From the NCBI GenBank assembly GCA_031292575.1, contig JARLGX010000030.1:1-64000 (forward strand): a stretch of DNA of 64,000 nucleotides, read 5' to 3'. Shown piece after piece: positions 1 through 64,000 of the stretch. Below the pieces are notes generated by a model that was not told where the DNA came from, did not search any database, and worked only from the letters and a program-made list of their open reading frames with translations. Origin of the DNA: Paludibacter sp. GTDB lineage: Bacteria > Bacteroidota > Bacteroidia > Bacteroidales > Paludibacteraceae. Each line of letters begins with the position of its first letter. Position 1 is the first letter of the stretch. The translations under genes were made by a program, and so were the position numbers.

Positions 1-168
1 ATACTTAGAATATTACTGCGAATTTTCTTCTAAGATAATGATTTTCAGAGAATTGAACAAACTGTTTTACACTTATTTTCTTGATTATAAACACTTTAAA
101 CTAACAAAGAATTACGGAGTCTCTACTCCTGATTCGCATTATTTATTAATTCAATAAATTTATTCAAA

Positions 169-321
169 ATGAAATTATCAAAATTTGATTTAGAAAAAAG
201 AATGTCAATTGCTGACATGAAAATGATTAAAGCCGGTTGTGCAGAAACATGGAGCGGTGGTGGTCATTGTACAAGTTCAGGTTCAGATTCAGAAACCAAT
301 GGTTCTGAATACGATCATTAA
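169..321 (+). CDS. RiPP precursor peptide (graspetide-like, grasp-with-spasm type)
   Basis: A 50-residue peptide that is probably the substrate of the maturases encoded downstream. The leader (about residues 1-23) begins KLSKFDLEKRMS and ends IKAG, the Gly-ending leader type that C39 peptidases of exporters cut. The core (24-50) is CAETW, a GGGH turn, then TSSGSDSETNGSEYDH. This mix of Ser/Thr and Asp/Glu suits ATP-grasp enzymes that join acidic side chains to hydroxyl side chains. Two decayed relatives lie just downstream at 425-489 and 539-704 and share the leader start and the Ser-Ser/Asp core. The ATG follows an AT-rich stretch with no clear ribosome binding site, which is usual in this phylum. 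The product structure is not known from sequence. Confidence 0.85.
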   Translation: MKLSKFDLEKRMSIADMKMIKAGCAETWSGGGHCTSSGSDSETNGSEYDH

Positions 322-339
322 CAATCTTTCTTAATTTTA

Positions 340-369
340 AGAGATAGTAATTATATAATTACTATCTCT
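340..369. terminator. Perfect 30-bp palindrome after the precursor gene
   Basis: Two 15-base arms (left arm AGAGATAGTAATTAT) meet without a loop, 18 bases after the precursor stop codon. The RNA would form a strong hairpin. There is no clean U-run, so it may be a partial terminator or an RNA-end stabiliser that keeps precursor mRNA more abundant than maturase mRNA. A different hairpin sits at the matching place after the third precursor copy (726-758). Confidence 0.55.
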
Positions 370-424
370 ATTATTCAAATACCTTAAATTGATAATTAGA
401 ATTAGAAAAAAATAAATATCAAAT

Positions 425-489
425 ATGAAATCTACAAAAGCTGATTATAGTGTGGTTGTTCTTCAAAGTTTGATACTGACAATGATTAA
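425..489 (+). pseudogene. Deleted remnant of a second precursor peptide gene
   Basis: The start (ATGAAATCTACAAAAGCTGAT) lines up with the first bases of the intact precursor gene, then most of the leader is missing. In another frame, directly after a TAG at 448-450, codons 451-489 read CGCSSKFDTDND and stop, resembling the SSDFDTD core of the third copy. I read this as a precursor gene that lost its leader by internal deletion. The similarity is short, so the call is an inference. Confidence 0.45.
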
Positions 490-538
490 TTTATCAATCT
501 AGGTATAAAAGCATTTCTAATATTAAAATTCAAAAAAA

Positions 539-704
539 TTGAAAATCTCAAAATTTGATTTAGAAAAAAGGATGTCTATAGGAAAGATGAAAACTATAAA
601 TGCAGGGATGCACAGTTGCTTCTTTTGGTGGACATAGTGTTACTAGCTCTGACTTTGATACAGATTTTTTTGTGGCTGTTTTAGTGATAATGGATAGAAA
701 ATAA
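539..704 (+). pseudogene. Frameshifted third precursor peptide gene
   Basis: From a TTG at 539 the frame reads KISKFDLEKRMSIGKMKTINAG, nearly the leader of the intact precursor (KLSKFDLEKRMS). The usual ATG has become TTG. After Ala-Gly the frame hits a stop within ten codons, but skipping one A at 608 restores CTVASFGGHSVTSSDFDTD, which matches the intact core layout (GGGH then TSS and Asp). The restored frame runs to TAA at 702-704. A run of seven T at 665-671 may hide a second shift. It is probably non-functional unless the precursor is expressed by recoding. Confidence 0.7.
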
Positions 705-725
705 CAAATTACAAACTAAATAATT

Positions 726-758
726 AACACAATTATATATTAAATATATGATTGTGTT
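726..758. repeat. AT-rich hairpin after the third precursor copy
   Basis: Arms AACACAAT (726-733) and ATTGTGTT (751-758) enclose an ATATAT-rich inner stem. It lies between the decayed precursor and the ATP-grasp gene, the same placement as the palindrome at 340-369, and would separate precursor from maturase transcripts. Confidence 0.5.
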
Positions 759-788
759 CTAAACTCAATTTACAAAGTTAATATATAA

Positions 789-1796
789 ATGATACTTATT
801 TTTACAATAAAATTTGATTATTCAAGTACTTGTGTTATCAGATGGCTGAACCATTATGGTGTGAAAGTAGTCCGAATTAATGGAGACGATAATACTTATC
901 AGTTTGATGCTATCAATAGCAAAGGTATATTTTTTAGAAATACTCTTACAGATGAATTGATCAATCTGCGAGAAGCTACTGCTTGCTGGTGGAGACGTAC
1001 TGGTATAACACATAATCAGTTAAATGATAAAACATTTCAAATAGATAGAAATAGACTAGTATCTACTAATGAATTTTTATTGTCTCACATCAAGGGACAT
1101 GTTAATGAAGAAATGTTGGCGCTAAAAGATTATATATTTGAAATATTATATAATACTATTCCTATCAATTTAGGCAAACCATTGTTCGATCTTAATCGAT
1201 TGATAATATTGGATTTAGCCGATAAATATGAATTAAAAGTACCACAATTTGAAATTATTAAAGATGGGAAACAACTAATAGAATCACAAAAAAAAATAGG
1301 GAATGTAGTTACAAAAGCTATTTCAAATGGGATTTACAGTGACTATCAGGGAAAAAGATATTATACATATACAGAATTATTGGAAAATGAATTTTATGAA
1401 TCTAATCATCAAAACACGTTTTCTCCTTCTCTGATTTCTGAATTAGTTGAAAAAAAATATGAGATACGCTCGTTTTATATCGAGGGAAAATTTTATTCAA
1501 TGGCTATATTTTCACAATCTAACGAAAAGACAAGAATTGATTTCCGAAAATACGCCAATAATAAAAATGTACCTTATCAATTACCTTTGGAAATTGAAGA
1601 AAAATTAATCCGATTGTTTAAAAAGTTGGATTTGAATTGTGGTTCTGTGGATTTGATTGTAGATAAACAAGATAATTTTATTTTTTTAGAAATTAATCCG
1701 GTAGGTCAGTTTGGAATGACTAGTGAGCCCTGTAATTATAATTTAGAAAAAATAGTAGCAAATTATTTAAGAAATGGTAGAATTAGAACAAATTAA
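789..1796 (+). CDS. gwsG: ATP-grasp peptide maturase (grasp-with-spasm system)
   Basis: A 335-residue cytoplasmic ligase of the ATP-grasp family that modifies RiPP precursors. By analogy with microviridin-type enzymes it would use ATP to link Asp/Glu side chains of the core to Ser/Thr (or Lys). The C-terminal half shows the metal-binding end of the fold: GSVDLIVDK (Asp288) and FLEINPVGQFG (Glu301, Asn303). The N-terminus (ILIFTIKFDYSSTCVIRWL) is like that of other peptide-modifying ATP-grasp enzymes. It overlaps the next gene by 23 bases, so the two are probably translated together. DNA is very AT-rich, unlike the housekeeping genes further right, which suggests transfer. Family assignment is strong; the exact bond formed is inferred. 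Confidence 0.88.
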   Translation: MILIFTIKFDYSSTCVIRWLNHYGVKVVRINGDDNTYQFDAINSKGIFFRNTLTDELINLREATACWWRRTGITHNQLNDKTFQIDRNRLVSTNEFLLSHIKGHVNEEMLALKDYIFEILYNTIPINLGKPLFDLNRLIILDLADKYELKVPQFEIIKDGKQLIESQKKIGNVVTKAISNGIYSDYQGKRYYTYTELLENEFYESNHQNTFSPSLISELVEKKYEIRSFYIEGKFYSMAIFSQSNEKTRIDFRKYANNKNVPYQLPLEIEEKLIRLFKKLDLNCGSVDLIVDKQDNFIFLEINPVGQFGMTSEPCNYNLEKIVANYLRNGRIRTN

Positions 1797-2001
1797 TTTG
1801 GATGCAGATAACTTAAAAGGGTTACCTCTGTTTTATCGTAAAATTTACTTTAATCAATTAACTGATTGGCAAGAAGAAAATAAGTTAATCACATATAGTG
1901 CTTTAATACAAGCTGACGTTATGAGAAGCGTAGAATCTACAAGAAATATTTCAAAGACAGTAAATAAAAAACTTATTTTGGAGAATAATGATAGACAATA
2001 A
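1774..2001 (+). CDS. Small protein between the two maturases, unknown function
   Basis: A 75-residue protein that I do not recognise. It starts inside the end of the ATP-grasp gene and overlaps the start of the SPASM gene by 14 bases, so its translation is likely coupled to both. This tight packing is the main reason to regard it as real. The sequence is mostly charged and polar, with no signal peptide, membrane segment or Cys residues. From its position it could be an adaptor or chaperone for the maturase complex, but nothing in the sequence shows that. Confidence 0.65.
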   Translation: MVELEQINLDADNLKGLPLFYRKIYFNQLTDWQEENKLITYSALIQADVMRSVESTRNISKTVNKKLILENNDRQ

Positions 2002-3043
2002 TTTATATTTTATTTTATCAACTACCTGTAAACTAATAAATGGTTATAAACGAAGTTTAATCGTTGATTATTCTCGTGATGAATTATTTTTTATCAGTAA
2101 TGAGTATTATGATTTATTACTAAAATTAGACAGGCAACGGATAATTGACGTTGAAAAGGAGTTAGAAGATGTTGAATCTGTCAGTTATTTTAATGAATTT
2201 TTATCTTTTATGATAAATAATGAAATAGCAATAATGACAAATGATGCAAAAAAATTCCCCCCTTTAAGCGAAGTTGTGCATGATGAATATGTAAAGATAC
2301 AAGATGTGATAATTGAATTAGACGAATTGTTTTATGATGACGCATCGTTTAGAAAATTATGTAAAGAGCTTACAGAGGTAAATTGCACAGAATTTCAAGT
2401 TCGCATTTTATCAATTTTAAATTTAGAATTTTTAGAAAAAATAATGCAGTTAATAAATACTACTGAAGCTAATTATTTAGAAATACATGCTACCTACAAT
2501 GCTGGCATTGATATAGATTTATTACATAAATTTATTGAGAATAATGCAATAATAAGCAATATTTATTTATACGGCTCGACAAAAGTAAAGAAGTATTCTA
2601 TAGTTAATCAAGTAGATAATTATCAACCCATTAGTTTGGGAACAGTTTATTTTCTTAATTATCCTTTCGATAATGGAAATTGTTGTGGGCTTATTAATTT
2701 TGAAAGTTTAGATTTCTCAGGGTTTTATTATACGCACAATAAACACAAAACAAGAAATGGGTGTTTAGACAAAAAGATTTCAATTGATAAAAAAGGTAAT
2801 ATTAAAAACTGCCCTTCAATGAAAGAAGTTTTTGGTAATATTAATGATGTTACTATAAAGAATGTGTTAACTAATCCTGAGTTTTTGAAATATTGGTACA
2901 TTCATAAAGACAAAATAGAAATTTGTAGAGACTGTGAATTTAGGTATAATTGTAGCGATTGTAGAGCATTTATTCAGAACATAAATAATATTTACAGCAA
3001 ACCATCCAAATGTAGTTACAATCCATATACTTGTGAATGGTAA
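1988..3043 (+). CDS. gwsS: SPASM-domain peptide maturase (grasp-with-spasm system)
   Basis: A 351-residue protein whose C-terminal third has the Cys pattern of a SPASM domain: Cys259 and Cys275 (KNCPSMKEVFGN), then the cluster CRDC...CSDC (Cys313, 316, 322, 325), with further Cys at 342 and 349. Such domains bind auxiliary Fe-S clusters in radical-SAM peptide maturases. The N-terminal part has no CxxxCxxC, so it cannot bind the radical-SAM cluster in the usual way; as I recall, this is normal for the grasp-with-spasm SPASM partner. It probably binds precursor or partner enzyme. The gene overlaps the 75-residue gene before it, and 16 bases separate it from the exporter. Confidence 0.85.
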   Translation: MIDNNLYFILSTTCKLINGYKRSLIVDYSRDELFFISNEYYDLLLKLDRQRIIDVEKELEDVESVSYFNEFLSFMINNEIAIMTNDAKKFPPLSEVVHDEYVKIQDVIIELDELFYDDASFRKLCKELTEVNCTEFQVRILSILNLEFLEKIMQLINTTEANYLEIHATYNAGIDIDLLHKFIENNAIISNIYLYGSTKVKKYSIVNQVDNYQPISLGTVYFLNYPFDNGNCCGLINFESLDFSGFYYTHNKHKTRNGCLDKKISIDKKGNIKNCPSMKEVFGNINDVTIKNVLTNPEFLKYWYIHKDKIEICRDCEFRYNCSDCRAFIQNINNIYSKPSKCSYNPYTCEW

Positions 3044-3059
3044 CCCGTAATATACTACT

Positions 3060-5285
3060 ATGAAGTTATTTAAAACTTTCCCATTTGTTGCACAACACGA
3101 TTCAATGGATTGTGGCCCTGCTTGTTTAGCAATGATTTCGGAATATTATGGAAAAAAACACTCATTACAATTTCTAAGAGATAATTCATATTTAACACGC
3201 GAAGGAGTCAGTTTAATTGGGTTAACAGAAGCTGCCACAAAAATTGGTTTTGAATCAATGGCCTTAAATCTGACGGTTAATGATTTAATAACTGAAAAAG
3301 TATATCCGTGTGTATTATTCTGGAATAGCGGTCATTTTGTTGTATTACACAATATCAGGCAGAATTTTATTACTAAAAAGTACTCGTTTAAGATTGCTGA
3401 TCCTTCGGTTGGTTTTATAAATATACCTGAAGAAAAATTTAAACAATCATGGTTGAATAGTGAGAATGAAGGAGTAGTTTTTGCAGTTGAACCAACAGAA
3501 AATTTCTTTGATTTTGAGCAACAGAAAGAAAAAAATTATAATCTCAAATATCTTTTTGACTATGTTTCACCATACAAAAAACAGTTACTTCAATTAATAT
3601 TTAGTTTAGCTGTTGGCAGTTTACTAACATTAATTCTCCCATTTTTAACACAAGCATTAATTGATAAAGGAGTTAGTGCTCATAATCTGAATATCGTATT
3701 TTTAATACTTCTTTCTCAAATATTTGTTTTTCTGGGCTCTGTAATCATTGAGATTGTACGTAACTGGTTAATTCTATATATTGGAGCTAGAGTTAATATT
3801 TCTATCATTTCTGATTTTTTTCGAAAGATTATGAAATTACCCCTTAAATTTTTTGAAACAAAATTTTTGGGAGATTTTTACCAACGTATTCAGGATCATT
3901 CAAGAATAGAAAACTTTCTTACCTCACAAAGTTTGACTACTTTTTTTTCTCTAATAAATTTTCTAATTTTCTTTATTGTCTTACTTCATTATAGTTTTAA
4001 AATTTTATTTTTATATGTAACATTAACTTGTTTAGCGATTATTTGGTCCCGTTTTTTCTTAAAAAGGAGAGAAATTCTTGATTATTTCAGGTTTAAAACT
4101 AATTCACTAAACCAAGAGGCAGTAAATGAGATGATTTATGGAATACAAGAAATAAAACTAAATAATTTTGAAAATTATAAGATAGAAAAATGGGAAAAGG
4201 TACAGATTGATGTTTTTGGCGTAAATCTTAAAGTGTTAAGGTTAGATCAACTCCAATTAATAGGATTTGACTTTATTAATCAAATAAAAAATATTATTGT
4301 TACTTACCTTGCTGCACGTTTAGTCATTCTTGGATATATTACTCTTGGTGGAATGTTAAGTATATCGTATATAATTGGACAAATGAACTCACCTGTTAAT
4401 CAGCTAATTGCATTCTTTCGTTCTTTGCAAGATGCACAATTAAGTATGAAACGTCTTACAGAAGTACAATATTATCAAGAAGAAGAATCAGAAGAATTAA
4501 TAACTCTTCCAAAAACTAACAATACATCATATAAAAATGGTACAAAAGGTATTCAAATGAATAATGTCAGTTTTCAATATGAAGGTCCTTTATCCCCATT
4601 CGTATTAAAAGATATAAACTTATTTATTCCTGAAGGAAAAACAACAGCCATCGTTGGAGCAAGCGGTTGTGGTAAAACAACATTAATGAAACTTCTTTTA
4701 CGATTTTACGAACCTGTAAATGGCGAAATAATCGTAAACGGAACTAAATTAAATCAGATTTCTCCTTTAAACTGGAGGAAAAACTGTGGAGTAGTAATGC
4801 AGGATGGTTTTATCTTTTCGGAAACAATTGCCCGGAATATTGCTACAAACGAAATAACTATTTGTCCTGAAAAATTATCAAACGCCATTAATATTGCAAA
4901 TATTACTGATTTTGTTGAGAGTTTGCCACTGAAGGAAAATACAATAATTGGTTCAATGGGCAATGGCATTTCAAGCGGTCAAAGACAACGAATATTAATA
5001 GCAAGATCTGTTTATAAACAACCGCAATATATTTTATTTGATGAAGCAACAAGCGCATTAGATACTGAGAATGAAAAAATCATTCATGATAATCTGAATA
5101 ATTTTTTTATGAATAAAACAGTAATTATCATTGCTCATAGATTAAGCACGGTAAAAAATGCTGATCAAATTGTAGTTATGAAAGATGGAGAAGTTGTAGA
5201 AATAGGCAATCATATTGAATTAACGAAAGCTAAAGGAATATATTTTAACTTGGTAAAAAACCAATTAGAATTAGAAAAATCATGA
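3060..5285 (+). CDS. Peptidase-containing ABC transporter (C39 peptidase exporter)
   Basis: An exporter that removes the leader from the modified peptide and pumps the product out. The N-terminal C39 peptidase shows QHDSMDCGPAC (Gln12, catalytic Cys18), His92 in SGHFVVLH and Asp114 in ADPSVG. A membrane domain (about 165-460) follows, then the ATPase: Walker A GASGCGKTT near residue 533, signature ISSGQRQR (SSGQ in place of the usual SGGQ) near 637, Walker B ILFDEATSALD and the switch His in IIAHRLS. At 741 residues it has the usual length. No HlyD-type periplasmic adaptor or TolC is next to it, so those partners must be elsewhere or are not needed. Confidence 0.93.
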   Translation: MKLFKTFPFVAQHDSMDCGPACLAMISEYYGKKHSLQFLRDNSYLTREGVSLIGLTEAATKIGFESMALNLTVNDLITEKVYPCVLFWNSGHFVVLHNIRQNFITKKYSFKIADPSVGFINIPEEKFKQSWLNSENEGVVFAVEPTENFFDFEQQKEKNYNLKYLFDYVSPYKKQLLQLIFSLAVGSLLTLILPFLTQALIDKGVSAHNLNIVFLILLSQIFVFLGSVIIEIVRNWLILYIGARVNISIISDFFRKIMKLPLKFFETKFLGDFYQRIQDHSRIENFLTSQSLTTFFSLINFLIFFIVLLHYSFKILFLYVTLTCLAIIWSRFFLKRREILDYFRFKTNSLNQEAVNEMIYGIQEIKLNNFENYKIEKWEKVQIDVFGVNLKVLRLDQLQLIGFDFINQIKNIIVTYLAARLVILGYITLGGMLSISYIIGQMNSPVNQLIAFFRSLQDAQLSMKRLTEVQYYQEEESEELITLPKTNNTSYKNGTKGIQMNNVSFQYEGPLSPFVLKDINLFIPEGKTTAIVGASGCGKTTLMKLLLRFYEPVNGEIIVNGTKLNQISPLNWRKNCGVVMQDGFIFSETIARNIATNEITICPEKLSNAINIANITDFVESLPLKENTIIGSMGNGISSGQRQRILIARSVYKQPQYILFDEATSALDTENEKIIHDNLNNFFMNKTVIIIAHRLSTVKNADQIVVMKDGEVVEIGNHIELTKAKGIYFNLVKNQLELEKS

Positions 5286-5288
5286 CTT

Positions 5289-5453
5289 ATGGATTCCTTA
5301 AAAAATGAACTCGATAAAAATAAATTCTTTGTTATAAAATATGCAACAATCCTTAATGTTTTGGTTTTGATTTGCATCTTTTTATTTCTCATTTCAATAA
5401 GAATTGATAAAATATCAATTCTTTCGATGACTTTAGATTATTATTTTAAGTAA
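5289..5453 (+). CDS. 54-residue single-pass membrane peptide
   Basis: A short gene three bases after the exporter stop codon. It encodes a charged start (MDSLKNELDKNKF), one hydrophobic helix (about residues 19-37, LNVLVLICIFLFLISI) and a short tail ending DYYFK. The position and same-strand spacing suggest co-transcription with the exporter. It could be an exporter subunit, an immunity peptide, or what is left of a HlyD-type adaptor, whose N-terminus has the same layout. I cannot place it in a family. Confidence 0.55.
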   Translation: MDSLKNELDKNKFFVIKYATILNVLVLICIFLFLISIRIDKISILSMTLDYYFK

Positions 5454-5462
5454 TTCTCAAAA

Positions 5463-7070
5463 ATGAATCTTATCCAAACCCTTTACATCGATCCATCAAA
5501 ACGTCCATTTACAGATAGTTTTGGTTGGTTAAAGCCTGAATATCATTTAATGAGTTGGGCATTGAGCTGTTTACAGTTGCAAAAGTTATATGGTAATGTT
5601 GAGCTTTATGCCAATAGTACTGCGGCTGAGTTATTAATAGACATACTTGAGTTGCCTTACACGACTCTACATACTAATCACGATGATTTGAAACTTGCTG
5701 ATACCAATTTGTGGGCATTACCCAAGATTTACACTTACTCGTTACAAGATGAACCCTTTCTTCATATTGATGGTGATGTGTTTATTTTCAATAAATTTGC
5801 TGACTCATTACTTCAAAGTTCTTTAATAACACAAAATATTGAAGTTGCCACCGATTATTATACAATCACACAAAAGCAATTGATGGAGAATTTTACTTAT
5901 TTTCCTCCATGCGTTAAAGCCGATTTCTATTCAAACATTCCTATTAATGCTGTAAACGCAGGCATATTGGGAGGTAATAACATATCATTTATAAAACAAT
6001 ATACTACAGAAGCGTTTAAGTATGTAAATAGTAACATCAACCATTTCCAGAATATAAATATTGATAAGTTTAATGTTTTTTTTGAGCAGCATTTATTTTA
6101 TTCATTGGCAAAAGAACAAAATATCCCTATTAATTTTCTTTTTAATGATATATTTGAAGATCGAGGTTATTTATATCTTGGAAATTTTCAAGAAGTACCT
6201 TATGAAAGAACATATTTACACTTATTAGGTCATTACAAGCGTGATAAGATTACTTGCATGCAAATGGCTGCTAAACTGAGAGAATTGTACCCAGAATATT
6301 ACTATAAAATTATAGCACTTTGTAAAAAGCAAAACGTGACACTTTTTACTAGTTTCTATAACGATAAGAATATTGATAAAAAAAGTGAATATCAGCAACT
6401 CATCGACAAAGCAACTGAAAGTTTTCAAAATGATATTCGTATTGATAACAACGAATGCTCCAAATCCAAAGCTGAACCAGATTTATCTTTATTAAAAAAA
6501 ATCTTTGATATGTATGTTGTAAACTCTCATGAAAAACTTGACTTGCAATATTTAAAAAATGATTTTGATGTTTTCACGCAAAAACTAAACACAATTCTAA
6601 AAGAGAATGCTCTACTGTCAGATTATTACCTGTACGGAAGAGACATTGCTGCAGCTGGATGGTATGCTGAAATTTTTATAAACAATAATTTTTTAAATAA
6701 AATTATATCCAGAACTGAAGGTTTAAACATTATAGAATCGGAATATAATTGGGCAGGTTTGATAAATAAACATACTAGAATAGGAATTCAATATTATGAA
6801 ACATTAACGCTATCACAAGAGCATTTTTTTAATTTAGTAATTCCAGAAATTATCGGAAATAAGTTTTTACTTTATGATATTGACGAATTAGAGAAGAAAG
6901 TACTGGAACATTTGTCAGAACCTTTATCGGTAAAAGATCTTTTTACAACAATGCAACAATATTTTGATGATGATGTAATTCAAAATCATTATGATGCTTT
7001 TGAAGACTTTATCGTAAAAGTTATCAAACAGTTAGTTGTAAAGAAAGCTATTAAACCTTCATATTGTTAA
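5463..7070 (+). CDS. DUF6734-like glycosyltransferase-type protein with PqqD-like tail
   Basis: A 535-residue cytoplasmic protein. The N-terminal part (YIDPSKRPFTDSFGWLKPEYH, then HIDGDVFIF with Asp103-Gly-Asp105) matches my memory of DUF6734, which resembles nucleotide-sugar transferases with a DxD metal site. The last part (about 465-532: LLYDIDELEKKVLEHLSEPL, then a helix ending VIKQLVVKKAIKP) has the spacing of a PqqD-like leader-recognition domain. It starts nine bases after the membrane peptide and ends the cluster. It may glycosylate the peptide or bind its leader. Function is inferred from context. Confidence 0.6.
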   Translation: MNLIQTLYIDPSKRPFTDSFGWLKPEYHLMSWALSCLQLQKLYGNVELYANSTAAELLIDILELPYTTLHTNHDDLKLADTNLWALPKIYTYSLQDEPFLHIDGDVFIFNKFADSLLQSSLITQNIEVATDYYTITQKQLMENFTYFPPCVKADFYSNIPINAVNAGILGGNNISFIKQYTTEAFKYVNSNINHFQNINIDKFNVFFEQHLFYSLAKEQNIPINFLFNDIFEDRGYLYLGNFQEVPYERTYLHLLGHYKRDKITCMQMAAKLRELYPEYYYKIIALCKKQNVTLFTSFYNDKNIDKKSEYQQLIDKATESFQNDIRIDNNECSKSKAEPDLSLLKKIFDMYVVNSHEKLDLQYLKNDFDVFTQKLNTILKENALLSDYYLYGRDIAAAGWYAEIFINNNFLNKIISRTEGLNIIESEYNWAGLINKHTRIGIQYYETLTLSQEHFFNLVIPEIIGNKFLLYDIDELEKKVLEHLSEPLSVKDLFTTMQQYFDDDVIQNHYDAFEDFIVKVIKQLVVKKAIKPSYC

Positions 7071-7176
7071 TTATCTCACTCCCCCTCTACAAACGAGGAG
7101 GAGATGGGGAGAAAGAATAACTTTAAAAAACCTGCCTAAATTTATACACATCAGCATAAATATTAAAATAGTTTAT

Positions 7177-7184
7177 TATATTTG
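7177..7184 (+). promoter_or_regulatory. Possible promoter -7 box cut off from its gene by a mobile element
   Basis: TATATTTG matches the phylum's -7 consensus TAnnTTTG. The next gene starts 430 bases away because a transposon-like element (7211-7458) lies between. It may be the original promoter of the gene at 7613. Confidence 0.4.
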
Positions 7185-7210
7185 CAGGGTTAAATTTAAG
7201 TTAAGAATAC

Positions 7211-7458
7211 TAACTAACGTGAGTTCGATATAAGGTTTCTGTCTGCAATTATTTTAAATAGCTATTAAATAAGGGAATATGGGCTTTTATCCCTGGGATT
7301 ATTTTTCTACTAAGGGCACAAATCATTTTTTTAAATAAGGTTCTTATTGAAACCCTTAGTAGCAACCAATAAACCCCATCAAATCTCACCCTTATTTTAT
7401 TTTGTTCATATGATTACCAAAGCGTTAAGTTTTTTTATGTCGAACTCACGTTAACTAA
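7211..7458. mobile_element. MITE-like element with terminal inverted repeats
   Basis: Ends 7215-7233 and 7435-7453 are inverted repeats (18 of 19 match, core TAACGTGAGTTCGA). The 7-base word TAACTAA stands outside both ends (7211-7217, 7452-7458) and could be a target duplication. The interior has further nested inverted repeats, such as CTACTAAGGG (7307-7316) with CCCTTAGTAG (7353-7362), and no coding frame, so this is a non-autonomous, strongly folding element. The rest of the 542-base gap between genes holds a GC-rich palindrome near 7079-7111 and nothing else I recognise. Confidence 0.65.
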
Positions 7459-7612
7459 GAAGAGCAGAATTTACTTACTTTGTAGTAACAATTGAAAAAC
7501 ACAAAGAACACAAGAACTGGGATAACATATTCATGTGTCAGACCGGAGCTTTTAGCATTTTAGTGCGTATAACTTGTTGGGCAGAAAAAAAACTTTAAAA
7601 TAACTTACTCCT

Positions 7613-8767
7613 ATGAACGTATCGAAACAAAGACTCGCATTCATCCCATTAATGCTACTGGCAATGACCCAACAACTGGTATTGTCGCAAACAAAAGGGG
7701 TTATCGCTGATAAAGCAACTCATCAACCCATCCCGTACGTTAGTGTTTACACCAAAAGCGGTGATAATGTTTTTGGCGAAATGAGCAATGAACAAGGTCA
7801 ATTCACAGTTGATTTCCCTTTTCAAACTCTCTTTTTCTCACACATCAATTATCAAAAGATTGAACTAACCAAAGAAAATCTTAGAGATACTGTTTTTTTG
7901 ACTCCAACATCTGTTTTGATCAGCGAGATCGTGGTTCGAAGCAGTGAACCAACCTGGATACCAAGAATCTTAAATGAAGTGGTTAAACAAAAGAACAAGA
8001 ATTATCAAAATACAGAAAAACAATTTGCGTATAATTACGAATCGTATACCCTCGGAGACTCATCTGGCTACGCCTTTAAAAGCAAAGGCAATTTACTTGT
8101 ACCCAAATTATCGGGGAATCCACAATACTACATTGATGCTCGAAACAACATCATAAAATATAAAGATAAAACTGCTGGTGTTGACTTTACTAATTTGAAG
8201 ACAATGCTATACGCTGATTTTATGACTTATTTCAATGCTAAGTTTATAAAAAACAACACATTTAAACAAAATCCGCTGTTCCAGTCATCAAGTCCCTATT
8301 TGGTGCAACTCAGGTTTAATGACAAAAAAGACCTTGCAAATGAGGGATATGTAGTCATCGACACGTTGAACAAAGTCGTTGTAGAATCGGCACACAATAC
8401 GGATACCGGGTACAACATCAAAAACAACACAACGCTTTTCTCTAAGGTTATGTCACCCAAATTGGGCATAAAGTACACTTTATGGATTACAAAAAGCCAT
8501 ACAAAATACAGTAAACAGGGAGGTAGTTATTATATAGCTGAATCGACGTACAAATTTAGTTTAAGAAAAACGATAAAAAACAAAAAAACAGATGCTCAGT
8601 ATTTTACCACTATTGAGTCTAAAGTCTCGTTGAACAATCAGCCGGTAAAAACCACTAAAATGATTGCACTTATAAAACCATTTAATGCCATTACTTTCTA
8701 TACAAAGAAAATGCAAAGCAATGAAGCCGCTTTAAATAAAGTACCTGTAAGTTCTGAGAAATTCTAA
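7613..8767 (+). CDS. Secreted protein with carboxypeptidase-like regulatory domain
   Basis: A 384-residue exported protein. A signal peptide (about 1-25, hydrophobic core FIPLMLLAMTQQLVLS) is followed by a carboxypeptidase-regulatory-like beta-sandwich: GVIADKATHQPIPYVSVYTK, GEMSNEQGQF, ending TSVLISEIVV. The rest looks like the front part of DUF5686-type outer-membrane proteins, though the C-terminal barrel of those is absent. This domain is common at the start of SusC-type receptors. Its role is unknown. The long leader before it contains a mobile element. Confidence 0.7.
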   Translation: MNVSKQRLAFIPLMLLAMTQQLVLSQTKGVIADKATHQPIPYVSVYTKSGDNVFGEMSNEQGQFTVDFPFQTLFFSHINYQKIELTKENLRDTVFLTPTSVLISEIVVRSSEPTWIPRILNEVVKQKNKNYQNTEKQFAYNYESYTLGDSSGYAFKSKGNLLVPKLSGNPQYYIDARNNIIKYKDKTAGVDFTNLKTMLYADFMTYFNAKFIKNNTFKQNPLFQSSSPYLVQLRFNDKKDLANEGYVVIDTLNKVVVESAHNTDTGYNIKNNTTLFSKVMSPKLGIKYTLWITKSHTKYSKQGGSYYIAESTYKFSLRKTIKNKKTDAQYFTTIESKVSLNNQPVKTTKMIALIKPFNAITFYTKKMQSNEAALNKVPVSSEKF

Positions 8768-8933
8768 TGCATTTTATAAAAAACACGGAAAGTATGGTAA
8801 CAAGCGGAGCACAGGTTAATAAGGATTTTATTCCTTTTTTTAGAGAACCCAAAGTAGAGCCAATACCGAAAACAAGTTTCAGCCAAAACTTTAAATTTTC
8901 TGAAGTTGTTGAAGTAAAACCCAAAAAAGTTTT

Positions 8934-9779
8934 TTACTTCACCAACTTCATTATTTCAGGATTATTCTCAATATATTTATTCGCAGCATCATATCCATAT
9001 CCGTAGATAGCCTGATAGGCATCGAAACTAAATACATTGTATTCCTCAATAGCTTTTGGCTCAATAATAAAACGGCATAAGTTACGTCCTGCTTTTGAAT
9101 TTTGAAATTGAACAGCACGAACAGCATACACAAGCGTGTCTATTGGTTTCTTTAATTCCGTTGGAACGCGGTGCGGAATCACATCCACTCCGATAATTGT
9201 GGGGCAAACATTTTCTATCGCCTGAGCCGGCATGTTGTTGAGCAAACCTCCATCGATATAAAAGATATCATCGAGCTTTATTGTTTCAAAAACAGCAGGA
9301 ATACTGGCTGAAGCAGCCACCCATTTATCAAGTTTTGATCCGGTGTCAACTATTTCCCATTCGGCTTTATTCAGGTTTACAACACAGATATATAATTTCT
9401 TTTGCAATTGTTCAAAACTATTATGCGGAATCAATTCCCGAATTAACGACCTAAGCATAGTATGCGTTGACAACCCCGACCGGGAAAAAGTGGGACGAAA
9501 AGTCATCAGCTTAGTGACTTTGTATAGCTTATCTTCTTTAATCAGCTGAAGCATTTCGGCAGGCGAATAACCCGCAGCATATAAAGTCCCCACAACGGCT
9601 CCCATACTTGAACCTACAATGTGAGTAGGATAAATTCCATGTTCCTCGAGCGATTGTAGTACACCGATGTGTGCAAAACCCAATGCACCTCCCCCACTCA
9701 AACATATACCGAGTGAATTGTTTTTTTCGGGAGATTTGAAAATGTTTTTCATTATCTTTATCATTTTAGTTTTTATCAA
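8934..9779 (-). CDS. Patatin-like phospholipase family protein
   Basis: A 281-residue serine hydrolase of the patatin/RssA family that would cleave acyl esters of lipids. Visible motifs are the oxyanion-hole loop SGGGALG, the nucleophile elbow GSSMG (GxSxG) and the catalytic Asp in DGGLLNNMP, together the Ser-Asp dyad of the family. No signal peptide, so cytoplasmic. A second in-frame ATG (MKNIFKSP) ten codons in may be the true start. It points toward the gene at 7613 and stands alone. Confidence 0.88.
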   Translation of the reverse strand: MIKTKMIKIMKNIFKSPEKNNSLGICLSGGGALGFAHIGVLQSLEEHGIYPTHIVGSSMGAVVGTLYAAGYSPAEMLQLIKEDKLYKVTKLMTFRPTFSRSGLSTHTMLRSLIRELIPHNSFEQLQKKLYICVVNLNKAEWEIVDTGSKLDKWVAASASIPAVFETIKLDDIFYIDGGLLNNMPAQAIENVCPTIIGVDVIPHRVPTELKKPIDTLVYAVRAVQFQNSKAGRNLCRFIIEPKAIEEYNVFSFDAYQAIYGYGYDAANKYIENNPEIMKLVK

Positions 9780-9959
9780 GTAAAACTTAGGTCTATATTT
9801 GTTAATGGATTAAAATCTTTTCAGAATAAAGCCGTTTAAAAGGATTAATTGACTTATTTTTGTAATAAAAATTTAGAATTTATCTATTCTGACTTCAAAG
9901 ATAGAATATATTTTTTGATTTAATCTTTTGTCTGTAACTGAAACTTAAAATTGCTCGTT

Positions 9960-12134
9960 ATGAAACGTATAACACTTATTTTCGTATTGACATTGTGTGT
10001 TAATGTCATGTTTGCCAATTTATTGTATGATATAACCGATGGCAAATTCAGAGTAAAAACTGTGGAAATGCCACGTTCGATGAATGATGGATTGCATTAC
10101 ACCATGATGGTGAATGACAAAGCTGTGGTAAAATACAATTACAAAACCGGTGCTACCATCGATACTATTTTCAGTATTTCGAGACTAAAGAAATCGCCCA
10201 TTAAACAAATATCGGGGTATGAACTGAGTCCGGACGAAAACAAGTTATTGGTTTACACCAATGTAAAATACCGCTACCGCCGCACTTTTACCGCCGATTA
10301 TTATGTTTACAACATTAAGCATAACGAATTTGAAGCACTTTCGGAGAATGGACCTGAGGAAGTTCCGCTATTTTCACCCGATAGTAAATACATTGCTTTT
10401 GCCCGCCAGAACAATATTTACATGAAAAAACTCGAATACGATACTGAGATTGCAATTACTACCGACGGACAGGCAGGAAGTATAATTAACGGAACACCGG
10501 ATTGGGTATATGAAGAAGAGTTTGAAAAAACCCGTTTTTTTGTATTTAGTCCCGATAGCAAAATGCTGGCTTTTGTAAAATTCGATGAAACTAAAGTTCC
10601 CCAATATTCCTTTCCGGTTTACAATGATAAGTCTGCGGATAAAGACGAATTGACTTTATACCCTTCTACTTTTAGTTTTAAATATCCTAAAGCCGGACAA
10701 AACAATTCTAAAGTAAGCGTGTGTGTGTATGATGATTATTATAAATCAATCAAAACAATGAAACTTGGCGATGATGATCAGGATTTCTACATTCCGCGCC
10801 TAATGTGGACGAACTCTGTAGATCAGTTGGCTATTTTTAAACTTAACCGTAATCAGAACCAACTGGACATGCTGCTTGCAAATCCAAAATCAACATTATC
10901 AAAACTTTGTGTACAGGAAAATGACAAGTATTATGTCGATTACCAAAATATAGACTATATTCATTTTTCTACCGATAATACATCCTTTATCGGAGTAAGT
11001 GAAAAAGATGGTTACCGCCATGTGTATTTATACGGAATAAATGGAGTGGTAAAAAAAGAGCTTACAAAAGGAAAATGGGATGTGACCAATGTATACGGAT
11101 ATGATGAAAAAAAACAGGTTCTTTATTATCAATCTGCGGAAACATCGTCAATGCAACGTGACATATTTTCAGTAGACCTTAAAGGGAAAAAAGTCCGGTT
11201 AACCGATGGTAAAGGAACACACGATGCCAACTTTAATTCAACACTTACTTACTTTGTGGATAATGCTTCAAGTGCGGAAACTCCCAACGTTGTTACATTA
11301 CGAACCAACACAGGCATCGATATCAGACAAATCGAAAACAATGCTGCATTAGCCTCACAAATTAAATCGTTGAATTTTCCGAAAAAAGAGTTTTTCAATT
11401 TCACTACTTCCGAAAACGTGAAGCTTAACGGTTGGATGTTGAAGCCTGCAGACTTTAACCCAAACAAAAAATACCCCGTTTTGATGGTTCAATACAGTGG
11501 ACCAGATTCGCAGGAAGTACTTGACAAATGGCATATCGATTGGGAATACTACCTGACAACCTTGGGTTATGTAGTAACTTGTGTCGATGGGCGTGGAACC
11601 GGTGCCCGTGGATCAGAATTCAGGAAATGCACGTATGAACATTTAGGACTTCTGGAAACAACTGATCAAGTAGAAGCCGCAAAATACCTTGGACAACAAT
11701 CGTTTATTGATAAAGACCGAATTGGAATATGGGGTTGGAGTTATGGCGGATATATGACATTAATGAGTATGAGCTCGGGCGAAAAAGTATTCAAAGCAGG
11801 AATAGCAGTTGCTCCTGTTACCGATTGGCGATTATATGATTCGGCTTACACCGAACGTTATATGCGTACTCCCCAGGAAAATTTCAAAGGTTACGACGAA
11901 TCGTCAGCTTTACTTCGGGCAAACAAATTGCAGGGAAACTTACTCATTATCCACGGCACTGCCGACGATAATGTCCATACTCAAAACACCATGCTGTATA
12001 TCGACAAATTGGTAGCTGCCGACAAGCAATTTGAAATGCAACTCTATACCGACAAAAATCACAGCATTCTTGGCAAACAAACCCGACGACATTTATATAC
12101 CCGCATGACTGATTTTTTATTAAAGAATTTGTAG
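9960..12134 (+). CDS. Dipeptidyl peptidase IV (S9 family)
   Basis: A 724-residue exported peptidase that removes X-Pro or X-Ala dipeptides from peptide N-termini in the periplasm, supporting peptide use. Residues 1-22 form a signal peptide. A beta-propeller with the double-Glu anchor DWVYEEEF, which binds the substrate amino group, is followed by the hydrolase domain with Ser594 in GWSYGG, Asp in GTADDNVH and His in DKNHSILG. I start at ATG 9960 rather than the TTG nine bases earlier because the signal peptide then begins MKRITLIF. Length is normal for the family. Confidence 0.93.
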   Translation: MKRITLIFVLTLCVNVMFANLLYDITDGKFRVKTVEMPRSMNDGLHYTMMVNDKAVVKYNYKTGATIDTIFSISRLKKSPIKQISGYELSPDENKLLVYTNVKYRYRRTFTADYYVYNIKHNEFEALSENGPEEVPLFSPDSKYIAFARQNNIYMKKLEYDTEIAITTDGQAGSIINGTPDWVYEEEFEKTRFFVFSPDSKMLAFVKFDETKVPQYSFPVYNDKSADKDELTLYPSTFSFKYPKAGQNNSKVSVCVYDDYYKSIKTMKLGDDDQDFYIPRLMWTNSVDQLAIFKLNRNQNQLDMLLANPKSTLSKLCVQENDKYYVDYQNIDYIHFSTDNTSFIGVSEKDGYRHVYLYGINGVVKKELTKGKWDVTNVYGYDEKKQVLYYQSAETSSMQRDIFSVDLKGKKVRLTDGKGTHDANFNSTLTYFVDNASSAETPNVVTLRTNTGIDIRQIENNAALASQIKSLNFPKKEFFNFTTSENVKLNGWMLKPADFNPNKKYPVLMVQYSGPDSQEVLDKWHIDWEYYLTTLGYVVTCVDGRGTGARGSEFRKCTYEHLGLLETTDQVEAAKYLGQQSFIDKDRIGIWGWSYGGYMTLMSMSSGEKVFKAGIAVAPVTDWRLYDSAYTERYMRTPQENFKGYDESSALLRANKLQGNLLIIHGTADDNVHTQNTMLYIDKLVAADKQFEMQLYTDKNHSILGKQTRRHLYTRMTDFLLKNL

Positions 12135-12229
12135 TTTCTGTAAATACAAAGAGCCGAATATATGTTTTAAAACACTATTTATAAGACGTTTCTTATTTAG
12201 CATATTGTTATTTCTTTAATAAAAATTTA

Positions 12230-12237
12230 TAACTTTG
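12230..12237 (+). promoter_or_regulatory. Promoter of the sugar transporter-glucokinase pair
   Basis: TAACTTTG fits the -7 consensus TAnnTTTG, with ATTG at 12204-12207 as a possible -33 element (spacing 22). It overlaps a TTG that could be mistaken for the start codon of the next gene. Confidence 0.6.
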
Positions 12238-12282
12238 CATATCAAAAAATTATCAAACTATTTAATTATTAAAATCTTTTAT

Positions 12283-13581
12283 ATGAGCACAGAAAAGAAA
12301 AATTACGCATTGCCAATTGCAATGATGTTTGCCTTGTTTTTTATGATTTCATTCGTCACTGGTCTTCCAAGTCCAATGGGTGTCATTGTTGCAAAACAAT
12401 TTGGAGCTTCTAATTTCGAGTCACAGTTAGGTTTCCTTGCAAACTTTTTAGCTTATGCATTCATGGGTATTCCGGCAGGTATAATGCTAAAGAAATTTGG
12501 TTATAAAAAAACAGCTTTAGCTGCTGTTCTGGTTGGTTTTGTTGGAGTTGGAGTTCAGTATTTTTCGGGTGTCTTTGGAAGCTTTTCAATCTATCTTACC
12601 GGTGCATTTATTGCCGGTTTTTCAATGTGTATGCTTAATACAGTAGTAAACCCAATGCTTAATACTTTAGGAGGAGGAGGAAACTCAGGTAACAAGCTTC
12701 TACAATTTGGAGGTTCTATTAACTCTATCGGAGCAACTATTACGCCCATGTTGGTTGGATATTTAATGGGAGCTGCAGCCGGACGCACAATTGAAAAAGC
12801 AAATCCTGCTCTTTTTATCGCTTTAGGAATTTTTGCGTTAGCATTTGTAGTACTTTTCTTTGTCAACATCCCTGAACCTCATATGGAAACTGCGACTGAA
12901 AGAAAAGTAAAACACAGTCACAGTCCACTTTCTTTCCGTCATTTCACTCTCGGAGCTATTGCAATTTTTATTTATGTAGGTATCGAAATCGGTATTCCAA
13001 GCACTGCAAACTTATTTATGACAGCCTCATCAACAGTCGGAACTCATTTAGGATTAGGAATAGATGCTACAACAGCAGGATTTGTAGTTGGTATCTACTG
13101 GTTACTAATGTTAGTAGGACGTTTAATTGGAGGTGCAATAGGTTCTAAAGTGTCAAGTAAAACAATGTTGACTGTAGTTGCATCTTTAGGTTTGTTATTT
13201 ATCATTTTAGCTATTTTTAGCCCATTAACTACAACTGTAAGTATGCCTTTGTTTAAGTCAGATCTTTCATTTGGAATTACCCAAGTGCCTATAAGCATTA
13301 TGTTTCTTATATTGTGCGGTTTGTGCACGTCTATTATGTGGGGAGGTATTTTTAACCTTGCAGTCGAAGGTCTTGGAAAATATACTGCAGCTGCCTCAGG
13401 AATTTTCATGGTGATGGTTTGTGGGGGTGGAATTGTTCCGCTTTTCCAAGGATTTATTTCTGATCACTTTGGATATTTAAATAGCTATTGGGTAATGTTT
13501 GCGTGTTTAGCATATATGCTTTTTTACGGCTTAATTGGGTCTAAAAACGTTAACAAAGATATTCCTGTCGAAAATGTTTAA
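12283..13581 (+). CDS. MFS sugar transporter (FucP/GluP-like)
   Basis: A 432-residue inner-membrane symporter with about 12 hydrophobic helices. The start ALPIAMMFALFFMISFVTGL and the helix-loop signature MGIPAGIMLKKFGYKKT are those of fucose/glucose-galactose:proton symporters. ATG 12283 is chosen because a longer TTG start at 12235 would lie within the promoter. A ROK-family glucokinase follows after 27 bases, so the likely substrate is glucose or a related hexose, imported unphosphorylated and then phosphorylated inside. Confidence 0.88.
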   Translation: MSTEKKNYALPIAMMFALFFMISFVTGLPSPMGVIVAKQFGASNFESQLGFLANFLAYAFMGIPAGIMLKKFGYKKTALAAVLVGFVGVGVQYFSGVFGSFSIYLTGAFIAGFSMCMLNTVVNPMLNTLGGGGNSGNKLLQFGGSINSIGATITPMLVGYLMGAAAGRTIEKANPALFIALGIFALAFVVLFFVNIPEPHMETATERKVKHSHSPLSFRHFTLGAIAIFIYVGIEIGIPSTANLFMTASSTVGTHLGLGIDATTAGFVVGIYWLLMLVGRLIGGAIGSKVSSKTMLTVVASLGLLFIILAIFSPLTTTVSMPLFKSDLSFGITQVPISIMFLILCGLCTSIMWGGIFNLAVEGLGKYTAAASGIFMVMVCGGGIVPLFQGFISDHFGYLNSYWVMFACLAYMLFYGLIGSKNVNKDIPVENV

Positions 13582-13608
13582 TCAATAAAATTTTAAATTA
13601 TAATAACA

Positions 13609-14568
13609 ATGGAAAAACCATATGTAATCGGCATGGATATGGGTGGTACAAATACCGTTTTCGGTATTGTTGACACCCGTGGAACTGTTATATCAAAAAG
13701 TGCAATTAAAACATCAACTCATCCGGATGATGTTAACTTATATATCAATGACATTTATGTTGAACTTTCAAAATTGATTGATGCAGCAGGTGGCATTGAC
13801 AAAATAAAAGGAATTGGCGTAGGAGCTCCTAATGGTAACTATTATACCGGAAATATTGAATTCGCTCCAAACTTACCGTGGAAAGGCGTTATTCCTTTTG
13901 CAAAATTAATGGCTGAAAAGTTTGGAGTACCTGCTGCTCTGACAAACGATGCAAATGCTGCTGCTGTAGGCGAAATGACTTACGGAGCCGCTCACGGTAT
14001 GAAAAACTTTATTATGATTACACTTGGTACGGGAGTTGGCAGTGGAATCGTTATCGATGGTAAAGTTGTTTATGGGCATGATGGATTTGCAGGAGAACTT
14101 GGACATGTAAATGTTATGCGCAATAACGGTCGTTTATGCGGTTGCGGAAAATCAGGTTGTTTGGAAACCTACGCGTCTGCAACAGGAGTTGCACGTTCAG
14201 CGCGTGAAATTCTGGAAACAAGCACTAAAGACAGCCTTTTACGCAACATTCCTGTTGACATTATTACATCGAAAGATGTATATGATGCTGCAATTCAAGG
14301 TGACGAAGTTGCAAAAGAGATTTTCAACTTTACCGGAAAAATTCTGGGTGAAGCAATTGCTGATTTTGTTGCGTTTAGCGCACCGGAAGCAATTGTGCTT
14401 TTTGGTGGTTTAACCAAAGCCGGAGATTTAATTCTTAATCCAATTGTTGAGAATATGGAAAAGAATTTATTACCAATTTGGAAAGGTAAAGTAAAAGTGT
14501 TATTCTCTGATTTAAAGGAAGCAGATGCAGCGGTGTTAGGTGCAAGTGCTTTAGCTTGGGAACTTTAA
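13609..14568 (+). CDS. ROK family glucokinase
   Basis: A 319-residue sugar kinase that phosphorylates glucose (or a close hexose) with ATP. The phosphate loop is GMDMGGTNTVFGIVD (8-22), the active-site region includes TNDANAAAVGE, and GTGVGSGIVIDGKV precedes the ROK signature ending GELGHV. The zinc site is CGCGKSGC near residues 177-184. No N-terminal DNA-binding domain, so it is a kinase and not a repressor. It forms an operon with the transporter just before it and ends at a clear terminator. Confidence 0.92.
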   Translation: MEKPYVIGMDMGGTNTVFGIVDTRGTVISKSAIKTSTHPDDVNLYINDIYVELSKLIDAAGGIDKIKGIGVGAPNGNYYTGNIEFAPNLPWKGVIPFAKLMAEKFGVPAALTNDANAAAVGEMTYGAAHGMKNFIMITLGTGVGSGIVIDGKVVYGHDGFAGELGHVNVMRNNGRLCGCGKSGCLETYASATGVARSAREILETSTKDSLLRNIPVDIITSKDVYDAAIQGDEVAKEIFNFTGKILGEAIADFVAFSAPEAIVLFGGLTKAGDLILNPIVENMEKNLLPIWKGKVKVLFSDLKEADAAVLGASALAWEL

Positions 14569-14610
14569 TCAATGTAAATGTTGACAATTCATAGTTGACA
14601 CTGAATAATA

Positions 14611-14645
14611 AAAAAACCCTTTCTGAATTCAGGAAGGGTTTTTTA
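14611..14645. terminator. Terminator between glucokinase and pseudouridine synthase genes
   Basis: The hairpin AACCCTT...AAGGGTT is flanked by A-run and T-run, so it can stop transcription from both convergent genes. Confidence 0.85.
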
Positions 14646-14668
14646 TTGAACATTTGTTGGTTAAGTTT

Positions 14669-15607
14669 TCAATGAAATATATTCAAAAAATTGCGAGGTA
14701 CCTGCGTTTCAAAACTAACAACTTCGGTAGTAATAGGATGATAAAAGGCCAATAGCCGGGCATGTAATCCAAGTCTGGCAATGGGACTGATTCCAGCTCC
14801 GTATTTTTTATCTCCAACAATTGGATGACCAATTCCTTGCATGTGAACCCGAATCTGATTTTTGCGCCCTGTCTCCAGTTCTATTTCGAGTAACGAAAAA
14901 TTATCATTTGACTTTACGCATCGGTAATGTGTAATGGCTTGCTGACCACCATTATCGGTATTGCTCGAATGTATTTTCAATGACTTTTCATTTTCCGAAA
15001 GCCACGTAACAATGGTATCCTGCTCTTTTTCCATTTTTCCTTCAACCAATGCCACATAAATACGACGGGTTACGATACGATGCCAGTTTTCTTGTAAAAT
15101 AAGTTGAACTTCCTTTGTTTTTGCAAACATTATTACTCCCGAAGTTTCACGGTCCAGACGATGAACAACATAAATGCGATTTTGTGGTGAACTCTTCTTC
15201 ACGTGGTTTTTTAAAATTGAGAAAGCCGTAGTTTCATCTGCATTTCCAGTGCTTACAGTAAGCAGTCCTTCTTTTTTTTCAACAACTATCAGATAATTAT
15301 CTTCGAAAATGATACGAAGTTTTGGATGAGAAAGTTCAATATTTCCCCTACCGCTGTTTACAGCAACGATGTCGTTAGGTTGTAATTCCAAATTAAATTG
15401 AGTTGTCACCTTATTGTTCACCATCACCTGTCGATGCGCTAACAACGATTTAACAGAATTCCGGCTCATTCCCCCCATTTTAGCTAATAAAAAAGTCATT
15501 AACTCTACTGGTTCGGTTGCTTTTAAATGAGTTTCTTTAGGTGCGGGAGCAGTTTTTGGTTTACGTTTCATGTTATTTTTTGTACACGATTGCTGATTTA
15601 CAGCCAT
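14669..15607 (-). CDS. RluA family RNA pseudouridine synthase
   Basis: A 312-residue enzyme that converts specific uridines in rRNA or tRNA to pseudouridine. An S4 RNA-binding domain (about 33-85) precedes the catalytic domain with HRLDRETSG, where Asp152 is the nucleophile, and the fold end marked by GRKNQIRVHM and the GDKKYG loop. A shorter start at MKRKPK (residue 13) is possible. The exact target base cannot be read from the sequence. It is 24 bases downstream of the FAD enzyme gene on the same strand. Confidence 0.92.
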   Translation of the reverse strand: MAVNQQSCTKNNMKRKPKTAPAPKETHLKATEPVELMTFLLAKMGGMSRNSVKSLLAHRQVMVNNKVTTQFNLELQPNDIVAVNSGRGNIELSHPKLRIIFEDNYLIVVEKKEGLLTVSTGNADETTAFSILKNHVKKSSPQNRIYVVHRLDRETSGVIMFAKTKEVQLILQENWHRIVTRRIYVALVEGKMEKEQDTIVTWLSENEKSLKIHSSNTDNGGQQAITHYRCVKSNDNFSLLEIELETGRKNQIRVHMQGIGHPIVGDKKYGAGISPIARLGLHARLLAFYHPITTEVVSFETQVPRNFLNIFH

Positions 15608-15631
15608 CGGCTATTTTAAATCTATTTTATC

Positions 15632-17215
15632 TTATTTTTTTGTAATTTGTAACTCGTAATTTGCCACGGCCAAAGCAGCATTTTCGCCATCAATGGCAGA
15701 CGAAGTAATTCCACCCGAATAACCAGAACCTTCGCCAGCAGGGAAAAGTCCATTTATAACAGGATGCTGACCTGTTTCAGGATTTCTTGGGATGCGAACC
15801 GCCGACGATGAACGTGTTTCAACTCCGACTACTACAGCATCATTAGTTAAATAACCGTGCATTTTACGATCAAACTTTTTAAATCCTTCGCGAAGTTTTG
15901 TAGAAATAACACTTGGTAACCAAAAATGCATAGGAGATGAAATCAGTCCTGGCAAATAAGAACATTCAGGCAAGTCGGCCGATAACTTTCCTTTTACAAA
16001 ATCACCTAAACGTTGAGCCGGAGCCACTTGCCCTAGACCACCATTGTTTGTGAAAGCTAATTTTTCGACATATTGCTGAAATTTTAGTCCAGCCAACACA
16101 CCATATTCGTGAAAATCAGTAGGAATATCCTCTGGGCGAATTTCCACCACGATACCAGAATTTGCATAAGGTGAGTTTCGCTGAGAAGCTGACATTCCAT
16201 TCACGACAATCTCATTTTTTCCACTTCCAGCAGGTACAATATGACCTCCGGGGCACATGCAAAATGAATAAACACCACGCTCATTAACCTGATCTACCAA
16301 ATTATAAGCAGCAGCCGGCAAGTATGGTCCACGCTCTTTGGAGTGATATTGTATACTGTCAATTAATGCTTGCGGATGCTCCACCCGAATGCCCATGGCA
16401 AAACCTTTTGCTTCCAAAGCAACACCTTGTCGGTGTAACATTTCATAAATATCGTGTGCTGAATGTCCGGTAGCAAGTATCAATGCATGAGCTTTAAAAA
16501 TGCTTCCGTCTAATGTTTTACATCCAAACACCTGATTATTTTCAATCAGAATTTCTGTCAGTCTTTGTTCAAAGTGAATTTCACCACCACACGAGGTAAT
16601 CGTTTTACTGATATTTTCAATAACAAGTGGAAGTTTATCAGACCCAATATGTGGATGAGCGTCATACATAATTTCTTCTGCTGCGCCATGAAAGTGAAAA
16701 ATCTCGAAAATACGATCCGTATTTCCTTTCTTTTTTGAACGCGTGTACAATTTCCCGTCGGAAAATGTTCCTGCTCCTCCTTCACCAAAACAATAATTCG
16801 AATCTATTTCAATTCCCTTGTTTCTATTCAGTTGTGCAATATCTACTTTGCGTTCACGGGCACTTTTTCCTCTTTCCAGAATTATAGGCTTCAATCCGCA
16901 TTCAATAAGTTTTAAAGCTGCAAAAAGTCCTGCCGGCCCTGCACCAATTATCAATACAGGTGTTTTATCAATTACTGACTTATACTCAAAATGAGGTTTT
17001 TCGATTACAGGAGCAGGTTCATCCCAATAAACTTCAACTGTCAGATTCACTTTTGGTTGAAACGAACGCGCATCTATCGATTTCTTTGTTGTACGCAAAC
17101 GAGTAATACGTGAAGGTGAAATCTCCAGTTTATCAGCCACTAGTTTTGCTAGTAAATCTTGTTTAAATGCTTGTTCGGGTGTGAGTGTAAGTTGGACTTC
17201 GTTATGCATATTCAA
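15632..17215 (-). CDS. FAD-dependent oxidoreductase (COG2509-like)
   Basis: A 527-residue flavoprotein. The Rossmann motif VLIIGAGPAGLFAALKLIECG binds FAD, followed by ILERGKSARERK and the family-specific FGEGGAGTFSDGKLYTR. The end GEGSGYSGGITSSAIDGENAA closes the FAD site. These mark the widespread but uncharacterised FAD-dependent dehydrogenase family. The short N-terminal domain (LTLTPEQAF to about residue 65) is also typical. Substrate unknown. It is probably co-transcribed with the pseudouridine synthase gene. Confidence 0.88.
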   Translation of the reverse strand: MNMHNEVQLTLTPEQAFKQDLLAKLVADKLEISPSRITRLRTTKKSIDARSFQPKVNLTVEVYWDEPAPVIEKPHFEYKSVIDKTPVLIIGAGPAGLFAALKLIECGLKPIILERGKSARERKVDIAQLNRNKGIEIDSNYCFGEGGAGTFSDGKLYTRSKKKGNTDRIFEIFHFHGAAEEIMYDAHPHIGSDKLPLVIENISKTITSCGGEIHFEQRLTEILIENNQVFGCKTLDGSIFKAHALILATGHSAHDIYEMLHRQGVALEAKGFAMGIRVEHPQALIDSIQYHSKERGPYLPAAAYNLVDQVNERGVYSFCMCPGGHIVPAGSGKNEIVVNGMSASQRNSPYANSGIVVEIRPEDIPTDFHEYGVLAGLKFQQYVEKLAFTNNGGLGQVAPAQRLGDFVKGKLSADLPECSYLPGLISSPMHFWLPSVISTKLREGFKKFDRKMHGYLTNDAVVVGVETRSSSAVRIPRNPETGQHPVINGLFPAGEGSGYSGGITSSAIDGENAALAVANYELQITKK

Positions 17216-17302
17216 ATCAAATTATTGGTTTGCAAAGATACTCAAATAAAACTACAATGTTATAAGTGAATATATTTACAATTCAGTTGAAATTATCTTG
17301 CA

Positions 17303-17338
17303 CAAAAGCCGAAAACACTCAACGAGTTTTCGGCTTTC
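17303..17338 (-). terminator. Terminator of tRNA-Arg
   Basis: The hairpin AAAGCCGAAAAC...GTTTTCGGCTTT lies just beyond the 3' end of the tRNA and is followed on that strand by T residues. Confidence 0.8.
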
Positions 17339-17340
17339 AG

Positions 17341-17414
<74 letters not shown>

Positions 17415-17552
17415 AATTCATATATTCAACAATTAAATTCTATTTATTAGATTTTATTAAAAAAGTAGTGCAAAAGTAGTTCAATTTTTGGAAAGACACA
17501 ACAGTTTCGAGTAAAAATGGGGAAACGCACTGATTTATTGACGAAAAATCGC

Positions 17553-17560
17553 TAATTTTG
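17553..17560 (+). promoter_or_regulatory. Promoter -7 box of thrA
   Basis: TAATTTTG matches TAnnTTTG and lies 44 bases before the thrA ATG. The short leader has no room for an attenuator, unlike the ilv operon. Confidence 0.55.
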
Positions 17561-17603
17561 CATTCAATAATAAAAATGGACTAATTTAACTTTACTCATA
17601 ACA

Positions 17604-20039
17604 ATGAAGGTATTAAAATTCGGCGGAACATCCGTAGGTTCAGTCAAAGGTATTTTAAGTGTAAAAAAAATTGTTGAGGCACAAAGCGAACCTGTAATCG
17701 TTGTAGTATCAGCACTTTCTGGAATAACGGATCAACTTTACAAAGTAGCTAAACTTGCATGTGATGGTGATAAATCTTACCTGAGTGAATATGAAAAAAT
17801 GCTATCACGTCATGTTGAAGTTATTGAAGGAGTAATTTCTGCAGACAAAAAAGAGGAAGTTCTGAGCAATGTTAAGTCGCAGTTCCTTGATTTGTCCAAC
17901 CTCTTCAGGGGTATATATTTGATTAAAGATATTTCTACCAAAATCATTGATACTATTGTTAGTTACGGAGAATCAATTTCTTCTATAATAGTCACTTATG
18001 CCATTGAGAATGCAATTCACTTTGATTCTAAATTGTTAATTAAAACTGAAAATCAATTTGATAAGCACATAGTTGATTTTGATAAAACCAACGCACTTAT
18101 TAGAGAAAATTTTGTAAATGCTCCAAAAATAAGTGTTTGTGGTGGATTCATTTCAACAGACGCAACAACTAATTTCATTACAAATTTGGGTCGCGGCGGT
18201 TCAGATTACACAGCTGCAATTCTGGCCTCCGCACTTCATGCTTCCATTCTTGAAATATGGAGTGACGTTGATGGCTTTATGACAGCCGATCCACGTATTA
18301 TCAACAATGCATATGTTATTGAAAAGCTGAGTTTTATCGAAGCTATGGAACTTTGTAACTTTGGGGCAAAAGTTATTTATCCTCCTACTATTTTCCCTGT
18401 TTTTCATCAAAACATCCCTGTTAAAATAAAAAACACGTTTAATCCTGAAGCAGAAGGAACTTACATTTCGCGCGAAAAAACGGATGAAGCAAGTAAGGCA
18501 ATTAAAGGTATTTCATCCATTAACGACACTTCGCTGATAACAGTACAAGGTCTTGGCATGGTGGGTGTTATTGGGGTCAATTATCGCATATTCAGGGTCT
18601 TGGCAAAAAATGGAATCAGCGTGTTTATGGTTTCACAGGCTTCATCCGAAAATACAACTTCAATTGGTGTTAGGAACGCCGATAGTGCTTTGGCTGTTGA
18701 AGTTTTGCGAAAGGAATTTGCCTACGAAATAGGACAGGGCGAGATTAATGAAATTTTTTCTGAAGATGATTTAGCAACTGTAGCCATAGTTGGCGACAAC
18801 ATGAAACGCACACCGGGTATAGCCGGAAAGCTATTTGGTACATTGGGACGCAATGGTATAAATGTAGTAGCCTGTGCACAAGGTGCTTCGGAAACCAACA
18901 TTTCATTTGTAACTGATAGAAAATCACTTCGCAAAGCTTTGAACGTTATTCACGATTCGTTTTTTCTATCAGAATACCAAGTACTTAACATATATGTTGT
19001 AGGAATTGGGACTGTTGGTGGAAGTTTATTAAACCAGATAAAAAAGCAACAACAAAAACTGATGTCTCAGAACGGACTCAAATTAAATGTTGTTGGAATA
19101 GCTTCAAGTAAAAAAATGTTGTTTGCACGCGATGGCATTGAACTAGAAGATTACTCTGAAGAGTTAAAATTGAATGGCGTAGACGCAACCCCGGAACTTA
19201 TTTGTAATGAAATTCTTTCATTAAATATATTCAATTCTGTTTTTGTTGATTGCACTGCTAATTCTCAAATTTCCGATTTATATCAAACGCTATTGGAAAG
19301 TAACGTTTCAGTTGTTGCTGCAAATAAAATTGCAGCTTCATCTTCGTACGACAATTACATAAGTCTTAAAGAAACTGCTCGCAGACGTGGAGTGAAGTTT
19401 TTGTTCGAAACTAATGTTGGTGCCGGCTTACCAATTATCAGCACCATGAATAATCTCATAAATAGTGGTGATCATATTCAAAAAATGGAAGCTGTCCTCT
19501 CTGGAACTTTAAACTTTATTTTCAACACGCTCAGCACTGAAGTTCCTATAAGTAAAGCAATTTACATGGCTAAAGAAGCCCGATTTGCAGAACCTGATCC
19601 ACGGATTGATTTAAGTGGCAAAGATGTAATTCGCAAATTAGTTATTTTGGCTCGTGAAGCAGGTTATAAGGTGGAACAGAAAGATGTTATAAAGAATTTA
19701 TTTATACCGGAAAAGTATTTTGCGGGGAGTTTGGAGGATTTCTGGAAAACAGTTCCAGAATTAGACACTGAATTTGAACAAAGACGCAAAGAAGTTGCAG
19801 CCCAAGGAAAACGGTTGAGATTTGTTGCTACTATGGAAAATGGTAACTGTAAGGTTGGATTACAAGAAGTTGATAATTTACATCCTTTTTATGATTTACA
19901 AGGAAGTAACAACATAGTTCTCATAACTACCGAACGCTACAATGAATTTCCAATGATGATTAAAGGATATGGAGCAGGAGCTGGCGTTACAGCTGCAGGT
20001 GTATTTTCAGACATAATGAGCATTGCCAACATTCGTTAG
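17604..20039 (+). CDS. thrA: Bifunctional aspartate kinase/homoserine dehydrogenase
   Basis: An 811-residue fusion catalysing the first and third steps from aspartate to threonine and methionine. The kinase half starts with KVLKFGGTSVGS and has the nucleotide loop NLGRGGSDYTAA. Two ACT domains (about 310-460, for example VQGLGMVGV and VAIVGDNMKRTPG) should give feedback control by threonine. The dehydrogenase half begins with the NAD(P) motif VVGIGTVGGSLL and has LFETNVGAGLPII and VLSGTLNFIFN. Full length. thrB and thrC are not adjacent; an FKBP lipoprotein gene follows after nine bases. Confidence 0.97.
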   Translation: MKVLKFGGTSVGSVKGILSVKKIVEAQSEPVIVVVSALSGITDQLYKVAKLACDGDKSYLSEYEKMLSRHVEVIEGVISADKKEEVLSNVKSQFLDLSNLFRGIYLIKDISTKIIDTIVSYGESISSIIVTYAIENAIHFDSKLLIKTENQFDKHIVDFDKTNALIRENFVNAPKISVCGGFISTDATTNFITNLGRGGSDYTAAILASALHASILEIWSDVDGFMTADPRIINNAYVIEKLSFIEAMELCNFGAKVIYPPTIFPVFHQNIPVKIKNTFNPEAEGTYISREKTDEASKAIKGISSINDTSLITVQGLGMVGVIGVNYRIFRVLAKNGISVFMVSQASSENTTSIGVRNADSALAVEVLRKEFAYEIGQGEINEIFSEDDLATVAIVGDNMKRTPGIAGKLFGTLGRNGINVVACAQGASETNISFVTDRKSLRKALNVIHDSFFLSEYQVLNIYVVGIGTVGGSLLNQIKKQQQKLMSQNGLKLNVVGIASSKKMLFARDGIELEDYSEELKLNGVDATPELICNEILSLNIFNSVFVDCTANSQISDLYQTLLESNVSVVAANKIAASSSYDNYISLKETARRRGVKFLFETNVGAGLPIISTMNNLINSGDHIQKMEAVLSGTLNFIFNTLSTEVPISKAIYMAKEARFAEPDPRIDLSGKDVIRKLVILAREAGYKVEQKDVIKNLFIPEKYFAGSLEDFWKTVPELDTEFEQRRKEVAAQGKRLRFVATMENGNCKVGLQEVDNLHPFYDLQGSNNIVLITTERYNEFPMMIKGYGAGAGVTAAGVFSDIMSIANIR

Positions 20040-20048
20040 TTAAATAAA

Positions 20049-20567
20049 ATGATCAAATCAACGGTAAATTTAGGTATTATACTTATTTTCATCTTATTTT
20101 TAAGCTCTTGCAAAAAAATATCTCCACAGCTGCCTTCGAATAAAGGTAATGTTGAAGACAAAAGTTCGGCTTCTCTATTGATGATAAACCAAAATTTAAC
20201 ATTAAAAGAAGATAGCATAATAAAAAAATTCGCAGAAAAAGATGGATCATTCAAGAAAAATGCAATTGGGTTCTGGTATAGAATAAGTAAAACAGGCAAA
20301 GGCGCAAGTATTAAAGATTCTGTGAGTTGCAATTTTGAATATCATTTACTTTTGCTCGATGGGAAAACCGTTGAAAAAGGAGAAAAACAAATTGTGATTG
20401 GAAAAAAACAGCTTATTGTTGGCTTGGAAGAAGGCTTGAAATTAATGCAAAAGGGTGATAGTGCAACATTTATAATACCTTGGTATTTAGGGTACGGCAT
20501 GAAGGGGTATGAACAAATAGTTCCACCCTATACCTCAATAATCTATAAGATAAGAATGCAAGATTAA
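20049..20567 (+). CDS. FKBP-type peptidyl-prolyl isomerase lipoprotein
   Basis: A 172-residue lipoprotein: signal peptide with lipobox FLSSC (Cys21), a linker, then an FKBP domain from about residue 78 with KDSVSCNFEYHLLLLDGK, GLEEGLKLMQKGDSATFIIP, LGYGMKGYEQIVPPYT and IIYKIRMQD. It should speed proline isomerisation during folding of envelope proteins. The layout resembles GldI-type lipoproteins of gliding relatives, but non-gliding Bacteroidota have it too. It directly follows thrA and could share its transcript. Confidence 0.88.
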   Translation: MIKSTVNLGIILIFILFLSSCKKISPQLPSNKGNVEDKSSASLLMINQNLTLKEDSIIKKFAEKDGSFKKNAIGFWYRISKTGKGASIKDSVSCNFEYHLLLLDGKTVEKGEKQIVIGKKQLIVGLEEGLKLMQKGDSATFIIPWYLGYGMKGYEQIVPPYTSIIYKIRMQD

Positions 20568-20701
20568 TTTTTTGTAAATAAGAGTTTTATTACATTTTAC
20601 CTTAAATTTTAATCAACTACAAATCTTATAACTTTATTCATTTTCTTAACTTTTAAATATCATTTTTTAATCGGATATTTGTATAAAAATAATCTATTGA
20701 T

Positions 20702-21256
20702 ATGAAACGAATTTCTTATCTTTTTTTACTTGTTTTTCTGATTTCTATAATAGCTTCATCGTGCAGTAACACAAAGACTTATGCGCAATTATTAGATGAC
20801 GAACAAACTTTAATTACATCTTTCATCAATCGTAACAATATTTTGGTTGTAAGTACATTTCCAACAGATACACCATGGGTTAAAAACGGAAAGGATATAT
20901 ATGTTAAAACTTCCAGCGGTTTATATTATCATTTAATTAATCCAGGTGATACATTAAACCACAACAACGACACTATAATGCTCAAATATACTGTTGTTCC
21001 CCGTTTTAAACAATACACTTTAAGTTTAGTTCCAGACACAATAAGCAATTGGAATACAATAGATTATCCTTATCCGAGTGATTTTACTTATGGTGATTTA
21101 ACTCAGTCTTGTAAAGCGTTTCACGAAGCGGTTTCATATATGAAACGGATGAATTCAGAAGCTAAACTTATTGTTCCTTCAAAAATTGGGTTTAATGCCA
21201 ACATGATGAGTGTTACTCCAATGGGTTATGATTTAAAAATAAAGTTTCAAGAATAG
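20702..21256 (+). CDS. DUF4827 lipoprotein
   Basis: A 184-residue lipoprotein with lipobox IIASSC (Cys21). The body (KTYAQLLDDEQTLITSFINR, later FPTDTPW and YYHLINPGDT) matches DUF4827 as I remember it, a Bacteroidales family of unknown role with weak likeness to FKBP isomerase lipoproteins. It lies before glmM, an arrangement I recall from Bacteroides. A hairpin at 21283 separates the two genes. Confidence 0.78.
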   Translation: MKRISYLFLLVFLISIIASSCSNTKTYAQLLDDEQTLITSFINRNNILVVSTFPTDTPWVKNGKDIYVKTSSGLYYHLINPGDTLNHNNDTIMLKYTVVPRFKQYTLSLVPDTISNWNTIDYPYPSDFTYGDLTQSCKAFHEAVSYMKRMNSEAKLIVPSKIGFNANMMSVTPMGYDLKIKFQE

Positions 21257-21282
21257 TTTGCTATTATATTTTAAAATTTAAT

Positions 21283-21320
21283 GAGATTGGAAGATTATTC
21301 TTTCAATCTCTTCATTTTTT
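21283..21320 (+). terminator. Terminator after the DUF4827 gene
   Basis: Stem GAGATTGGAAGA/TCTTTCAATCTC with one mismatch, followed by TTCATTTTTT. Confidence 0.65.
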
Positions 21321-21352
21321 AACCCTATATTTTAATTAATCTTTTTCAAAAC

Positions 21353-22741
21353 ATGACACTTATAAAATCTATTTCCGGAATACGTGGAACAATAGGCGGA
21401 CCGGTTGGTGATGGACTGAATCCATTAGATATTGTACGTTTTACGGCAGCATATGCAACTCAGATTAAATCTTACAAAACAAATTTAAAAAAAATAGTTG
21501 TAGGAAGAGACGCACGCATTTCTGGTGAAATGGTAAATCAATTGGTTATTGGCACATTATTAGGAATGGGCTTTGATGTAGTAAATATAGGTCTGGCAAC
21601 TACCCCTACAACCGAATTGGCTGTAACAATGGAAAAAGCTGCTGGAGGAATTATTCTAACTGCTAGCCACAATCCAAAACAGTGGAATGCGCTAAAATTA
21701 TTAAATGAAAAAGGTGAATTTCTGAATGCATTAGAAGGTGAAAGTGTATTGAAAATTGCTGCCGAAGAAAGTTTTATATTTTCACAAGTTGATGATATAG
21801 GCAAACTTACTGAGGATTTTTCATATATGCAAAAACATATAGAAAGCGTATTAAAGCTCAAATTAGTTGATGTTAATGCGATAAAAAATGCTAATTTTAC
21901 TGTTGCTGTGGATTGTGTCAATTCAGTTGGTGGCATTGTTATTCCCGCTTTACTTGAAGCATTGGGAGTAAAGCGAATCGAAAAACTTTATTGCGAGCCT
22001 AACGGTCAGTTCCCTCACAATCCCGAACCGCTTCCCGAGCACTTAACTGAAATTTCCTCATTGTTAAAGAGTGGCAAAGCTAATGTTGGGTTTGTAGTCG
22101 ACCCTGATGTTGATCGTTTAGCGATTATTTGTGAAGATGGAAGTATGTTTGGAGAAGAATATACATTGGTTTCTGTTGCCGATTATATACTTCAACACAC
22201 GCCTGGCAATACAGTTTCCAATTTAAGTTCAACACGCGCTTTACGTGATGTAACAAAAAATCGTGGTGGAATATATACTGCAGCTGCAGTAGGTGAAGTT
22301 AATGTAGTAACAACCATGAAAGCTACAAATGCGGTGATTGGTGGTGAAGGAAATGGCGGAGTAATCTATCCTGCCAGTCATTATGGCAGGGATGCATTAG
22401 TAGGTATAGCATTGTTTCTTACCAATTTAGCCAAATCGAGTATGACTGTTTCTGCATTGCGCAAAACATATCCGGAATATTATATTTCCAAAAATAAAAT
22501 TCAGTTGACTCCTGAAATTGATGTTGATAAAATATTGAAAATAGTCAAAGAATCATACAAGCAATTTGAAGTAAATGATATAGATGGAGTGAAAATTGAT
22601 TTTCCAACCGGATGGGTACATTTACGAAAATCAAATACCGAACCTATTATTCGAATTTATTCTGAAGCTGGAACGCCTGAGCAAGCCGATGGTTTTGCGA
22701 AAGCTATTATTGAGGAAATAAAACGAATAGCTGATATTTGA
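21353..22741 (+). CDS. glmM: Phosphoglucosamine mutase
   Basis: A 462-residue alpha-D-phosphohexomutase that turns glucosamine-6-phosphate into glucosamine-1-phosphate for peptidoglycan and LPS. All four signature loops are present: TASHNP (103-108, phosphoserine Ser105), metal loop DPDVDR (250-255), sugar loop GGEGNGG and phosphate loop RKSNTEPIIRIY. Some relatives act on phosphomannose or phosphoglucose, so the substrate rests on family and length. Ends at a strong terminator. Confidence 0.88.
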   Translation: MTLIKSISGIRGTIGGPVGDGLNPLDIVRFTAAYATQIKSYKTNLKKIVVGRDARISGEMVNQLVIGTLLGMGFDVVNIGLATTPTTELAVTMEKAAGGIILTASHNPKQWNALKLLNEKGEFLNALEGESVLKIAAEESFIFSQVDDIGKLTEDFSYMQKHIESVLKLKLVDVNAIKNANFTVAVDCVNSVGGIVIPALLEALGVKRIEKLYCEPNGQFPHNPEPLPEHLTEISSLLKSGKANVGFVVDPDVDRLAIICEDGSMFGEEYTLVSVADYILQHTPGNTVSNLSSTRALRDVTKNRGGIYTAAAVGEVNVVTTMKATNAVIGGEGNGGVIYPASHYGRDALVGIALFLTNLAKSSMTVSALRKTYPEYYISKNKIQLTPEIDVDKILKIVKESYKQFEVNDIDGVKIDFPTGWVHLRKSNTEPIIRIYSEAGTPEQADGFAKAIIEEIKRIADI

Positions 22742-22755
22742 AAGATATTTGACAC

Positions 22756-22792
22756 AAAAAAAGACTTATTCCAAATTAGAATAAGTCTTTTT
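22756..22792 (+). terminator. Terminator after glmM
   Basis: Stem AAAGACTTATTC/GAATAAGTCTTT with A-run before and T-run after, so it may serve both convergent transcripts. Confidence 0.85.
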
Positions 22793-22847
22793 CTGTATAA
22801 TAACGCTCTTTACTTTCTCTCAATAATTTGTCGTTCTAAATTCAATT

Positions 22848-23555
22848 TTATTTGCTAATTGGTTTTGATTGCGTTGGCCCACTATTATTCTGTGGCAAAA
22901 CCTGTTGTGATTGTTTTGTTTCAGTAGTCGCTGACGGAGATGCTGTTGAAGTAGCATTTTCATTTATCGGGAAAATTCCTTGAAAATGTTTGATTTGATA
23001 ATGAGTCATCGATTGGTCCGATTCAAAACCAATTCCTTTTGTTATGCTCGTAGCTCTTGTTATCTTAATTAAACTGTCGGAATAAAACCGTTCCTGACGT
23101 TGATTCCAAAAAAGTTGTTCTGTTTCAAATAATTCGCCCTGCAAATTGGTTGATTTCACTTTGCCGCGTAATTCCCAAACTTGTTCATTTTCATTATATT
23201 TAGCATATTGACTATGAATGTTCGCATCAACTTTCAAATTTAAATTAAAACGCTCCAAATGAATACCTTTTGGGAATTCCCAGTAGGGCTGACTTGCTTT
23301 ATCATAAACATTCCAAACAGGTGTAGAAATTCTATAACGTGTTATGCCTGAGTCTGATATAATTGTAGTAATATCTGTTGCATGAATCTTGGGCATTTTT
23401 GACCGATCTGCAATAGCCGCTATTTTATCGGGTTTATCGTTACTGCAAGCAACAATAAACATCACAAAAAAGAATGCAGAAACAGCAGTTTTGCAAGATG
23501 TTATGACAAAATTTAACTTTAAGAAATGTGACATTTTCAGTCTCATTTTATTCAT
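22848..23555 (-). CDS. lptC: LPS export protein LptC
   Basis: A 235-residue lipoprotein (lipobox MFIVAC, Cys37) of the LptC family, part of the bridge carrying lipopolysaccharide from inner to outer membrane. The beta-jellyroll region is visible as ISDSGITRYRISTPVWNVYD, ERFNLNLKVDANIHSQYAKY and WELRGKV. Anchoring by a lipid instead of a membrane helix, and the long Pro/Gln/Ser-rich tail, are as in other Bacteroidales members. It is the last gene of a minus-strand run beginning at hisG. Confidence 0.85.
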   Translation of the reverse strand: MNKMRLKMSHFLKLNFVITSCKTAVSAFFFVMFIVACSNDKPDKIAAIADRSKMPKIHATDITTIISDSGITRYRISTPVWNVYDKASQPYWEFPKGIHLERFNLNLKVDANIHSQYAKYNENEQVWELRGKVKSTNLQGELFETEQLFWNQRQERFYSDSLIKITRATSITKGIGFESDQSMTHYQIKHFQGIFPINENATSTASPSATTETKQSQQVLPQNNSGPTQSKPISK

Positions 23556-23581
23556 TTTTCGGAATTTGAATACAGGGTTTG

Positions 23582-24862
23582 TTAGAGCTTACGTTTAAAG
23601 AACCAATGTTCATTAAAGTCGATGTTTAGTGTAAATTTGAAGTAGTCTTCACGAAGTTGAGTAGAACCTATCTTTCCATATTCAAGCGATGCATTAAGCA
23701 TCGAAATTGAATTGGTAGCTTTACTATAAAGTGGTAAACCTATTCCACAAGTTAAGCTATAATTTTTGGGTTGGGTTGTACCAGGAATACTATAGTACGA
23801 ATCACTCATATTAAAACCTGCCCTATAGCGTATTCTGTCTGAGAATTTTCGACCAATTGGATTTGGCTCATACTCTACTCCAATAGCCAATTTTGACAAG
23901 TTATTTAAGCTATCGGTTTTACCAAAAAACTTTGCATCTTTCCAATTTTGAATACTATAGTCTATTCCGACCGTAAGTTTTTTATTGTAACGATAATTAA
24001 TACCTATCCCATACATACTTGGAAGTTCAAAAGAGTAATTCACATAATTTGGATGATTTGCATCAATGGTATCATTTAAAACTCCACTGGTTATTTGAGA
24101 AAAACCTCCATTCAGCTTAATTTTAGGTTCGTAGATTACCCCCAACGTAAAATCGTGCTTTTCACCTATGGAATTGAAATACTGGGCTCCAAGCCTATAT
24201 CTGAAATTTCGGGCTGTAATAGTATTTGCGACCGTTGTGCCTGTAAACCCCGAAGATGTTGAGAAACTCAAATCTCTGTAATTATTTATTGTTCCATACA
24301 TATAATAGCCATTTATACCAAGTGATAAATGATTAAATAGTTTGGCGGAAAGTCCCATGTAAACTTGCGTAAATCCACCAGTACCGGCAAATGTTTTAGT
24401 AAAAGGTACTGTATCTCTTTTTTGACTGCTCACAGGTAAATAGGTTGTATCATTTGAATAAAAATTATACCCCGTAAAAGAATAAGGTAACAAACCTGCA
24501 CTAAAGCCTAACCATTTAGCCAAAGGAAATTGCATTGTCAAATATTCAAGATTAGCATTTACCGTTGTTTTACCGCCATTTTGATCAGAAAACCTTGAAA
24601 CTAAAGCTGAAGTGCCGATATCAAACATAAATGTCATGCTATCCACACTACTATAGGATGCAGGGTTGACACTATTTATACTGGAGCTAGAGCGAGAGCC
24701 TATTGAAACTCCACCCATGGCTCTTTGTTCACCATTATTTGTGTCACTAATATCACCATATCCGAAACGCGTGTACGGTGAGTTAGTATTATTTTGACTG
24801 TTAGCGAATTGAGCGAAAATTAATGACGCAAGTACGAGAAGTAAGATCTTATTTTTGTACAT
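23582..24862 (-). CDS. OmpP1/FadL-like outer-membrane protein
   Basis: A 426-residue protein with a signal peptide (about 1-22) and a start NTNSPYTRFGYGDISD followed by RAMGGVSIG and NPASYSSVDS. This is the N-terminal pattern of FadL-like barrels in this phylum, where NPA near the N-terminus is diagnostic. Alternating beta-strands fill the rest. It may let hydrophobic molecules cross the outer membrane. Its gene overlaps coaX by 14 bases and lies 26 bases before lptC, so the three are probably one operon. Confidence 0.75.
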   Translation of the reverse strand: MYKNKILLLVLASLIFAQFANSQNNTNSPYTRFGYGDISDTNNGEQRAMGGVSIGSRSSSSINSVNPASYSSVDSMTFMFDIGTSALVSRFSDQNGGKTTVNANLEYLTMQFPLAKWLGFSAGLLPYSFTGYNFYSNDTTYLPVSSQKRDTVPFTKTFAGTGGFTQVYMGLSAKLFNHLSLGINGYYMYGTINNYRDLSFSTSSGFTGTTVANTITARNFRYRLGAQYFNSIGEKHDFTLGVIYEPKIKLNGGFSQITSGVLNDTIDANHPNYVNYSFELPSMYGIGINYRYNKKLTVGIDYSIQNWKDAKFFGKTDSLNNLSKLAIGVEYEPNPIGRKFSDRIRYRAGFNMSDSYYSIPGTTQPKNYSLTCGIGLPLYSKATNSISMLNASLEYGKIGSTQLREDYFKFTLNIDFNEHWFFKRKL

Positions 24863-25577
24863 TGTATTGAAGGATACGGTTTAGCCCGATTAACACTAAA
24901 TTTCTTTCTGCAAAGATGGCACTTTTTAGCTTCGTAACAAAGTAAAAAGTGCTACCGCCTGTTAAAAATGTTGAAAGTTGTGGATATTTAATTTTTAATT
25001 CATTTATATAACCATCTATTTCGAATGCGATTCCATAAATTACCCCGGAAATTAACGCAGATTCTGTAGTATTTCCAATTAAAGGAGATTCATTTTTTGG
25101 TTCAACAAGTGGTAATTTTGATGTAAATTCATTAAGTGATCGTAACCTTAAATTTATTCCCGGTGCAATATTCCCTCCTAAATAGTTTTTATTACCATCA
25201 ATAAAGTCATAGGTAATTGCAGTTCCGGCATCAATTACAAGTATATCAGAATTAGGTTTAAGAAAAGAAGCGCCCACAACTGCTGCCAATCTGTCATTTC
25301 CTAAGGTTTCCGGAGTCAAATATCGGTTTACAATCGGAATTTTTAATTCATGATTTAATTCAATCACGTAAGGAACCTTTACTTTAAATTCATCTATAAG
25401 TTCATTATTGTTTGAAATCACGCTAGATATAATACATTTATCAATTGAATGCCTTGTAATTAAAGATAAAATACCATTTTTATCAGAATTATCAACAACA
25501 AAATTATCTATCAATTTATCTTGATCAAAAATACCTATTTTTGTTTTTGAATTACCCTGATCAATACAAAGGTTCAT
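24849..25577 (-). CDS. coaX: Type III pantothenate kinase
   Basis: A 242-residue kinase for the first step of coenzyme A synthesis. The acetate-kinase/Hsp70-like fold shows NLCIDQGNSKTKIG (phosphate loop), GNDRLAAVVGA and DAGTAITYDFI, followed by LGGNIAPGINLRLRSL, all family signatures. Type III enzymes need a monovalent cation and resist CoA feedback. It lies 31 bases downstream of hisG and overlaps the FadL-like gene. Confidence 0.95.
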   Translation of the reverse strand: MNLCIDQGNSKTKIGIFDQDKLIDNFVVDNSDKNGILSLITRHSIDKCIISSVISNNNELIDEFKVKVPYVIELNHELKIPIVNRYLTPETLGNDRLAAVVGASFLKPNSDILVIDAGTAITYDFIDGNKNYLGGNIAPGINLRLRSLNEFTSKLPLVEPKNESPLIGNTTESALISGVIYGIAFEIDGYINELKIKYPQLSTFLTGGSTFYFVTKLKSAIFAERNLVLIGLNRILQYNVQK

Positions 25578-25608
25578 GGCATATAACTGTTAAATAAATA
25601 GTCAAAAA

Positions 25609-26460
25609 CTAAAGAATCATCTTTTCAATTGGAATTACAAGAATTCCTTCAGCTCCCAAAGCTTTTAATTTTCCAATAATATCCCAAAATCGCTTTTCAT
25701 CAATTACAGCATGAAGGGAATTCCAACCTTCTTTAGCCAACGGCATTATTGTGGGACTTTTAATACCCGGAAGAACCTCAATTATTTTATCAATATTCTC
25801 TACCGGCACATTCATGAGTACATATTTTTTATCTTCAGCCATTTGCACAGCATCAATGCGAAAAAGCATTTCATCTAAAATTGCCAGTTTATCTTCGGTT
25901 AATCCTGGATTTGAAATTAACAAAGCCTCAGACTTCATTAATACTTCAACTTCTTTTAAATGATTGGTTACCAAAGTACTTCCTGAACTTACAATATCAA
26001 AAATCGCATCCGAAAGCCCAATACTTGGTGCTATTTCAACTGATCCCGTAATAACGTGAATATCAGCATTTACCTTTTTTTCTCTTAAAAAATCTTTGAG
26101 TATTTCTGGATATGAAGTTGCAATAACTTTTCCATTGAACCACGAAATATTTGTATAAGCTATTTCTTTTGGAATGGCTAATGAAAGTCTGCACTTGCTG
26201 AATCCAAGACGCTTTTTGAGAATGACATTTTTCTTTTTTTCCGCGTATTCATTTTCACCAACAATCCCAACATCTGCAACTCCGTCTGCAACTGATTGAG
26301 GAATATCATCATCGCGAAGAAATAATACTTCCAAAGGAAAATTTCGAGCAGGAAGCAATAGTAGTCGTTTACCCGATTCCAGTTTAATCCCGGTTTCTGT
26401 AAGTAAAGTCATTGTTTCTTCATATAACCTACCTTTAGCCTGAATTGCTATACGTAACAT
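25609..26460 (-). CDS. hisG: ATP phosphoribosyltransferase, long form
   Basis: A 283-residue enzyme for the first, feedback-regulated step of histidine synthesis. It starts with LRIAIQAKGRLYEE, has the substrate-binding GVADVGIVGENEYAE and the phosphate-binding loop ISDAIFDIVSSGSTL. The C-terminal ~75 residues form the regulatory domain of the long, HisZ-independent form. The rest of the his pathway is not nearby; hisG here heads a run with coaX and envelope genes. Confidence 0.95.
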   Translation of the reverse strand: MLRIAIQAKGRLYEETMTLLTETGIKLESGKRLLLLPARNFPLEVLFLRDDDIPQSVADGVADVGIVGENEYAEKKKNVILKKRLGFSKCRLSLAIPKEIAYTNISWFNGKVIATSYPEILKDFLREKKVNADIHVITGSVEIAPSIGLSDAIFDIVSSGSTLVTNHLKEVEVLMKSEALLISNPGLTEDKLAILDEMLFRIDAVQMAEDKKYVLMNVPVENIDKIIEVLPGIKSPTIMPLAKEGWNSLHAVIDEKRFWDIIGKLKALGAEGILVIPIEKMIL

Positions 26461-26486
26461 AATTTTTGATTTTTGATTTTAGCGTA

Positions 26487-26494
26487 CAAAGGTA
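26487..26494 (-). promoter_or_regulatory. Promoter -7 box of hisG
   Basis: On the minus strand TACCTTTG matches TAnnTTTG, 27 bases before the hisG ATG. Confidence 0.55.
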
Positions 26495-26526
26495 CAAAAA
26501 ATGCTTGGATTCGGTATTTTTTCAAT

Positions 26527-26559
26527 AAAAAAAGTCCGTTATCAAGATAACGGACTTTT
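26527..26559 (-). terminator. Terminator of the first small lipoprotein gene
   Basis: Stem AAAGTCCGTTATC/GATAACGGACTTT with a T-run on the minus strand, 36 bases after the stop codon of the gene at 26596. Confidence 0.85.
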
Positions 26560-26595
26560 ACGCTTGCAAGAATTTCTTTTTGCGTTAGCTTTTAC

Positions 26596-26763
26596 TTACT
26601 TAACAGCTTTCTTAGTTGTATCTACAGCAGTAGAGTCAACAGCGGCTTTAGTAGTATCAACAGCAACTACTGTAGAATCAGCTTTAGGAGCTTCTTCAGC
26701 TTTTTTAGGTGTGCAAGATGCGAAAGCCATAGCTACCACAAAAAACAATAATACTTTTTTCAT
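26596..26763 (-). CDS. Small DST-repeat lipoprotein, copy 1
   Basis: A 55-residue lipoprotein: signal MKKVLLFFVVAMAFASC with the modified Cys at 17, then a low-complexity tail of Ala/Val/Asp/Thr/Lys with repeated words (ADSTVVAVDTT, AAVDSTAVDTT). The tail has no aromatic residues and looks unfolded. A close second copy lies at 27027-27194, each with its own promoter and terminator. This suggests strong separate expression. Role unknown; abundant surface or periplasmic spacer lipoproteins would look like this. Confidence 0.82.
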   Translation of the reverse strand: MKKVLLFFVVAMAFASCTPKKAEEAPKADSTVVAVDTTKAAVDSTAVDTTKKAVK

Positions 26764-26817
26764 TTCTTTTAAACTTTTAAAAATTTAACATGTTTGTTTT
26801 GCAATTCAAAATCGATG

Positions 26818-26825
26818 CAAAGTTA
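26818..26825 (-). promoter_or_regulatory. Promoter -7 box of lipoprotein copy 1
   Basis: TAACTTTG on the minus strand, 54 bases before the ATG; the surrounding bases are nearly the same as at the second copy. Confidence 0.65.
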
Positions 26826-26962
26826 CATCATTTTTTTATTCTGCATTAATAAATATCACTTTTTTTTAAAATATTTTTTGGTTTGTCTAATTTTTAAGCC
26901 TTTTTTGAATTAAAAGTGCTTCATTTTAAGAATTTTCGTAGTAAAGTACATTTTTTTACTAC

Positions 26963-26998
26963 AAAAAAAGTCTGCCAGAATATTCTAACAGACTTTTT
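26963..26998 (-). terminator. Terminator of lipoprotein copy 2
   Basis: Stem AAAAAGTCTG/CAGACTTTTT with a long T-run on the minus strand, 28 bases after the stop codon of the gene at 27027. Confidence 0.85.
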
Positions 26999-27026
26999 GC
27001 TTCGTAAATTATTACGCAAGCTTTAA

Positions 27027-27194
27027 TTACTTAACTGCTTTTGTTGAATCAGCAGCAACTGCAGTAGAGTCAGCAGCAGGTACAGTATCAACAGCAACAA
27101 CTGTAGAATCAGCTTTAGGAGCTTCTTTAGCTGCCTTTGGTGCACAAGATGCGAAAGCCAAAGCTACAACGCAAAACAAAAATACTTTTTTCAT
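27027..27194 (-). CDS. Small DST-repeat lipoprotein, copy 2
   Basis: A 55-residue paralogue of the gene at 26596, same length and layout: signal MKKVFLFCVVALAFASC (Cys17) and a tail with EAPKADSTVVAVDT, AADSTAV and AADSTKAVK. Signal, first repeat and 5' leader are almost identical to copy 1, while the middle has drifted, as expected after a tandem duplication. Monocistronic between its own promoter and terminator. Confidence 0.82.
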   Translation of the reverse strand: MKKVFLFCVVALAFASCAPKAAKEAPKADSTVVAVDTVPAADSTAVAADSTKAVK

Positions 27195-27247
27195 TACTTT
27201 AAACCTTTAAAAATTTAACATGTTAATTTTGCTATTCAAAATCGCTG

Positions 27248-27255
27248 CAAAGATA
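27248..27255 (-). promoter_or_regulatory. Promoter -7 box of lipoprotein copy 2
   Basis: TATCTTTG on the minus strand, a perfect match to TAnnTTTG, 53 bases before the ATG. Confidence 0.7.
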
Positions 27256-27369
27256 CATCATTTTTTTATTATAGATTAATAATAATGCTTTTTTTTAAAA
27301 ATAATATTTTTAGTTCTCAAAACAACTCTTAATACTCACAATTACAACACTTTAATTGTTTTATAAGTT

Positions 27370-29082
27370 TTATTTATTAGTTGAATATAAATATCGTTTA
27401 ATACTTTTTTTCGGGGTTTTCTCAAATTCATGAGGATAGAGTTGAATTTTCGAGATTCCTTCGTACGAAGCGACCATCGAATTTAGTAACTTTCGATTAT
27501 CCTCCATCAAAATTTCCAACTGATCTTGGTCAACATGTTCGGAATCTACAGCCTCGTAATCGGGACAAACCAACGCTATTAACTTTCCATTATTTTCGAT
27601 AACCAAACTTTCCATAACATAAGACATATTATTGAGTTTTGCTTCAATTTCTTCAGGATAAATATTCTGTCCACTGGCACTTAAAATCATTGTTTTATTA
27701 CGACCACGGATATAAACGTTTCCTTCTGAATCAATTTTACCTAAGTCTCCAGTATGCAACCAGCCTTCATTATCAATTATTTGTGCAGTTGCTTCGGGAT
27801 TTTTATAATAGCCTACCATGACGTTCTCTCCTTTCACACAAATTTCCCCAATTTCAGTATTTGGATCGGCGTTCACAATTTTTGCTTCCATAATATCGAG
27901 TAATTTACCCGAAGATTTAGGTTGAAAATCTTTTGCATGGGAATAGCTTATAAGCGGTGCGCATTCAGTCATACCATAGCCAACGGTAAATGGGAATTTG
28001 ATTTTATTGAAAAACTCTTCAACTTCCGCATTTAAAGGAGCACCACCAACTACTATTTCTGAAAACTCTCCACCAAATGCATCAATTAATTTTTTGCGAA
28101 TTTGAGCCAAAACCGGTTGATCTAAGAACGGAATACTTAATACCCAACGCATTGAAGGTTTTGCAAGCATGGGTTGAATTTGCTTCTTATATATTTTCTC
28201 AATAATTAATGGTACACAAAAAATCACATTTGGTTTTATTTCCGAGAAAGCTTTTAAAAGTATTTTTGGAGAAGGAGTTTTTCCGATAAAATGAATATGA
28301 CACCCGGCACAAGTTGATGTCAGAAACTCAAATGCACAGCCGTAAGCGTGAGCCAGAGGTAAAAACGAGATAATACGGTATTCAGGAGCAATCAATTTTG
28401 TACGAAATCCAAAAGTTATATTTCCTGCCAAAGCATTTCCACTGGTCATAACTCCCTTGCTAAAACCAGTTGTGCCTGAGGTATAATTGATGGAAACTAC
28501 CTCAGAATTAGGTTTATCAACATAACGAACATTGTCGCGATGAAAGCCGAAAGGATATTTTTCTTTGAAAAGTCGATTTATTGTGTCAAAATTGATTGAA
28601 GATAAATCAAGTTTATGCTCATTTTGGTCTATATCATCCGTTTGTAATTCTACTTGCTGATTTAGCAATGCAATACAATTGAAATTTGTCAAAGAGAATA
28701 CTGCATTAACATCTGCAAATTTTTCTTCTTCCAGATTTTCCCAAACAGAATCACCAACAAACAAAAGCTTTGATTCGGAATGATTAACTATATGATGAAC
28801 ATCATTCGGATTGAAGTCTTGGAGTATTGGCACAATTATAGCTCCATAAGTCACTGTAGCTAAATATGTAATTGCCCAGTGAGCGTTATTACGCCCGATT
28901 AAAGCTATTTTATCATTTATTTTTATATTGCATTGATTAAATAAAATATGTATTTCGGCAACTTTCTTAGATATTTCGGCATAAGTTAAGGTCAAATTTT
29001 CATCATAATTAGTAAATCCAGGCAAATCCCAGTTTTTCCGAAATCCATCTTCAATCAAACGAATAAAATTTTCCTGAACCAT
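27370..29082 (-). CDS. Long-chain acyl-CoA synthetase (AMP-binding)
   Basis: A 570-residue adenylate-forming enzyme that activates fatty acids to acyl-CoA (or acyl-ACP) using ATP. The AMP-binding signature NYTSGTTGFSKGVMTSG, the motif VGYGMTECAPLISYS, and GWLHTGDLGKID followed by RGRNKTMILSASGQNIYPEEIE are all present, as is a C-terminal Lys in FEKTPKKSIKRYLY. About average length for the FadD class. Chain-length preference cannot be read. Stands alone on the minus strand, divergent from pheT. Confidence 0.88.
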   Translation of the reverse strand: MVQENFIRLIEDGFRKNWDLPGFTNYDENLTLTYAEISKKVAEIHILFNQCNIKINDKIALIGRNNAHWAITYLATVTYGAIIVPILQDFNPNDVHHIVNHSESKLLFVGDSVWENLEEEKFADVNAVFSLTNFNCIALLNQQVELQTDDIDQNEHKLDLSSINFDTINRLFKEKYPFGFHRDNVRYVDKPNSEVVSINYTSGTTGFSKGVMTSGNALAGNITFGFRTKLIAPEYRIISFLPLAHAYGCAFEFLTSTCAGCHIHFIGKTPSPKILLKAFSEIKPNVIFCVPLIIEKIYKKQIQPMLAKPSMRWVLSIPFLDQPVLAQIRKKLIDAFGGEFSEIVVGGAPLNAEVEEFFNKIKFPFTVGYGMTECAPLISYSHAKDFQPKSSGKLLDIMEAKIVNADPNTEIGEICVKGENVMVGYYKNPEATAQIIDNEGWLHTGDLGKIDSEGNVYIRGRNKTMILSASGQNIYPEEIEAKLNNMSYVMESLVIENNGKLIALVCPDYEAVDSEHVDQDQLEILMEDNRKLLNSMVASYEGISKIQLYPHEFEKTPKKSIKRYLYSTNK

Positions 29083-29304
29083 ATTGAAATTTAATTATTA
29101 AGTGATATTTAATTTTACCTTTCGCAAAAATAATGAATAATTACACACCTCAAACGATTTTGTGCATATATTTAGATTATTTGATGTTTAACCAAACCGC
29201 TATAATTAAATTTGAAATTTAATTATGGAGGTTTGGGTTCAGGTTATCTTAGTAAAAATGACCCTTTTTTGATTAATTCAAAATTTTAGCTGCAAAAAAA
29301 TCTG

Positions 29305-29312
29305 TATCTTTG
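29305..29312 (+). promoter_or_regulatory. Promoter -7 box of pheT
   Basis: TATCTTTG, 29 bases before the ATG. The remaining part of the gap to fadD holds nothing I recognise. Confidence 0.6.
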
Positions 29313-29341
29313 TGGCTGCAAAAAAAATAACTTATTGATTT

Positions 29342-31801
29342 ATGAATATATCGTATAATTGGCTTAAACAATACATTAATATTGATGTTACGCCCGATGA
29401 ATTGTCGAAAGCATTAACTTCCATAGGCTTGGAAGTGGGTGGAGTAGAAGAAGTTCAAACTATCAAAGGCGGATTGGAAGGATTGGTAATAGGTGAAGTA
29501 CTGACTTGTGCCAACCACGAAAACTCAGATCACTTACATGTTACCACCGTAAATGTTGGTGCAGAGGAGCCACTTCAAATTGTGTGCGGAGCTCCAAACG
29601 TGGCTGCCGGACAAAAAGTGGTGGTGGCAACTGTAGGAACTAAACTCTACTCCGGCAATGAAAGCTTCACCATTAAACGCTCTAAAATACGCGGTGTGGA
29701 ATCAATCGGAATGATCTGCGCCGAAGACGAAATTGGGATTGGAACAAGCCATGACGGTATTATTGTTTTACCTGCCGAAGCAGTTGTTGGAACGTTGGCC
29801 AAAGATTATTACGGCATTAAAAACGATACCTTATTGGAAGTAGATATTACCCCAAACCGTATTGACGCCGCTTCACACTTCGGCGTAGCACGCGATTTGG
29901 CGGCATTTTTTGCATTGAAAGATAAATCGGTAAAGCTCACCAAACCTTCAGTGGAAGCTTTTGCCGTTCAAAATACGAACCTGACAATTCCGGTAATAGT
30001 TGAAAACGCGGATGCTTGTCCACGTTATTCGGCAGTCACAATTTCGGGTGTAAAAGTGACAGAATCGCCTGAATGGTTGAAGAATTATTTGCTTATTATC
30101 GGACTTCGTCCTATCAATAATATTGTTGACGTTACCAATTATGTTTTGCACGAATTGGGTCAACCGATGCACGCTTTTGATGCCGATAAAATTGTTGGTG
30201 GTGAAGTTCGGGTAAAAACAATGAAAGATGGAGCTCCTTTTACCACTTTAGACGGCACGGAACGAAAACTGAATGACGCCGACTTGATGATTTGTAATAC
30301 CGAAGCACCAATGTGCATTGGCGGTGTGTTTGGCGGGTTAGTTTCGGGAGTGACAGAAACTACACAAAATGTATTTTTGGAAAGTGCCTATTTCAATCCT
30401 GTTTCTATCCGTAAAACGGCCCGTCGCCATGGGTTGAACACAGACGCTTCGTTTCGTTACGAACGTGGTTGCGACCCTACCAATACCATTTATGTGCTGA
30501 AACGTTGCGCTTTGCTGATTCAGGAAGTAGCCGGCGGACAAATTTCGAGTGAAATAGTGGATGTTTACCCAGAAGAAGTAAAACCATTTGAAGTTTCAGT
30601 CTCTTTCCGCAAAATCAACACTTTGATTGGTAAAGAAATAGGAAAAGAAAACATTGAAACGATCCTTGCTGCACTCGAAATGAAAATTGTGAGCCAGGAC
30701 GAGGAAGGTTACGTACTACATGTTCCAGCTTACCGGGTAGATGTTCAACGCGATGTAGACGTTATCGAAGATATTCTACGCATTTACGGTTACAACAATG
30801 TCGAAATCGGAGAAACACTGAAATCTACTTTGAGTTACAGTTCGAAACCGGACAGTTATAAACTTCAAAACCTGATTTCAGAACAACTTACGGCACAAGG
30901 ATTCAACGAAATACTAAATAACTCGCTGACTAAAGGCGGATATTATACCGACCTTACCTCCTACCCTGCTGCAAACTCGGTAAAAATAATCAATTCATTA
31001 AGTTCTGATTTGAATGTTATGCGTCAGACTTTACTTTTTGGAGGATTGGAAAATATCAACCGAAATATCAACCGCAAGAATGCCGATTTGAAGTTCTACG
31101 AATTTGGAAATTGCTATTATTACCACGCCGAAAATAAAAAAGAAGGCGAAACACTGGCGGCTTATTCCGAAGATTATCACCTTGGATTGTGGCTTACCGG
31201 CAACAAACGCGGACAATCGTGGACGGCTGCCGATGAGAAATCGAGCATTTATGAACTGAAAGCCTACATCGAAAATATCTTCCGTCGTCTTGGGTTTAAC
31301 TTGCGTAAACAGGTTATTGGCGAATATGCCGACGATTTATTAAGTGATGCGTTGACCATTTACAGTGCAGCCGGCAGGAAACTGGCTGTTTATGGCATTG
31401 TTCACCCTAAAATACGCAAAGTGGCCGATATTGATCAGGAAGTTTACTTCGCCGACCTGAACTGGAATGCGATTCTTGCTGAACTGGATAATCACAACGT
31501 TCAATATACCGAGCTGTCTAAATTTCCTGAAGTAAAACGCGATCTGGCTTTGTTGCTCGACAAGAACATTGCTTTTGCCGAAATAGAAAAAATTGCTTTT
31601 GATACAGAACGCAAATTATTGAAGAAGGTAAATTTGTTTGATGTGTACGAAGGCAAAAATCTGGAAGCAGGCAAAAAATCGTATGCCGTAAGTTTTTTAT
31701 TGCAGGACGAAACAAAAACACTTACCGATTCGCAGATTGAAAGCATTATGAAAAAACTGCAAGGAAACTTTGAAACAAAACTGGGAGCAAAACTGAGATA
31801 G
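29342..31801 (+). CDS. pheT: Phenylalanine-tRNA ligase beta subunit
   Basis: An 819-residue subunit that with PheS charges tRNA-Phe. Domains in order: N-terminal region (MNISYNWLKQYINID), an EMAP/tRNA-binding domain (about 40-150, ending near GIGTSHDGIIVLP), B3/B4 editing domain (for example NNIVDVTNYVLHELGQPMHAFD), B5 domain, catalytic-like domain and C-terminal ferredoxin-like anticodon-binding domain (about 725-819, starting near LSKFPEVKRDLALLLDK). Complete. pheS is elsewhere, as in other members of the phylum. Codon use is richer in G and C than in the gws cluster. Confidence 0.97.
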   Translation: MNISYNWLKQYINIDVTPDELSKALTSIGLEVGGVEEVQTIKGGLEGLVIGEVLTCANHENSDHLHVTTVNVGAEEPLQIVCGAPNVAAGQKVVVATVGTKLYSGNESFTIKRSKIRGVESIGMICAEDEIGIGTSHDGIIVLPAEAVVGTLAKDYYGIKNDTLLEVDITPNRIDAASHFGVARDLAAFFALKDKSVKLTKPSVEAFAVQNTNLTIPVIVENADACPRYSAVTISGVKVTESPEWLKNYLLIIGLRPINNIVDVTNYVLHELGQPMHAFDADKIVGGEVRVKTMKDGAPFTTLDGTERKLNDADLMICNTEAPMCIGGVFGGLVSGVTETTQNVFLESAYFNPVSIRKTARRHGLNTDASFRYERGCDPTNTIYVLKRCALLIQEVAGGQISSEIVDVYPEEVKPFEVSVSFRKINTLIGKEIGKENIETILAALEMKIVSQDEEGYVLHVPAYRVDVQRDVDVIEDILRIYGYNNVEIGETLKSTLSYSSKPDSYKLQNLISEQLTAQGFNEILNNSLTKGGYYTDLTSYPAANSVKIINSLSSDLNVMRQTLLFGGLENINRNINRKNADLKFYEFGNCYYYHAENKKEGETLAAYSEDYHLGLWLTGNKRGQSWTAADEKSSIYELKAYIENIFRRLGFNLRKQVIGEYADDLLSDALTIYSAAGRKLAVYGIVHPKIRKVADIDQEVYFADLNWNAILAELDNHNVQYTELSKFPEVKRDLALLLDKNIAFAEIEKIAFDTERKLLKKVNLFDVYEGKNLEAGKKSYAVSFLLQDETKTLTDSQIESIMKKLQGNFETKLGAKLR

Positions 31802-31857
31802 AGGTAAAGAGTAAGAGGCAAGAGGTAAGAGGCAAGAGGCAAGAGGCAAGAGGTAAG
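31801..31857. repeat. 7-bp tandem repeats (AAGAGGC/AAGAGGT) before the four-helix gene
   Basis: Six perfect-register units of AAGAGGY from 31813 to 31854 plus a degenerate start right at the pheT stop codon. The same words recur after the next gene in both orientations. Confidence 0.9.
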
Positions 31858-31888
31858 TAATTGGAGAAGTAATTTAAAACATTCACTT

Positions 31889-32254
31889 ATGTCCGAAATG
31901 TTGGATTATAATGAAAAGTACAGACAAAGAACTAAAAAATTCGCTGTTAACATTATTGTATTTTACGCAAAGCATTGCAAACAAACTGAAGAATTACGGG
32001 TAATAGGAAAACAATTATTGCGATCAGGAACATCTGTTGCGGCTAACTTTAGAGCTGTAACCAGAGGAAGATCTGCTGCAGAAAGATTTTCTAAAATGTG
32101 TATTGTTGTGGAAGAAATTGATGAAACACAATTTTGGTTTGAACTAATTGAAGAAGCAAGTCTCTTAGAAAAATCTATTTACGAAGATATCAAAAAAGAA
32201 ATTGACGAACTGGTAAAGATTTTTACTGCCAGCAAAGCGAATATGAAAAGGTAA
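31889..32254 (+). CDS. Four helix bundle protein (S23/IVS-type)
   Basis: A 121-residue helical protein of the four-helix-bundle family found inside rRNA intervening sequences and, in Bacteroidota, as scattered genomic cassettes. Family landmarks are FAVNIIVFYAKHCKQ, LRVIGKQLLRSGTSVAANFRA, RGRSAAERFSKMCIVVEEID and ETQFWFELIEEASLL. Relatives assemble as pentamers and include the accessory subunit Avd of diversity-generating retroelements, but no reverse transcriptase is present here. It is framed by AAGAGGY repeats on both sides, which suggests that the gene moved or spread as a cassette. Confidence 0.9.
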   Translation: MSEMLDYNEKYRQRTKKFAVNIIVFYAKHCKQTEELRVIGKQLLRSGTSVAANFRAVTRGRSAAERFSKMCIVVEEIDETQFWFELIEEASLLEKSIYEDIKKEIDELVKIFTASKANMKR

Positions 32255-32259
32255 AATAC

Positions 32260-32436
32260 AGGAGCAAGAGGCTCGATAGAGGTAAGGAGCAAGAGGTAAG
32301 AGGCAAGAGGCAAGAGGTAAGAGGTAAGAAAAAAGAAAAAAGAAAAGAGAAAAGAGAAAAGAAAAGTAAGATGATAAAAACTAACAAATTACTTACTCCT
32401 TACCTCTTGCCTCTTACCCCTTACTCCTTGCCTCTC
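32260..32436. repeat. AAGAGGY repeats, purine tract and inverted AAGAGGY repeats
   Basis: Direct 7-bp repeats (32260-32329) run into a purine-only tract (32330-32370) and then the same repeat in reverse complement (32390-32436, CTTACCTCTTGCCTCTTAC). The two blocks can pair into a hairpin with arms of about 45 bases just before the transsulfuration gene, which may limit read-through from the cassette. Confidence 0.85.
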
Positions 32437-32451
32437 TAAAAAAAACATATT

Positions 32452-33693
32452 ATGAACAAAGAAGAAGATTTATCATTTAACGGAAAACTATTGAATACAC
32501 CTTACGGCAAGCCCGATGTGTATGGTGCATTGAGTATGCCTGTGTATAATTCTGCGGCTTACGAATTTGAGACTGCAGAAGAAATGGAAGCAGCATTTAC
32601 CGGCAAATCGGTCGATCATACCTATTCACGCATAACTAATCCGACGGTACAGTATTTTGAAAACCGGGTGCAAACCATCACGGGTGCGTTGAGCGTAACT
32701 GCACTGAATTCGGGGATGGCAGCTATCAGCAATGCCATTATTGCTTTGGCCAAAACAGGTAGTAATATTGTTACGTCGAAACACCTATTCGGAAACACTT
32801 ATTCATTTTTTGTGTCAACAATGGCTGCATTTGGTGTAGAAACGCGCTTTTGCAACCTGACCAATTCCGACGAAGTGGAAGATAGGATTGACAAAAACAC
32901 CTGTGCTGTTTTTTTGGAAATTGTAACTAACCCGCAGCTCGAAGTGGTTGATCTGAAAGCACTATCGGCAATCTGCAAACAAAAAGAAGTTCCATTGGTG
33001 GCCGACACGACGATTATTCCCTTTTGCTCGTTTAATGCAAAAGACTTTGGCATCAATATAGAAATTGTATCGAGTACCAAGTATATTTCGGGAGGTGCTA
33101 CGAGCCTCGGCGGATTAATTCTGGATTATGGTAACTTTAATTGGTTATTGGCACCAAAATTACACACCGTGGCCAAAGAGTTTGGTACAACAGCTTTTAC
33201 AGTTAAGTTACGGAAAGAAATTCACCGAAATTTGGGCGCGTATATGACTCCACAAGTAGCCTACATGCAAACATTGGGACTGGAAACGCTCACCCTGCGC
33301 TATGAAAAGGCCACTGACACTTGCTTCGAGCTGGTTGAAAAACTGGAAAAACTCCCGGAAGTAGAATCGGTTAATTACACCGGACTACCTTCGAATAAAT
33401 ATTACGAATTAAGCAAAAGGCAATTTGGCGACCGCCCCGGAGCTATGTTTACATTCAATCTGGCATCGCGCGAAGCCTGTTTCAGTTTTATGAATAAACT
33501 CAAAGTGGTATGCCGTGCCACCAACCTGTTCGACAATAAAACGCTGGCCATTCATCCTGCCAGTACCATTTTCGGAACCTTTACCCCCGAAGTGCGCAAA
33601 GAAATGCATGTGTCGGACAAGACTATCCGCATTTCGGTGGGGCTGGAAAGCGTGGAGGACTTGTATCAGGATTTTGTGCAGGCACTTAATTAA
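32452..33693 (+). CDS. PLP-dependent transsulfuration enzyme (O-acetylhomoserine sulfhydrylase/methionine gamma-lyase family)
   Basis: A 413-residue Cys/Met-metabolism enzyme. Motifs include YSRITNPTV for phosphate binding from the neighbour subunit, ALNSGMAAISNAI, the cofactor Asp in PLVADTTI, and SSTKYISGGATSLGG with Lys210 as Schiff-base residue. C-terminal SDKTIRISVGLE is typical. By likeness to Bacteroidales members it most probably makes homocysteine from O-acetylhomoserine and sulfide, but gamma-lyase or synthase activity cannot be excluded. A strong terminator follows at 33791. Confidence 0.85.
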   Translation: MNKEEDLSFNGKLLNTPYGKPDVYGALSMPVYNSAAYEFETAEEMEAAFTGKSVDHTYSRITNPTVQYFENRVQTITGALSVTALNSGMAAISNAIIALAKTGSNIVTSKHLFGNTYSFFVSTMAAFGVETRFCNLTNSDEVEDRIDKNTCAVFLEIVTNPQLEVVDLKALSAICKQKEVPLVADTTIIPFCSFNAKDFGINIEIVSSTKYISGGATSLGGLILDYGNFNWLLAPKLHTVAKEFGTTAFTVKLRKEIHRNLGAYMTPQVAYMQTLGLETLTLRYEKATDTCFELVEKLEKLPEVESVNYTGLPSNKYYELSKRQFGDRPGAMFTFNLASREACFSFMNKLKVVCRATNLFDNKTLAIHPASTIFGTFTPEVRKEMHVSDKTIRISVGLESVEDLYQDFVQALN

Positions 33694-33694
33694 T

Positions 33695-33733
33695 GTGACA
33701 ATGTGCTAATGCGACAATGTGCTAATATGCTAA
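33695..33733. repeat. Short tandem repeat, 16-bp unit
   Basis: GTGACAATGTGCTAAT and GCGACAATGTGCTAAT stand side by side, followed by a partial ATGCTAATT, directly after the stop codon. Confidence 0.75.
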
Positions 33734-33790
33734 TTAAGAAATGAAGATTCGCGAATTGACCAATTGATTCGCGGATAACATTCCAACAGA

Positions 33791-33826
33791 AACTCCCGGA
33801 CTACAAGTTAGTTCGGGAGTTTTTTG
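33791..33826 (+). terminator. Terminator after the transsulfuration gene
   Basis: Stem AACTCCCG/CGGGAGTT with an inner pairing and a TTTTTT tail. Confidence 0.88.
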
Positions 33827-33941
33827 TATAAATCTATTCAAAAAACATTCGGTAAATATATCTCGAAAATCAGTATCAACAATCCGAATTTAAAATCGTA
33901 AAAAAATACTTATAATAACATTAAAATACAAATAAGTTGTT

Positions 33942-33949
33942 TATATTTG
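33942..33949 (+). promoter_or_regulatory. Promoter -7 box of the DUF6261 transcript
   Basis: TATATTTG. If used, the DUF6261 mRNA has a leader of about 320 bases made mostly of 41-bp repeats. Confidence 0.6.
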
Positions 33950-33968
33950 CATTCTAAATTCATTAAAA

Positions 33969-34022
33969 ATGTTTTTTGGAGCTCTTTTACAGGGAATAAA
34001 CGTTCAAATCATTGAAATGTAA
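33969..34022 (+). CDS. Possible 17-residue leader ORF upstream of the repeat array
   Basis: Begins ATGTTTTTTGGAGCTC about 20 bases after the likely promoter and ends in TAA, with the last two codons ATG TAA. It is the first ATG of the transcript. No family, no sign of selection; kept because of its position at the head of a structured leader. Confidence 0.3.
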   Translation: MFFGALLQGINVQIIEM

Positions 34023-34024
34023 TT

Positions 34025-34203
34025 GTCACCGAAGATGTAAGCATAAAACTGCCGTTTTGCTCTTGTCACCCGAAGATGTAAGCCAAAAACAGTCGTTTTG
34101 CTCTTGTCACCCCAAGATGTAAGCCAAAAACAGCCGTTTTGCACTCGTCACCCGAAGATGTAAGCTAAAAACTGCCGTTTTGCTCTCGTCACCCCGGGCG
34201 GTA
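34025..34203 (+). repeat. Tandem array A: 41-bp repeats in the DUF6261 leader
   Basis: Units start at GTCACC: 34025, 34065, 34106, 34147 and a partial fifth at 34188, i.e. spacings 40, 41, 41, 41. Each full unit has an AAGATGTAAGC part (GAAG in three of the four) and a small palindrome AAAAC-NGNC-GTTTT followed by GC. ATGTAA, a start codon directly followed by a stop, occurs in every full unit at 41-base steps. The partial fifth unit ends CCCCGGGCGG. The period is not a multiple of three, so it is not coding. This and the promoter account for most of the 583-base gap between genes. Confidence 0.9.
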
Positions 34204-34276
34204 AATACAAATCAATTGATTTCTTATAATTGTCTCTATTACTTTAATCTACTATAAATTTATAATTATTGTTTTT

Positions 34277-35008
34277 ATGAAAAATCTGAAATTATTTTCG
34301 TTTCGCTTCAATGATTTATCAAACTCGGATGCTGCTTCGCTGATAACCCAAACCTGCGAATATGCCGGTAAAGTAAATGGCAATTTGGGCGAAATGGCTA
34401 ATGCGTCGTTAACCGAATTAATGACCAATGCAGCAGGATTCAGCGCGCAAGTCAACCGCCCACGCAAAAGCAAATACAGCGACCAGGTGGCCGAAGACCG
34501 CAAAGCCAGTGCTGATTTGTTCTCCGAAATTAACCGTGCTGTTGTTTACGAATCAAAATCGCGCGATGCCGCTAAAAAACAAGCTGCCCTGGATTTTGAA
34601 TTGTTTTTCCATCCTTATTCCGCCCTTCCCAAAGGTCCGATTGGTACTCAAATGGAACAAACAAGCGAGATGATTAAAAAATATAAAGCCGACCCTGCAT
34701 TGATGAGTGCCGCCAAATTGATAGGCGTTGATGTGCTGATAGATGAACTGGAAACGGATAATGCTGAGCTCAAAGCTGCGTACGAAACACGTACAGCCGA
34801 CTCGGGTAAGCACGAAGCTTCAAGCACCGACCTGCGCCCTGCAGCCACGGAAAGTTACATGCAATTCTGCTCCATCATAGAGCAAGCCGTGAACCTCACT
34901 CCCAACGAATCGATAGTCGCACTATTCAATTACATGGATGAACTACGGCGAAAACACAGCGCACTCATTCAAAAACCAAAAGATAAAGGAACAACACCAA
35001 CTGCATAA
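34277..35008 (+). CDS. DUF6261 family protein
   Basis: A 243-residue, mostly helical cytoplasmic protein that I recognise as DUF6261, a Bacteroidota family of unknown function. It starts KNLKLFSFRFNDLSNSDAAS and contains EDRKASADLFSEINRAV, a Pro-rich FFHPYSALPKGPIG and a Lys/Thr-rich tail. Charged helices suggest coiled-coil assembly. No signal peptide or membrane segment. Codon use is more GC-rich than the gene after it. The unusual feature is the long repeat-built leader before it. A clear terminator follows. Confidence 0.75.
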   Translation: MKNLKLFSFRFNDLSNSDAASLITQTCEYAGKVNGNLGEMANASLTELMTNAAGFSAQVNRPRKSKYSDQVAEDRKASADLFSEINRAVVYESKSRDAAKKQAALDFELFFHPYSALPKGPIGTQMEQTSEMIKKYKADPALMSAAKLIGVDVLIDELETDNAELKAAYETRTADSGKHEASSTDLRPAATESYMQFCSIIEQAVNLTPNESIVALFNYMDELRRKHSALIQKPKDKGTTPTA

Positions 35009-35020
35009 TCAAAATTAGTT

Positions 35021-35055
35021 TTCCCCTGCGGCGTGGAGCGGCAGGGGATTTTTTT
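35021..35055 (+). terminator. Terminator after the DUF6261 gene
   Basis: Stem TCCCCTGC/GCAGGGGA followed by seven T. Confidence 0.88.
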
Positions 35056-35064
35056 GTATAACCC

Positions 35065-35243
35065 AACCCCTCCGCTACGCTCGTCCCCTTAGAAAAAGGG
35101 GACAGTTCCGAACCAAGATTATTTGAGTATTAAAAAAAGTAATAAAAAAAACTCATGTTTACCGGATAATTTAATTATTTTTCAAATTCCTGCACTTCTC
35201 AGATGTCCCCTTTTTCTAAGGGGACGAGCGTAGCGGAGGGGTT
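35065..35243. repeat. Perfect 39-bp inverted repeat pair around a 101-bp core
   Basis: 35065-35103 (starting AACCCCTCCGCTACGCTCG) and 35205-35243 are exact reverse complements. Each arm contains its own small palindrome CCCCTTAGAAAAAGGGG. The inner 101 bases are AT-rich and non-coding. It looks like a REP/MITE-type element; no flanking duplication was seen. It fills most of the 381-base gap before the next gene. Confidence 0.88.
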
Positions 35244-35389
35244 TCAAATCTCCCAAATTCAACTTATCCAACCAAATACTCGTTAATACAAAAAATTGTT
35301 TTTATCTTTGGGGAGAAAAAAAGAGAAAGACTTGCTGATGTTTTTATTGAATTTAAAAGGATACTTGAATAAAAATAAATTTACACCAA

Positions 35390-36124
35390 ATGAAAAGCAA
35401 ATTTATAGTAGTATTTTTGATTGTGGTTTTTAATCAAGCTTGTGTTTTGAAACCAAAACAAATCATTTCAGAAACAATTGATATTCGTCAAGAATTGGGA
35501 TTTGCTAAAGTAGGTACTCCTAAAAATTCAAAACTAAAGAAATCATATTTTTCAGAGTCCTATTTTTGTTATTATCGCTTAGACTTGTTTGAAGACTCAA
35601 CTTTTTTTGAAGGGTCGAATTGTGAAGGTCGAATGCATTTTTCTTTAGGTAAATGGAAAATAAGTAACGATTCTCTAAGATTAATTTATACACCTTTAGA
35701 CAATTTGAATATGATAATGGATTATTCATTAAAAGGAGATACAAGTAAATTCTTTGTAATGAAAACCATAAATCAAAATCACGAACCTATTGAGAACCTA
35801 CAAATAATAGGTTTTAAGAAAGGAATCCCAACAAAAACAGCTTTAAAAAAAGGTTACATACTGACAGATAAATACGGGGAAATTAAAATAAAAAAAGCAG
35901 ATTTTGACAGTGTTTTAATCTATGCTTTCACGAATATAACAAATAAGGTATTGACATTTAAGAATAAAGCAATACCTGACAGTTTGAAACTAACATTATT
36001 CTTTAATAGCACAAATTTTTGTCAGTTCCCGACTTATGAATACTACAAAGATGGTTTTGTTTTTATTATAAAGAATGAAAAGCTGATTACAAAAGATTTA
36101 GTTTTGAAGGAAATAAAAATCTAA
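35390..36124 (+). CDS. Hypothetical lipoprotein
   Basis: A 244-residue protein with a signal peptide and likely lipid-anchored Cys18 (lipobox FNQAC). The first half (SYFCYYRLDLFEDSTFF, FSLGKWKISNDSLRLIY) reads like a small beta-barrel or lipocalin-type domain seen in Bacteroidota lipoproteins; the second half includes a KGYILTDKYGEIKI stretch like a carboxypeptidase-regulatory fold. I do not recognise the family. It is clearly more AT-rich than both neighbours, so it may be a recent arrival, sitting between an inverted-repeat element and a terminator. Confidence 0.6.
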   Translation: MKSKFIVVFLIVVFNQACVLKPKQIISETIDIRQELGFAKVGTPKNSKLKKSYFSESYFCYYRLDLFEDSTFFEGSNCEGRMHFSLGKWKISNDSLRLIYTPLDNLNMIMDYSLKGDTSKFFVMKTINQNHEPIENLQIIGFKKGIPTKTALKKGYILTDKYGEIKIKKADFDSVLIYAFTNITNKVLTFKNKAIPDSLKLTLFFNSTNFCQFPTYEYYKDGFVFIIKNEKLITKDLVLKEIKI

Positions 36125-36144
36125 AACAAACAAAACAATATAAC

Positions 36145-36179
36145 AGCAAGCGCGAACCGATAACCGGTTCGCGCTTGCT
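36145..36179. terminator. Palindromic terminator between the lipoprotein and rfbD
   Basis: AGCAAGCGCGAACCG pairs with CGGTTCGCGCTTGCT; it separates two convergent genes. Confidence 0.75.
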
Positions 36180-36190
36180 ATGTATATGAA

Positions 36191-37054
36191 TTATGAATTA
36201 TGCATTAATATCTTCATGCATTGTTCCAGGCTTTCTTCCCAATGTGGAATGGTGATTCCGTAGGTTGCCTTTATTTTGGCTTTGTTCAGCACACTGTAGT
36301 GTGGGCGGGGCGTGCGTGCCGGATAATCTTTAGTTTCGATGGGGCGAACATCGCAAGTGATGCCCGCTATGCGGTGAATGGTTTTGGTAAAGTCGTACCA
36401 ACTGCACACGCCTTCGTCAGAGAAATGATATATGCCCGGACTGAAAGTTTCGTGGCTGAGAACTTTCAGAATGGTATCCGCTAAGTCGGCGGCATACGTG
36501 GGCGAACCTATCTGGTCGAAAATAACGTTTAGCGAATCGCGTTCAGCACCGAGTTTCATCATGGTTTTCACAAAATTATTGCCAAACGAAGAATAAAGCC
36601 ACGCGGTGCGGATAATAACTGCTTGCTGGCACGTTTCCATCAACGCCTGTTCGCCAAGAAGTTTCGATTTGCCATACACGGTTGCGGGGCAAACCGGTTC
36701 ATCTTCGGTGTAAGGAACGTGATTGGTTCCATCAAACACGTAATCAGTAGAAACATGAACTACTTTCAGGTTATTAGCCGTAGCCACTTCACCAATATTG
36801 CGAACCGCATCGGCATTGATTTTATAGCAGAGTTCCACATCATCTTCCGCTTTATCTACTGCCGTGTAAGCGGCACAATTGACAATAGCATTCACTCCAT
36901 TGGCTTTTACAAAAGCATCGAGCGCCGCTTTATCACAAATATCAAGATCTTCGACATCGGTATAAACAAATCGGAAAGCAGGAAAACGGTTGGCGGCTTG
37001 CTGCATCTCGTTGCCGAGTTGCCCGTGACTGCCGGTTATTAGTATTGTTGTCAT
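36191..37054 (-). CDS. rfbD: dTDP-4-dehydrorhamnose reductase
   Basis: A 287-residue short-chain dehydrogenase for the last step of dTDP-L-rhamnose synthesis. NAD(P) motif TGSHGQLGNEMQ, NCAAYTAVDKAEDD, and the catalytic YGKSKLLGE (Tyr/Lys) with VSTDYVFDG before it. It ends the run rfbA-rfbC-rfbD. rfbB, the dehydratase for the second step, is not in the window. Confidence 0.95.
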   Translation of the reverse strand: MTTILITGSHGQLGNEMQQAANRFPAFRFVYTDVEDLDICDKAALDAFVKANGVNAIVNCAAYTAVDKAEDDVELCYKINADAVRNIGEVATANNLKVVHVSTDYVFDGTNHVPYTEDEPVCPATVYGKSKLLGEQALMETCQQAVIIRTAWLYSSFGNNFVKTMMKLGAERDSLNVIFDQIGSPTYAADLADTILKVLSHETFSPGIYHFSDEGVCSWYDFTKTIHRIAGITCDVRPIETKDYPARTPRPHYSVLNKAKIKATYGITIPHWEESLEQCMKILMHNS

Positions 37055-37059
37055 ATTAA

Positions 37060-37083
37060 AGCCCCCTTTAGGGGGTTGGGGGT
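37060..37083. repeat. REP-like palindrome between rfbC and rfbD
   Basis: CCCCCTTTAGGGGG followed by TTGGGGGTC; related words stand at 37640-37740, 58672 and 58802. Confidence 0.7.
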
Positions 37084-37632
37084 CTAAAAGTTCATATTTG
37101 CATCCGCTAACAACGGGTGTTTGGTATCTTTTTCGGAAATAACGGCTTTATCAGCCGGAATTTTCCAATCAATTGCCAATGCCGGATCGTTGTACATAAT
37201 GCCACCTTCAAGCGCGGGATTGTACAGATTGTCGCATTTATAGGTGAACAGTGCAGTTTCGCTCAACACCGAAAAACCATGCGCAAAACCTTGCGGAATA
37301 AGAAACTGCAAGTGGTTTTCCTCGGTCAGTTCCACCCCAAACCATTGTCCGAAAGTCGGTGAATCTTTTCGCAAGTCCACAGCCACATCCCACACGCTTC
37401 CCACTGCTGCCGAAACCAGTTTCGATTGGCTTTGAGGGTACAACTGGTAATGCAGTCCGCGAATTACACCGTAAGAAGATTTGGATTGATTGTCCTGACA
37501 GAAATTCAGGTTGATGCCGGCATCGTGATAGGTTTTTTCGTTATAGGTTTCACAGAAAAAGCCCCGCGCATCACCAAATACACGAGGTTTAATGATAATA
37601 AGATCTTTTATCGGGGTTTCTATAATTTCCAT
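37084..37632 (-). CDS. rfbC: dTDP-4-dehydrorhamnose 3,5-epimerase
   Basis: A 182-residue cupin-fold epimerase for the third step of dTDP-L-rhamnose synthesis. It starts MEIIETPIKDLIIIKPRVFG and has FFCETYNEKTYHDAGI, the catalytic His in GVIRGLHYQL, VAVDLRKDSPTFGQW, and PQGFAHGFSVLSETA with TYKCDNLYNP. Complete. It lies between rfbA and rfbD, separated from each by REP-like palindromes. Confidence 0.95.
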   Translation of the reverse strand: MEIIETPIKDLIIIKPRVFGDARGFFCETYNEKTYHDAGINLNFCQDNQSKSSYGVIRGLHYQLYPQSQSKLVSAAVGSVWDVAVDLRKDSPTFGQWFGVELTEENHLQFLIPQGFAHGFSVLSETALFTYKCDNLYNPALEGGIMYNDPALAIDWKIPADKAVISEKDTKHPLLADANMNF

Positions 37633-37639
37633 AATATAT

Positions 37640-37740
37640 TATTATCCCTGGCCCCCAAAGGGGAACCAGGTTAGTTTTGATTTTATATTCAATAATCGAA
37701 AAAGACTGCGTCTTGTTCCCCTTTAGGGGTTGGGGTCATT
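37640..37740. repeat. REP-like palindromes between rfbA and rfbC
   Basis: CCTGGCCCCCAAAGGGGAACCAGG at the left edge and TTCCCCTTTAGGGGTTGGGG at the right are variants of the same word and can pair with each other across an AT-rich middle. Confidence 0.7.
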
Positions 37741-38605
37741 TTTCGTTGGCAATTTTAATCAGATATTCGCCGTAATGATTTTTCTTTAAAGGTTCGGCCA
37801 GTTTGAGCAACTGCTCATGATTTATGTAACCGTTGCGATAAGCAATTTCTTCGAGGCAAGCCACTTTCAACCCCTGACGATTCTCAATGGTAGCAATAAA
37901 GTTGGACGCTTCGAGCAGACTGTCATGCGTTCCGGTATCGAGCCAAGCCATGCCGCGTCCCATCATTTTCATGCTCAGGCGTTCTTCTTCCAGATACAAT
38001 CGGTTGAGATCGGTGATTTCCAATTCTCCGCGTTTCGACGGTTTTAGTCCTTTCGATTTTTGAACCACATCGTTGCTATAAAAATAAAGACCGGTTACCG
38101 CATAATTCGATTTTGGATGCTCCGGTTTTTCTTCCAATGACAGAACTTTGCCGGTAGAGTCAAATTCGGCCACTCCATAACGTTCAGGATCGTTCACATA
38201 ATAGCCGAACACAGTAGCACCATCTTCCAATTTTGCAGCCTCACGCAAGGTGCGTGAAAAGTCGAAGCCATAGAAGATATTGTCGCCTAAAACCATACAA
38301 ACACTGTCGTTTCCAATAAATTCTTCTCCAATAATAAATGCCTGAGCCAATCCATCGGGCGAAGGTTGAACGGCATAAACCAGTTTAATACCCAAATCTT
38401 CACCGTTTCCTAAAAGGTTTTCATATAGATGAATGTCTTGAGGAGTAGAAATAATTAATATCTCTTTGATTCCGGCCAACATCAAGACTGAAAGCGGATA
38501 ATAAATCATGGGTTTATCGTAAACCGGAATGATTTGCTTGGAAATACTTTTGGTAATTGGGTACAAGCGTGTGCCCGATCCTCCTGCCAGAACAATACCT
38601 TTCAT
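37736..38605 (-). CDS. rfbA: Glucose-1-phosphate thymidylyltransferase
   Basis: A 289-residue nucleotidyltransferase that makes dTDP-glucose, the first step of dTDP-L-rhamnose synthesis for surface polysaccharide. Signature [20 protein letters not shown] at the N-terminus, then [27 protein letters not shown] metal loop ([11 protein letters not shown]) and [15 protein letters not shown]. Complete; first gene of the rfbA-C-D run. Confidence 0.96.
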
Positions 38606-38703
38606 AAAATTAGTTTTATTAGTTACGAGTTTAAAAGTTTGTCTCTTGTTTTTTACGCCTCAAAATTATATATAATTTAATTCTCTACGGTCGTTTCTGC
38701 CAA

Positions 38704-39252
38704 TTATTCTTCATCAAAATCCAACTCTCCTGATTTGAAAAGCTGATAATTCTTTGCCAGTAAAACCATAAATTTGCTTATTTCAGTTTGAACCTGAAGA
38801 GTTTCGGGGGTAATTGCCGTTTTTTTCATACGCAACAACATGATTCCATATTGAAAGTTAAAACAAAGTTCAACGTCACTTAACCCAGCATCAGATTGTT
38901 TGCGTAATTGGGTAATAGAAGGCAACACATGGTAGAACTTAGCATTATAACCGGCATCATTACCCGAACGAATTATAAGCGAATGCAATTCATCCAGCTC
39001 AATAATTATATTTTTATTAAGTTGAATATGTCCTTCAGTCTGCACATTTTCGAGTCGCATCATTTCAATCAAACTTTCGTACCATTCATATAAACTTTTG
39101 CGTTCGACATCCGAAACAGGATAAGAAGCAATAATACGTTCATTAATGGCGTCGATGTCGAGATTGAATGCACGAATTAAATCCTCAACTTGCCACATAT
39201 AAAGCAAGTATTCACAGATATTTTCTTTTTTAAGTTTATGAGCTATAAACAT
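38704..39252 (-). CDS. DUF4924 family protein
   Basis: A 182-residue helical cytoplasmic protein matching DUF4924 of Bacteroidales: MFIAHKLKKENICEYLLYMW at the start, then QVEDLIRAFN, and GIMLLRMKKTAIT later. Function unknown. It follows the S4-domain gene and pth, an order I recall from Bacteroides, which hints at a translation-linked role. Confidence 0.8.
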   Translation of the reverse strand: MFIAHKLKKENICEYLLYMWQVEDLIRAFNLDIDAINERIIASYPVSDVERKSLYEWYESLIEMMRLENVQTEGHIQLNKNIIIELDELHSLIIRSGNDAGYNAKFYHVLPSITQLRKQSDAGLSDVELCFNFQYGIMLLRMKKTAITPETLQVQTEISKFMVLLAKNYQLFKSGELDFDEE

Positions 39253-39339
39253 TTCGAAGTGTGGTTGATGATTTTTGATTTAGCATTGGGTATTATTATT
39301 CAATCGGGATTTTACTCTTTTGACAGAAGCCACAAATTA

Positions 39340-39753
39340 TCAATCATCAATAGAAAAATAGTCTTCATCCATAAATGTAGGTTCGATAAAGTCATCCAAT
39401 TCTCGACGGTCTTTTTTAGTTGGTCGTCCGGTTCCGCGATCGCGTCCGGTTTGTCCGGCAAGTTTACCTAGTTCAATTAATTCCAGTTGGTCAGGTGTGG
39501 TTACATTCAACATAAAATCGGGAACAAGCTTAGCATTCATACGGTTCTCGGATAATGCCAACACTTTGAATGAAAACAAAATCGGATTCCGTCTAATTGA
39601 AATTACATCGCCCACCTTCACATTCCGTGACGGTTTAACCTGAACATTCTGAATAATGACTTTCCCTTTCTTGCAAGCTTCAGCAGCTAAGGTCCTCGTT
39701 TTAAACAAACGAACAGCCCACAGCCATTTATCTATACGTACTTCGGTTTTCAT
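39340..39753 (-). CDS. S4-domain RNA-binding protein (Hsp15/HslR-like)
   Basis: A 137-residue protein with an N-terminal S4 domain: VRIDKWLWAVRLFKTRTLAAE, CKKGKVIIQNVQVKPSRNVKVGD. In E. coli, Hsp15 binds free 50S subunits carrying a stalled nascent chain. The tail is charged (GRPTKKDRRELDDF) and ends in acidic residues. I start at ATG 39753, because the longer frame adds 21 residues that are not part of the family. Placed just before pth on the transcript's downstream side, in keeping with ribosome rescue. Confidence 0.88.
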   Translation of the reverse strand: MKTEVRIDKWLWAVRLFKTRTLAAEACKKGKVIIQNVQVKPSRNVKVGDVISIRRNPILFSFKVLALSENRMNAKLVPDFMLNVTTPDQLELIELGKLAGQTGRDRGTGRPTKKDRRELDDFIEPTFMDEDYFSIDD

Positions 39754-39859
39754 CTTCTTAATTTGATTGAGTTGACTGGTTAATTGGTCTATTCGAAGTT
39801 GAGTCGTCAAACACATTCAACAGGGACTATCCAATCAACTTACTCAACAAAATTACCAA

Positions 39860-40423
39860 TTACTTATTATTAAACTGCGTCATGGTTAGTTGCATTCCAG
39901 CTAAACAAAAACTCTGGATAATTTCAGCACAACGTTCGGCGCGTTCAGGGAGCACATCGGCTTGCTCCTTTGTCCATTTGCCAAGAACATATTCAATCTG
40001 GCGACCTTTAGCAAAATCGTTTCCAATTCCAAATCGCAGACGGGCATAATTACTATGGCCCAGTATTTCCTGAATATTTTTCAAACCATTGTGTCCTGCA
40101 TCCGACCCTTTCGGTTTCAAGCGAAGTGTTCCAAAAGGCAATGCCAGATCATCAACCACCACCAATACGTTTTCAATCTCAATATTTTCCTTTTGAATCC
40201 AGTAACGCAAAGCATTCCCACTCAAATTCATGAAGGTTGAAGGTTTAAGCAAAATAAGTGTACGACCTTTAATTTTCACTTCACAAGTAGAACCGTAGCG
40301 GTTTTCCGTAAAAAAAACATTGGACGCTTTAGCAAAAGCGTCCAATATTGTAAAACCTATGTTGTGGCGGGTGTCCTGATACTCGTTACCAATATTACCC
40401 AATCCAACAATTAAGTATTTCAT
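39860..40423 (-). CDS. pth: Peptidyl-tRNA hydrolase
   Basis: A 187-residue enzyme that frees tRNA from prematurely released peptidyl-tRNA. It starts [24 protein letters not shown] (catalytic His in TRHN), then [25 protein letters not shown] with the active-site Asp, and [13 protein letters not shown]. Complete; 11 bases downstream of rplY. Confidence 0.96.
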
Positions 40424-40434
40424 TTGCTCAAAAA

Positions 40435-41010
40435 TTATTTACCGGCAGTAGCAGCAGCACCACGTGCAGCTCTAGTCAATTTAACCTGTGCAACAACGGC
40501 ATTTTTTGCATTCAAAATTTCCAAGTTAGCAACTGAAACCTTAGCAACCTGAATAGATTTTCCTAAACCTAAAGCAGTAACATCAATAACAATATTTTCA
40601 GGAATTTGAGTATATAACCCTTTCACTTTCAACTTACGCATTTCAAGTGCCAATTTACCACCGGCTTTAACGCCTTCGGCTAAACCTTCAAGTTTAACAG
40701 GAAGTTCAACAATAACCGGTTTATCTTCTGTCAATTGAAGAAAATCAATATGTAATACTTTATCACTTACAGGATGAAATTGCAACGCTTTCATGATGGC
40801 TTTTGTTTTTTTCCCATCAATGTCCAAATTCACTACGAATACTTCAGGAGAATAAATCATTTTGCGAATATCGCTGATTGTAGTAGTGAAATGAGTGTTT
40901 TCAGCTCCACCATACAATACACATGGCACGTTATCTACAACTCTCTCTGCTTTAGTAGCTTTTTTCCCAAGATCAGTTCTCACTGTTCCTTTTAAATCAA
41001 ATGTTTTCAT
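40435..41010 (-). CDS. rplY: 50S ribosomal protein L25 (Ctc form)
   Basis: A 191-residue, two-domain L25/Ctc protein that binds 5S rRNA. The N-terminal domain starts [20 protein letters not shown] and the C-terminal TL5-type domain includes [20 protein letters not shown]. The tail is Ala-rich. The rplY-pth pairing is widely conserved. Confidence 0.95.
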
Positions 41011-41111
41011 TTGTTGTTTTTAAATATGTGTTACTCAAAATTTAAGCGTTTTATTTTTAAGTGATTAGTCGCCTAATTTCCCATCACACTTTCTTTTGCA
41101 AAAAAGTGGGA

Positions 41112-41142
41112 CAAAGGTAGTTATATTTTTGGGAATCTGCAA
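41112..41142 (-). promoter_or_regulatory. Promoter of rplY-pth
   Basis: On the minus strand TACCTTTG (41112-41119) is the -7 box, with TTG at 41140-41142 twenty bases upstream. Confidence 0.6.
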
Positions 41143-41224
41143 TATGTTTGATAAGAAGTTGAATAGCCAAGCTGGTTGACACGGTTTAAAACGGTTTTAT
41201 CTAGTGCCATATATAAAAAATCAT

Positions 41225-41232
41225 TACTTTTG
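41225..41232 (+). promoter_or_regulatory. Promoter -7 box of the aminotransferase gene
   Basis: TACTTTTG, 24 bases before the ATG. Confidence 0.5.
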
Positions 41233-41256
41233 CATCGTTTTTAGCGTACAAAATTT

Positions 41257-42411
41257 ATGAATCAAACTATTGACCGCATGACATCTTTTATTGTTATGGA
41301 TGTGTTGGAACGGGCAAATCAATTACAAAGTGAAGGGATAGATATTATTCATCTCGAAGTAGGCGAACCTGATTTCGATATGCCTGAATGTATTACAAAT
41401 GCAGCCATAGAAGCCCATCAAAACGGAACAACTCATTACACACATTCATTGGGTGATCCATTATTACGTTCAGCTATAAGAGATTTTTATAAAGCGGAAT
41501 ATGGTGTAATTGTAGATCCAGACTGCATTTTAGTCACATCTGGGTCTTCACCGGCTATATTAATGACACTTATGTTGCTTTGCGAACAAGGGGATGAAGT
41601 TATCATGTCCAATCCGGGTTATCCATGCTACCGGAATTTTACATTAGCTTGCCATGCAGAACCGGTTTATGTCCCGTTGCAAGCAGAATGTGATTTTCAA
41701 TACAATATAGAAGAAATTAAAAAGAAAATTACCAATAAAACACGCGCCATTTTTGTAAACTCTCCTATGAACCCGACAGGTACGTTGGTAAATGAACAAG
41801 TTTATAAGGAATTAGCGTCATTAGATATTCCGATAATTTCCGATGAGATTTATCATGGTTTAGTTTATAAAGGGAGGGCTACCTCAATTCTCGAATTTAC
41901 AGACAAAGCATTTGTTATAAATGGATTTTCTAAACGTTTTGCCATGACAGGACTTCGTCTTGGATATTTAATAGCTCCGAAGGAATATATGCGATCGTTG
42001 CAAATTCTCCAGCAGAATCTATTCATTTGCGCTCCAAGCACAGCCCAAAAAGCCGGAATTGTAGCGCTAAAAGAAGCTGAAACCGATGTAGATTCAATGC
42101 GTTCCGTTTACAATGAAAGGCGACTCTATATTATTGGCAGATTGACAAAGATGGGTTTTGTAATTCATACCGAACCACAAGGAGCTTTTTACGTGTTTTG
42201 CGATGCCCGCAAATTCACAACCGATTCGTATCATTTTGCATTTGATGTTCTCGAAAAAGCACATATCGGAATTACTCCAGGTATTGATTTTGGCTCAGGT
42301 GGTGAAGGATTTGTTAGATTTTCGTATGCTAATTCCATAGAAAATATTCGAATAGCCATGGATAGATTGGAAGAGTATTTAAATATTCAAAATCAACAAC
42401 AAGCAGATTGA
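41257..42411 (+). CDS. PLP-dependent aminotransferase (class I/II, aspartate aminotransferase-like)
   Basis: A 384-residue fold-type I aminotransferase. Substrate loop HLEVGEPDFDMPE, GTTHYTHSLGDPLLR, NSPMNPTGTL, SDEIYHGLVY (Asp/Tyr for the cofactor ring) and GFSKRFAMTGLRLGYL with Lys226 binding PLP. The Arg for the substrate carboxylate is in FVRFSYAN. Aspartate or a broad amino acid range is likely; the exact substrate cannot be told. Stands alone between rplY and infC. Confidence 0.87.
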   Translation: MNQTIDRMTSFIVMDVLERANQLQSEGIDIIHLEVGEPDFDMPECITNAAIEAHQNGTTHYTHSLGDPLLRSAIRDFYKAEYGVIVDPDCILVTSGSSPAILMTLMLLCEQGDEVIMSNPGYPCYRNFTLACHAEPVYVPLQAECDFQYNIEEIKKKITNKTRAIFVNSPMNPTGTLVNEQVYKELASLDIPIISDEIYHGLVYKGRATSILEFTDKAFVINGFSKRFAMTGLRLGYLIAPKEYMRSLQILQQNLFICAPSTAQKAGIVALKEAETDVDSMRSVYNERRLYIIGRLTKMGFVIHTEPQGAFYVFCDARKFTTDSYHFAFDVLEKAHIGITPGIDFGSGGEGFVRFSYANSIENIRIAMDRLEEYLNIQNQQQAD

Positions 42412-42490
42412 TTGCAAATTAGAATATAGCAGGGATGCAAATTGTTTTGAATAATTATAGAAATAGAGTAAGTAATTCAAATAAAAGTAT

Positions 42491-42498
42491 TATATTTG
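42491..42498 (+). promoter_or_regulatory. Promoter -7 box of infC-rpmI-rplT
   Basis: TATATTTG, 62 bases before the proposed infC start. Confidence 0.6.
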
Positions 42499-42543
42499 CG
42501 GGCTCAAAAAAGCATAGGAAATTCTTTATACACATTTAAAATT

Positions 42544-42562
42544 AAGGAGGAAACAAACAATA
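42544..42562 (+). promoter_or_regulatory. Strong Shine-Dalgarno and AUA start of infC
   Basis: AAGGAGG (42544-42550) lies nine bases before ATA (42560-42562). Such a full anti-16S match is rare in this phylum. No ATG is available in frame between the stop at 42515 and the conserved part of the protein. Confidence 0.75.
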
Positions 42563-43117
42563 GCTAAACAATTGACCATCAGACCTCAAAGAGGAAGAGT
42601 AAAAGAGCAGCCCAATCGCATAAACGATAAAATTAAGGGGTTAAAAGAAGTTCGTTTGGTAGGCGATAATGTAGAACAAGGCGTTTATTCATTTGAAGAA
42701 GCCATCCGTATTGCCGATCAACTTGAATTAGATTTGGTAGAAATATCGCCTAATGCTGTGCCACCGGTTTGTAAAGTAGTTGACTATCAAAAGTTTTTGT
42801 ACCAAATTAAAAAACGTGAGAAAGAAGCTAAAGCCAAAACCGCAAAAGTTATATTGAAAGAAATTCGCTTCGGACCACAAACCGATGACCATGATTACAA
42901 TTTCAAATTGAAACATGCTCAGGAATTCTTAAAAGAAGGCTGTAAAGTGAAAGCGTATGTATTTTTTAAAGGTCGTTCCATTCTTTTTAAGGAACAAGGT
43001 GAAGTATTATTACTCCGTTTTGCAAGTGACTTAGAAGAATATGCCAAAGTAGACCAACTACCGCAATTAGAAGGTAAACGCATGATTATCATGTTTTCAC
43101 CTAAAAAATTGAAATAA
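42560..43117 (+). CDS. infC: Translation initiation factor IF-3
   Basis: A 185-residue factor that binds 30S subunits and checks the start codon. The N-domain contains [19 protein letters not shown] and the C-domain [20 protein letters not shown] and [14 protein letters not shown] place the start at AUA 42560 (AKQLTIRPQ...), nine bases after a perfect AAGGAGG, rather than the TTG at 42572, which lies 21 bases from it. Rare start codons on infC are known from E. coli (AUU), where IF-3 represses its own translation by rejecting them. The same loop is likely here. Confidence 0.93.
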
Positions 43118-43162
43118 GTAGTCAGTATAAAATAGGATTACACAACTAAATTATAAGTAACA

Positions 43163-43360
43163 ATGCCAAAAATGAAAACTAACTCCGGTGCTAAAAAAAG
43201 GTTCACCCTTACCGGAACAGGAAAGATCAAAAGAAAACATGCTTTTAAAAGCCACATTTTGACTAAAAAAACAACAAAGCAAAAACGTAACCTAACTCAT
43301 ATGGCTCTTGTACACAAGACCGATTTGACGAACGTTAAAGAAATGCTTTGCATGAAATAG
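43163..43360 (+). CDS. rpmI: 50S ribosomal protein L35
   Basis: A 65-residue basic protein: [20 protein letters not shown] followed by [19 protein letters not shown] and a short helix. Middle gene of the universal infC-rpmI-rplT operon. Confidence 0.97.
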
Positions 43361-43411
43361 TCAATTTCTCTCTTTTAAAATCTCATTTTTTCTTAGTCAA
43401 AATCAGAATGC

Positions 43412-43442
43412 CTTTAGCCTAAAGTTCGCAGTGAAATGCGAC
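43412..43442 (+). promoter_or_regulatory. Two small hairpins before rplT
   Basis: CTTTAG-C-CTAAAG (43412-43424) and an imperfect TTCGCA/TGCGAC stem (43425-43442) in the 107-base spacer. In other bacteria L20 binds a leader RNA in this operon; whether this is such a site is unproven. Confidence 0.35.
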
Positions 43443-43467
43443 GCTAACATTCACAAATCATTTAATT

Positions 43468-43818
43468 ATGCCAAGATCAGTAAACCACGTAGCTTCACGT
43501 AAAAGAAGAAAAAGAATTTTAAGCCTCACTAGAGGCTATTTCGGAGGTCGTCGCAACGTATGGACTGTTGCCAAAAACACATGGGAAAAAGGGTTACAAT
43601 ATGCTTATCGTGACCGTAAAAATAAAAAACGTAGTTTTCGTGCATTGTGGATACAACGTATTAACGCTGCAGCTCGTTTAGAAGGCATGTCGTATTCTAA
43701 ATTAATGGGTGCATTACACAAATCCGGTATCGAGATGAACCGTAAGGTGTTAGCCGATTTAGCAATGAATCACCCAGAAGCTTTCAAAGCTATCGTAATA
43801 AAAGCAAAAAACGCTTAA
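43468..43818 (+). CDS. rplT: 50S ribosomal protein L20
   Basis: A 116-residue early-assembly 23S rRNA-binding protein: [55 protein letters not shown], and the globular C-terminus with [20 protein letters not shown]. Last gene of its operon; two terminators follow. Confidence 0.97.
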
Positions 43819-43873
43819 GAATTTAACTTGCCTTGTCTGTCTTTGTTTATTAGAAACAAAACATATTTGATAA

Positions 43874-43909
43874 AAAAACAGCTGAACTTTCCGTTCAGCT
43901 GTTTTTTAG
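43874..43909 (+). terminator. Terminator of the infC operon
   Basis: Stem AAACAGCTGAAC/GTTCAGCTGTTT with a T-run. Confidence 0.88.
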
Positions 43910-43921
43910 TTTAAATTTACT

Positions 43922-43956
43922 CAAAAAAAGACAGGCTATCTTCCTGTCTTTTTTTG
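43922..43956. terminator. Bidirectional terminator, also serving glgP
   Basis: AAAAAAAGACAGG...CCTGTCTTTTTTT, 14 bases beyond the glgP stop codon. Confidence 0.85.
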
Positions 43957-43969
43957 AGTATAGAAAAAT

Positions 43970-46540
43970 CTAAATCCAACGTACATAACAAAAATCCTGA
44001 CGGTGAGGTAGATCTTCATTTTTGGGGAACATTCGAAATCCATATTTAAACGAACCAGCCATATTTAATTGATATTCAATATGGAAAAACAGCTTGGAAC
44101 CTTCTGTTTTAATCAGTTTGAGCTCTTCAACACTATAAAGTGTATCGATATTATTTTTACCTAACTTAGTAGCAACTAACTCTATACCAACTCCATTATC
44201 ATTGATTCCATCAACATCGATTATAATATTAATATCATAATTTTCACCAACTTCAGGATTATGGATCATTCTTTCAGGAACATCCAACGATAATATCTGA
44301 ATTTTATCCCACCCACTTGCCACTTTTTCTTTCCAGGCTGCAATTTCCTTAGCTTTTGAGAATCCATTAGCTTTTAACAGAGCCGAGCGCGATGCCAGTT
44401 TAGTATAAAAGCGAGCTATATAATCGTCAATCATACGTTTGGTAGTAAAACGCGGAGTAATTTGAGCTAAGGAATTCTTTATAACCTGAATCCATTCTGG
44501 TGAATATCCTTTAGTATTTTTAGCAAAATACAATGGTATTATTTCATTCTCAAGCATACTGTAAATGGTTGCAGCATCTAATTGATCTTGATGAACATCA
44601 TTTTCATACGTTCTCTTTTCAGTCAATGCCCAACCTGCACCTTTCACATAACCTTCGAGCCACCAACCATCAAGTACTGAAAAATTTAGAACCCCATTCA
44701 TTTGTGCTTTTTCGCCTGAAGTTCCTGAAGCTTCAAGTGGGCGCGTTGGGGTATTTAACCATATATCAACTCCCGAAATTAATCGTTTTGCTAAACGCAT
44801 ATCGTAATTTTCCAGAAAAATTATTTTGCCTAAAAATTGAGGCATGCGCGATATTTCAACAATACGTTTTATTAAACCTTGTCCGCCTCCATCTGCAGGG
44901 TGTGCTTTCCCTGTAAAAATAAATTGAACCGGGTGAAGAGGATCATTTACAATTTTTTCCAGCCGTTCTAAATCGGTGAAAAGCAAATGAGCTCGTTTGT
45001 AAGTAGCAAAACGACGGCCAAATCCAATAATTAATGCATTTGGATTAATTGCCTCAAGAACAGATACTATGCGGGAAGGATCACCTTGATTTTTCAGCCA
45101 GTTTTCACGGAATTGATCTTTTATATAATCTACCAATTTATTCTTCAAGGTCATACGTGTTTGCCAAATTTCCTGATCCGGAATTTTATATACACCTTCC
45201 CAAATTTTCATATTGGATTGATCGGCATAAAATGCTTTGGTGAAATACTTTTCGTAAACAGCCTTCCAGTCAGATGAAGTCCAGGTAGGTAGATGAACTC
45301 CGTTAGTTACATAGCTAACATGCAATTCTTCAGGGAAGTATCCTTTCCAAATAGGATTAAACATTTCTTGCGAAACTTTTCCATGTAACCAACTCACACC
45401 GTTTACTTCCTGACAGGTATTACAAGCAAAGACACTCATACTAAATTTTTCGGCGTGGTCACCCGGATGTTCACGCCCCATATCGATAAACTCATCCCAG
45501 CTTAAATTCAATTTTGCTGGAAATTCACTCATATATTTTTTAAACAGCGTCTCTTCAAAACTATCATGGCCTGCTGGAACCGGAGTATGAACGGTGTATA
45601 ATGAACTTGCACGTACAATTTCTAATGCTTGGTTAAACGATAAATTTCTATCTGAAACCAAATCAACCAAACGTTGTGCATTTATTAGTGCAGCATGACC
45701 TTCATTGCAGTGATAAACTTCTTTCTCAATTCCTAATTTCTTAAGTGCCAGAATTCCACCTATTCCCAGCATAATTTCTTGTTTCATTCGATTTTCCCAA
45801 TCACCACCGTAAAGTTGATGGGTGATTGATCTATCAAATTCGCTATTCATATCATTATCTGTATCGAGTAAATATAATGCAATTCTGCCAACAGAGACTT
45901 TCCATAAATATGAGTAAACCATACGATCGGGATAGGGAACTTCAATTACAAGTGGTTGATCATTTGCATCTTTTACTTGTGTAACGGGCAAATTATTAAA
46001 ATTCTGAGCCTCATAAACGGCTACTTGTTGTCCGTCAACCGATAAAGTTTGTTTAAAATAACCGTAACGATACAAAAAGCCAATGGCGGTCATGTCAACA
46101 TTACAATCGCTGGCTTCTTTTAAATAATCGCCGGCTAAAACACCCAAACCTCCCGAATATATTTTAAGAACTTCTGTTAAGCCATATTCCATACTGAAAT
46201 AGGCAATTGAAGGAGTTTTCGTGTTTTTTGGAGCATTCAGATAAGATTTGAATTCATCGTAAACCGTGTCTACTTTTTTAATAAACTCTGTATCTTTGCC
46301 TAATGCAACTAACTTTTCGTAATTTAATACATCGAGAAGTAAAACAGGATTTGAAGCCACTTCAATCCATGCTTCACGATCAATTTGCCTAAAAATATTT
46401 TTTGCATTACTGTCCCAAACCCACCAAATATTGTTAGCAATTTCTTTTAATTTATTCAAACTCTCAGGTAAGTGTGACTTTACATTGATTTCCTTTAAGT
46501 TTGTATCATTTACGTCGTTAACTTTAAGTTTCATAAGCAT
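43970..46540 (-). CDS. glgP: Alpha-glucan (glycogen) phosphorylase
   Basis: An 856-residue phosphorylase that releases glucose-1-phosphate from glycogen. An N-terminal DUF3417-type helical segment ([15 protein letters not shown]) precedes the GT35 fold: ACFSMEYGL-like [42 protein letters not shown], and the PLP site [14 protein letters not shown]. The C-terminal ~100 residues form a small beta domain ([20 protein letters not shown]). A start six bases later ([10 protein letters not shown]) is equally possible. The glycogen synthase gene precedes it on the same strand, so synthesis and breakdown are encoded together. Confidence 0.92.
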
Positions 46541-46707
46541 TTACATCTTTATTATTTAACTAATACTATTTTTTTCCTTAACAATGAAAGTTTAATTATT
46601 TTTTAATTTGAAGTTACAAAAATAATTAAAAGAGGACTGAGAAACGATGGATTAAGATTAAAAACTTTAGTTATGTATTTCAAACGTTTGCGAGGCGTCA
46701 TTGAACA

Positions 46708-48360
46708 TTATTTTTTTAATCTTTCATTTTTATTTTGAAGAGCAATATTATAAGCTTTGTAATAATATTGTATAAAATGTTTCCATAGTGCTTTTTCTGC
46801 AATAATTGAAGCTTTAATTCGAATACTGTTAATTTCTTCATCACTACACGAAGCAAATTTGTGAATCATATCCGCAATATGCTTGGCAACAATGTAACTA
46901 TTATAGTCAGAACGATGTATTACCCCAACGCCTTGCTCAATTTCATGAAGATTATGCGACACCCATTGTCCAAAACCTGACAAATCTGTAGTTATAGTAG
47001 GTACCGAGAATGCGATACTTTCGAGAGGTGTGTAACCCCATGGTTCATAATACGATGGAAAAACTGTTAGATCCATACCAATCAATAAATCATAGTACGG
47101 TTTATTGAAGATTCCATCGGTACCATTTAGATAGGACGGCACAAAAATAATCTTAACCGGCTGAGATTGCTGATTAGTAAAATGAAACCAGTGAATCGCA
47201 GACATTATATTATCACTGTAATAGTCATGCAATTCGTGTGTTGTAAACCGGTTCCATGATTGAAGTTTTGTGTCGGAGTGGTTCAAACAAGAAGCCAAAT
47301 CAATTCTTGAACCTTTAATATGAGCCGGAACCATAATAAAAACAACTATTTCTTTACTCAAATCGGAATAATCTGTCAATAGTTTCAACGACTCTAAAAA
47401 AGTATCTATTCCCTTGTTCTTATATTCATAACGACCGGCAGTACTTACAAACAAGGCGTTTTCTGAAAGCTTGTATCCAAGTAAAGTTTCTGCCACTTTT
47501 TGTAAAGCTACGCGTGCCTCGCAGCGTTTTATCGCAAAATTTATTCCATTTGGAACAAAATCATCTTCAAATCCATTTGGGGTAATTATATCCGGCACTT
47601 TGTCAAGTAATTGCTCACATTCTATTCCGGTAATTTCGCTCACAGTGGTAAAACAATCAACCAAATGTGCTGCATTTTTTTCAGTAGAATGTTTAGATAC
47701 CATATTCAATTCGTATGACATCTGATCACCATTGTACTCATTTAAATAGTCATACAACGGTTTATGATTTCCTGCAATAGATCGACCAATTGAAGTTGCA
47801 TGTGTGGTAAAAATAGTTGCTATTTCTGGCAATTTATCTTTTATATAAAATGCACCAAAAGTGGTCATCCATTCATTAAAATGAGCTACTACCTGATTCT
47901 CAACACCTAAATTAAAATAACGATAATAACTCTCAATAATCATCCCTGTAGCATAGCCAAACATAGATGATTCGTCATAATCTCCATAAGCTGCAATAGA
48001 ATTAACTCCCGTTTGTTCCCAAACCTGCGCATAAATTTCATTTTTTCGAGCCATTAATGGCATAAAATCTACTAAAACAGCAATTGGTCTGCCCGGTATA
48101 TTCCATCTACCAACTCGAATTTTCAGTTTATATTTTTCCTCTGTAAATAACTGCCAGTCAGAATATAATTCAGATTTATCTTCAAAAAATGGATTAATTT
48201 TATCTAACCATATATCAGGTCCTATAAATATAAGTTTATCTGGATGAGTTTCTTGTAATGTTGCTGCCCGAGTAGAAAGAACAGTATAAATACCACCGAC
48301 CATATTACAAACCTCCCAGCTTGCTTCAAAAATATATTCGGGGTTCAACGTTTTCGACAT
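46708..48360 (-). CDS. Glycogen synthase, GT3-type
   Basis: A 550-residue glycosyltransferase of the GT3 class, the eukaryote-like glycogen synthases used by many Bacteroidota, which take UDP-glucose or ADP-glucose. It starts with YIFEASWEVCNMVGGIYTVLSTRA (UDP-sugar site, VGGIYTV), then FNEWMTTFGAFYIKDKLPEI, STAGRYEYKNKGIDTFLESL and the catalytic region FPSYYEPWGYTPLESIAFSVPT with the conserved Glu pair. Forms a glycogen unit with glgP 167 bases downstream. Confidence 0.9.
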   Translation of the reverse strand: MSKTLNPEYIFEASWEVCNMVGGIYTVLSTRAATLQETHPDKLIFIGPDIWLDKINPFFEDKSELYSDWQLFTEEKYKLKIRVGRWNIPGRPIAVLVDFMPLMARKNEIYAQVWEQTGVNSIAAYGDYDESSMFGYATGMIIESYYRYFNLGVENQVVAHFNEWMTTFGAFYIKDKLPEIATIFTTHATSIGRSIAGNHKPLYDYLNEYNGDQMSYELNMVSKHSTEKNAAHLVDCFTTVSEITGIECEQLLDKVPDIITPNGFEDDFVPNGINFAIKRCEARVALQKVAETLLGYKLSENALFVSTAGRYEYKNKGIDTFLESLKLLTDYSDLSKEIVVFIMVPAHIKGSRIDLASCLNHSDTKLQSWNRFTTHELHDYYSDNIMSAIHWFHFTNQQSQPVKIIFVPSYLNGTDGIFNKPYYDLLIGMDLTVFPSYYEPWGYTPLESIAFSVPTITTDLSGFGQWVSHNLHEIEQGVGVIHRSDYNSYIVAKHIADMIHKFASCSDEEINSIRIKASIIAEKALWKHFIQYYYKAYNIALQNKNERLKK

Positions 48361-48383
48361 CTATTGTATATTTAAAATGATTG

Positions 48384-48391
48384 CAAAGGTA
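48384..48391 (-). promoter_or_regulatory. Promoter -7 box of glycogen synthase
   Basis: TACCTTTG on the minus strand, 24 bases before the ATG. The 305-base divergent gap toward phoH holds nothing else that I recognise. Confidence 0.55.
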
Positions 48392-48665
48392 ATATTATTT
48401 TGCGCATAATGTTGTTAACATTGAATTTGACAAAACCTTTAACAAAAATGATTTATAAAAATCGTTCCATCATAATATTATCTGTAATCAAAAATTAATA
48501 GAAAACAGCAGATTAAAGTTCCGATGACTCAAATTTAGTCACTAAATAAAATAATGGTTGAAAACTTATTAACCAACTTGAGTGTTTTTCTCAGCATAAA
48601 TTCGTATTTTTATTGTCGAATTTAATTTTAAATATTATTTCTTCATAATCAATTATTTATAAAAT

Positions 48666-49991
48666 ATGGGAGCTAAGAAAAATTTTGTTTTGGACACTAA
48701 CGTCATTCTACACGATTATAAATGTGTACACAATTTCGAAGAAAATGATATTTATATACCAATAGTAGTTCTGGAAGAACTAGATCATTTCAAAAAAGGA
48801 AATGAACAAATAAATTTTAACGCACGTGAGTTTGCCCGTGAACTGGATTTAATTGCCGATGACAAACTATTTACTAAAGGTGCGGATTTAGGCACAGGGA
48901 AAGGAAAACTCTTTATACTTACAGGGGGCGAATATCCAGAAGTTATTGCTAAATCGTTTATTGAAAAAACTTCCGATCATCGAATTTTGGCTACAACTTA
49001 CACCTTACGTGAAAAGAAAAAAGGCAGTAGAACGATTTTGGTAAGTAAAGACATTAACCTGCGTATGAAAGCACTTTCGTTAGGACTGGAAGCGGAAGAT
49101 TATATTAACGATAAAGTTACTGATTTTAATATATTTGAGAAAACTTATGAAACTTACGAAAATATTGCACCAGAGCTTATTGACAAGTTGTATAAAGGTG
49201 ATGGTACACTTCCGCTGGACGAACTTGACTTTGCGTCTGATATTGAGCCTCAGGAATGTTTCGTGCTGAGAAGTGTACGCAACAGTATCTTAGCACGCTA
49301 TATTCCACAAACAGGAATGGTCAAAAGAATTGAAAAGGAGCGTTGTTTTGGTATTGAACCTCGAAATGCTGAACAAACTTTTGCCATGAATGTGTTGCTG
49401 GATGATGATGTAAAACTGGTTGCTTTAACCGGAAAGTCAGGTACAGGAAAAACTTTATTGGCTTTAGCTGCTGCACTTCAGAAAAATGATGCCTATAAAC
49501 AAATACTATTGGCACGTCCGATAGTGGCTTTAAGCAACAAAGATTTGGGGTTCTTGCCAGGTGACGAAAAACAAAAGGTGGCTCCATATATGCAGCCTTT
49601 GTTTGACAATTTGAATGTTATAAAGCATAATTTTTCATATCAAGGAAAAGAAATAAGGCTGATTGAAGAGATGCAACGCAATGAACAACTGGTAATTGAA
49701 GCTTTGGCATTTATTCGTGGAAGAAGCCTGAGCGATACTTTTTTTATTATTGATGAAGCACAGAATTTAACTCCACATGAAATCAAAACAATAATAACAC
49801 GAGCTGGTGAAGGTACTAAAATTGTATTTACAGGCGATATACAACAAATTGATTCTCCGTACCTTGATATGTTCTCGAATGGATTAGTTTACATGATTGA
49901 CAGGATGCGAGGACAAAACATTTTTGCGCATATAAATCTTGTAAAAGGTGAAAGAAGCTTTTTATCAGAATTAGCGAGTGACTTACTATAA
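48666..49991 (+). CDS. PhoH family ATPase with PIN domain
   Basis: A 441-residue protein of the YlaK/PhoH2 type: an N-terminal PIN nuclease domain (NFVLDTNVILHDYK with Asp10, VVLEELDHFKKG, and the acidic pair in TSDHRIL-type TSDHRILATT) joined to a PhoH RNA-helicase-like ATPase with GKSGTGKTLLALAAAL (near 257) and Walker B FFIIDEAQNLTPHE, then VFTGDIQQID. Members cleave and unwind RNA in vitro in other bacteria. Single gene, complete. Confidence 0.92.
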   Translation: MGAKKNFVLDTNVILHDYKCVHNFEENDIYIPIVVLEELDHFKKGNEQINFNAREFARELDLIADDKLFTKGADLGTGKGKLFILTGGEYPEVIAKSFIEKTSDHRILATTYTLREKKKGSRTILVSKDINLRMKALSLGLEAEDYINDKVTDFNIFEKTYETYENIAPELIDKLYKGDGTLPLDELDFASDIEPQECFVLRSVRNSILARYIPQTGMVKRIEKERCFGIEPRNAEQTFAMNVLLDDDVKLVALTGKSGTGKTLLALAAALQKNDAYKQILLARPIVALSNKDLGFLPGDEKQKVAPYMQPLFDNLNVIKHNFSYQGKEIRLIEEMQRNEQLVIEALAFIRGRSLSDTFFIIDEAQNLTPHEIKTIITRAGEGTKIVFTGDIQQIDSPYLDMFSNGLVYMIDRMRGQNIFAHINLVKGERSFLSELASDLL

Positions 49992-50022
49992 AAGAAAAAC
50001 ACATTCGCAATTTTCAATTAAT

Positions 50023-50060
50023 AAATGGGCGGAAAAATCGAATAATCTTCCCGCCCATTT
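50023..50060. terminator. Hairpin between phoH and the SPOR gene
   Basis: AAATGGGCGG pairs with CCCGCCCATTT (17-base loop) between two convergent genes; the U-run is weak. Confidence 0.6.
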
Positions 50061-50080
50061 AAAATCAAATAGTTTAAGAA

Positions 50081-50551
50081 TTATTTTTGAACCAGAACCC
50101 AAGCATCTGGAAAACGGTTAGCAATTTGCTTAATTTTCGCATGTGCCTGATTATAATCATTATAAGATGAAATTAAAACACGATACATTCCTTTTTGATT
50201 TACAACAATTAATGCATCATTTCCTTCAGAAATCAATGAACTTTTCAGCCCTTTTGCATTAGTTTGTTTAGAAAAACTACCAACTACAACGTGATATTTA
50301 GATTTCAGTGCATCAGAAGAACCTTCGACTAAACTGAAGTTTTCATTCCGGGTAACCTCTGGTGTATTTTCTGAAGTTTGTTGTTCGGAGTAAGAAGGTG
50401 CTGCGGGAGTTTGCACATTAGATGTTGTTGGCGACGTAGCTTTAATATTGGCACCTGCTGGTATTTCAGCAATTTTTTGTTTAGTCTTACAAGCCGATGT
50501 TGCCATCATTACTATGGCTAATGCGAGAAATAATTTGACTGTTTTGTTCAT
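50081..50551 (-). CDS. SPOR domain lipoprotein
   Basis: A 156-residue lipoprotein. Signal MNKTVKLFLALAIVMMATSAC puts the modified Cys at 21; a Ser/Thr/Pro-rich linker (about 30-75) leads to a C-terminal SPOR domain (YHVVVGSFSKQTNAKGLKSS, ALIVVNQKGMYRVLISSY, FPDAWVLVQK). SPOR domains bind peptidoglycan stripped of stem peptides at the division site. I use ATG 50551, because the longer frame puts 18 residues before the signal. Confidence 0.9.
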   Translation of the reverse strand: MNKTVKLFLALAIVMMATSACKTKQKIAEIPAGANIKATSPTTSNVQTPAAPSYSEQQTSENTPEVTRNENFSLVEGSSDALKSKYHVVVGSFSKQTNAKGLKSSLISEGNDALIVVNQKGMYRVLISSYNDYNQAHAKIKQIANRFPDAWVLVQK

Positions 50552-50803
50552 ATTTTTGTTGTTTAAGTGGTTGTAGTTATACCAATATTTAAAATCAGAA
50601 TGCAAAGTATTTAGTATTTAACAATATCAATATATATTTAGCTTTACAAAGTACAAAGATGATAAGAAAAATGCAGCTAAACAAATTGTCAAGAAAAATT
50701 TTATAAAATTTTTCTGTTTTATTCAAACATTATACCCATTATGACTGTTTAAAGGCATAAAAGAGAAAACATATCAATTATTAATATACAAAAACAGAAA
50801 ATT

Positions 50804-51379
50804 ATGAAATTCTCCTTACCAGAATTACCTTATGCACACAATGCATTGGAACCAATTATTAGTGAAAAAACGATTAGTTTTCACTATGGAAAACACCATC
50901 AAACATATGTAAATAATTTGAATGGATTAATTGTTGGAACTGAATTTGAAAATTCTGATCTTGAGGCTATTGTCAAAAAATCAGAAGGTCCGATCTTCAA
51001 TAATGCAGCTCAAGTGTGGAATCATACTTTTTATTTCTTTTCATTAACTCCAAATAAAGGCAGTGTGCCAAGCGATAAATTAATCAAAGCAATTAATACC
51101 GGTTGGGATTCTCTCGACAATTTTAAAGCTGAATTTAACAAAGCAGCTGTCTCTGTATTTGGTTCTGGATGGGCGTGGTTAGTTAAAGATGCAGATGGAA
51201 AGCTATCAATAGTAAAAGAAAGTAATGCAGGAAATCCAATTACTAGAGGATTAACTCCACTATTAACGTTTGATGTTTGGGAACATGCATATTACCTTGA
51301 TTATCAAAATAGAAGAGTAGATTATGTTGCCGCATTGTGGGATTTAGTAGACTGGAAAGTTATTTCAGAAAGATACTAA
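50804..51379 (+). CDS. Superoxide dismutase (Fe/Mn)
   Basis: A 191-residue superoxide dismutase that protects against oxygen. The metal ligands are His27, His74, Asp157 and His161 (FDVWEHAYYLDYQNR). N-terminal FSLPELPYAHNALEPIIS and GSGWAWLVKD are typical. In this phylum such enzymes often accept either iron or manganese, so I do not choose between sodA and sodB. Single gene with its own terminator. Confidence 0.95.
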   Translation: MKFSLPELPYAHNALEPIISEKTISFHYGKHHQTYVNNLNGLIVGTEFENSDLEAIVKKSEGPIFNNAAQVWNHTFYFFSLTPNKGSVPSDKLIKAINTGWDSLDNFKAEFNKAAVSVFGSGWAWLVKDADGKLSIVKESNAGNPITRGLTPLLTFDVWEHAYYLDYQNRRVDYVAALWDLVDWKVISERY

Positions 51380-51400
51380 ACAGATAAAAATTAACATTAT

Positions 51401-51440
51401 AGGCGTGTTGAAAATAATAATTCAACACGTCTATTTTTTT
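51401..51440 (+). terminator. Terminator of the superoxide dismutase gene
   Basis: Stem AGGCGTGTTGAA/TTCAACACGTCT followed by ATTTTTTTTT. Confidence 0.88.
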
Positions 51441-51556
51441 TTATTAATTGCTAAAAGTTGAAATTAAAGTAATTTAAGCAACTTGATTTAAGTAATAAAT
51501 ATTTGTTAAATAATACAACGAAACATTCATTTTACTAAAAATTGGTATCGCTTTGT

Positions 51557-51585
51557 ATTGAAGTGTCCTAAAAAAATTATCTTTG
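51557..51585 (+). promoter_or_regulatory. Promoter of the ompH gene
   Basis: ATTG (51557-51560), 17 bases, TATCTTTG (51578-51585). Confidence 0.65.
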
Positions 51586-51655
51586 CACTCGAATTTATTA
51601 GAAATTCTATTTTTTAAGAAATAATTAAACCACAATAATTAAAGTAAGACGGCTA

Positions 51656-52261
51656 ATGAAAAACTTATCACTCATTATTAATGCTATTTTGGCAATAGCA
51701 GTTGTAGTTTTGTTTGTTTTAGTATTGGGCAACAAATCTAACACAGCAACCAAACAATTAGTTATCGGAAAAGATACGGTTACTACAGGGAAATTGCCGA
51801 TTGCTTATGTAAATATCGATTCTTTATTATTGCATTATCAATTTGCAAAAGAAGCAAATGAATCTTTGATAAAAAAACAAGAGGACTCTCGACTCACTAT
51901 CAATACTAAAGCTCGTCAATTGCAAACAGAAATGGCTGAATTTCAACACAAACTTGAAAATAATGCTTTTTTAAGTCGTGAAAGGGCCGAACAAGAACAA
52001 TCACGATTACAAAAGAAACAACAGGATTTACAAGCTTTAGATGGAGATTTAAGTAAACAATTGGTTCAGGTTCAACAGAAAATGAGTGAACAATTGCGCG
52101 ACACCATCAATGCTTTTATGAAACAATACAACAAGAATCATAAATATCAGATGATTATAAGTAATACTGCAAGTGACAATATACTATATGCGGAAAAAGA
52201 ATATGACATAACTGCCGAAGTTACCAAATTATTGAATGATCGATATGCAGCAAAAAAATAA
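51656..52261 (+). CDS. OmpH/Skp-like periplasmic chaperone
   Basis: A 201-residue protein with an N-terminal membrane helix or signal (LIINAILAIAVVVLFVLVLG), then the family start PIAYVNIDSLLLHYQFAKEA, a long coiled coil (about 75-150, Gln/Lys/Glu-rich) and the closing strand YQMIISNTASDNILYAEKEYDIT. Skp-type chaperones hold unfolded outer-membrane proteins in the periplasm. Unlike E. coli Skp it looks membrane-tethered. Single gene between a promoter and a terminator. Confidence 0.88.
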   Translation: MKNLSLIINAILAIAVVVLFVLVLGNKSNTATKQLVIGKDTVTTGKLPIAYVNIDSLLLHYQFAKEANESLIKKQEDSRLTINTKARQLQTEMAEFQHKLENNAFLSRERAEQEQSRLQKKQQDLQALDGDLSKQLVQVQQKMSEQLRDTINAFMKQYNKNHKYQMIISNTASDNILYAEKEYDITAEVTKLLNDRYAAKK

Positions 52262-52279
52262 TTAGAAAAATAGAAGATG

Positions 52280-52313
52280 AAAAAAGCGCAAACTCAAATT
52301 TGCGCTTTTTTTG
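52280..52313. terminator. Terminator after ompH
   Basis: AAAAAAGCGCAAA/TTTGCGCTTTTTTT, usable from both sides. Confidence 0.88.
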
Positions 52314-52341
52314 TCCATTCTTGATTTAGATCGGACTATTA

Positions 52342-52668
52342 TCAATTCCACCGAAATGATTGATAAAAGGAAGAAAGTGCATAAATCAAAACCATGACGA
52401 CCCAGGAATTAGAACCCGTGAACATAAAATAAGCTCCAACTCCCAGCATTAAACTATTCAAAAGACCCATGCGAGCAAGTCGTTGTTGCCGTTTCTCGGC
52501 TTTTGCTAAATCAAATGCATTTTTCCCTTGCAAATAAATCAACAAACCTGCACCCACAGAAAAAATATAGGGGGCATAAGTAATATCAAATAACTTGGCA
52601 AAAGCTCCTAAAATAGTGAGCGTTCCGGCAGTAATAAAAAGTATTTGGGAGGGTTGCTTGTCTTTCAT
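52342..52668 (-). CDS. Small membrane protein, unknown function
   Basis: A 108-residue protein with four hydrophobic stretches (about 8-28, 31-46, 68-84, 88-102) and a basic loop in the middle (KAEKRQQRLAR). I recognise it only as a conserved Bacteroidota membrane protein. Its start overlaps the stop of the divIC-like gene by four bases (ATGA), so the pair is translationally coupled and it may act at the division site. Confidence 0.7.
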   Translation of the reverse strand: MKDKQPSQILFITAGTLTILGAFAKLFDITYAPYIFSVGAGLLIYLQGKNAFDLAKAEKRQQRLARMGLLNSLMLGVGAYFMFTGSNSWVVMVLIYALSSFYQSFRWN

Positions 52669-52970
52669 TGTTTAATAATAAAAATATCTTCGTTTGGCTT
52701 TTTCATATAATAATGCTCACGGGCAAATTTTTCCAGATTCGCATCACTCGATTGAAGATCATTTCTTTTTTGTCTCGTCGTTTTTATTTCATCCTGATAA
52801 TACTTCAACTCTTTTTCCATTTGTACAATTTTTCGATGAGTTTCAAATCGATGTAACAAACTATGTTCATCAAAAAAAGTTACAAAAACAGTAAAAGCTA
52901 CAAACACAATCACATACTTATTAATAAGCATTCTTTTGAGTTTTGATCCTGTTTTTTGAGTAGACGACAT
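52665..52970 (-). CDS. Septum formation initiator (FtsB/DivIC-like)
   Basis: A 101-residue bitopic membrane protein: short cytoplasmic start, one membrane helix (KYVIVFVAFTVFVTFF, about 19-34), then a periplasmic coiled coil (EKELKYYQDEIKTTRQKRND) and the family end LEKFAREHYYMKKPNEDIFI. FtsB/DivIC proteins join FtsL and FtsQ in the divisome and help activate septal wall synthesis. Upstream partner of the small membrane protein gene. Confidence 0.9.
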   Translation of the reverse strand: MSSTQKTGSKLKRMLINKYVIVFVAFTVFVTFFDEHSLLHRFETHRKIVQMEKELKYYQDEIKTTRQKRNDLQSSDANLEKFAREHYYMKKPNEDIFIIKQ

Positions 52971-53154
52971 GAATTAATAAATTTGCAAGCATTAAAGCTA
53001 AACTAACAACGTAAAGCAGTACATATCAATACAAAAAACCGTAGAGTTTTTTGCCCGAACAGACTAAAATCTTTGACAAAGGTAAGCAATTTTTACGTTC
53101 ATCCTTTTTTTTCAGAAATCTTTTTTTTTGACGAAATGTAAGTCATATTTTCTG

Positions 53155-53162
53155 TATATTTG
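53155..53162 (+). promoter_or_regulatory. Promoter -7 box of dnaX
   Basis: TATATTTG, 29 bases before the ATG. Confidence 0.6.
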
Positions 53163-53191
53163 CAAGCAAAAGCAGAAAAAGAGTTCAATTT

Positions 53192-54931
53192 ATGGAAAAT
53201 TTCATTGTTTCGGCACGCAAATACCGTCCTTCTACCTTCAACTCAGTAGTGGGGCAATCTGCATTAACAACCACGCTCAAAAACGCCATCAAAAGTAATC
53301 ATCTGGCTCATGCTTACTTATTTTGCGGACCACGCGGAGTGGGAAAAACTACCTGTGCGCGTATTTTTGCCAAAACCATAAATTGCCAAAATCTCACAAC
53401 AGATTTCGAAGCCTGCAACCAATGTGAATCATGTATTTCGTTTAATGAACAACGCTCGTACAATATCCATGAGCTTGATGCGGCATCAAATAATGGCGTT
53501 GATGATATTCGTTCGCTGACCGATCAGGTACGAATACCGCCACAAATTGGAAAGTACAGCGTCTATATTATTGATGAGGTGCACATGCTGTCGCAAGGGG
53601 CTTTCAACGCTTTCCTTAAGACACTTGAAGAACCGCCTGCACACGCCATTTTCATTTTGGCAACTACCGAAAAGCATAAAATTATCCCAACCATACTTTC
53701 GCGTTGCCAGATTTATGATTTCAACCGTATTACAGTAGCTGATACTGTGAAACACCTGCAAATGGTAGCCGAAAAAGAAGGCGTAACCGTTGATGTGAAC
53801 GGACTAAACGTGGTAGCACAAAAAAGTGATGGCGGGATGCGGGATGCATTATCCATTTTCGACCAGTTAGTCAGTTTTTGTGGAAATAATATTACGTATC
53901 AGGGTGTAATTGAGAATTTGAATGTACTCGATTATGAATATTATTTCAGATTGGTGGAAGGCATTTTGAAGGGAGAAGTAAGTAATTCGTTGCTTATATT
54001 CAATGACATTCTGAACAAAGGATTTGATGGACATCACTTTATCACAGGGCTTAGTTCACATCTTCGCGATGTGTTGGTTAGCAAAGATCCCCAAACAATA
54101 GCTTTGCTCGAAGTTGGTGCCGACATTGGTGAACGCTATAAAACACAAGCACAAAATTGCACACCCGAATTTCTTTTTCAGGCATTAAAAATCAGTAACG
54201 ATTGTGATATTGATTACCGACAAAGCAAAAATAAACGTTTGCTGGTAGAACTGGCTTTGATCCGTTTGTGCCAACTGACGGATGAAAAAAAAAAATCCTT
54301 ACTAATTGATGAAAAACCTGCACCAATTCAGAAAGTATCGGTTGCAGCTCCAATACCAACAAATACTCAGCCTGCCGCGGCGGTTACGCCTACAATTTAT
54401 ACAAGCCCGGTTCAGAAACCAATTATAAATCCGAAACCGAAAGAAACTGCTGCAGATACTAAACAAGCTTTTCAACGTCCGGGAAGCATTTCTATTTCTT
54501 CACCTACAGTTGTAGCTTCACCTCAGGCATCCTATGCGGAAAATACGACAGAAGAATCTGTCATACAAAATAAAACATTTACAGGCGAAGATCTGACTCT
54601 GACCTGGAAAAAATTTGCTGAAACCATCCCTGAACAAGGACGTATGGCAAGTTTTTTTCAAAGCACCATGCCAAATCTGACTTCATCTATTAGTTTTGAA
54701 ATTACTGTTAGTAATATATTGCAGGAAAAAGAACTTTTACGTCTTCAACCCGATATTTTGGATTTTATTCATTCTCAACTACAAAATTCATCAATTAAAA
54801 TGGCAATTAAAATTGCAGAAGAATCTGAAATTCAACGTGCCAATACCCCCGAAGACCGCTATAAATTATTAGCAGAACAAAATCCGGCCTTAGACATTTT
54901 GAAAAACGGATTGCAGTTGGAAATAGATTAA
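53192..54931 (+). CDS. dnaX: DNA polymerase III subunit gamma/tau
   Basis: A 579-residue clamp-loader subunit. The AAA+ ATPase shows Walker A GPRGVGKTT (Lys52), the zinc-knuckle Cys65, Cys75, Cys78 and Cys81, Walker B VYIIDEVHML and sensor TEKHKIIPTILSRCQIY. Domain III ends near residue 360. Then comes a run of 11 A (54285-54295), a Pro/Ala/Thr-rich linker (about 377-470) and a C-terminal domain that in tau binds polymerase. Slippage on the A-run would give a product of about 370 residues with only domains I-III, equal to gamma. Full-length tau reads straight through. Confidence 0.95.
   Translation: MENFIVSARKYRPSTFNSVVGQSALTTTLKNAIKSNHLAHAYLFCGPRGVGKTTCARIFAKTINCQNLTTDFEACNQCESCISFNEQRSYNIHELDAASNNGVDDIRSLTDQVRIPPQIGKYSVYIIDEVHMLSQGAFNAFLKTLEEPPAHAIFILATTEKHKIIPTILSRCQIYDFNRITVADTVKHLQMVAEKEGVTVDVNGLNVVAQKSDGGMRDALSIFDQLVSFCGNNITYQGVIENLNVLDYEYYFRLVEGILKGEVSNSLLIFNDILNKGFDGHHFITGLSSHLRDVLVSKDPQTIALLEVGADIGERYKTQAQNCTPEFLFQALKISNDCDIDYRQSKNKRLLVELALIRLCQLTDEKKKSLLIDEKPAPIQKVSVAAPIPTNTQPAAAVTPTIYTSPVQKPIINPKPKETAADTKQAFQRPGSISISSPTVVASPQASYAENTTEESVIQNKTFTGEDLTLTWKKFAETIPEQGRMASFFQSTMPNLTSSISFEITVSNILQEKELLRLQPDILDFIHSQLQNSSIKMAIKIAEESEIQRANTPEDRYKLLAEQNPALDILKNGLQLEID
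54285..54295 (+). promoter_or_regulatory. 11-A slippage tract inside dnaX
   Basis: Codons 365-368 read GAA AAA AAA AAA. One extra A leads to Ile-Leu-Thr-Asn-stop, one fewer to Asn-Pro-Tyr-stop. Thermus thermophilus dnaX makes gamma by transcript slippage on a run of nine A, and E. coli uses A AAA AAG frameshifting at the same domain border. Confidence 0.6.
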
Positions 54932-54965
54932 TATCGTCAGTAGTAAAGCAAAAATCAAATTTAAA

Positions 54966-56132
54966 ATGTTTAGACGGATAACACGTGTAGTTTGGATACT
55001 GTCGGTGGTAAGTTTATTTACCGATGTGGCTGGTGAGATGCTTTATCCGGTAATGCCTATATACCTTAAAAGCATTGGTTTTTCTATTCTTTTAATCGGT
55101 ATTCTGGAAGGGTTGGCCGAAGCAAGTGCCGGTCTCAGCAAAGGTTATTTCGGAAAACTTTCGGATACAACCGGAAAACGATTGCCATTTGTGCAGGTTG
55201 GTTATATTTTGAATGCCATTGCCAAACCAATGATTGTATTTTTTACCTATCCAATTTGGATTTTCTTTGTCCGTACTACCGACCGTTTTGCCAAGGGAAT
55301 TCGCGCTGGAGCGCGAGATGCAATACTATCCGACGAAGCCACCCCCGAAACCAAAGGAACAGTTTTTGGATTTCATCGTGCCATGGATACAATTGGGGCT
55401 GCCATTGGCCCTACATTTGCATTGCTCTATTTGTATTTCCATCCCAAAGATTATAAAACACTTTTCTACATTGCCTTTATACCCGGATTATTAGCCATTA
55501 TTATCACACTTTTCCTAAAAGAAAAGAAAAAAAACCTCGCTCCTATTCACGAAAAAGTTTCGTTCTTTTCTTTTCTGAAATACTGGAAACAAAGTCCGGC
55601 AGCATACCGCAAATTATCAATTGGGTTACTACTATTCACACTATTCAACAGTTCGGATGTGTTCCTGCTCCTGAAAGCCAAAGATGCCGGGCTCAACGAC
55701 ACACACGTTATCGGTATATATATTTTCTACAACCTGGTTTACGCACTGTTTGCTTTTCCACTGGGTGCATTGGCCGATAAAATTGGCTTAAAGCGTATGT
55801 TCCTGATTGGATTAGGGATGTTTTCCATCGTCTATTTCGGCTTTTCTGTCAACACAAATTTATACATTTTTCTGGGATTGTTCTTTCTTTACGGACTCTA
55901 TGCCGCTGCCACCGAAGGCGTTTCAAAAGCATGGATAAGCAATATCTCAGACCCCAAAGATACCGCAACAGCCATTGGCACTTTCTCAGCCCTGCAAAGT
56001 ATCTGTACCATGCTGGCCAGTTCGCTTGCTGGGGTTATATGGTACGAACTCGGTGCCAAAACACTCTTTATTATGAGCGGTGCAATGACGTTGGTGGTGC
56101 TGGTGTACATGTGGGGAATGAGGGAGAAATAG
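54966..56132 (+). CDS. MFS transporter
   Basis: A 388-residue inner-membrane transporter with about 11-12 helices. Recognisable are LFTDVAGEMLYPVMPIYLKS, the loop GKLSDTTGKRLPFVQVG, RFAKGIRAGARDAILSD and GFHRAMDTIGAAIGP in the middle. This is the pattern of a drug/metabolite MFS subgroup with unknown substrates. It starts 34 bases after dnaX, perhaps on the same transcript. Confidence 0.88.
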   Translation: MFRRITRVVWILSVVSLFTDVAGEMLYPVMPIYLKSIGFSILLIGILEGLAEASAGLSKGYFGKLSDTTGKRLPFVQVGYILNAIAKPMIVFFTYPIWIFFVRTTDRFAKGIRAGARDAILSDEATPETKGTVFGFHRAMDTIGAAIGPTFALLYLYFHPKDYKTLFYIAFIPGLLAIIITLFLKEKKKNLAPIHEKVSFFSFLKYWKQSPAAYRKLSIGLLLFTLFNSSDVFLLLKAKDAGLNDTHVIGIYIFYNLVYALFAFPLGALADKIGLKRMFLIGLGMFSIVYFGFSVNTNLYIFLGLFFLYGLYAAATEGVSKAWISNISDPKDTATAIGTFSALQSICTMLASSLAGVIWYELGAKTLFIMSGAMTLVVLVYMWGMREK

Positions 56133-56252
56133 AATCGACCAACTAAAGACATTATTTCTATATTGAATTGACATCGGGAACAAGAATGAAAATATATTGT
56201 TATAAGAGCAGTTATAAATTGTTTTCGTATATTTGCATCACATTTAACTTAT

Positions 56253-56495
56253 ATGATAATGACTGCAATTGAATTAAAGCACATATTAATACGCCGCATA
56301 TCCGAAATTGAAGATGTTTCGTTTCTAAAGGCCATCAATACAATACTCGATTCAAAGACAAATAGTGAAATACTTACACTTTCTTTGGCTCAACGGGATG
56401 AAATAATGGCTTCAAAAAAAGAGATTGAACAAGGATTATTTGTTGAACATGAAGTTTTTGACAAAGAAATTAAAGGATGGCTAAAAGAAAAGTAG
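56253..56495 (+). CDS. Antitoxin of a RelE/ParE-type pair
   Basis: An 80-residue small acidic protein before a ParE/RelE-like toxin gene. The C-terminal half (LAQRDEIMASKKEIEQGLFV, then EVFDKEIKGWLKEK) has the usual antitoxin tail that wraps the toxin. A start two codons later (MTAIELK) is possible. It overlaps the toxin gene by 19 bases, so both are made together; such antitoxins often also repress the operon. Confidence 0.82.
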   Translation: MIMTAIELKHILIRRISEIEDVSFLKAINTILDSKTNSEILTLSLAQRDEIMASKKEIEQGLFVEHEVFDKEIKGWLKEK

Positions 56496-56776
56496 TTTGG
56501 TCGCACCAGGCAAGAATTAAACTAATCGAGATTTTGACCTATTTTGCAGATCGAAATAAAAGCAAGCTTTACTCCGAAAAGCTTTACAAGAGAATAAATA
56601 ATGAATTAAAATTGCTTGTAAAGCAACCTGATTTGGGTATCAAAACAGAAATTGATTCTGTGAGAGGACTAATAATTGGCGATTACATTTTATTCTACGA
56701 AATCACAGCTGACAAAATTATTATACATACCCTCTGGGATTCCAAACAAAATCCTCAAGATTTAAAAATCAACTAA
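56477..56776 (+). CDS. RelE/ParE family toxin
   Basis: A 99-residue basic protein of the RelE/ParE fold: VVWSHQARIKLIEILTYFADR at the start, LLVKQPDLGIKTEIDSVRGLI in the middle and the final strands GDYILFYEITADKIIIHTLWDSKQNP. The W-D-x-K/R-Q-N-P end is typical for Bacteroidota ParE-like toxins. RelE members cut mRNA on ribosomes and ParE members poison gyrase; which one applies cannot be told. Last gene before a repeat array. Confidence 0.88.
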   Translation: MAKRKVVWSHQARIKLIEILTYFADRNKSKLYSEKLYKRINNELKLLVKQPDLGIKTEIDSVRGLIIGDYILFYEITADKIIIHTLWDSKQNPQDLKIN

Positions 56777-56830
56777 ATTTTTTGGAATAACTAAACAGCC
56801 GATTACAGCAATGTGATTGGTTTTTTTTAT

Positions 56831-57058
56831 CCGGCCGCTCCGAGCGGAAACCTCCTTTTTTAAGATTCATGCTTCCGCTCGGGGCGGTTGCTACCTTTGA
56901 AATAATTTTGACCATCTGCCCCGAGCGAAACCTCGCCTTGAAAAAAAATCACGTTTCCGCTCCGGGCGGAAGTTCCCTTTCAATTCATTTTGCCTTTTCG
57001 CCCGGGGCGGAAGGTTGCTTTGAAAAAATTTCTTATTTTCGCCCGTGGCGGAAGCTAA
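56831..57058. repeat. Tandem array B: six diverged units of period 41 bp
   Basis: GCGG (or GCG) landmarks at 56844, 56884, 56925, 56966, 57007 and 57048 give spacings 40, 41, 41, 41, 41. Units centre on a GC-rich word such as CGCTCCGGGCGGAAG or CGCCCGGGGCGGAAG, separated by T- and A-rich parts. Array A at 34025 has the same period and ends in CCCCGGGCGG. With the two hairpins that follow, it fills the 406-base gap between the toxin gene and ilvC. Confidence 0.85.
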
Positions 57059-57077
57059 CATTCACATCGTTTTTAGC

Positions 57078-57125
57078 CTCTAACAAAACAACAAGAGCCG
57101 CCTCCAACCGGAAGCAGCTCTTGTT
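57078..57125 (-). terminator. Terminator of the ilv operon
   Basis: AACAAGAGC (57090-57098) pairs with GCTCTTGTT (57117-57125); on the minus strand it is followed by TTGTTTTGTT. Confidence 0.75.
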
Positions 57126-57142
57126 TATTTTTGTTTTGTTCC

Positions 57143-57170
57143 GTAAAGACGCAAAGCATTGCGTCTCTAC
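57143..57170. repeat. REP-like palindrome of the GAGACGCAA type
   Basis: GTAAAGACGCAA and TTGCGTCTCTAC pair (11 of 12) around AGCA. A short dispersed palindrome, 13 bases beyond the ilvC stop codon. Confidence 0.75.
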
Positions 57171-57182
57171 AAGACAATATTA

Positions 57183-58661
57183 TTATTCCACCACTTTCTT
57201 CATGGCAGTCATGGCAGCACGTAGTTCGGCTCCACAAATTTCGATAGAGTGATTACGGATAGCCGCGTTTATTTTCACTAATTCGAAGTTGTCAACATGT
57301 CCGTCCTTGCCTTCGTTGAAGTTTTTACCAATCACGTTAGTATCAATTTTCTTCATGAAGTCGGCCAACAATGGTTTACAGGCATGGTCAAACAAATAGC
57401 AACCGTACTCAGCTGTATCGGAGATCACACGATTCATTTCGTACAGTTTTTTGCGCGCAATGGTGTTGGCAATAAGTGGAGTTTCGTGCAACGATTCGTA
57501 GTAAGCCGATTCGTTTTTGATACCCGAGCAAGTCATGGTTTCGTAAGCCAATTCCACACCTGATTTTACAAAAGCAACCATCAATGTAGCGTTATCAAAA
57601 AATTCTTGTTCCGAAATTTCCATGTCACCGGCAGGAGTTTTCTCAAAAGCGGTTTCGCCTGTTTCGGCACGCCAGGTCAACAGGTTTTTGTCACCGTCAG
57701 CCCAGTCTTCCATCATGGTTTTAGAGAAATGACCCGACAAAATATCATCCATATGTTTGATAAACAACGGACGCATGATGTTTTTCAATTCGTCGGACAA
57801 TTTGAAAGCTTCCACTTTGGCAGGGTTCGACAAACGATCCATCATATTGGTAATACCACCAATTTTCAAGGCTTCGGTAATGGTTTCCCAACCGTATTGA
57901 ACCAATTTTGAAGCATAACCTTTGTCAATTCCTTTTTCAATCATTTTGTTGAACGAAAGGATAGAACCGGTCTGCAACAGACCGCAAAGAATAGTTTGCT
58001 CACCCATCAAATCCGATTTTACTTCGGCTACAAATGACGAATGAAGCACACCGGCTTTATGACCGCCTGTACCCACACAATAAGCTTTGGCAATTTCCAT
58101 ACCGTCACCATTCGGATCGTTTTCGGCATGAACCGCGATAAGCGTTGGAACCCCGAAACCCCGAAGATATTCGGCACGAACTTCCGAAGCAGGTGATTTT
58201 GGAGCCACCATGATTACTGTAATATCTTTACGGATTTGAGTGCCTTCTTCCACAATGTTGAAACCGTGTGAGTAAGCCAGGCATGAACCTTTTTTCATCA
58301 AATGCATAACCTGATTTACCACCGAAGTATGTTGTTTATCGGGAGCCAAATTCATTACTAAATCGGCAGTAGGAATTAATTCTTCGAAAGTTCCAACCAC
58401 AAAATTGTTGTTTTTGGCATTTTCGTACGAAGCTTTTTTCTTGTCGATTGAATCCTGACGCAAGGCGTAAGAAATATCCAAACCACTGTCGCGCATGTTA
58501 AGACCTTGAGCCAAACCCTGGGCACCACATCCTACAACTACGATTTTCTTACCAATAAGTTTTTTGACACCATCAGCGAATTCGCTGCTTTGCATAAAAT
58601 CACATTTTCCTAATTCCTGAACTTTCAGGCGGTGAGGAAGTGAACTAAAATAATTTGCCAT
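57183..58661 (-). CDS. ilvC: Ketol-acid reductoisomerase, class II (long form)
   Basis: A 492-residue enzyme for the second common step of isoleucine, valine and leucine synthesis. The NADPH-binding motif [21 protein letters not shown] is at about 35-55, followed by [20 protein letters not shown] and [13 protein letters not shown]; the doubled knotted C-terminal domain marks the long form, as in E. coli and plants. It is the last gene of the operon, separated from the thioesterase gene by 143 bases with a REP-like inverted repeat. Confidence 0.96.
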
Positions 58662-58671
58662 GTTACGAATA

Positions 58672-58819
58672 ACCCCTAACCCCTAAAGGAGGATTCCGGA
58701 GTAGTTTTTAATTGTTTATACTATATTGTTATTATTTTATTTAGATTACGGACATTAAATCTGTATAACCGAATATTCGCTTTCAACCCATATATTATCT
58801 CCCTTTAGGGGTTAGGGGT
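58672..58819. repeat. Perfect 18-bp inverted repeat pair between ilvC and the thioesterase gene
   Basis: ACCCCTAACCCCTAAAGG (58672-58689) and its exact reverse complement (58802-58819) bracket an AT-rich middle; the right arm runs into the end of the thioesterase gene. Same word family as the rfb repeats. Confidence 0.85.
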
Positions 58820-59569
58820 CAATACCATCCTCGCCCTGCAAGTAATTTTATGCTCTTTATGAATTTCAAAACGAAAATCATTGGGTTCCATTTCTGTACC
58901 AACAATATCAACAAAATCATCGTAAAGCATTTCGCTCATAAAATTTATTTCAAAGCGTTTAACTTGTTTCTTTCGATAGCAATCTAACGAGAAACAATCA
59001 CTTATCCATTCAATATAACGAACAGTGTTCACATGCCCATTGATGTCAATATCGCTGTATTTTACTTTAAAAGCGTCATAATCTTCGCCTTCAACGGCAC
59101 CAAGTTTTATCGGTTTTGCAATCAAACCGGGCACACCGGTTGCAAATTTATGTATACCATCCAACGAAAGTAAATCCTTTGCCTTGCGGGTTTGCATATC
59201 TATCATTGCCCAATTAGAACAAGCATTGCCAATGATTTCCTGCTTTTCATTCCGAATACAAAAATTACGGGTTGTACTTGCGCGTCCCACTTCTTCTATC
59301 CAGGTTTCAACCTGAATTGGTTCATATTGTTCGGGGAAATAATTCATTTCAATAGCTAATCGCAATAAAACCCACGAACTATCCATTTCATTCAAGCTGC
59401 GTAATCCAAACCCATTATCGTCGGCATTATATCCTGCCGTAGTAAGCAAAATATTAGTTAGTGCCGCCATGGTTATACGGAACTGAAAATCGACATCCTG
59501 AGGTTGAATTTGAAAAGAATAGCTATATTTTTGATTGTTTACAACCGATTCCGGGACTTTACTTTCCAT
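58805..59569 (-). CDS. Acyl-ACP thioesterase
   Basis: A 254-residue double-hotdog thioesterase that releases fatty acids from acyl carrier protein. QVQPQDVDFQFRI-type start (SYSFQIQPQDVDFQFRITMA), NGFGLRSLNEMDSSWVLLRL, and in the second hotdog YSDIDINGHVNTVRYIEWIS with the Asp, Asn and His of the family active site. I start at ATG 59569, overlapping the end of ilvN by 11 bases. A gene of fatty-acid metabolism inside an ilv operon is known from Bacteroides and may link branched-chain precursors to branched fatty acids. Confidence 0.88.
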   Translation of the reverse strand: MESKVPESVVNNQKYSYSFQIQPQDVDFQFRITMAALTNILLTTAGYNADDNGFGLRSLNEMDSSWVLLRLAIEMNYFPEQYEPIQVETWIEEVGRASTTRNFCIRNEKQEIIGNACSNWAMIDMQTRKAKDLLSLDGIHKFATGVPGLIAKPIKLGAVEGEDYDAFKVKYSDIDINGHVNTVRYIEWISDCFSLDCYRKKQVKRFEINFMSEMLYDDFVDIVGTEMEPNDFRFEIHKEHKITCRARMVLTPNP

Positions 59570-60101
59570 ATTTTTCTTGAATATTATCCAGCATATCACT
59601 CAGGCGTTCCACTTTTGATCGAGTAATAGCCACCCGTCCTGAGCGAATAAACTGTAACACACCAACCGATTCACTCAATTCATTGAAGAGTTGCTGAGTT
59701 TCGTCGTAGTGTCCGGTTTTTTCGAAAACCACAAAGTTTTCGTTCATTTCCAGAATATGAATATGATGATTTCGAATCAATATTTCAATCGTTCCCAATT
59801 CAAGCAATTTATCGGTAGCCACTTTGTATAAAGCAATTTCCTGAAAAACCAACCCTTCGTCGGTGTTGTAGTATGCTTTCAAAATATCAATTCGTTTATC
59901 TATTTGCTTCACAACCTTCGATACTACATCTTCGGTAGCAAAAATCGTTATAGTAAACTTATGAACGCCTTTAATAGCCGAAGGAGAAACTGAAAGTGTC
60001 TCAATATTAATGGCGCGACGCGTAAAAATGATGGTTATCTGACCCAACAAACCTACGGTATTTTCCGAAAAAACGGTAATGGTATATAATTTAGTTTCCA
60101 T
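59559..60101 (-). CDS. ilvN: Acetolactate synthase small (regulatory) subunit
   Basis: A 180-residue regulatory subunit that makes the synthase sensitive to valine. N-terminal ACT domain: LYTITVFSENTVGLLGQITIIFTRR, NIETLSVSPS, HKFTITIF. The C-terminal half (VLQFIRSGRVAITRSK near the end) stimulates catalysis. It starts four bases after the ilvB stop codon. Confidence 0.93.
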   Translation of the reverse strand: METKLYTITVFSENTVGLLGQITIIFTRRAINIETLSVSPSAIKGVHKFTITIFATEDVVSKVVKQIDKRIDILKAYYNTDEGLVFQEIALYKVATDKLLELGTIEILIRNHHIHILEMNENFVVFEKTGHYDETQQLFNELSESVGVLQFIRSGRVAITRSKVERLSDMLDNIQEKYGK

Positions 60102-60105
60102 GATT

Positions 60106-61806
60106 TTAGTCTCCCAATAAAATATTAGTTACACATGCACCGGCAGGAATCATAGGAAATACCATGCCTTTTTTCTCTACATTTACAACCAACAAATAAG
60201 GTTTGTCGTCTTTCAACATATCTGCAATAGCTGCATCCAGTTCATCGCGTTTGTGAACTTCAGTGCCATTAATCTTATAAGCTTTGGCAATGGCTACAAA
60301 ATCAGGATTCAACATATTGGTGAATGAATAACGTTCTTCGAAAAACATTTCCTGCCATTGGCGTACCATTCCAAGGAAATGATTATTCAGAATAATCATT
60401 TTTACACCAATTTGTTCCTGCATAATAGTTCCAAGCTCCTGAATAGTCATTTGAAAACCACCATCGCCACTAAACATACAAACCGTACGTTCAGGTGCAC
60501 CCATTTTAGCTCCCATCGCAGCCGGAATCCCAAATCCCATAGTACCTAACCCACCGGAAGTTACCAAGCTGCGGGTTTCTGAGTATTTAAAATAACGGGC
60601 GGCCATCATTTGGTTTTGACCCACATCCGTTACCAAAACGGCTTTATTATCTGTGGCTTCTGACACTTTATGAATTACTTCACCCATAGTCATTTCACCC
60701 GATTCAGGATAAACTTCACGTTGAATTACTTTATCGAATTCAAGTTTTTCGTATTCTGCAAACGAAGCAATCCATTCGGCATGTTTCGCTTCTTTAATCA
60801 TTGCTGTCAAAGCAGGTAAAGTGTCTTTAGCCGATCCCAAAACCGGAGCATCGGGAATTACATTCTTGCCAATTTCAGCGGCATCAATGTCTAAATGTAT
60901 AATTTTAGCCTGTTTGGCATACGTTTTCAAATCGCCGGTTACACGGTCATCGAATCGCATCCCAATAGCAATCAGCACATCACATTCGTTGGTTTTCATG
61001 TTCGGAGCTACATTCCCATGCATTCCCAGAAAACCTTTGTTTAAAGGAAAATCACTGGCCATAGCCGAAGCACCCAGCAGCGTCCAGGCTGCTGGTATAT
61101 TTCCTTTTTCAAGAAATGCTTTCAGTTCCTTTTCAGCATTTGCCAATAAAACCCCTTGGCCAACCAAGGCAAATGGTTTTTTAGCAGTATTTATTAATGC
61201 AGCAGCAGCTTCAATTTGAGAAGATTGAACTTCAGGAATAGGAATATAACTGCGAATGAAAGTACATGGTTCATAATTAAATTCTACTTCCTCATTCTGT
61301 GCACTCTTAGCAAAATCAAGTACAACCGGACCCGGACGCCCACTGCGCGCAATGTAAAATGCACGAGCCACAGCCCATGCAATATCTTCTGCACGACGAA
61401 TCTGATACGCCCATTTAGTAATCGGCTGCGTAATACCAACCACATCAATTTCCTGAAATGCATCGGTTCCTAACAAGGGAGCGCTAACCTGTCCGGTGAT
61501 AACTACCAACGGGGTGCTGTCTAACATGGCATCGCCAATTCCGGTAATGGCATTGGTGGCAGCTGGTCCTGACGTAACCAGGCAAACACCAACTTTTCCG
61601 GAAACACGTGCGTAACCCTGTGCAGCATGTGTTGCACCCTGTTCATGACGTGTAAGTATATGATTTATATGTTTATCGTAATCGTAAAGAGCATCGAAAA
61701 CGGGCATAATTGCACCGCCCGGATAACCAAATATGGTATCAACGCCCTCCTTTACAAGCGACTGCATAAATGCATGAGCTCCTGTTATTTTAGTTTTTGT
61801 TTCCAT
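60106..61806 (-). CDS. ilvB: Acetolactate synthase large subunit
   Basis: A 566-residue ThDP enzyme for the first common step of valine, leucine and isoleucine synthesis. Landmarks: TIFGYPGGAIMPVFDAL, RHEQGATHAAQGYAR with the Glu that activates ThDP, the FAD-binding middle domain (DVLIAIGMRFDDRVTGD) and the ThDP/Mg motif GDGGFQMTIQELGTI...NNHFLGMV. Lies 104 bases after ilvD in the operon. Confidence 0.96.
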   Translation of the reverse strand: METKTKITGAHAFMQSLVKEGVDTIFGYPGGAIMPVFDALYDYDKHINHILTRHEQGATHAAQGYARVSGKVGVCLVTSGPAATNAITGIGDAMLDSTPLVVITGQVSAPLLGTDAFQEIDVVGITQPITKWAYQIRRAEDIAWAVARAFYIARSGRPGPVVLDFAKSAQNEEVEFNYEPCTFIRSYIPIPEVQSSQIEAAAALINTAKKPFALVGQGVLLANAEKELKAFLEKGNIPAAWTLLGASAMASDFPLNKGFLGMHGNVAPNMKTNECDVLIAIGMRFDDRVTGDLKTYAKQAKIIHLDIDAAEIGKNVIPDAPVLGSAKDTLPALTAMIKEAKHAEWIASFAEYEKLEFDKVIQREVYPESGEMTMGEVIHKVSEATDNKAVLVTDVGQNQMMAARYFKYSETRSLVTSGGLGTMGFGIPAAMGAKMGAPERTVCMFSGDGGFQMTIQELGTIMQEQIGVKMIILNNHFLGMVRQWQEMFFEERYSFTNMLNPDFVAIAKAYKINGTEVHKRDELDAAIADMLKDDKPYLLVVNVEKKGMVFPMIPAGACVTNILLGD

Positions 61807-61910
61807 AATGTAGCCCCCTCATTCCCTAAAAAGGAATTTATTGAGATAATTTTAAATTGAAATTCTATTAATTCATTAAGATAAACCTGACTGCCCGATA
61901 AATTAAAGCT

Positions 61911-63743
61911 TCAATCTATCATTCTGACAGCTCCCTTATCAGCAGAGCTTACCAAACTGGCGTAAGCGCGCAGTGCTTTGGAGACGACCCGGTTTCTATC
62001 TTTCGGCTTGAATGCATCTTTTCCACGAGCCAATTCAGCTTCGCGACGTTTAAGAAGTTCTTCCTCACTCACTTTTACATTGATAGAACGATTTGGAATA
62101 TCTATTTCAATGATATCACCATCCTGAATTAAACCTATGTTACCACCCGAAGCTGCTTCTGGCGAAATGTGTCCGATTGACAGACCTGAAGTTCCTCCCG
62201 AGAAACGACCATCAGTAATCAATGCACACTCTTTTCCAAGATGTTTAGACTTAATGTACGAAGTTGGATACAACATTTCTTGCATGCCGGGACCACCTTT
62301 TGGTCCTTCGTGAGTGATTACAACCACATCGCCCGAAACCACTTTTCCACTTAGAATGCCTATGCAGGCAGTATCTTGTGAGGTGAATACTTTTGCTGGT
62401 CCACTGAATTTCCATATGCTTTCGTCAACGCCGGCAGTCTTAATAACACATCCATCCTGTGCAATGTTTCCTTTGAGGATTCCGAGTCCACCGTCTTTGG
62501 TATAAGCGTGTTCAATATTACGAATACATCCGTTTTCACGATCTACATCAAGTTTATCGTATTGAGTATGTTGCGAACCCATAACCCGATTGAATTTATG
62601 AGCAGGTGCACTTTTATATTTTTCTATCGCCACAGCCGTGGCCTTAGGGCTGGTAATATCAAATTGTTCAATAGCTTCACCCAAAGTCATTCCATCCACC
62701 CGATAAACAGAAGTGTCAAGTAAACCACCTTTGCTTAGTTCTGCCAGAATTCCAAGAATTCCACCAGCACGGTTTACGTCTTGAATGTGATATTTTTGTG
62801 AATTTGGTGCAACTTTACACAAGCAAGGCGTGTGACGCGAAAGTTGATCCATATCATCCATTGTCAATTCAACTTCCGCTTCATGAGCAATGGCTAAAAT
62901 ATGAAGTACAGTATTGGTAGAACCACCCATCGCAATATCAAGCCTCATGGCATTTAAAAATGCTTCACGGGTTGCTATAGATCGGGGCAAAACGGTTTCA
63001 TCACCCTGAAAATAGTATTTATTGGCATTTTCTACAATTAATTTTGCGGCATCAATAAAAAGTTGAGTGCGGTTAGCATGTGTTGCAACAATAGTTCCAT
63101 TCCCGGGTAAAGCCAAACCAATAGCTTCGTTCAGGCAATTCATTGAATTAGCTGTAAACATTCCCGAACACGATCCACAGGTAGGACAAGCAGCATTTTC
63201 AATTCGTTTCACTTGTGAATCTGAAACACTCTCGTCAGCAGATTGAACCATAGCATCAACCAAATCCAACTGTTTTCCATCCAGTTCTCCGGCTTCCATT
63301 GGTCCACCCGAAACAAAAACAGTAGGTATATTTAATCGCATTGAAGCCATAAGCATTCCAGGCGTTATTTTATCACAATTACTGATACATATCATGGCAT
63401 CAGCCCTATGTGCGTTCACCATGTATTCGACACTATCGGCAATTATATCCCTTGATGGCAACGAATAAAGCATTCCATCATGACCCATCGCAATTCCATC
63501 GTCGATAGCAATTGTGTTAAATTCAGCGGCAAAACATCCTAGTTTTTCTATTTCGGCTTTTACCTTCTGACCAATTTCATGCAAGTGAACATGCCCTGGA
63601 ACAAACTGCGTAAACGAATTTACTATAGCAATAATTGGTTTACCCATTTGATTATCAGTCATCCCATTTGCTCTCCAAAGCGAACGGGCACCAGCCATCT
63701 TCCGTCCCGAAGTGGTAGTCAAACTGCGTAATTCTTGTTTCAT
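61911..63743 (-). CDS. ilvD: Dihydroxy-acid dehydratase
   Basis: A 610-residue Fe-S dehydratase for the third common step of branched-chain amino acid synthesis. Cluster and metal-binding motifs are [28 protein letters not shown] and [33 protein letters not shown] is also conserved. First structural gene of the operon ilvD-ilvB-ilvN-thioesterase-ilvC, preceded by a leader peptide and attenuator. The cluster type ([4Fe-4S] or [2Fe-2S]) is not decided from sequence; an exposed [4Fe-4S] form would be oxygen-sensitive. Confidence 0.96.
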
Positions 63744-63774
63744 ATAATTTGTTTTATTGTCAATTATTAATTAA

Positions 63775-63811
63775 ATAAAAAACCTTTCTCCGTTATGGTG
63801 AGAAAGGTTTC
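63775..63811 (-). terminator. Attenuator terminator before ilvD
   Basis: On the minus strand AACCTTTCTC pairs with GAGAAAGGTT and TTTTTTATTT follows. It lies between the leader peptide and ilvD. CTCACC within its left side (63797-63802) can instead pair with GGTGAG near the leader stop codon (63842-63847), which would break the terminator. Confidence 0.88.
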
Positions 63812-63847
63812 TTGTATTTCACATACATTTATACAACGTAACTCACC

Positions 63848-63913
63848 TCACCTCTGATTCTTGACCAAAAGCACCACGAGCACGAGAATAGTATAAATGC
63901 GTTGAGAAGTCAT
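63848..63913 (-). CDS. ilv operon leader peptide
   Basis: A 21-residue peptide starting MTSQRIYT with the run ILVLVVLLV followed by KNQR and TGA. Ten of its 21 codons are for Ile, Leu or Val, the very end products of the operon. It starts 22 bases after a good -7 box and is followed by a terminator hairpin, as in enteric ilv and leu attenuators: when charged branched-chain tRNAs are scarce the ribosome stalls in the run and the competing fold forms. No SD is visible. The function is inferred from composition and layout. Confidence 0.85.
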   Translation of the reverse strand: MTSQRIYTILVLVVLLVKNQR

Positions 63914-63935
63914 ATTGTAATTATTTTTTCGGCTG

Positions 63936-63966
63936 CAAATATACGGTAAGAATTCGAAACATCAAA
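63936..63966 (-). promoter_or_regulatory. Promoter of the ilv operon
   Basis: On the minus strand TTTG (63963-63966), 19 bases, TATATTTG (63936-63943): an ideal match to the Bacteroidota -33/-7 consensus. Confidence 0.85.
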
Positions 63967-64000
63967 TAGTTTAGAAGAAAAAAATGTTATTTATATTCAA

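Follow-up and report, generated by a model that had tools for sequence, protein, structure and literature searches.

A grasp-with-spasm RiPP cluster of Paludibacter sp. with a radical-SAM-like protein devoid of the catalytic motif and a predicted glycosyltransferase of the DUF6734 family

What peptide is made by the seven genes at the very start of a contig of Paludibacter sp., and which of the encoded proteins are likely to act on it? The window analysed here (the whole stretch of 64,000 nucleotides) starts at the contig end, and seven open reading frames, all on the + strand, fill its positions 169-7070, exactly where an earlier note had placed them. Its description of the genes as mostly overlapping or closely spaced likewise agrees with the spacings: from gwsG onward, the first two junctions overlap by 23 and 14 nt and the later gaps measure 16, 3 and 9 nt, with the precursor gene located upstream at a distance of 467 nt from gwsG. 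Our main reading, to which we assign a probability of roughly 0.6, is that of a complete and probably working grasp-with-spasm RiPP cluster giving rise to an exported, Thr/Ser-Asp/Glu cross-linked and probably glycosylated graspetide, i.e. a product whose bonds and sugar we infer. The features of the locus are as follows.

169..321, +, precursor (GwsA-type), 50 aa (ORF listing; HMM of relatives' precursors, E 8e-7)
169-237, +, predicted leader, MKLSKFDLEKRMSIADMKMIKAG (alignment with relatives' precursors)
238-318, +, predicted core, 27 aa (alignment with relatives' precursors)
340..369, +, 13-bp hairpin, possible attenuator or processing site (fold -15.1 kcal/mol, z -3.1)
425..489, +, possible decayed precursor tail, uncertain (weak similarity, in DNA alone)
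539..704, +, decayed second precursor copy (TTG replaces ATG; frame breaks after the leader)
789..1796, +, gwsG, ATP-grasp peptide ligase, predicted macrocyclase, 335 aa (TIGR04192)
1774..2001, +, LPL-type small protein, 75 aa, GLPLFYRKIYFNQ (motif and location agree with PMC8939145)
1988..3043, +, gwsS, RRE-like domain, radical-SAM-like barrel and SPASM domain, 351 aa (TIGR04193)
2003..2242, +, predicted RRE-like leader-binding wHTH, GwsS residues 6-85 (fold match)
2762..3013, +, SPASM Cys set C259, C275, C313, C316, C322, C325, C342 (alignment)
3060..5285, +, C39 peptidase-ABC exporter, 741 aa (PF03412 104.6 bits, PF00005, PF00664)
3078-3452, +, C39 peptidase domain (PF03412)
5289..5453, +, 54-aa peptide with one hydrophobic span (conserved place after the exporter)
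5463..7070, +, DUF6734 protein, predicted GT-A glycosyltransferase, 535 aa (PF20508 348.3 bits, cut-off 27)
5463..6329, +, predicted GT-A domain, residues 1-289, with D103/D105 (DxD), G167, G170, G171, E208, Q209, H253 and K259
6675..7064, +, putative PqqD-like C-terminal domain, residues 405-534 (hhalign to PqqD profile)

The membership of the cluster in the grasp-with-spasm family, already proposed in the earlier note, is firm, both maturases exceeding the curated cut-offs (GwsG with 337.8 bits against 230 for TIGR04192, GwsS with 295.1 bits against 175 for TIGR04193) and GwsG being the single TIGR04192 match in the whole genome. The upstream precursor with a GG-type leader that belongs to such a system was found as well. 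With 190 loci in PMC8939145, grasp-with-spasm ranks among the larger branches of graspetide systems in Bacteroidota, and it is probably identical with 'group 14' of Carter et al. 2026 (PMC13097080). The product of the class had been called little characterised, and the open literature that we searched indeed yielded no characterised one.

The precursor matches no NCBIfam or Pfam model over cut-off, and we recognized it with an HMM of 17 subclade precursors (near-copies included, the window's own left out), for which the frame 133-318 is the sole significant match among the 1798 ORFs of the window (E 8e-7; second E 1.2). Alignment with these relatives suggests that cleavage most likely occurs after KAG (residue 23), leaving CAETWSGGGHCTSSGSDSETNGSEYDH as a core of 27 residues, not 16. 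AG replaces GG at this leader end, as it does in one of the precursors of Prevotella amnii (L202), which reads VKAG. The core starting with TSSG assumed earlier is thus not borne out by the alignment, and TSSGSDSETNGSEYDH is rejected as the core, residue 23 being where the end of the leader lines up with KAG/GG. The motif [DE]x[DE]x4[DE]x[DE] is present in the window core as DSETNGSEYD and in 16 of the 17 relatives' precursors (L202 reads DSDKGGSAHD and is devoid of the third acidic residue), while it arises in 0.5% of shuffles of the window core. A Thr or Ser occurs at most six residues N-terminal of the acidic motif, and the two together would match the arrangement of donors and acceptors that a graspetide should have. 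Cysteine positions differ among the precursors, the window core having two such residues.

The earlier statement that there is one intact precursor holds, a second copy at 539-704 being decayed. The leader of that copy is 65% identical over 26 residues (E 8.5e-5), in agreement with the DNA alignment, and the copy ranks second in the HMM scan without reaching significance (E 1.2). Its presence is a hint of possible gene loss at the locus. Because the window begins at the contig end, further precursors may be missing upstream. The hairpin at 340-369 sits between the precursor and the maturase genes, and the terminator scan called no terminator there. A scan with the Bacteroidota promoter pattern gave 10 matches against 6.6 expected by chance, none of them inside the cluster.

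The 75-aa protein encoded between gwsG and gwsS, its gene overlapping both neighbours, was regarded in the earlier note as an added extra, which proved not to be the case: a small ORF of 53-87 aa occupies this place in all 31 GwsG-GwsS pairs (accompanied in L061 by a 300-aa ORF), and 16 of the 31 contain P[LIMFV].[FYL], against 4.8 expected from shuffles. The window protein carries GLPLF, and the corresponding segments of its subclade read LPLFYRKIYFN, LPLFFKTIYHN and LPMFFKKIFYN, with that of P. amnii (L123) deviating as YSLAFVRLYYS. It finds counterparts by tblastn in L203, L206, L207 and L209 (34-37%), leaves the 70-aa ORF at the same place in L123 unmatched at E 1e-3, and has no Pfam or NCBIfam match over cut-off. 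Its being a second precursor was considered and discarded, the protein being of the LPL type and devoid of a GG site. Makarova et al. 2022 (PMC8939145, consulted in part) described an LPL family of small proteins in such graspetide loci and noted a similarity between the LPL motif and the Phh motif in the leaders of other graspetides; from that paper we take, as a lead, the idea that the LPL protein may help GwsG.

The second maturase is peculiar in what it does not contain. The radical-SAM cluster motif CX3CX2C is absent from the window GwsS and from every one of the 29 homologous rows longer than 300 aa (31 rows, two fragments left out), and is present in the comparison protein L060, a true radical SAM protein. 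The SPASM domain is retained (PF13186, 25.5 bits against a cut-off of 21.5), with Cys sets for two auxiliary clusters; its seven cysteines are invariant in five aligned proteins (four from the subclade and L184) and have counterparts in all six subclade proteins, L203 included. The structural model, of medium confidence (pLDDT 73, five sequences; below 50 across much of the SPASM part), folds like the RRE-radical SAM-SPASM maturases SuiB and CteB, and its N-terminus resembles a PqqD-like wHTH in predicted fold, despite giving no match to the PqqD sequence profile. A PDB sequence search with the GwsS profile returned weak, unrelated matches only, and a contig profile search with the single GwsS query returned none. 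Because CX3CX2C is missing, GwsS is most likely a scaffold or partner that holds the peptide, not a radical enzyme, and radical thioether chemistry was dropped as the main reading. Such a role fits the report, in the portion of PMC13097080 at hand, that some graspetide synthetases require partner proteins.

Downstream of gwsS lies the exporter gene, its product being the sole PF03412 match in the genome, followed by the gene for a 54-aa membrane peptide. The latter is a conserved gene of the subclade: a peptide of 52-55 aa is encoded directly 3' of the exporter in 6/6 subclade loci, each of the five counterparts aligns to that of the window better than all 500 shuffles of itself (13-22 identities), and the hydropathy maxima of these peptides are 2.5-3.1. 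The 54-aa peptide has no Pfam or NCBIfam match over cut-off, and tblastn at E 1e-3 detected the L206 counterpart alone. In five loci that do not belong to the subclade (L055, L066, L070, L071 and L214), the gene after the exporter encodes HlyD, which is not the case in L065 and L073.

The earlier note had proposed searching other genomes for the same gene set and for a precursor kept beside the maturase genes, and both are found: contig profile searches recover the set elsewhere, and the precursor HMM and the neighbourhoods show the precursor conserved in relatives. Matches over cut-off occur in 5/300 genomes of the family for TIGR04193 and in 14/395 genomes of the phylum for TIGR04192 (own genome included in both). 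Among 20 stretches taken around the stronger matches, 19 hold a GwsG 28-39% identical to that of the window and the twentieth is the true radical SAM locus L060; DUF6734 was detected in none of the 20 at E 1e-3. A close counterpart comes from P. amnii DSM 23384 (GwsG 51%, GwsS 42%, C39 60%, DUF6734 52%), where gwsG is split over two contigs and the order exporter, 54-aa-type gene, DUF6734 is kept; the same genome carries two more grasp-with-spasm loci, both of which include a DUF6734 gene, in one case N-terminally incomplete. Kordia and Segatella copri also hold close counterparts among the DUF6734 loci listed.

Trees inferred with IQ-TREE place the window, L123, L203, L206, L207 and L209 together on one side of a branch with support of 100/99 for GwsS (31 rows) and 100/100 for GwsG (28 rows; only rows longer than 250 aa, L123, L062 and L070 thus left out). 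This six-locus subclade is well supported and rare: matches to it occur in 3/150 genomes drawn around P. amnii (E 1e-60), and a draw of 295 genomes around Kordia gave three matches at the looser E 1e-50, namely Kordia itself, L214 and an apparent L065, the latter two falling outside the subclade in the trees. DUF6734 accompanies 7 of the 30 grasp-with-spasm loci examined, the window included, four of the seven (L123, L207, L209 and L211) having been found via DUF6734 itself; the contig of L206 ends upstream of the cluster, so the data cover the remaining side.

The DUF6734 protein is predicted with high confidence to be a GT-A glycosyltransferase-like protein. The Pfam match spans residues 1-285 of 535, the AlphaFold2 model (pLDDT 93.4, pTM 0.92) displays a GT-A fold with a DxD motif, and the DxD, His and Lys are invariant in 48/48. 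Its fold neighbours are glycogenin/LgtC-like, with moderate Foldseek TM-scores of 0.35-0.55 depending on the target; at the sequence level, Pfam gives DUF6734 alone and no known GT family such as GT8, and a PDB profile search yielded only weak, unrelated matches and no glycosyltransferase. The tail gives a moderate match to the PqqD profile in hhalign (83%, E 8.6e-6; controls at most 2.2%), and VIA-align, which barely tests this part, lists no match for it. A contig profile scan with the DUF6734 alignment retrieved 162 relatives; among the 79 loci listed, a C39 exporter is nearby in 40, GG-leader peptides are adjacent in 30 and neither is present in 31, all as raw counts. In many loci without GwsG, DUF6734 relatives adjoin GG-leader peptides. 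Short relatives also exist in other settings (e.g. L113 and L114, with neighbours phage-like by eye). The peptide of the window probably carries a sugar added by the DUF6734 protein, and the sugar that the earlier note had suggested as a possibility is thus plausible.

The product may instead be an ordinary grasp-with-spasm graspetide with ester or amide bonds only and no sugar, in which case DUF6734 would be a neighbour serving a cell-surface glycan or self-protection. The family was not found in 23/30 grasp-with-spasm loci, its short relatives live in other settings, and 31 of the 79 loci listed have neither a C39 domain nor a GG leader; moreover, because DUF6734 lies upstream and is shorter in L207 and L209 (458 and 452 aa) and is N-terminally incomplete near the contig end in L203, it could be part of an adjacent unit. 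We nevertheless consider a sugar-free product unlikely, though worth keeping in mind, as the DUF6734 gene follows the 54-aa gene after 9 nt in one operon, this order is kept in P. amnii, relatives sit beside GG-leader peptides in many loci lacking GwsG, and a PqqD-like tail would suit a peptide substrate.

The two core cysteines invite the thought that GwsS might be a true radical enzyme with an unusual cluster site, forming C-S or C-C bonds. This seems improbable because the radical-SAM cluster motif is absent from GwsS, as from all 29 rows, while L060 has it; in addition, the proteins of L066-L069 and L073 have lost SPASM cysteines too, and the precursor cysteines vary in position. A comparably low probability attaches to the cluster being in decay and giving no product. 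The broken copy at 539-704 and the possible remnant at 425-489 would be its traces, and the contig edge may conceal more loss, but all seven genes are open, the intact precursor still has its leader, cleavage site and acidic motif, and the motifs of DUF6734 are likewise retained.

Returning to the preferred reading of a working cluster with a sugar-bearing product, the following pathway can be envisaged. The leader would be held by the RRE-like N-terminus of GwsS acting as a scaffold, and GwsG, by analogy with its family, would consume ATP in linking Thr/Ser side chains to the conserved acidic residues of D-S-E-T-N-G-S-E-Y-D, each bond lowering the mass by 18 Da. The LPL protein, with a PLF segment similar to a motif in the leaders of other graspetides, may activate GwsG. 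The DUF6734 protein would then glycosylate this peptide on a Ser/Thr (or Tyr/Cys), and the C39 exporter would cut after KAG and export a core of 27 residues; in the gene order, the 54-aa membrane peptide stands where HlyD does in other loci. In a broader and more speculative version, which we favour somewhat less than its negation, the DUF6734 proteins of Bacteroidota would form a widespread and unrecognised group of retaining, GT8-like enzymes that glycosylate peptides and recognise GG-type leaders via the PqqD-like tail, giving glycocin-like peptides with an exporter alone and, joined here to a grasp-with-spasm pathway, a glycosylated graspetide, with leader handling split between the dead radical-SAM scaffold GwsS and an LPL protein supplying the ATP-grasp activating helix in trans.

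While the class is already known, our search of the open literature, supplements excluded, turned up nothing on the subclade, on GwsS having lost the radical-SAM motif or on a link to DUF6734. DUF6734 is not named in the main-text parts at hand of PMC8939145 and PMC13097080, and no papers on it turned up in that search, their supplementary tables, where the link may stand, being outside its scope; graspetides and glycosyltransferases appear together there only in passages, seen in part, on separate clusters. The locus offers a compact, testable seven-gene case with one intact precursor, a ligase, a scaffold and a candidate glycosyltransferase. The missing motif of GwsS alters the products to be sought, no radical thioether or C-C bonds being expected, and, should the proposed role of DUF6734 be true, the family would become a means of mining Bacteroidota genomes for glycosylated peptides.

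How, then, does the cluster compare with known systems? With the grasp-with-spasm systems (TIGR04192/TIGR04193; 'branch 5' in the consulted part of PMC8939145) it shares the ATP-grasp enzyme, the SPASM protein with an LPL-type gene directly upstream, upstream GG-type precursors and the C39 exporter. The cluster 23 lipoprotein-like protein reported there for almost all branch 5 loci is not among the seven genes described here, the DNA further upstream being off the contig. The window subclade differs in having a membrane peptide of 52-55 aa, not HlyD, after the exporter, and the window cluster adds the DUF6734 protein. Microviridin-type MvdC and MvdD (TIGR04185/TIGR04184) belong to the same ATP-grasp superfamily, and GwsG scores 104 and 98 bits against them, far under their cut-offs (425/475). 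The same Thr/Ser-Asp/Glu chemistry would be expected here, whereas the PFFARFL-type leader, the microviridin motif, is absent and an RRE-like protein is extra. SuiB and CteB share the RRE, barrel and SPASM fold with GwsS, which is without their CX3CX2C.

For DUF6734, the retaining GT8/GT6 enzymes (glycogenin, LgtC, alpha-1,3-galactosyltransferase) have in common the GT-A fold, the DxD and a late His and Lys, but there is no membership at the sequence level, and DUF6734 has an extra helical middle and the putative PqqD-like tail. Glycocins of the SunS type likewise combine a leader peptide, a C39 exporter and a candidate GT-like maturase, as also seen in relatives such as L117; their known glycosyltransferases are inverting, GT2-like and mostly from Bacillota, in contrast to the GT8-like predicted fold in Bacteroidota here. 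Fusions of an RRE to PF00535 glycosyltransferases have been predicted (PMC12710340), and glycosyltransferases were previously noted in Bacteroidales RiPP clusters (PMC10352776), both sources having been consulted in part. The latter, in the same part, also deals with pseudo-rSAM proteins of such clusters (IPR026418), which resemble GwsS as radical-SAM-like partners without assigned catalysis, but represent another family, reported to co-occur with a radical SAM enzyme, none of which was recognised in the window cluster.

In Prevotella amnii DSM 23384 the grasp-with-spasm system occurs three times, at loci L202/L123, L203 and L204, and the precursors of these loci differ from one another. A DUF6734 gene, encoding a predicted glycosyltransferase, adjoins each of the three, and in the one most closely related to the window cluster, L202/L123, the ATP-grasp ligase gene gwsG is divided between two contigs. 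The position that DUF6734 holds in the window is occupied in two loci of the subclade, L206 and L209, by the gene listed below; a Pfam search with the L206 protein returned no match:

L206 5385-6965 and L209 11147-12733 (oriented): gene for a 526-528-aa protein, after the 54-aa peptide gene

The SPASM cysteines are also gone from the GwsS proteins of five comparison loci (L066, L067, L068, L069 and L073), an additional stage in the decay of the radical-SAM fold.

Immediately 3' of the window cluster lies a MITE-like element of ~240 bp (7215-7453) with 19-nt terminal inverted repeats, of which the same genome holds a second copy (G000:C35:133806-134039; 93% identity across 233 bases). A patatin-like phospholipase gene (PF01734; 8934-9779, - strand) is without link to the cluster.

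Short DUF6734 relatives of ~300 aa occur in L113 and L114, where the neighbouring genes, inspected by eye, have a phage-like look, and the family thus extends beyond peptide clusters. GG-leader peptides accompany DUF6734 in further neighbourhoods. L119 combines three such peptides with DUF6734, an exporter and a second predicted glycosyltransferase:

L119 6184-7806: PF04488 protein gene, between the DUF6734 and exporter genes

In three Flavobacterium loci (L142, L153 and L156), two to four peptides of ~66 aa, rich in Cys and with a GG leader, are encoded close to DUF6734 and a C39 exporter, and these peptides possibly represent glycocin-like families.
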